Origin: a virus
DNA length: 21,369 nucleotides
Virus record (IMG/VR): IMGVR_UViG_3300042691_007497
Span: 1 to 21,369 of that record
Strand: one strand, 5' to 3'
Made by a program: the position numbers and the translations under genes. Position 1 is the first letter of the stretch, and every line of letters begins with the position of its first letter. Shown in pieces: positions 1-21,369 of the stretch. The notes under the pieces were generated by a model. That model did not search any database, had not been told where the DNA came from, and saw only the letters and a program-made list of their open reading frames with translations.

Positions 1-2539
1 TTGGGGCCGCAGCCTCAACGCTTGGGGCGACGGACGGAGCCGCTCTTTCTGTCGCGCTTGGTGCGGCCTGATCTAAAGGGCGCTGAGCGGCCACCTCCGC
101 AGCCGGTGCAGGTGTTACTTTTTGCGCTGCCGCCCGGCCTTGGCGAGTGAGATTGCTACGGCCTGTTTGACCGCCGCCGCCTTGTTCTTTGGCCTGCTTG
201 AGCCGATCTTCCCCTTTGCTTGGTACCGGTCCACTAGCTCCTGTACGTTGGCTGACACCACCTTGTTCGACTTGCCTGACTTGAGTGGCATTGGTTGGTT
301 CTCCTTTTACTGACGCGGCTACACGCTCGATCTCAGCGCGCAACCGGTTGAGCCTAGGGCTTGCTGACCGAACGCTTTCAATAAACGCGGCGGGGTCGTT
401 GTTATATTCGGTCAGGATCGCATCCTGCTGCGCTTTGGTCAGCCCGTTGAACCGGTTAATCACGGCTTGGCGTGTATTATCAGTCACCCGGTTGCGTCCC
501 GTGACAACAGCCGCGGCATCCAATGTGAGCGGTTGTTGCATGGCAGCTTGAGCCAGGGCAGCTTCGTAATCCCGCTCAGCAGCGGTCATAGCCCGTGGTT
601 GTGTAGCAGCCTGAGCCTGGGCTTGTTGGAGTTCCATCTGGCGACGAAGTGCCAACAAACGATTACCAACCTCAGTCTGACCAAGCGTAACAGGCGCAGC
701 AGTCTCCGGTACAGGGCGGCGTAGCCGCTCCATACCAGGGGTAACAAATGTCTCAGGCGCCAGGGTGGGGCGTGTCGGAAATACCTGCGGAGCAGGCATG
801 GTGGGTTGTAACCTAGCACCACGTTCAAATAGATCACGTTGACCCGCAGGCACCCCGGACACTTCGGGGATCGGTGCTTCGGGAGGTACCGCCACTTGAG
901 GCGGGGCCGGGGCGACAGGCGCCCCCGGAAACAATTCTCCCTGCGCTCCCGCAAATGGAAGCGTGAGTTGTGTGGCAACCGGACCCGGCGGTACGGCAGG
1001 CGCACTGGGAGTAAATAGGTCACCCTGTACACCCGGGGCTAACGGCGCCCTGGAGGGTGGTGCGCCAGGGAACAACTCACCCTGCCCAGTAGGAGCTTGC
1101 GGGTAGAGAATACCACCACCCACAGTCGGGGTCGAAACAGGGTATGGAGGCACACCCAAATCCTGACCCACAAATAGTTCACCCTGAGTCCCAACAGGGG
1201 CAGGTAATGCAGCACCCGGCGGCGCAGCAGGCGGAGCACCAGCATCGGTGAGAATATCACGCGGGCGAGTTTCAATGAACCGACCAGCACCGCCGAAGCC
1301 ACCGCCAAGAAGCGCACCTGCGCCTGCGGAAATCAGTATATCCTCGCCGTACTTCTCAACGATATACGGAGCTAAGGCTTTCCAATCGTTTGCGTTAAGC
1401 TGGCGGCGGAACTCTGGGTCAAACACAGCGCGCTCAACCAGTGTCTGAGTAGCTTCCGTGGCGGCTTCTTCAAGGCTGCTACGCGCAGCCGCACCACCCA
1501 CGGCACGAGCACGGGCCATACCACGAACAGCCTGCTGACCAGCTTCTTCAGCCGCTCTGGCTAAAGCTGAGGATACACCACCAACGGCACGACCCGGAGC
1601 AATCGCATCAAGTAAGGAGGTACCAAAGGCCGCACCTAGGATGGTTAGCTGTGTGCTTGTATCGTTGGTGTTATACGCGGGTTGCCCCTCTGGTGTGCGG
1701 GCGTTCTGCGCCGCTTCGTACATAGTACTAACTTGCTGTGGGAAACTCACAGCAAACGCACCGCCAATAGCCCCAATCGTGCGCGCACGTGCAAGGGTCG
1801 CAGCGGCAACACCACCAGCCGCAGCACCAGCGGGGCCACCAACAGCACCACCAATAGCCGCACCGCCAAGACCAGCGATGCCCGAGGCCACCAATGACGG
1901 CACCCCCTGAATGGCAGCATCGAGGATGTTCGAGAATGTAGAGTTGTTGCGCTGAATCAATGCAGACCGCTGCCGCTCAAACTCATCCTGACCGGAGATA
2001 GTCTCACCAGCGCGCATGATCGCGGGGCCAACTTCAGTAGCACCGGCCATCTCAGCAAGAGCACCGAAACCGCTAACTACACCTCCGGCCACACCGCGAG
2101 TGCCGGATACAAGCAACTCACCCGTACCACGGGGGCGTGATAGGCTTGAAATGTACTCCTGAAAGGCCGTCCGGCTAAGTGGTTGCCAATCGGGGACATT
2201 ACTTGGTGGGGTCGCAGCGGCTCCAAGCCTAGGTTGACTAGCTGCAAGTAGGGCTGACTGAACATCACGAGTATCAAAGGCTGTTCCACCAGCGAACATC
2301 TGTCCGGTAGATGGGCTGTAAAAAACGCCGGAGCCACCTGTAGATGCTGTCGGTGGAGGCGGCGCTGGAGGCGGCGCTAGACTAGCAATACCACTCTGAA
2401 CCTGTTGTTGCAGCCCATAAATATCCGCAGCAGAGGGACCAAGGTTCTGCAACCCGGCTCCCTGAGTCACGCTCTCGGGGCTGCGGTCAAAACCCAAAGA
2501 GGTTTCAAGGCTACCCTGTGGATAATACAGACCGCTCAT
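1..2539 (-). CDS. Giant internal virion / DNA-ejection protein, T7 gp16-like in position; C-terminus beyond the window
   Basis: The frame starts at ATG 2539 and stays open for 846 codons to the left edge, so the protein is at least 846 residues and its end is not seen. The start lies 17 bases after the previous stop, with a modest AGG before it. Residues 1-60 are Pro/Gly/Ala-rich. Three Gly/Ala-rich hydrophobic stretches lie near residues 212-265, 297-327 and 396-423 and look membrane-active. Residues 430-620 form a Pro/Ala/Gly linker with five Q-x-[ED]-L-F pentapeptides, followed by a charged, Gln-rich helical region from about 640. No lysozyme, protease or polymerase motif is visible. Its size and place after the gp13/gp14/gp15-like genes suggest the largest ejectosome subunit, which in T7 forms a channel across the envelope. 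That role is inferred from synteny and composition. Confidence 0.72.
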   Translation of the reverse strand, partial: MSGLYYPQGSLETSLGFDRSPESVTQGAGLQNLGPSAADIYGLQQQVQSGIASLAPPPAPPPPTASTGGSGVFYSPSTGQMFAGGTAFDTRDVQSALLAASQPRLGAAATPPSNVPDWQPLSRTAFQEYISSLSRPRGTGELLVSGTRGVAGGVVSGFGALAEMAGATEVGPAIMRAGETISGQDEFERQRSALIQRNNSTFSNILDAAIQGVPSLVASGIAGLGGAAIGGAVGGPAGAAAGGVAAATLARARTIGAIGGAFAVSFPQQVSTMYEAAQNARTPEGQPAYNTNDTSTQLTILGAAFGTSLLDAIAPGRAVGGVSSALARAAEEAGQQAVRGMARARAVGGAAARSSLEEAATEATQTLVERAVFDPEFRRQLNANDWKALAPYIVEKYGEDILISAGAGALLGGGFGGAGRFIETRPRDILTDAGAPPAAPPGAALPAPVGTQGELFVGQDLGVPPYPVSTPTVGGGILYPQAPTGQGELFPGAPPSRAPLAPGVQGDLFTPSAPAVPPGPVATQLTLPFAGAQGELFPGAPVAPAPPQVAVPPEAPIPEVSGVPAGQRDLFERGARLQPTMPAPQVFPTRPTLAPETFVTPGMERLRRPVPETAAPVTLGQTEVGNRLLALRRQMELQQAQAQAATQPRAMTAAERDYEAALAQAAMQQPLTLDAAAVVTGRNRVTDNTRQAVINRFNGLTKAQQDAILTEYNNDPAAFIESVRSASPRLNRLRAEIERVAASVKGEPTNATQVRQVEQGGVSQRTGASGPVPSKGEDRLKQAKEQGGGGQTGRSNLTRQGRAAAQKVTPAPAAEVAAQRPLDQAAPSATERAAPSVAPSVEAAAP
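827..1186 (-). repeat. Five repeats of a Q-x-[ED]-L-F linear motif in the giant virion protein
   Basis: In reading order the motifs are QGELF (1172-1186, residues 452-456), QGELF (1070-1084, residues 486-490), QGDLF (1013-1027, residues 505-509), QGELF (929-943, residues 533-537) and QRDLF (827-841, residues 567-571). They are 19 to 34 residues apart in a linker rich in Pro, Ala and Gly. Codons differ between copies (CAG/CAA, GAG/GAA, TTG/CTA, TTT/TTC), so the peptide appears to be kept rather than a recent DNA duplication. The pattern fits the core Qxx[LM]F of bacterial beta-clamp-binding peptides. Function is not shown. Confidence 0.85.
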
Positions 2540-2556
2540 GCAGACCTAACCCCCTA

Positions 2557-4407
2557 CTAGCGTGGCTGTTCTAGTTCAACTTCTTGATAGATAAACCTAT
2601 CAGGGATTACCCTACCATTCATATCCCGAGCTTGAACAGGGCGAAGTGCTCTAGGTGGAACAGTGTTGTTCCGATCAACAATGGCAATAGTGCCGGTCGT
2701 TGCATCAACCCTAACATCCATATTTGGATAAGCAGCCTTCGCCGCAGCTTCAGCGCGCTTAACTGCGATATCCCGCGTTGCGATAGATTGGTTCCTAAGA
2801 GATTCTTCAAGCCCGGTAACAAAGGCTTTGAATACCTCACCACTCCGTTCAGCTTGACGCTTTCTAATCTCATCTATCTGAGTACGGTAATTATTGTCGT
2901 ACATCATCCTGCCCTGGGAGATTAACTCCTCAGGTTTGATATTACTTGCACGCGGGTTGGTTTCGCCTTCACGACCCCAGATATTATAGTTTCCATCGGG
3001 GCGTTGCTCTAAACGCAGCACACCGCCTGAGGCGGTGTAGAAATCACGCGCCAAGGCGTCCGGGTTACCGGCTGCAAAATCAGCGATTGCACGCCTACCA
3101 TTGAGGTTGGCTCTATTTAACGCGATGGCCTGTGTCTGAGCTTCAATTTGAGCTGCCATGCTCAAAGCCGCAGTAGGGTTAGACCTAGCAAGCGCGATAG
3201 CCAAACGTCGTTGCCGCTCCAAGGACGCAGCTTGGGCATCCAAAGCCCGTTCCTCGTTACCAATTTGAACTGGACTTAGCACTGACAACGGAGTTGGAGC
3301 TTCACGTGTTAGCTCGGTGATACGCCTATTAACATCTTCCGTAACCTGTGCAGGAGTACGCTCACCTGGAGGTGTTACACCAGCGGGGGCGCTTGTAGTT
3401 TGGGTACGAGGGATTTCTCCTGGCGTAAGATCGGGGTAAACACCGCCAGAAGGGGTAAAATCAAGCCGCGATTGTGGTAATTGTCCAGGCTGCGGCGGTG
3501 CAACAGGCACAGCATTACGTTGAGCTTCCGTCTCCCGAAGCATTTGAGCACGTTCAAGGTATGCCCTGATGAGTGCCGGTGATTCGGAAACAGGACGCGG
3601 CTCCGGCCTCGGAACAGTGCCAACCGGAATCCCAGCATAAGGGTCGGTCATATAAGCCGGAGCAGGGGGGACCGCTGGAACCGCCGGAGGCGGTGCTACA
3701 CCATACCGTTCATTCGGAGGTAGCAACGCAGCCGGTAAGGCACCCGGAGCCGTAGGACTAGGACCAGCTTCCGTGGTGGGGTACCCAGTGTCAGGGTACA
3801 CCGTGAAATCTGGCTGAGGCATACCCGTAGGTAGGCCGGTGAAATCGTTATAGCCAGCACTGGCTAGTTGGTAGGAGCCTGGATACCGATTCAAAATGCT
3901 TGACTGTGGACCCGGCGTAGCCGCAGCAGGCGCAGGCGCAGCAGGCGCAGGCGCAGCAGGCGCAGGCGCGGAAGGCGTATATAACCATGGGGTCGCACCG
4001 GGCGGCACAGCAAGCGGCGCGGGTGCAGGCGGCTGAGAGCCGCCGGTCCTAAGATAATCTGCTACACCAGCGGCAGCGGCATTACGCGCGCCAATATCTT
4101 CTCTGAGCTGCCGTAGCCCAAGTTGAGCACGTTCAATCTCAAGTGGGGTCAGCTGAGCGTTACGCTTCAGAGCTTGTTCCGCAGCAGATAGTTGTACCGG
4201 AAACAACTGAGCAGTACGGGCTTCAGCAGCCGCACTGCGTTCGCTTTGAAGCTGACGCAATTTCATCAACTGTTCGGCTTCTTGGAGGGCTTGAGCGTTG
4301 CGCTCAATCTCCTGAGAACCTACAAAACCGCTACGGAAAGCAGCGCCAGCTTCCTGCGGCTGCCCAGCAACCGGGTACGGAGTGTATTGATAAAGCGAGC
4401 CGGACAT
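2557..4407 (-). CDS. Internal virion protein, coiled-coil and Pro-rich, T7 gp15-like in position
   Basis: This encodes a 616-residue protein. Residues about 30-112 are charged and Gln/Glu/Arg/Ala-rich and probably form long helices or a coiled coil. Residues 120-360 are a low-complexity Pro/Ala/Thr/Gly region. Residues 360-470 return to helix-rich sequence, and the last 140 residues mix helix with a short beta-like tail. I see no catalytic motif or signal peptide. The start ATG has a strong GGAGG five bases upstream. It sits between the membrane-active protein and the giant protein, the place held by gp15 in T7-like ejectosomes, so it is probably a structural ejection protein packed in the head. 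That assignment rests on order and composition. Sequence similarity to T7 gp15 is not visible by eye. Confidence 0.6.
   Translation of the reverse strand: MSGSLYQYTPYPVAGQPQEAGAAFRSGFVGSQEIERNAQALQEAEQLMKLRQLQSERSAAAEARTAQLFPVQLSAAEQALKRNAQLTPLEIERAQLGLRQLREDIGARNAAAAGVADYLRTGGSQPPAPAPLAVPPGATPWLYTPSAPAPAAPAPAAPAPAAATPGPQSSILNRYPGSYQLASAGYNDFTGLPTGMPQPDFTVYPDTGYPTTEAGPSPTAPGALPAALLPPNERYGVAPPPAVPAVPPAPAYMTDPYAGIPVGTVPRPEPRPVSESPALIRAYLERAQMLRETEAQRNAVPVAPPQPGQLPQSRLDFTPSGGVYPDLTPGEIPRTQTTSAPAGVTPPGERTPAQVTEDVNRRITELTREAPTPLSVLSPVQIGNEERALDAQAASLERQRRLAIALARSNPTAALSMAAQIEAQTQAIALNRANLNGRRAIADFAAGNPDALARDFYTASGGVLRLEQRPDGNYNIWGREGETNPRASNIKPEELISQGRMMYDNNYRTQIDEIRKRQAERSGEVFKAFVTGLEESLRNQSIATRDIAVKRAEAAAKAAYPNMDVRVDATTGTIAIVDRNNTVPPRALRPVQARDMNGRVIPDRFIYQEVELEQPR
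3926..3970 (-). repeat. Three tandem 15-bp repeats inside the Pro/Ala-rich region
   Basis: The 15-base unit gcaggcgcaggcgca is repeated at 3926-3940 and 3941-3955, and once more with one mismatch at 3956-3970. On the coding strand this gives an Ala-Pro-Ala-Pro-Ala type repeat within the disordered part of the 616-residue virion protein. Whole-codon units mean copy number can change without frameshift. Confidence 0.9.
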
Positions 4408-4428
4408 AAAACCCTCCGATACCTATGG

Positions 4429-5730
4429 TTAGGCAAACAACCCTTTGCGATTACCGCCCAAAGCACCAGCAAGACCGCCGATCCCTCTAGCTAAACCGGC
4501 TTCATACTCACGCTGCCGCCGCTCAGCATCGCGGTACGCGGGGAGTGCCATGGATGCGGCACCTGCCGGGGCAGTGGTCGGCATAGCCGATAGGCCAGCC
4601 TGAGTGGCGCCTGCGGCACGTGCATACTCAGCAGGGATAGAAGCCGCACCAATGCGGGTACCTTCAATCAAGGCCCGGCGCACATCCTCGGGGCTACGCA
4701 ACCCGGCTTCACGGATGCGGCGCTGCAACGCCAAGTTGGCCTGACCAAACGCCTGCTCAGGATTTGGGGTGCCTTGCTGCAAGAGCCGCCGTGCCTCACG
4801 AACACGAGAGTCAAATAGTTCCCGGTTGGTCCCGGCCAGAGAAGCGGTCTCATCCACGAAAGCACGCTCCTGGGCAGTCAGACCCTCGGGCGGCTTGTTA
4901 TACATCGTCATCGCCAACTGACCAACGCTGGCCAGACCGGCGGGGCTAACGATACCAGAAGCTGCGCGGCCAAGTCCCTCAGCCGTGGTGAGGTCCATCT
5001 TTGTACCACCGCCGGTAAGCCCACCGAAGAAGCGTTCAACACGAGTACCGGTCGGGGCTGCCGCCCCACCTACGCCTGTGCCTCCGGCTCCGCCCACTGG
5101 TGCACTAACTGCGCCGGTTGGTCCAGGTGCTGTGTAAGCAGGAGATGCACCAGCAGGCGGAGCCGGAGCCGAGACAGCTCCCCCAATCCCTTCCGCTGGA
5201 ATAGGAGCACCCACACCCCCAGCAGTTACACCTTCCATTCCGCCTGGGCTAATGACAACACCCGGGGTAATGGCTTCAGCAGTTCCAAAAGCAGGGCCAG
5301 TAGCCCCTTGATAGCCTGCGGCGGGACCAAATGCCTCAGCCCCTTGGTATCCGGCGGCAGTGACATTGGCAGCAGAAGTACTAGAAGGGCCAAACAAGGC
5401 ACCCCTAGCAACATCAATACCGTTACCGCCAATAAAACCGCCAACACCGCCGCCAAGGCCACCAAGCAACGCGCTAGTACCTTGGGTGCCTGTAAGCGAG
5501 CCAGCGGCCAGACCTGCGGCAGCGCCTAAACCTGCGCCTACGGCGGCAGATGTGGCAGCAAAAGTTGCTGCGCCAGTGACAGCGGCACTACCAATCATAG
5601 CGGTAGCGATAGCGGGAGCAGCAATAGGGATGGCAATAGCCGCTACGATACCGATAGCAGCAGCAAGGTTTCGGTTCCCACCAACAGCTCGGGAAATCCC
5701 CCTACCCACGTTTGATATTGCTCTACCCAT
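4429..5730 (-). CDS. Gly/Ala-rich internal virion protein, T7 gp14-like in position (putative membrane pore)
   Basis: This encodes a 433-residue protein. Residues 21-80 are almost entirely Ala/Ile/Gly/Val and could form two or more membrane helices. A second Gly-rich hydrophobic stretch lies at 84-102. Residues 140-240 are a Gly/Ala/Pro low-complexity spacer, and 280-360 are charged and helical. ATG 5730 has a perfect AGGAGG five bases upstream that overlaps the stop of the GNAT-like gene, which suggests translational coupling. A small protein with a long hydrophobic N-terminus in this position matches the role of T7 gp14, which inserts in the outer membrane during DNA ejection. Proteins of this composition are common in podovirus genomes. 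The role is inferred from context. Confidence 0.6.
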   Translation of the reverse strand: MGRAISNVGRGISRAVGGNRNLAAAIGIVAAIAIPIAAPAIATAMIGSAAVTGAATFAATSAAVGAGLGAAAGLAAGSLTGTQGTSALLGGLGGGVGGFIGGNGIDVARGALFGPSSTSAANVTAAGYQGAEAFGPAAGYQGATGPAFGTAEAITPGVVISPGGMEGVTAGGVGAPIPAEGIGGAVSAPAPPAGASPAYTAPGPTGAVSAPVGGAGGTGVGGAAAPTGTRVERFFGGLTGGGTKMDLTTAEGLGRAASGIVSPAGLASVGQLAMTMYNKPPEGLTAQERAFVDETASLAGTNRELFDSRVREARRLLQQGTPNPEQAFGQANLALQRRIREAGLRSPEDVRRALIEGTRIGAASIPAEYARAAGATQAGLSAMPTTAPAGAASMALPAYRDAERRQREYEAGLARGIGGLAGALGGNRKGLFA

Positions 5731-5739
5731 ACTCGCCTC

Positions 5740-6171
5740 CTACAGCGTCATGCGAACGTAAGAACAAGAGTTAGTAAACCCAAACTTCCGAAGGTATATC
5801 TTGGCTAGTCTAGGTTCCGCGTAAGTATCAACACTCTTAGCTCCGTTGGCCCTGAACCACTCCAAGATTGTTGGCCAGAACAGTATCTTGAACTTGGTCA
5901 GGTCCTTGCCCGCTAGTGTCAAGATACTAGCAGTTTTGGTGCCTTCTACAAGCCCAAACTGAGATACCAGTACCATGGCTAACTTACCCTCGGCAAAGAA
6001 CCCGAAGATGTGTGATACCCCGTGAGTAGCCGTATGCCAGATGTAGTCGGCATCAACCGCGAATGGAGAGTCGCTACCCCCCGGAATGGGTACTGTGTCT
6101 ATGAGCGGCTTGATCTCCGGCCATAGTACCTCGATCCGCTCCGGGGACAGTAGTTCTAACTCACAATCCAT
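5740..6171 (-). CDS. GNAT-fold protein in the ejection module (T7 gp13-like position)
   Basis: This encodes 143 residues from ATG 6171, two bases after the previous stop. The frame is open further upstream (ATG 6189, ATG 6246), but those starts would overlap the preceding gene by 17 or 74 bases. The C-terminal half, with GAKSVDTYAEPRLAKIYLRK followed by FGF, is typical of the last helix and strand of GNAT acyltransferases. The middle (GVSHIFGFFAEGKLAMVLVS) fits the antiparallel strands. The usual acetyl-CoA loop [QR]xxGx[GA] is not evident, so catalytic activity is doubtful. GNAT-like proteins next to internal virion proteins recur in podoviruses, and T7 gp13, needed for virion assembly, has this fold. 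A structural or assembly role is more likely than enzymatic activity. Confidence 0.6.
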   Translation of the reverse strand: MDCELELLSPERIEVLWPEIKPLIDTVPIPGGSDSPFAVDADYIWHTATHGVSHIFGFFAEGKLAMVLVSQFGLVEGTKTASILTLAGKDLTKFKILFWPTILEWFRANGAKSVDTYAEPRLAKIYLRKFGFTNSCSYVRMTL

Positions 6172-6172
6172 C

Positions 6173-6931
6173 TCAGTCGTCAGACTCATCGCTCTCTTGC
6201 TTGTAACTTGACAGCATTTTATCAAAGAACTCAGTGCCTTTGGCACGGACGATATGGGCCGGGATTACGTATTCGCCCTCGTGAAGCTGAGCAATTACAG
6301 CCTCGTCATCGGACTCTTTCTTTGACAGCATACCGCCCTTTTTCAGCGACGGCATCTGACCCGGCATCATACCACCGGACTGTAACGCGGCCCCCATGAG
6401 AAGGAGGGTGAAGATCAAGCCAGAATCAAATTGTTCGCTGATCTCCTCAGGGCCAGCCAGTCCACGCTGGATAGCGATTTGCCGAAGCTGAGGGTATAGA
6501 GCCGGGTTCTGAGCCGCAGCCTGAGCCATCTGAACCATCATGTTCAGTTCTTCTACGGTCACACCGCCGGACTGGATAAGCTGCTGAAGGGCAGCCACCA
6601 TCTGTTGAACCTGCTGTGGGTTCTGCTGCACAAACCGCTGAACTTCCATAGGAATCTGCTCGGGCGACAGCGATTGTGAGATCGCACCCGGAGGAGCCAG
6701 CCCTGGGGCTCCACCCATCATCGGAGCAGAACCCATCCCAGGGCGTACCGGCATACCACCGGGGCCAACCATCCCGCCCATCTGAAACGCAGGCACCATA
6801 GGGGCCATCGCAGGAGCCATACCAGCCGTGCTGATACCGCCGTTCATTGGCATAGTTGTCGCAGACGACCCCACATTAAGGAGGCTCGCCAGAGCCGGGG
6901 GTAGGTCAGATGCGGAGGATGTGTAGGCCAT
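6173..6931 (-). CDS. Met/Gly/Gln-rich virion-associated protein with a C-terminal EYVIP motif
   Basis: This encodes a 252-residue protein that starts at ATG 6931 in a TAATG overlap with the previous gene, with AGGGGG five bases upstream. Residues 25-85 are low-complexity Met/Gly/Pro/Ala. Residues 90-170 are Gln-rich and probably helical. The last 60 residues hold a basic KKGGM segment and then EGEYVIPAHIVRAKG, followed by FFDKML. That C-terminal pattern recurs, from memory, in phage virion proteins encoded next to internal core or ejection genes. I see no enzyme motif. A head or ejection accessory protein is the best guess, and the exact role is unknown. Confidence 0.5.
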   Translation of the reverse strand: MAYTSSASDLPPALASLLNVGSSATTMPMNGGISTAGMAPAMAPMVPAFQMGGMVGPGGMPVRPGMGSAPMMGGAPGLAPPGAISQSLSPEQIPMEVQRFVQQNPQQVQQMVAALQQLIQSGGVTVEELNMMVQMAQAAAQNPALYPQLRQIAIQRGLAGPEEISEQFDSGLIFTLLLMGAALQSGGMMPGQMPSLKKGGMLSKKESDDEAVIAQLHEGEYVIPAHIVRAKGTEFFDKMLSSYKQESDESDD

Positions 6932-7281
6932 TATGACCCCCTGAGTTGGTTGACGAGAGTGGTAACAACAGCCCGCAAGTTAGCCACATCCTGAGCGAGC
7001 AGTTGGAAGTCACGGATTAAAGCAATATGGTCGTTCAGGGAAGCAACCTGAACATTAGAGATCGTGAACCCGCTGCCCTGAGCGGATGACCCCTGAAAGT
7101 TTGCAGCAGGGGGAGCCTTGGTTGTGATGGATGACCGCAGGATAGCAGCACTAGCCCCATCTTCTTCATTACGAATCCCGGCCAGAAGCTCAACATTCTG
7201 CTTCATCGTGTCGAGAACACGGTACTGCCACTCATCAATGTTACCCTGAGGAATATCTGGGATACCTGTAAAGCGTGGCAT
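6931..7281 (-). CDS. Small virion protein of unknown function
   Basis: This encodes a 116-residue protein that starts at ATG 7281 in a TAATG overlap with the nozzle-like gene's stop. Residues 14-40 (IDEWQYRVLDTMKQNVELL) and the last 35 residues look alpha-helical and could form a coiled coil, with a Ser/Gly/Gln-rich link between them. There is no signal peptide, membrane segment or enzyme motif. The tight coupling to the tube and ejection genes suggests a minor tail or internal component. I do not recognise a named family. Confidence 0.5.
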   Translation of the reverse strand: MPRFTGIPDIPQGNIDEWQYRVLDTMKQNVELLAGIRNEEDGASAAILRSSITTKAPPAANFQGSSAQGSGFTISNVQVASLNDHIALIRDFQLLAQDVANLRAVVTTLVNQLRGS

Positions 7282-9707
7282 TACACTGTCCTCAAACCAA
7301 TCGGGGTATCAGCAAGATACACTGCACGGACACGGATCAAGCTCTGAAGCTCTACCTCAAACGTGTCAGATTTATACCCAGCCGGAAGGCGGAATATACC
7401 ATCACTAGATTGCGTCGTGGTAAAGATCAGGTTCTTGTCAACATACAGCTTAAAGGTAACGGGGTCAGTAGCATTCCACAACTCCTCAGTGGCCTCCCAG
7501 TTTGTCTCGACATCTTCCCAATAAGAAGACCCCGGTACCCCGGTATAGTCAGCAGTAATCCGTGCCGCACCCACATTCGTGAAGTCTTTAGTGACAAAAG
7601 TCTTTGACTTCCAATACATCGTGGAGTTTGGTTGCGTCAGATCATCCCACCTATAAACGTCACCATCAACACCAGCGGCTACGTATAGGTTGTTGGTAAT
7701 TGGATCATACCATGTGGCGCTGAAGGCAAAGTCATTATCCACGAAGGTCGGTGCAGAACCCCGCGCCTCCCCAGGCTCATATACAATAGAAGCCGTAGAA
7801 TGAGACGCAATGTAGGTGTCTTTATAGGCTGTCCCCACCAGTGTGCTTGGGTCAAGCGCCGCGTTCCAGGTATCGCTACTGTGAACATACCGGGTGAACA
7901 ACTGGGCAGAAGTTGCAGGTGAGTAAAGCACAAGGCCATCATGCGTGGCATAGACAACACCAAAGCTAGTCTCAACAATGCTGCGCCGATTCAAGCAGGG
8001 GTACCTAGCCGACAAGCGCGCTTGAGACATAACAGCCGGATTCGAGCCTGAGAGAACATAGGGGTAGTTCTCCGTCAGCACCAGTAGGTTACCGCCGATC
8101 TGAGCCAGCCCAACAATGTTGCTATCAAACGTCCTGATATAAGAATCAGGCCACGCATGGAACACACCGGGTTCAGATAGATAGAGAGTGTTACCAACAA
8201 ATCCAGCTAGGATGCTGTTCTGAATAAGGGTCAAACCTTCCAGGTCACCCGGCGGCGCATCATACGTGTTGGAATCCAGAATCTCGGTTAGAGACCTGAA
8301 GTTGAAGTCATCAGTAAACGTGAAGTCACCGCCGTCGCCCCAGTACCGTGCCGTAGAAGTCGGAGGGTCTTCAGACACATCGTAATACAGATCACCAGTG
8401 GCCGCAGTAGAAGCTACGTTACCGGCAGTCTGAGCGTATTTAATCGTGTACTGGTCAACAACTTCGGTGACTATGCCGCCGGTAATGTTGAAAGAAGCTA
8501 CGCTACATCCACTGATCTTAAACCGGTCATCCTCAAACAACTGATGCGGATACGTGAACTTTACTGTCGAGACGTTGGAAGTACGCTCCACATTACTGAC
8601 AGAGTTCGGGAACCAGAGTGTCTTTAGCCGGAAGTAATCCGCATCCGTGGTGCCTGCAAGAGTGCGATAGAGGCGTATCCCTCGGACAAAATTACTGCCA
8701 GACGGCGGCACAGTCGGGAGGGTGGCAACCGTAACAATCTGACCTTCCTTGATAAACAACGCATCAGAAGGCTCAGAGCCAATCGACTCCTCCTCCCAAC
8801 CTGTGTACCAAGTATATAGATAAGACCGGGCCTGAATCTGACTACCAAGATCAATGCGACCATCTGTGTTGGCTGTAGTCGTGACGATAGGGCCGGACGA
8901 GAAATACCGGATCGTAGTTGAGTTGATAACCGTCACTTCAGCGGTGGTGTTAAGGTCACCGATATCCCAGCGCACATCGCCTGAGGTAGAGCCTGAGGCG
9001 GTATCCGCACAGGTAAAGGTATCAACACCCGTCACTGTAATCGTGTAAACATTTGATGTGGCAGTACCAGAAGTGAAACCGAGTTGAACCTCTGCACCGC
9101 TGCTTAGACCGTGTGCTGTAATTGTAACAGTAATCGTAGTCCCGCTGCGACTGTAAGTACCTGTACGGAAAGAAAACCCGGAGATGGTAACAGCAACCCC
9201 AGACTTCAGATTATGTGGCGTGCTGGTAACCAGCGTGACGTTGTTGCCTGCCGAGCGAGCAAATGAGGATGTAGATACCGTTGAGAACGCGGTAGCCGAC
9301 GCAGTTGGCTTAACCGTAGGGAGTGGCAGTCCCAACTCATAATAATTGGTCGGATACGGCGCAGCCCCCTGGGTAGCCAACTCGTATGTACTGACCTTTG
9401 GGATACCGTCACCCGTATAGTAGAACCGTTGTTCACCAAGGGTATCCGTAGCGGGCGTTACGATATCAACCACATCGTTCCAGCTAAGCCAGACAAGGGC
9501 ATCAGTGTCCGGGTCACGAAGGGCATATAGCGTACGGACAGTACCCGTACGCTGAGTATCAGCCACAATAGTAGGCTGCGGATAGGGAATAAGATCACCA
9601 GAGTATAGTTTACAGTTGCGCGCAATTTGAGCAGCCGTATCCGGCAGTAACTCCGAAGCATTTTTCGGGGCTGTACCTAGAAACTTGGTGATCTTAATCG
9701 CTGACAC
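7281..9707 (-). CDS. Large beta-rich tail protein, probable tail-tube nozzle
   Basis: I place the start at GTG 9707, giving 808 residues beginning MSAIKITKFLG. An ATG at 9737 would overlap the upstream gene by 25 bases and add residues that do not fit. The N-terminus (ITKFLGTAPKNASELLPDTA, then AQIARNCKL) is, from memory, typical of a large podovirus tail family. Residues 460-700 are beta-rich with repeated short blade-like units (for example GLAQIGGNLLVLTENYPYVL), recalling the propeller of nozzle proteins such as T7 gp12 or P22 gp10. Two inserts, about 153-275 and 376-443, contain Ig-like modules with HGL/HQL and TSG motifs. It follows the lysis cassette and begins the ejection module, which fits a tube component. 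Nozzle identity is inferred. Confidence 0.6.
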   Translation of the reverse strand: MSAIKITKFLGTAPKNASELLPDTAAQIARNCKLYSGDLIPYPQPTIVADTQRTGTVRTLYALRDPDTDALVWLSWNDVVDIVTPATDTLGEQRFYYTGDGIPKVSTYELATQGAAPYPTNYYELGLPLPTVKPTASATAFSTVSTSSFARSAGNNVTLVTSTPHNLKSGVAVTISGFSFRTGTYSRSGTTITVTITAHGLSSGAEVQLGFTSGTATSNVYTITVTGVDTFTCADTASGSTSGDVRWDIGDLNTTAEVTVINSTTIRYFSSGPIVTTTANTDGRIDLGSQIQARSYLYTWYTGWEEESIGSEPSDALFIKEGQIVTVATLPTVPPSGSNFVRGIRLYRTLAGTTDADYFRLKTLWFPNSVSNVERTSNVSTVKFTYPHQLFEDDRFKISGCSVASFNITGGIVTEVVDQYTIKYAQTAGNVASTAATGDLYYDVSEDPPTSTARYWGDGGDFTFTDDFNFRSLTEILDSNTYDAPPGDLEGLTLIQNSILAGFVGNTLYLSEPGVFHAWPDSYIRTFDSNIVGLAQIGGNLLVLTENYPYVLSGSNPAVMSQARLSARYPCLNRRSIVETSFGVVYATHDGLVLYSPATSAQLFTRYVHSSDTWNAALDPSTLVGTAYKDTYIASHSTASIVYEPGEARGSAPTFVDNDFAFSATWYDPITNNLYVAAGVDGDVYRWDDLTQPNSTMYWKSKTFVTKDFTNVGAARITADYTGVPGSSYWEDVETNWEATEELWNATDPVTFKLYVDKNLIFTTTQSSDGIFRLPAGYKSDTFEVELQSLIRVRAVYLADTPIGLRTV

Positions 9708-9712
9708 TGGGA

Positions 9713-9868
9713 TTACTTCTTTGCTTTCGCCAAGCACTTACCAGCAGCACGGCATTTGCCCGGAGTCGGGCAGCCGGGGCAAGGCTTAAAGCCACCCACC
9801 ATACCACCCTTCTTGTAGCTGGCCATACCCATTTTGGCCTTACCGGCCATAGGCTTACCCTTCATCAT
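9713..9868 (-). CDS. 51-residue basic four-cysteine protein (possible zinc knuckle)
   Basis: This is a very short gene starting at ATG 9868, which overlaps the endolysin stop by four bases (ATGA). GGAG lies seven bases upstream; ATG 9865 is a second possible start at ten bases. The protein is rich in Lys, Gly and Met, with C30, C33, C39 and C45 in the order CPGC, five residues, C, five residues, C. This spacing could bind a metal. Such Lys-rich CxxC minis recur in marine phage genomes. The function is unknown; a nucleic-acid or virion role would suit the charge. The stop is five bases before the proposed GTG of the nozzle-like gene, which suggests coupling. Confidence 0.7.
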   Translation of the reverse strand: MMKGKPMAGKAKMGMASYKKGGMVGGFKPCPGCPTPGKCRAAGKCLAKAKK

Positions 9869-10386
9869 GACTTATCTCCTACAAGCTTAAGGGCTTCAGA
9901 TTCGACTTCTTCGACACGGCGAAGCCATCCCTTGCCGAATGTAGCATAGATCGGGAGAGCTTTGTAGAAAGCCCTGCGCTCGTCCGAAAACTTTTTCACT
10001 AGCTCAGCCGGGTCCTCTGCGTTTGTCAGTGCAAGCGTTTTTGGCCCAATAGCACCATCTGGTGTGGCCCCCACAGCTATCTGAAGCAGTTTCGCCGCCC
10101 GGCCTGGACCCCCGTTTACCGCCATATCAAACACTACCAGATCGACCCCGGCAGCGAGGTCATCGCACCTAGCCTTATCCCAATAGCGCGTCTTATACAG
10201 ATTCAGCAGGTGTTCCTGGGGAATATTCCGCAGTTCTTCCTTACTCACATCCCGACCCAGATACTCCCTATAAACAGCCAGGGTCACGCCCTTCATAGTC
10301 GCGCCGCCGGGATCATCCCTGTGGTCTGACCAACCTCCCTCGTGATGCAACACCATCTGTAGGGCCTGGGGGAAGTTATCTCTCAT
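9865..10386 (-). CDS. Endolysin: GH108 N-acetylmuramidase with C-terminal PG_binding_3 domain
   Basis: This is a 173-residue peptidoglycan-degrading enzyme. The N-terminal domain (about 8-90) carries the GH108 signature HHEGGWSDHRDDPGG with catalytic Glu16, followed by TMKGVT. The C-terminal part (about 93-168) has GPGRAAKLLQIAVG, DGAIGPKTL and a GKGWLRRV end typical of PG_binding_3. The length matches the family (about 170-190). No signal peptide is present, so it should need the holin to reach the wall. It starts in a four-base ATGA overlap with the holin gene. A Gram-negative host is consistent with this class. The family assignment is firm. Confidence 0.93.
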   Translation of the reverse strand: MRDNFPQALQMVLHHEGGWSDHRDDPGGATMKGVTLAVYREYLGRDVSKEELRNIPQEHLLNLYKTRYWDKARCDDLAAGVDLVVFDMAVNGGPGRAAKLLQIAVGATPDGAIGPKTLALTNAEDPAELVKKFSDERRAFYKALPIYATFGKGWLRRVEEVESEALKLVGDKS

Positions 10387-10901
10387 TTACGTGCCATCCT
10401 ATTCATCGCTTCGGTCTTCTCTTTGGACCCGGCGGATGAACCGAAGTAATAGGCAACCACGCCGCCCCAGGCGGTCCCCAGAGTGCCAAGCATGACCAGC
10501 ATAGCCTCAGACCCACCGTGCGTAGGAAGACCGTTTTTGAGCATGTAGAACAGCACCCCAAAATACCCGGCTGTGATTAAGCCAGCCAAGATACGCGGTG
10601 TCCAATCTTTTGTGTCAACCTCACGCTTACGCGCGCTGTCCCGATCAGCATTAGCAATGCGCTCTAGGTCAATATCCAATTCCCGCATCTTGATGGCGAA
10701 GTCTTGCTCGGCCTGCTTCAGCGCGAGCAGTTGTTCTGGGGTAGCCTTGGCCGCAGCTTCAGCAAGTTCCTGTTCAGTACCATCTGGTTTACCAAGCAGA
10801 GCATCCGAAATGGCACGAGTAGCCATACCCGCCAAAGGGCCGCCAACAGCACTCGCAATGGATGGCGCAACAGTACGGACAAGGTTCAGAAGCTGATCCA
10901 T
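10383..10901 (-). CDS. Holin of the GTA_holin_3TM type
   Basis: This encodes a 172-residue protein. It has an N-terminal amphipathic hydrophobic stretch (about 9-30), a long charged helical middle (40-100), two clear membrane segments (about 103-122 and 131-153), and a Lys-rich cytoplasmic tail. The order NADRDSARKREV, DWTPRILAGLITAGYF and AWGGVVAYYFGSSAGSK is characteristic of the 3TM holin family known from gene transfer agents and phages. It forms the membrane lesions that let the adjacent endolysin through and sets lysis time. GGAG lies seven bases before the ATG, and the stop overlaps the endolysin start. Confidence 0.85.
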   Translation of the reverse strand: MDQLLNLVRTVAPSIASAVGGPLAGMATRAISDALLGKPDGTEQELAEAAAKATPEQLLALKQAEQDFAIKMRELDIDLERIANADRDSARKREVDTKDWTPRILAGLITAGYFGVLFYMLKNGLPTHGGSEAMLVMLGTLGTAWGGVVAYYFGSSAGSKEKTEAMNRMARK

Positions 10902-10902
10902 C

Positions 10903-11367
10903 CTATCTCTCCAGCATGAAGCTAAGATTTGGGTGCCGTGGGTAGGTTACAGTTCGTTCACCTTCAGGACATTTATACTTAATGGTAGCTAACAAGGTTG
11001 CACGACCAGGAGCGATGGTTTCCTTGTCTGAGATATCCAGCAAGTAGGTAAAAGTGTCGATCTCAGGGCCTGCGGGACCGGTAAACCGGGTCATACTTGG
11101 GGTAGCAGGGTGGATAACACCAGTGCCGTCGCGCACCGTCACCTCGAAACCCTCAACGGAGCAGTCATCACGCTTCTTGACCCTGGCTACCGTCACGGTC
11201 ACTGGCTGCCCGATCTTGGCATCGACAATTCTGAAATGCTCAGGAGACCAAGCAATAATTTCATTCTTGAACCACCCAAACTTCTCACCAGCCGTATAAC
11301 CGCCAACAGCCAGCGCAAAGCTGGCCGTGAGGAATTGAACGACAGGGGTAAGTTTAGGTAGCTCCAT
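10903..11367 (-). CDS. Membrane-anchored 154-residue protein in the lysis cassette
   Basis: One N-terminal hydrophobic segment (about residues 8-25, VVQFLTASFALAVGGYTAG) precedes a beta-rich domain of about 110 residues, so the bulk probably faces the periplasm. There is no lipobox and no long coiled coil, so it does not look like a classical Rz/Rz1 spanin. Two or three cysteines (in DDCSVEG and YKCPEG) could form a disulfide. It lies two bases after the small membrane protein and two before the holin, which suggests an accessory lysis role such as holin control, superinfection exclusion or a unimolecular spanin substitute. I do not recognise a named family. Confidence 0.6.
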   Translation of the reverse strand: MELPKLTPVVQFLTASFALAVGGYTAGEKFGWFKNEIIAWSPEHFRIVDAKIGQPVTVTVARVKKRDDCSVEGFEVTVRDGTGVIHPATPSMTRFTGPAGPEIDTFTYLLDISDKETIAPGRATLLATIKYKCPEGERTVTYPRHPNLSFMLER

Positions 11368-11369
11368 GG

Positions 11370-11537
11370 CTAATGCAACTTAAAGGCGATACCGGCTAGG
11401 CCGGTGATAATAGCACCTGCCGCAACCATAAGGATTGTCTCAAGCCGCTTTAGCCGCGCATTGATGGCCTCATAGCGCAACTGACACACAGCCTCATGTG
11501 AGTTTAAGCGAGCTTCAGTTTCGCTAATCTGGACCAT
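11370..11537 (-). CDS. 55-residue membrane protein, XhlA/holin-like
   Basis: This short gene starts at ATG 11537, with a GGGGG tract about seven bases upstream. A soluble helical N-terminus (SETEARLNSHEAVCQLRYEA, then INARLKRLE) is followed by one hydrophobic segment at about residues 34-52 (TILMVAAGAIITGLAGIAF) and a short basic end. The N-terminal coiled-coil helix plus single C-terminal membrane helix is the layout of XhlA-type hemolysin/holin accessory proteins. It is the first gene of the lysis cassette, two bases before the membrane-anchored protein. It may be a second holin or antiholin for the 3TM holin. Confidence 0.72.
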   Translation of the reverse strand: MVQISETEARLNSHEAVCQLRYEAINARLKRLETILMVAAGAIITGLAGIAFKLH

Positions 11538-11540
11538 TAC

Positions 11541-11867
11541 TTACCCCCAAGGCAGCGGCGGCGTCACGACAGGCGGGTTCACCTGATTGGTGATTTGTTC
11601 ATCCAGATTCGCAGCCAGTTGCGCGCACTGATCAAAACCGAGGGCACCCTGCACCCAGCCAATGACTTGATCCTGCGTCAAGTCAGCATACGGCGTGAAC
11701 GGGGAGCCCGGCGTGTAGGTCAAACCCACAGTGCCGTACACAGTGGCGTTGTATGTGCCATCGGTGGCGTTCTGGCGCCAATGCACGGTGATCACCACAT
11801 CGGTCTGGCCGTCTTCTTGAGGCACGCAATCCATTGCCTCAATGACCCAGGTGTAGGCGTTAGCCAT
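11541..11867 (-). CDS. Small conserved phage protein (DUF7936-like)
   Basis: I start it at ATG 11867, giving 108 residues beginning MANAYTWVIEAMDC. An upstream in-frame ATG at 11876 overlaps the only Shine-Dalgarno (GAGGA), so it cannot use it. From memory, the sequence is typical of a family common in phages: N-terminal TWVIEAMDC, VHWRQNATDGTY in the middle, and a PPVVTPPLPWG end. The fold should be mostly beta for the first 55 residues, then helical. The family recurs near tail-fibre and lysis genes, but its function is unknown. The start overlaps the previous stop by eight bases. Confidence 0.75.
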   Translation of the reverse strand: MANAYTWVIEAMDCVPQEDGQTDVVITVHWRQNATDGTYNATVYGTVGLTYTPGSPFTPYADLTQDQVIGWVQGALGFDQCAQLAANLDEQITNQVNPPVVTPPLPWG

Positions 11868-12012
11868 TTTCTGCATCCTCTTGCTTCGCGGCCAATTGCG
11901 GCTGCACCTGTTCGCGGATTTTCAATACAAGCTCAAACACACTGGCGTATGGCAAATTCCCAAGAGCCTGCAGGATTGCATTGATTTCGTTGATGCTTAG
12001 TTCAATCTTCAC
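11860..12012 (-). CDS. 50-residue conserved phage protein of unknown function
   Basis: This uses GTG 12012, one base after the cupin stop, and ends in TAA at 11860, overlapping the next gene by eight bases. The product begins MKIELSINEINAILQALGNL and continues PYASVFELVLKIREQVQPQL. It is two amphipathic helices with a short acidic tail. From memory, very similar minis (NAILQALGNLPY, followed by a helix ending in QPQL) occur in many phages beside tail-fibre genes. There is no catalytic or membrane feature. It may be a chaperone or oligomerising structural mini-protein. Confidence 0.7.
   Translation of the reverse strand: MKIELSINEINAILQALGNLPYASVFELVLKIREQVQPQLAAKQEDAENG
11876..11880 (-). promoter_or_regulatory. 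Ribosome binding site that decides the start of the DUF7936-like gene
   Basis: GAGGA on the minus strand lies eight bases before ATG 11867. The alternative ATG at 11874-11876 overlaps it. The site lies inside the 3' end of the previous gene. Confidence 0.7.
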
Positions 12013-12013
12013 T

Positions 12014-12283
12014 TTATTTCCCCTTTACAATGTTAACGATGCGCGAGTTATCCTCAAGCGCAACAAATTCATGCGGGTCATGCGGCTTCCAATCGGCAAT
12101 ATCGCCCGCCGTCAAAACCCGCTCCCAGCCATTACCATGGGCCTTGAAGCTGCCTCTTGCAACCACAGTAATATGCACATCGCCCTCGCTATGCTGGTGC
12201 ATGGGCAGCACATCGCCACTCACCGGAAAGTCGTATGCGGTTCCGGTCAATTGCCCAAAGGTGAATGGCTTGGCTTGCAACAT
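12014..12283 (-). CDS. Small single-domain cupin
   Basis: This encodes an 89-residue protein. Motif 1 is GDVLPMHQHSEGDVHITVVA followed by RG; H29 and H31 are the HxH pair, and H37 lies about where the usual Glu falls. Motif 2 is GDIADWKPHDPHEF with H71 as the last ligand. Two to four His could hold a metal, so this is a minimal metal cupin, or a fold used for binding only. The substrate cannot be read from the sequence. It starts in a one-base TGATG overlap after the gene behind the tail fibre, so it belongs to the tail operon. It could modify a host surface sugar, protect against host metabolites or be a virion decoration. Confidence 0.75.
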   Translation of the reverse strand: MLQAKPFTFGQLTGTAYDFPVSGDVLPMHQHSEGDVHITVVARGSFKAHGNGWERVLTAGDIADWKPHDPHEFVALEDNSRIVNIVKGK

Positions 12284-12582
12284 CAGATTACCGTGGGGCC
12301 TTCTGATGGTTCGGCAGGCACTTCAGGCTCAGGAGGCAGAGGGGGATTGGGATCAACAGGCGCACCGTCAACCCAAGCCCAGCCAATGTCCATCGGCCCA
12401 TCCCACTGATGCAATTCGCAGCCTTCAGGCGGCGTGTATGGCGTGACGCCATCCCAATCAATGATATTCACAATCACGCCGTTCTGCACCATCGCGTAAT
12501 TCATGACTTTTTTCTCCGCAAGAAACTTGATCAATTCCTCTGGTGATGGAGCGCCAGAAGGTGCAAGCATTGAGAGCAGCAT
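12283..12582 (-). CDS. Small protein following the tail fibre, possible fibre chaperone
   Basis: This encodes a 99-residue protein that starts at ATG 12582 in a TAATG overlap with the fibre stop. Another ATG at 12570 is possible. Residues 13-25 are helical. Residues 27-75 (MNYAMVQNGVIVNIIDWDG, then a TPPEG turn and DIGWAWVDG) form a compact beta domain of a type often found in small phage proteins beside fibres. The last 25 residues are Pro/Glu-rich and disordered. A similar layout is seen in some tail-fibre assembly proteins. The position is suggestive, but no chaperone family is certain. Confidence 0.55.
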   Translation of the reverse strand: MLLSMLAPSGAPSPEELIKFLAEKKVMNYAMVQNGVIVNIIDWDGVTPYTPPEGCELHQWDGPMDIGWAWVDGAPVDPNPPLPPEPEVPAEPSEGPTVI

Positions 12583-14756
12583 TAGCTGTACTCATACACG
12601 ATGATGTAGCCAGCGCCACCAGCACCACCAGCACGGGTTCCAGTACCAGCCGTACCACCAGCACCAATAGTCACTGTTTCAGTAGAGCCAACAGTAGTCG
12701 TGTATTTGATGCAAGTTTCACCTTGGCCGCCGCCACCGCCAGCGTAAGCGCCTTCATTACAAACACTTCCATCAGTATCCGCGCCGCCTGAACCACCACC
12801 GCCACGAACACCCGCGTTACCAGCAGAGTTGTTTCTTACGCCAGCGCCGCCGCCTTCACCGCCCGCGCTACCGCCAAGTGAGCCAATATTTGCGCCGACT
12901 GCGAAAGTAAAGCTCCCGCCGCCACCCTGGCCTTTAATTGCAATAGTTGCCCCTGTTCCGCCAGTACCTCCAGCACCGCCCGTTGTCCCGGTAGAGCCAG
13001 TACCGCCAAGTGCAGTTACATGGGAACCAAATGAGGTGGTGCCGCCATTGCCGCCGTTACCGCCCGCAGTTTTTCCCGTAGCCCCCTTACCACCACCACC
13101 GCCACCAACAGCCACCACAACCGCCGTGGTAACGCCGCTGGTGCGCGTGTAGGTGCCGGATGAGGTAAATACCTGCACGTTCTTGAGAGCGCCTGTGCCA
13201 CCACCACCCGCAGCCTGCCACGAAGGCGCAGCGGCAGAACCATTGGAGGTCAATACCTGACCCGAGGTGCCGTAGTTTGCGCCGTTAATACCAAGCTGGC
13301 CTAATGGACCAACGCGGAAGCGTTCAGTAGCGGCAGTGTAAAGCAATACAGCCCCACCAGTTCCGCCCAACTGCCCCAAAGAAAGAACGAAGTTATTTGA
13401 AACGCTAAAAACACGCCCACTATCGGCAGAAGAAACATCAACATACATCCCAACGCTTGCGTTCGTTGGATTATTAAGGCGTAACTCTCCCCCTTCACCA
13501 CCTACTGCGCGACCCGTGATTGCGCCATTAACATCAAGCGTTGAACCCGGAGAACTCGTCCCAATCCCCACGTTGCCGCTGCTGTCAATGCGCATCGACT
13601 CAACACCGCCCTCTGTAAAGGCAATCGTGTCAGCGGCAGGGAAGAAAATACCAGTGTTGGTGTCGCCCGTTGTGCTGAGTGCCGGAGCAGCAGCAGTGCC
13701 AGCGCCAAGCTGGACCTGACCAGCAAAGTAATTGGCGGCAGTACCGCCAGCGTAGAAGCCCCAAGTTGTGCCGCCACCTGTTGCTGTATTTACTGCGGAA
13801 TAAAACCCGTAAGCTGTCTTGCCAGCCGTAATGGCAGCGGTGTTTTCTGCTATAAACCCAGTGTTAGTGGTGGCGCCTATCAGCGAAGCATCAGCACGAT
13901 AACCATTTTGAATGGCTACAGTGCCTGTAAAAGTGCTTTGTTGTGCCTGAAAGCCATTAATGGCTCCGTACGTTCCAGCAGCACAAGCAGCAGCGGAGAG
14001 GAAATAATCTGCTCTGGAGGTGACGCCAGATTGCACTTGGCCATCAGACACAATACCTGCGGAAAAAGTGCTACCCGTAATATTACGAGTTACACGCAGA
14101 GTGTTTTGTGCTTGAGATACAGCGCCAACGCCAACACTTCCTTCATTACTAATCCGCATCCGCTCAGTCGGGCTGGAAGCGCCATCAGCCGTGGTGCTAA
14201 ATATCAAACGCCCAGGCATATCGTTGGTGCCGGGGGTGCCGTCAACGGCGGCAGTGATGCGAGCAGCTTCAATAAAAGCAGAGCCGCCATCACCCCAGAA
14301 GCGATAAGCACCAACCTCATCGCCTGATGACACAATTGACCACGATCCAATCGTGGTCGAACGCGACTTCATTGTGTTGTAAGCTGGACCACTAGACGCT
14401 GCGTTATAGCGTCCGTTCTGCATAAAACCGATAGAACCAAGCTGAGTATATTCGGCACTGGTCGCAGGAAGCCCAGCAAAAGTTGCCGTATAACCGTTGA
14501 TTACCTTGCCACTAGCATCCACCACAAACGGCGTAGCATCAGGATTAGCACTATCCTCAACCACCAGCGCATTGCCTGCGCCTGTTTGGGTGATGCGGAG
14601 GGCGTCAGATGCGGAGTTGACAGAAACAACTGTCGGCCCCGAGAGAGTACCCCCTGAGGTCTCAAGTTTATCGCTGTTCAGATTCGTAAAGTTGGTATCT
14701 ACCTCAGTGTTAGTGAGGGGAGACCCTTTACCTGCGCGGGTAACAATAGTGGTCAT
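12582..14756 (-). CDS. Tail fibre with polyglycine-rich receptor-binding tip
   Basis: This is a 724-residue protein. Residues 1-40 (TRAGKGSPLTNTEVDTNF) match, from memory, the virion-attachment N-terminus of many marine phage fibres. Two shaft signatures of the MRI-x-x-x-G-x-V-G type lie at 200-222 and 388-409, the latter being MRIDSSGNVGIGTSSP. A beta segment at 525-550 leads into a Gly-rich C-terminus (550-720) with many GGxGG runs and two Cys (666, 682), ending in YIIVYEYS. Gly-rich tips of this kind form polyglycine-II bundles in S16-type adhesins and carry the host-range loops. It starts 10 bases after the previous stop with GAGG upstream. A trimeric receptor-binding fibre is the likely role. 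Confidence 0.82.
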   Translation of the reverse strand: MTTIVTRAGKGSPLTNTEVDTNFTNLNSDKLETSGGTLSGPTVVSVNSASDALRITQTGAGNALVVEDSANPDATPFVVDASGKVINGYTATFAGLPATSAEYTQLGSIGFMQNGRYNAASSGPAYNTMKSRSTTIGSWSIVSSGDEVGAYRFWGDGGSAFIEAARITAAVDGTPGTNDMPGRLIFSTTADGASSPTERMRISNEGSVGVGAVSQAQNTLRVTRNITGSTFSAGIVSDGQVQSGVTSRADYFLSAAACAAGTYGAINGFQAQQSTFTGTVAIQNGYRADASLIGATTNTGFIAENTAAITAGKTAYGFYSAVNTATGGGTTWGFYAGGTAANYFAGQVQLGAGTAAAPALSTTGDTNTGIFFPAADTIAFTEGGVESMRIDSSGNVGIGTSSPGSTLDVNGAITGRAVGGEGGELRLNNPTNASVGMYVDVSSADSGRVFSVSNNFVLSLGQLGGTGGAVLLYTAATERFRVGPLGQLGINGANYGTSGQVLTSNGSAAAPSWQAAGGGGTGALKNVQVFTSSGTYTRTSGVTTAVVVAVGGGGGGKGATGKTAGGNGGNGGTTSFGSHVTALGGTGSTGTTGGAGGTGGTGATIAIKGQGGGGSFTFAVGANIGSLGGSAGGEGGGAGVRNNSAGNAGVRGGGGSGGADTDGSVCNEGAYAGGGGGQGETCIKYTTTVGSTETVTIGAGGTAGTGTRAGGAGGAGYIIVYEYS

Positions 14757-14766
14757 TGGAACCTCG

Positions 14767-15225
14767 TTATGCCGAGAGGGTCACGGTCCAAGTGATCTGA
14801 AGGGTGTCGGAAGCACCCTTATTAACCACGGAAAAAACAGTGCGGCAGAGCATAACGCCGGAAGTAAGGGCATTAAATATGCCCGCTTCAGTCACAGCCC
14901 CCGTAGCTTCACCCGGATTAAATGTGGTGATATAAACGATACTCTCGTTATTTGACCCGCTCCGCGTGGCGCTATCAAAAACCTTACGGGAGCCAAGTGC
15001 GCTACCTAAAGCAGTATCCCCCGCAGCGGCAGCCGTGGTCCCTGCGCCGAGACCCATGTGACTCATAACGCCCTGCGATGTGCCGACCATACGGGCAGTA
15101 ATATGCCCAAGGCCGGTGTTTACCACTAGGTTCTTAACCTCACGGGTTTCCTTGACTTTGCCATCAGCACCCTTGAGGACGATAGTGAGGCGTCCCGTCA
15201 AGCCTAACTTCTCAACCGTTCCCAT
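14767..15225 (-). CDS. Tail-associated beta-rich protein, distal tail / fibre family
   Basis: I take ATG 15225, giving 152 residues starting MGTVEKLGLTGRLTIVLK. AGGAG lies seven bases upstream of it; ATG 15228 would have only four, and TTG 15240 would precede the site. The core has VKNLVVNTGLGHITARM, then MGLGAGTTAAAAGDTALG, GAVTEAGIFNA and CRTVFSVVNKGASDTLQITW. From memory, that order is typical of a broad phage and prophage family found next to fibres and baseplates. It is all beta with no enzyme motif. It may attach the fibre or bind a receptor. Confidence 0.72.
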   Translation of the reverse strand: MGTVEKLGLTGRLTIVLKGADGKVKETREVKNLVVNTGLGHITARMVGTSQGVMSHMGLGAGTTAAAAGDTALGSALGSRKVFDSATRSGSNNESIVYITTFNPGEATGAVTEAGIFNALTSGVMLCRTVFSVVNKGASDTLQITWTVTLSA

Positions 15226-15232
15226 CATATCG

Positions 15233-15237
15233 CTCCT
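15233..15237 (-). promoter_or_regulatory. Ribosome binding site that fixes the start at 15225
   Basis: AGGAG on the minus strand lies seven bases before ATG 15225 and four before ATG 15228. It overlaps the stop region of the previous gene, so translation is probably coupled. Confidence 0.7.
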
Positions 15238-15875
15238 CAAGTGAAGGTACGGGATTCACCCACGTAATCCTCAGCAAAGTAGTCAAACGCACAGTAATCC
15301 TGCATTTGCAGGATACCGCTATCCGAAGCTACCGGTTGTTCTATAATAGCAAGCCTAGCTGACAAAGCAACAACATCCGCCAGAATAGATGCTTCGGACA
15401 GGCCCTTAGTGAACGACTTTGCTGCACTATCAGCTAAAGTTGCCAGCTCGCTAACGGTTTTAGTGTAATCCCTGGTGGCCGTATCTGCTAGGGCAAGAAC
15501 CTCAGAAGGTGTTTTCCTTAATACAACTGCCGAAGTATCAGCTAGGGTAACGGACTCGGTGAGTCCTCGAGACCAGCGTAAAGCAAAGGCTTCAAGTACA
15601 GTTGTAGTGTCAGAAAGCACCTTGATAAAGCTGATATAGAACGGAATGGCAACATATCCAAGCTCTACATAATCTTCAGCAAAATAGTTCTGCCCGTCAT
15701 TTATAGAAACTGAATCAGAAGGGAAAAGAGTCTTGAAAAAATGCCCTAATACGGTCCTTATACGTATGTAAGGAGCCAAAATGGTTGCACTTATGGTGCT
15801 TGCTTTGACCGCAGGATTAGCAACTGCGGCCTTTACTCTAGCCCGAATACGGACAAGGGTAGGGTCTATCCTCAC
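15237..15875 (-). CDS. Tail protein with 18-residue tandem repeats
   Basis: This encodes a 212-residue protein that starts at GTG 15875 in a four-base overlap with the previous gene. A basic N-terminus (1-45) precedes NYFAEDYV at 63-70. Residues 105-176 are four uninterrupted 18-residue repeats with pattern xSExxxLADxxxxxxTKx; a weaker copy may sit at 87-104. A second DYFAEDYV lies at 198-205, close to the C-terminus. No signal, membrane or enzyme motif is visible. Its place between a BppU-N-like gene and the fibre genes suggests a tail appendage, with the repeats acting as a spacer of adjustable length. The family is not recognised. Confidence 0.62.
   Translation of the reverse strand: MRIDPTLVRIRARVKAAVANPAVKASTISATILAPYIRIRTVLGHFFKTLFPSDSVSINDGQNYFAEDYVELGYVAIPFYISFIKVLSDTTTVLEAFALRWSRGLTESVTLADTSAVVLRKTPSEVLALADTATRDYTKTVSELATLADSAAKSFTKGLSEASILADVVALSARLAIIEQPVASDSGILQMQDYCAFDYFAEDYVGESRTFT
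15348..15563 (-). repeat. Four tandem 54-bp (18-residue) repeats
   Basis: Residues 105-122 (LTESVTLADTSAVVLRKT), 123-140 (PSEVLALADTATRDYTKT), 141-158 (VSELATLADSAAKSFTKG) and 159-176 (LSEASILADVVALSARLA) align with no gaps. The conserved positions are Ser/Thr-Glu near the start and Leu-Ala-Asp at positions 7-9. The DNA copies have diverged, so this is an old protein-level repeat. Confidence 0.85.
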
Positions 15876-16222
15876 GCAAACTGATCTCGTATCCTGAACT
15901 TCAGGACATCATACACGGTTTGCCGCATACCGGAGGAAAAGACCACTTCGATCTCACCATCGTAATCACCCGGAGTCTGGTTAAGGTCTGAAGACCCCCA
16001 AACTACAAGAGCAATACCTTGAGTTGCGGTTGTTTCAGGGATAATCATAGCCCGGCTAAGCACCACGGTACCCGTAGCCAAGGATTTTAGGTGCAATGTG
16101 GCTGTAGCACCGCTCAGGTTGATAGCTGCACCCGTAGCATCGTCAGTCAGGGTAACCTGAATCTGAGGCCCGGTATCATTCTTAACCAAACGGATGCGGG
16201 TATCGGTTATGCGGGGGTCCAT
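15872..16222 (-). CDS. BppU N-terminal-like beta-sandwich protein
   Basis: This encodes a 116-residue all-beta protein. RIRLVKNDTGPQIQVTLTDD, then TGAAINLSGATATLHL and a GDYDGEIEVVF end, match the pattern of the N-terminal domain of baseplate upper protein (BppU_N). In siphophages that domain anchors receptor-binding proteins to the tail. Here it stands alone as its own gene. AGGAG lies six bases before the ATG, and the stop overlaps the next start (GTGA). It follows the adaptor genes and precedes the repeat protein and fibre genes, so an anchor for appendages is plausible. The family match is from memory. Confidence 0.68.
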   Translation of the reverse strand: MDPRITDTRIRLVKNDTGPQIQVTLTDDATGAAINLSGATATLHLKSLATGTVVLSRAMIIPETTATQGIALVVWGSSDLNQTPGDYDGEIEVVFSSGMRQTVYDVLKFRIRDQFA

Positions 16223-16231
16223 GGGTCACTC

Positions 16232-16903
16232 CTACGCAAACGGTGGGAACCGCACAGACATGGTACCCCGGAACACACCTAGATTGGCCTGAGCCCGAGC
16301 CTCACCCATAGTGAAGACGAACTGCTTGGCGTGGTAAGTAGCCAACTCGCGGTCAGCCCACTCAGTCTTTGGCATCACCAGAAGGTTCTGAAGGGCCGAA
16401 TGAAGAATTGGCAACTCATATTCATTAAACACAGACTCATCCATCTCAAGCGCACTGCGAGATGGTTTGAGGGCATAGATCATGCGGAGGCTGTAGGTTA
16501 CAGCCGCATCAGGCGCAGGTAATACTACATACCGATAGGTATCCACCTGGGCAAGCGACCGAGGTTCAGTCCCATTCTCAGCAATAGTTGTGCTGGTGGT
16601 CGAGAGAATCGGCCATTTGGGGTAGAGCTTGGTGGCGTTATCTAGGGTCAGAATCTCAAGCGGGGTGTCGTTCAGGGTGGCAGATAGGACTGCCTGCACC
16701 TGCGTATCATCCGGCTTGTTGAAGGAATACTGATAAACACCCGGGGTCAAGCTAAACGCGGGCTGTTCGTAGCGCCACACCAGGGCACGCTCACATACGC
16801 GAATAGCCGCATCACGAATATACTGCACCACCAAAGGGTAGGGGCATCCTGGGACGCTTGCGCTGACCTTAGCAGACAGCGTGGAGAAAGGGCGAGTGGC
16901 CAT
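16232..16903 (-). CDS. Head-tail adaptor / neck protein candidate
   Basis: This encodes a 223-residue protein that starts at ATG 16903, one base overlapping the previous stop. The N-terminus (SVPGCPYPLVVQYIRDAAIR, then CERALVWRYEQP) is, from memory, typical of a podovirus neck family. Residues 45-140 look beta-rich. Residues 150-200 are helical and contain ELPILHSALQNLLVMP. Together with the 212-residue gene upstream it sits where T7 has gp11 and P22 has gp4-like adaptors, joining portal to tube. No enzymatic motif is present. Which of the two contacts the portal cannot be told. Confidence 0.62.
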   Translation of the reverse strand: MATRPFSTLSAKVSASVPGCPYPLVVQYIRDAAIRVCERALVWRYEQPAFSLTPGVYQYSFNKPDDTQVQAVLSATLNDTPLEILTLDNATKLYPKWPILSTTSTTIAENGTEPRSLAQVDTYRYVVLPAPDAAVTYSLRMIYALKPSRSALEMDESVFNEYELPILHSALQNLLVMPKTEWADRELATYHAKQFVFTMGEARAQANLGVFRGTMSVRFPPFA

Positions 16904-17541
16904 CAGCGATTACCCCCGGCAGGCGGGCGTTCATTATCAAGGATAGCTTGTTGCTGGAGGTCAACCCCCAAAGCCTGCGTAAAGGAATCCAAAAACAACT
17001 TGGCGCGGTTGGAGTTCACATGCTCATCATCAATCGAGGAAGCAAGGAACACAACGCCATCAACGACCACACCGAGGTAAGTGTCCTTCAGATACAGGAT
17101 GGTATCGTTAAGAGAATATGTTGTAGGTTCAACCACGTACTCCACGGTGGCCGTCAGACTAGCAATAGGCCGAGGGTAAAGGAAGAACTTGGTAGCGTTC
17201 CTCGGGTGGCGAATAAAATTGAACGGTATTCCCGCCGGGTCAGACACCCATTGCGGATAAGCTCGCTCAAGGACCTCTCGCTCAACCTCATTCACCGAGT
17301 TGTAGTTATCTATATAGAAAATCTGAACAAGCCGGTGAGCATCCGATGGTAGGTCCTGAATGACCGTATTACCAGTGAGCGGAACACTTGTAATATTCGT
17401 AAACAAAGTCGGACGAAACACCGCCATCCGCTTTAGCGTCTGGTTCACATACCCAACAAGGTCTGCGTCGCTATAGCGATACGGTGATTGTGTATCCTGA
17501 AGGAGCTTGCGCGCCTCCACGATTACGTCCGAAGGTGTCAC
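16903..17541 (-). CDS. Head-tail connector/adaptor (DUF6682-like)
   Basis: This is a 212-residue protein. The N-terminal 45 residues (TPSDVIVEARKLLQDTQSPY, then RYSDADLVGYVNQTLKRM) form the helical start typical of phage adaptor proteins that bind the portal ring. A beta middle (60-150) carries LPSDAHRLVQIFYIDNY, and a helical C-terminus (150-200) has VDGVVFLASSIDDEHVN. This pattern is common in short-tailed marine phages and is usually named DUF6682 or adaptor. It overlaps the previous gene by four bases and the next by one. The fold is likely, the name less certain. Confidence 0.72.
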   Translation of the reverse strand: MTPSDVIVEARKLLQDTQSPYRYSDADLVGYVNQTLKRMAVFRPTLFTNITSVPLTGNTVIQDLPSDAHRLVQIFYIDNYNSVNEVEREVLERAYPQWVSDPAGIPFNFIRHPRNATKFFLYPRPIASLTATVEYVVEPTTYSLNDTILYLKDTYLGVVVDGVVFLASSIDDEHVNSNRAKLFLDSFTQALGVDLQQQAILDNERPPAGGNR

Positions 17542-17807
17542 GTTGGCAGACCCCTAGAAGCCTCAGCATTGAGAGCTTCATTAGTATAACCCGGTTCTTC
17601 TGAGATGTCAGCCGTAAATAAGTTCACAGGTTCGGCTTTCTTGCGAGTGCGTTTAGCGGCCACAGCTTCAATCGCCGCAACCGGGATGAACCGCTCGGGA
17701 TAAGCCTCCTCCTCAGTCACCTCATACAGAATCGGGTTCTGAGCCAGGATGGGGTCCCACTCAAAAATCCACCCGTCCTTACGGCTTTTAAGGTATCGGA
17801 TAGTCAT
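17538..17807 (-). CDS. Hypothetical protein, 89 residues
   Basis: The start at ATG 17807 overlaps the stop of the previous mini-gene by four bases (ATGA). The N-terminal half (RYLKSRKDGWIFEWDPILAQ, then LYEVTEEEAYPERF) looks like a small beta/alpha domain. The C-terminal half has a basic patch AAKRTRKKAEP and then an acidic, disordered tail. The position just before the adaptor recalls small head-completion proteins, which often precede adaptors. No family is recognised. Confidence 0.55.
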   Translation of the reverse strand: MTIRYLKSRKDGWIFEWDPILAQNPILYEVTEEEAYPERFIPVAAIEAVAAKRTRKKAEPVNLFTADISEEPGYTNEALNAEASRGLPT

Positions 17808-17980
17808 TTCTTAAAACCCTTCAGTGTCTGTGCCAGACGCGCACGTTGCCCCATCTTGCCAGGCTTTTTAGCCGCAGCAGCCAGGGTTTTAGCTGGGATC
17901 GTCTCACCCTTTTTAACACCCAAAGAAGCCCGCAACGCACCGGGTTTCTTGATTGCGCCAGCAATCCAATTCTTAGCCAT
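17804..17980 (-). CDS. 58-residue basic mini-protein
   Basis: This short gene directly follows the DUF5872-like stop. The product (MAKNWIAGAIKKPGALRASL, then GVKKGETIPAKTLAAAAKKP and a QRARLAQTLKGFKK end) is very basic and mostly helical, with no acidic cluster or Cys. From memory, near-identical minis (WIAGAIKKPGAL) occur in many marine and freshwater phage genomes beside capsid genes. It has no known function; binding DNA or filling the capsid interior would suit the charge. The four-base overlap with the next gene implies coupled translation. Confidence 0.75.
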   Translation of the reverse strand: MAKNWIAGAIKKPGALRASLGVKKGETIPAKTLAAAAKKPGKMGQRARLAQTLKGFKK

Positions 17981-18208
17981 CTACTTCTTCCTTCCAGAAG
18001 GGGTAACGGGCCATGACTGCCGGGCAGGGCCTGTCTTACGTGCAGCCATAGTCTGCTTCTGCGAGGAAGTCATCTTAGCGGCTGCGGCCTTTGGCCTACA
18101 AGCAGGATACCCACGGGTATCCTTGGCACCGGATCGCCCACAAGGCTTCCCGGTTTTCACATCAACCCACTTCTCACCAAACCACTTGCCAAGGCCACCC
18201 TTAGCCAC
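17981..18208 (-). CDS. 75-residue basic protein, DUF5872-like
   Basis: I start it at GTG 18208, so that GTGGCTAA contains the stop of the previous gene; the longer frame from 18280 would lie fully over that gene. The product starts MAKGGLGKWFGEKWVDVKTG, continues KPCGRSGAKDTRGYPACRP, and ends SWPVTPSGRKK. The CGRS-x-Y-P-x-C pattern with two Cys is, from memory, the hallmark of DUF5872, found in phages and algal viruses. It is strongly basic, with no membrane segment. Its function is unknown and probably virion or DNA-associated. Confidence 0.72.
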   Translation of the reverse strand: MAKGGLGKWFGEKWVDVKTGKPCGRSGAKDTRGYPACRPKAAAAKMTSSQKQTMAARKTGPARQSWPVTPSGRKK

Positions 18209-18374
18209 GCTTAGATACCCGGTTGTCCGAGCCTCCCCACGTTCCGCCGCGCTTCTTATACTCCTTGGCAGCCCACGCATTAGCGTAGGCGCTTGGGTAC
18301 ACCTTGAACTTGGCCTTAGCCTCAGCCTTCACGCGAGACCAAAGGGAGGGGTTCTTGGGGATCGACGCGGCCAT
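18201..18374 (-). CDS. 57-residue mini-protein with YPSAYANAW motif
   Basis: This short gene starts at ATG 18374, overlapping the previous stop by one base (TGATG), and ends TAA at 18201, inside the next gene. The protein begins MAASIPKNPSLWSRVKAEAK and carries FKVYPSAYANAWAAKEYKKR, then GGTW. The YPSAYANAW helix is, from memory, a recurring signature of tiny proteins in phages and large eukaryotic viruses, often beside DUF5872. It is basic and partly helical. No biochemical role is known to me. The conserved neighbour pair suggests the two proteins act together. Confidence 0.78.
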   Translation of the reverse strand: MAASIPKNPSLWSRVKAEAKAKFKVYPSAYANAWAAKEYKKRGGTWGGSDNRVSKRG

Positions 18375-18628
18375 CAGCAGTTCCAGGCCCGCAGGCTTTT
18401 ATTGATGCGGCTGTTGGGATCGTTGGCCGTTTTGGCGCTGGTCAGCTTCTTCTTCATGCCGGTCATTCTTGCACAGAATGATTTTTTGCGCGGGCCACCT
18501 TCAGGCTGAGGTGCCTTCAACCCAGGCTTACCAGGGTTAGCGCGGTTATAGGATGCTCGCCCCTTAGCGTTCAGACCGCCCTCTGGGTTCTTCCCTTCCT
18601 TACGCTGCCATGCAGGGGTCTTGGCCAT
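18374..18628 (-). CDS. 84-residue basic protein, DUF6321-like
   Basis: The start at ATG 18628 overlaps the previous stop by one base (TAATG). The sequence is AWQRKEGKNPEGGLNAKGRA, then SYNRANPGKPGLKAPQ and SFCARMTGMKKKLTSAKTAN, ending DPNSRINKSLRAWNC. From memory, this is the complete DUF6321 pattern (GGLNxKGRxSY ... SFCARMxGMKKKLT ... NDPNSRINKSLRxW). It is rich in Lys and Arg and probably wraps nucleic acid or the capsid inner wall. It is the first of four overlapping minis. Function is unknown; the family is widespread in aquatic phages. Confidence 0.8.
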   Translation of the reverse strand: MAKTPAWQRKEGKNPEGGLNAKGRASYNRANPGKPGLKAPQPEGGPRKKSFCARMTGMKKKLTSAKTANDPNSRINKSLRAWNC

Positions 18629-19473
18629 TAGGCGTTTACTCCTTTGATAACAACGAAGTTAAGCACGGGGGTATCGGAGGGCGTAGCCGAATTACTGAAG
18701 TTGGAGACCGTGATCTTACACGACCCAGCGGAAACAGCAGTAACCGTCACGCCATAACTTGCACCGGTCAGACCAGAAGCAAAGCAGACATGAACCACAT
18801 CGGTCGCATCAATGAAGCTATTGGTCAGAGTGAACTCATTGGAGGCGTGCCCAGAGAGCGCCGTAGATGCGAACAGCGTGATCTGACCGCTCAGTTTATT
18901 GAGCGTGACACCTGTGGTGCGGCTTGTTGCCTGCGTAACCGTGCCGCCGGTACCCGAACCACCATAACCAAAGGGGCTTGTAGCGACAATCTCGCCGGTG
19001 CCGTTTGGCGAGAGAGTCAGGTTCTGGTTTGTAATAGTGGTAGAAATCACACCACCATTTATACCAACGCCGTCAGCGACAATCTTACCGGTCCCCTTGG
19101 GAACCAGGGTGATACTGATATTGGTATCTGTGCCGTCGGCGGTAAACGTGGCGCCCGTAAGATCAATATGTGCTGCCGCAGCAGTAGTGCTGAAAGTAGC
19201 TGCGTTTAATGTTGTAAACGTAGCAGTCGGGATAACAACTGCACCCGTACCATTGGGCGTTATGTTGATATCACCATTGGTATTCGTAGATGAGATAGTA
19301 TTACCGTCAAACTTCAGGTTATCAACGGACGCTGAACCGGTTCCTACAGACAAAGCAGTAGCAACCCCAGTGCCGCTATACACCACTTTCTCAGATGCCG
19401 CTGGACCCCCATCAACATGAAGGAGCTGGCTGTAAGTATCCTTGATCTTACTACCAGTCAGGTTTGTGGGCAT
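18628..19473 (-). CDS. Beta-repeat virion protein with PxGTG motifs (head fibre or tail fibre)
   Basis: I take ATG 19473 (281 residues), because AGGAG lies seven bases upstream; an in-frame GTG at 19476 would have only four. PNGTG, PKGTG and PNGTG at 73-77, 125-129 and 156-160 mark beta repeats with strand partners (for example GDINITPNGTGAVVI). The last 90 residues (GQITLFASTALSG, then FTLTNSFIDATDVVHVC and VLNFVVIKGVN) form a beta-sandwich typical, from memory, of the tip of phage fibre and decoration proteins. It follows capsid genes after a terminator-like hairpin, so a head fibre is as likely as a tail fibre. Confidence 0.6.
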   Translation of the reverse strand: MPTNLTGSKIKDTYSQLLHVDGGPAASEKVVYSGTGVATALSVGTGSASVDNLKFDGNTISSTNTNGDINITPNGTGAVVIPTATFTTLNAATFSTTAAAAHIDLTGATFTADGTDTNISITLVPKGTGKIVADGVGINGGVISTTITNQNLTLSPNGTGEIVATSPFGYGGSGTGGTVTQATSRTTGVTLNKLSGQITLFASTALSGHASNEFTLTNSFIDATDVVHVCFASGLTGASYGVTVTAVSAGSCKITVSNFSNSATPSDTPVLNFVVIKGVNA

Positions 19474-19480
19474 CACGTAG

Positions 19481-19485
19481 CTCCT
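19481..19485 (-). promoter_or_regulatory. Ribosome binding site that fixes the start at 19473
   Basis: AGGAG on the minus strand is seven bases before ATG 19473 and four before GTG 19476. It lies downstream of the hairpin at 19499-19520. Confidence 0.7.
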
Positions 19486-19498
19486 GAGTAAAAAGGAG

Positions 19499-19520
19499 AA
19501 TAGGGGCCTAAGCCCCTATT
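19499..19520 (-). terminator. Terminator-like hairpin after the second capsid-accessory gene
   Basis: A perfect nine-base stem (arms aataggggc and gcccctatt on the plus strand) with a four-base loop lies two bases after the TAA at 19523. On the minus strand it is followed by CTCCTTTTT, an interrupted T-run. It may act as a partial Rho-independent terminator that lowers expression of the genes after it, or protect the mRNA end. Confidence 0.65.
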
Positions 19521-19522
19521 CA

Positions 19523-20038
19523 TTAAGACACGGTTGCGCTGAACGGCGTAGCTTCAGAACCGGTAGCGATAACAGTGCCAGTGACGCTGAAATAACCAGC
19601 AGCCACATCAACAATGTTGATACGCTCACCAATCTTCACCGAGCCGGTCGTGGTGCGGTTCAATGTAATCGTATCGCTCGCAGCCACGGTCCCAAACGTC
19701 GTGGCAGTGCCATCGGCGTTATCAACCACGGTCAACGACCCAGACAACACATCGGTCGCATTGGCCACCTTGATCACATGGCTGTTGCTGGTAGCAAGAG
19801 CCTTGGTCACAAAGGTGTACACGTTACCCGTACCGGTTGCCGCAGGAAGCGTCACAGTGGAGCCCGCAGCGGCATCCAAAGCGATAATCTTCCCGGCATG
19901 GGAAGCAGCGGTCACAGTCAAAGTTGATCCGGCGGAAACCGGAACAGCAATGCTGGTAACCGTACCAACCACGAGGCTATCAACCTTCGCTTCAATAGCG
20001 CGTAGGTTAGACTGCGTAATACCCGTATAGAGAGCCAT
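19523..20038 (-). CDS. Beta-rich virion protein, capsid decoration candidate
   Basis: This encodes a 171-residue protein. ATG 20038 has AGGAG seven bases upstream. Residues 1-22 are helical (ITQSNLRAIEAKVDSL). Residues 26-110 are a beta domain with GKIIALDAAAGSTVTLPAAT, then GTGNVYTFVT, a pattern found in phage decoration and fibre domains. Residues 125-171 continue in beta. There are no Cys, membrane segment or enzyme motif. Hairpins lie on both sides of the gene, as if its transcript were processed or its level set separately. It may decorate or stabilise the head. Confidence 0.6.
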   Translation of the reverse strand: MALYTGITQSNLRAIEAKVDSLVVGTVTSIAVPVSAGSTLTVTAASHAGKIIALDAAAGSTVTLPAATGTGNVYTFVTKALATSNSHVIKVANATDVLSGSLTVVDNADGTATTFGTVAASDTITLNRTTTGSVKIGERINIVDVAAGYFSVTGTVIATGSEATPFSATVS

Positions 20039-20056
20039 GATCTATCTCCTGTTGGA

Positions 20057-20078
20057 GATGGGGGCCGAAGCCCCCACC
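20057..20078 (-). promoter_or_regulatory. GC-rich hairpin with TTCG loop between two capsid-accessory genes
   Basis: On the minus strand the stem is TGGGGGC, TTCG, GCCCCCA, extended by a G-T wobble and a G-C to nine pairs. The loop with its C-G closing pair is an exceptionally stable UUCG tetraloop in RNA. It is three bases after the TAA at 20082. No T-run follows, so it is more likely an mRNA stability or processing element, or a weak attenuator, than a full terminator. Confidence 0.6.
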
Positions 20079-20081
20079 GGG

Positions 20082-20558
20082 TTATGCGCTTGGGATGCTA
20101 CCCTGATCGGCGCCCATGTCGATCACAGCAAGCTGAATCTTCACACGGGCCGTGTCAACGTTGCTGCTGTTCATGGTCAGCAGCACGTTGGTAGCAGCCG
20201 TAGCAAGATAAGCCGCAGTATCGGCATAACCGCCAACAGTACCAACCGTACCATTCAGATCGAAACCGTCGATCCAGAAGTCGGTGGTGCCGCCGCCGAT
20301 ACCAACGTCAATGTTGGCAGCAGCGCCCTCAGCCTTCACAAGCACCGCAGAGCCGTTCAGAACGAACGTACCCTTTGGCAGCGTGCAAAGGACCAGGGTA
20401 TCGGTAGAGGCCAGGGCAGCCACACCCGCCGCCGAACGCGCAGCCGCAATCTTAGCAAAGTCGAGATCAATCTCAACTACCGTGAAGCGGTTGGTGTAGG
20501 TGGACGGGTAGGCTGTGGAGCCCTTATTAAAGCCGTAGGAGTCAGTAAATGCGGTCAT
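20082..20558 (-). CDS. Virion protein encoded directly after the major capsid gene
   Basis: This encodes a 158-residue protein that starts at ATG 20558; AAGGAG seven bases upstream overlaps the TAA of the capsid gene. The N-terminus (FTDSYGFNKGSTAYPSTYTN) and a central segment with FAKIAAARSAAGVAAL and DTLVLCTLPKGTFV look like a beta-rich fold of the head-accessory type. The C-terminus has NVLLTMNSSNVDTARVKIQL. Its place right after the capsid gene suggests a decoration or vertex protein. The family is not recognised by name. Confidence 0.62.
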   Translation of the reverse strand: MTAFTDSYGFNKGSTAYPSTYTNRFTVVEIDLDFAKIAAARSAAGVAALASTDTLVLCTLPKGTFVLNGSAVLVKAEGAAANIDVGIGGGTTDFWIDGFDLNGTVGTVGGYADTAAYLATAATNVLLTMNSSNVDTARVKIQLAVIDMGADQGSIPSA

Positions 20559-20569
20559 GTCGGTGCTCC

Positions 20570-21369
20570 TTAGGCGAAGGTCACAACGGCCTGGGACAAG
20601 GCTTCAGGCTTCACAACCTTATAGCCATAGACCTGGAGGCCACGGATGATGTTACCGAAGGTCGTTTCGGAGCGGATCGTTTCCATCTCAGTCATCTGAG
20701 AAGCAAACGTCAGACCCATCTTCGTACCAGCGATGATGTTGTACTTCCCGCCAGTATCAACCTTCAGGTTGTGGCTGACATACAGCGTGAAGCGATCCAC
20801 CATACCAAGGCGACCATTGCGGATCACGGAAACACCGTCACCAACGAGAGAAGCATCCTTCAGCTCGGACTTCTTGATCAGACCGGCCATGCGGGCCGGA
20901 ATTACCAGGAAGCGACCAGCTTCAGGGCAGTTAGCTTCATCAAGCACGGTGCCCATATCCACAATCAGATCGAGCACGGAAGCAGTGCCACCAGCGCCAT
21001 CCTTAGACACAGACAGCGGAGAAGCGGTCGTGCCGAGGTTGAACGCGGAAGACACCGCACCAGCGGTGGCGCCCTTGTTACCAGACGCAATATCCGGCAG
21101 CATGTCGGTCAGAACGCGCTGGTCGATCTTGATCTTCATCTGTTCAGAAGCATCCTTGGACCACAGGTCCATCAGCTTCACATCAGACTGAACGCGATCA
21201 ATATCATCCTCAACGCAAGCGAAGTATTCGCCCTTGTCGATAACCAACTGGAGCTTCGGCTTGTCGGGGTTTTCCACGACAAGGTTTTGCCCCTTGACGT
21301 AATCGCGGATCGTGATGTTCGGGGTCGTACGGATATTCACCGTATCACCCTGATTACGAATCTCGCCTT
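20570..21369 (-). CDS. Major capsid protein, HK97-fold, N-terminus beyond the window
   Basis: The frame is open from the right edge for 266 codons. An in-frame GTG at 21340 is internal, because GEIRNQGDTV precedes it without a stop. GDTVNIRTTPNITIRDYVKG near the edge is, from memory, a common segment of phage major capsid proteins, followed by a helical spine (about residues 60-90, VKLMDLWSKDASEQMKIKI). Later come RFLVIPARMAGLIK, the GMVDRFTLYVSHNL turn and a C-terminus with FGNIIRGLQVYGYKVVKPEA. It should be the main shell subunit, with scaffold, portal and terminase genes probably beyond the right edge. Confidence 0.85.
   Translation of the reverse strand, partial: GEIRNQGDTVNIRTTPNITIRDYVKGQNLVVENPDKPKLQLVIDKGEYFACVEDDIDRVQSDVKLMDLWSKDASEQMKIKIDQRVLTDMLPDIASGNKGATAGAVSSAFNLGTTASPLSVSKDGAGGTASVLDLIVDMGTVLDEANCPEAGRFLVIPARMAGLIKKSELKDASLVGDGVSVIRNGRLGMVDRFTLYVSHNLKVDTGGKYNIIAGTKMGLTFASQMTEMETIRSETTFGNIIRGLQVYGYKVVKPEALSQAVVTFA

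Follow-up and report, generated by a model that had tools for sequence, protein, structure and literature searches.

The disordered linker of a giant protein from a podovirus-like phage carries an array of short peptides that match the motif for binding the bacterial sliding clamp, DnaN. We consider it rather probable that the array is a multivalent DnaN ligand on a virion-delivered polyvalent protein that would tether or disturb the host replisome, with binding, ejection, topology and consequence all being inferred. The window, that is the whole stretch of DNA analysed, is a viral record of 21,369 bp and represents part of the phage structural module, encoded on the minus strand. This module contains the genes for the major head protein (PHROG 267), head and tail proteins, an endolysin, an internal virion protein (PHROG 511) and several unknowns in addition to the giant ORF (Table 1). 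The complete homologue of the giant protein in L005 has 2643 aa, and the part within the window had no match in Pfam or PHROG.

Table 1. Positions of the giant gene, its parts, the clamp-like sites and the neighbouring genes in the window
Feature	Position	Strand	Remarks
Giant protein gene	2..2539	-	846 aa in window; ORF exits record at left edge
Giant N-terminal part, residues 1-401	1337..2539	-	Mostly helical in low-confidence model; Gly/Ala-rich hydrophobic segments
Giant linker, residues 402-621	677..1336	-	Pro/Ala/Gly-rich, predicted disordered; contains all six motifs
QGELF, residue 452	1172..1186	-	Giant linker
QGELF, residue 486	1070..1084	-	Giant linker
QGDLF, residue 505	1013..1027	-	Giant linker
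QLTLPF, residue 524	953..970	-	Sixth site; fits hexameric clamp motif
QGELF, residue 533	929..943	-	Giant linker
QRDLF, residue 567	827..841	-	Giant linker
Giant helical block, residues 623-745	305..673	-	After linker; AlphaFold2 pLDDT mostly 65-91
616-aa gene directly upstream of giant gene	2557..4407	-	Probable second ejection protein, by position
433-aa gene, third of same run	4429..5730	-	Ala/Gly-rich; probable ejection protein, by position
Internal virion protein gene (PHROG 511)	7281..9737	-	Puts giant gene within structural module
Major head protein gene (PHROG 267)	20570..21367	-	Upstream end of structural module holding giant gene

An earlier note on this DNA had described five pentapeptides in the Pro/Ala/Gly linker of the giant protein, 19-34 residues apart and encoded by differing codons, and all of this was confirmed on the minus strand, including their coordinates, with measured spacings of 34, 19, 28 and 34 residues. 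A sixth site, QLTLPF, had been overlooked and is the best fit to the hexameric clamp motif among the sites of the window. The linker stretch of 150 residues (441-590) holds five matches to Q..[LM]F, a count that 100,000 shuffles did not reach, their maximum being three. Of the seven Phe residues in the linker, six lie inside clamp-like motifs. As a clamp motif demands, the sites have Gln in position 1, Leu or Met in position 4 and Phe or Leu in position 5 or 6; position 2 is aliphatic in QLTLPF and Gly or Arg in all five pentapeptides. The location is accessible and disordered according to the AlphaFold2 model, which supports the previously claimed linker disorder in that residues 420-602 lack predicted secondary structure (pLDDT about 32). 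The model was built from 16 sequences with a mean pLDDT of 47 and is usable only for the contrast between linker and helical block; because it is this shallow, a low pLDDT in other N-terminal regions cannot be taken as a sign of disorder. Membrane insertion of residues 1-401 is possible, by inference.

The N-terminal part was used first as the query and the conserved C-terminal part second, which yielded about 80 homologues, 31-100% identical in the C-terminal part; they comprise near-identical, 85%, 57% and more distant relatives, the last reaching down to about 30% identity. Their linkers diverge almost completely, yet the same peptides recur. The linker of L005 is rearranged and its peptides are QSDMF, QYEMF and QGDLF; more distant relatives have QLDLF, QLGLF, QLPLF, QLSLF, QISMF, QVEMF, QLELPF, QLELPL and QLNLPL, and the family maximum of seven sites is found in L166. 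All array-bearing homologues are from metagenomic contigs, no named phage isolate carrying the array was found, and a bacterial genome scan for relatives or a host gave two weak matches only. In L095 the giant gene is seemingly split into two ORFs (2317-5061 and 8702-14674), separated by about 3.6 kb and two further ORFs, and the first ORF has the array QGQLF, QQDLF, QQDLF, QLPLF and QLPMF. In the motif-free L044 a long EQFGPP/EQFGPF repeat occupies the corresponding place of the linker. In the near-identical virus L002 (14461-15261) the giant ORF stops early at 14510 and coding continues in another frame, a change for which a real frameshift and a sequencing error are indistinguishable.

Enrichment was quantified in linkers taken from residue 400 to the zincin-like domain of 74 homologues, dereplicated to 46 groups with less than 25% shared 5-mers, and compared with 400 shuffles of the linkers in blocks of 50 residues. 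Q..[LM]F was observed 51 times against 4.7 expected (approximately 11-fold; shuffle maximum 14), and the clamp-motif reading of the earlier note, which a lack of QxxLF enrichment in homologues was to refute, has accordingly survived. Q..[LM]P[LF] was observed 23 times against 2.0 expected. Five re-ordered versions of the pentapeptide gave only 0-3 occurrences against about 4.7 expected, and Q..[IV]F gave two against 4.8. When each residue was tried, only Q was clearly enriched in position 1, only L and M in position 4 (M 18 against 0.8 expected) and not I or V, and the enriched ending was either F in position 5 or P followed by L or F in positions 5-6. L is commonest in position 2, ahead of G, I, S, M and V, and about half of the 51 pentapeptides have an aliphatic residue there (L 17, I 4, M 3, V 3); position 3 is E, P, D or S. 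Homologues fetched later and held out, with at most 16% of 5-mers in common with the first set, contained 13 Q..[LM]F against 0.81 expected and none of the re-ordered versions. The array could in principle be a by-product of a low-complexity Pro/Ala/Gly/Gln composition or of recent repeat duplication, as the compositional repetitiveness and the common flanks (ELFPGAP) of some copies would suggest. This explanation, like mere chance, can hardly be upheld, being contradicted by the shuffles of local composition and the re-ordered controls, by the differing codons of each copy, by the convergence of unrelated linkers and by the held-out homologues. Recent tandem duplication in particular was rejected, as the copies differ in both codons and flanks.

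The enrichment is confined to the linker, and the rest of the giant protein is depleted, with 3 motifs against 13.5 expected in the C-terminal part and 0 against 3.4 in the first 400 residues. The other ORFs of the same loci showed a twofold excess of Q..[LM]F (39 against 19.8 expected), to which conserved primase sites that recur contributed in part, and Q..[LM]P[LF] was absent from them. Among 23 representatives of distant polyvalent giants there was no enrichment (8 against 13.5 expected), and the polyvalent proteins of the isolates DC1, H66, K249, SopranoGao and Y11 had no motif, for which reasons the array was rejected as a general property of polyvalent giants. Approximately 18 of the 46 linker clusters are without a strict motif, so that the function is dispensable in some lineages.

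Natural clamp motifs follow Q-aliphatic-x-[L/M]-[F/L] or Q-aliphatic-x-[L/M]-x-[F/L], with only Leu and Met in position 4 (PMC11139829). The Pol II peptide is QLGLF and the strongest peptide listed is QLDLF (PMC11139829), and both of these, together with the consensus QLSLF, occur identically in the phage family. The clamp-motif interpretation of the earlier note holds at the level of sequence, where penta- and hexameric forms coexist and the independently derived position preferences coincide with the canonical beta-clamp-binding motif; clamp binding by the array is strongly supported as a prediction, with no binding measured. Gly in position 2 was also correctly called suboptimal, since it lowers the affinity in peptide studies, although less than loss of the Gln does (PMC11139829). 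The five pentapeptides of the window would bind weakly and accompany a single canonical hexamer, a setting in which having several sites makes sense. How several clamp motifs act when present in a single partner is not understood, according to a review of the clamp (PMC11139829).

Host clamp binders (Pol II QLGLF, Pol III alpha QADMF and QVELEF, Pol V QLNLF, and Hda) have the penta- and hexameric consensus and the restriction to Leu or Met in position 4 in common with the phage family, and some of the peptides are identical. Those described have one or two motifs and are fused to polymerases, repair or regulatory factors, whereas the phage giant has up to seven motifs in a disordered linker of a probable virion protein. 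Because clamp binding is deduced from the peptides' letters only, the motifs might still bind a different receptor of host or phage, one whose pocket resembles that of the clamp or whose consensus is similar by coincidence. We regard this as improbable, given that the two forms of the motif and the L/M-only position 4 all coincide with the clamp motif, and to our knowledge there is no other bacterial receptor with this consensus pair.

With DnaN as the preferred receptor, the clamp concerned is likely that of the host, itself unidentified, since a PolA-type polymerase was present and no phage-encoded clamp was detected in 10 of 10 relatives. A phage clamp as the target was rejected, none having been found. 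The array might instead bind the clamp for the benefit of phage DNA synthesis or repair, by loading the genome, as it enters, with Pol III, ligase, MutS or the clamp of the host. The binding step is then the same as in the preferred explanation and only the purpose differs. Polymerases and ligase are indeed among the clamp partners (PMC11139829), and a role in jump-starting replication has been suggested for polyvalent proteins (PMC5512222). With a PolA-type polymerase and no detected clamp of their own, however, these phages do not obviously need clamp-dependent DNA synthesis, and this purpose is considered a minor possibility, tethering or interference being the favoured inference.

An alignment of 12 homologues from one group showed the columns of two motifs to be better kept than the flanking linker, in agreement with the suggestion of the earlier note that the peptides themselves are conserved. 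The Q is invariant or nearly so and the F is kept or once replaced by I, whereas the flanks are only about 0.47-0.49 identical; position 2 interchanges L, I, V and M, and position 3 P, D, S, E and A. Between relatives the number, type and position of the motifs vary, and a quick tree indicated about 12 gains or losses, which is somewhat overcounted. This tree of presence and absence is approximate because the absences in L086, L089 and L034 may reflect truncated or mis-bounded linkers. The C-terminal part of the window phage, as seen in the near-identical L016 and L002, is closest to that of the motif-free L017, but the window linker is 99% identical to the linker of L012, and the linker therefore appears to have been exchanged as a module.

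These comparisons also bear on the alternative that the peptides are a virion-assembly motif docking the giant on another internal virion protein. The giant gene is located at the end of the structural module, after genes of probable ejection proteins, and among the proteins of that module only one has the motif, both of which would suit a role in assembly. The earlier note regarded this possibility as equally open, a view weakened by the close sister lineage L017 and L014, which lacks any motif. The virion proteins of motif-free L017 are 79, 70, 64 and 61% similar to those of the window, against 79, 72, 62 and 60% for the motif-bearing L018. Equally similar virion proteins without the motif argue against an obligatory assembly contact and make an assembly role less likely. 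The variation in number, type and position of motifs and the detailed match of residue preferences to the host receptor speak against it as well, and we find an assembly motif about as improbable as another receptor.

In the neighbouring 616-aa protein a conserved PQSRLDF, situated in a divergent Pro-rich linker, fits a loose hexameric clamp motif and was seen in the homologues L014, L016 and L018, the version of L014 being PQSNLDF. An unexplained LF[G/S/A] forms the C-terminus in many homologues of the 433-aa protein (for instance QQKSLFS and GNRKGLFA).

The giant family terminates in the PLxRFG domain NF032893, for which the homologue P0007 scored 141.5 bits against a cutoff of 100; the window ends before this domain. 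After the linker follows a zincin-like domain with a conserved HExxGH, corresponding to the HEXXXH form reported for the metallopeptidases of polyvalent proteins (PMC5512222). The model of the zincin-like region resembles polyvalent proteins in BFVD, but no relative and no solved peptidase was matched among solved structures. The PLxRFG/DarB-like polyvalent proteins (NF032893; Iyer et al. 2017, PMC5512222) have in common with the family the PLxRFG C-terminus, the giant size, a putative zincin-like domain with an HEXXXH-type motif and the location after structural genes, and differ in that relatives outside the motif clade show no motif enrichment. The zincin-like domain of all 46 representatives is closed by GR[FY], mostly with S or A as the next residue, 80-190 residues past HExxGH (e.g. 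L018 and L016). A G[RK]FS-like sequence sometimes precedes the domain, and GR[FY] may mark a site of processing or a junction.

Packaging and ejection of the window protein are likely by analogy and have not been shown. A PLxRFG protein, gp60 of phage H66, is annotated as verified in the virion by mass spectrometry. The earlier note had suggested that the giant might enter the cell like T7 gp16, and a relationship to gp16 was not borne out by sequence: P0001, P0007 and P0009 gave no Pfam match and no gp16-type PHROG family, and neither gp16 homology nor a transglycosylase domain was present in them by Pfam and PHROG. Gp16 and other podovirus ejection proteins (PMC8954989) are comparable, being giant internal proteins believed to pass through the inner membrane along with the DNA, exposing a cytoplasmic part. 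No sequence relationship between these and the phage giant was found, and the passages located in the review mention no sliding-clamp contact.

The proposed course of events begins with a giant polyvalent protein that would be packaged in the virion and delivered together with the DNA. Its N-terminal part would probably be associated with the inner membrane, and the flexible linker would display one to seven penta- or hexameric clamp motifs to the cytoplasm. Single sites are presumed weak, many having Gly in position 2, and avidity could then capture clamps near the site of DNA entry. The incoming genome, the attached putative metallopeptidase and the C-terminal domains would thereby be held at the host replisome, where the array may compete with host polymerases and other clamp users. 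Such interference is plausible in that over-expression of a clamp-motif peptide inhibits growth of E. coli (PMC11139829). The ejected copies are probably, by inference, too few to titrate all clamps of the host.

Clamp motifs in host enzymes and transposases were already known, as were polyvalent proteins as delivered effectors. Transposases also exemplify a mobile element using the host clamp through a recurrently arising Q-L-x-L-F, usually with just one motif, at the C-terminus of a DNA-processing enzyme produced inside the cell, and without any virion array (PMC4549789). Gp168 of the staphylococcal phage Twort is likewise a phage protein acting on DnaN, as an inhibitor of the host clamp, but it binds the DNA channel and blocks loading and is not an array of short motifs (PMC11139829). 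The polyvalent-protein paper does not mention clamps (PMC5512222), and in the open PMC subset no report was found of a phage virion protein with an array for clamp binding, or of clamp motifs and polyvalent proteins joined.

Whether this podovirus-like clade has evolved a probable virion-borne, membrane-proximal and multivalent clamp ligand that docks the genome and a putative metallopeptidase onto the replisome at entry is, in our judgement, evenly balanced. The literature searched described no such strategy in any phage. If DnaN is bound, the replisome would be contacted by proteins accompanying the genome, ahead of any phage gene expression, and the array would represent both a natural clamp ligand based on avidity and a new point of attack on host replication.
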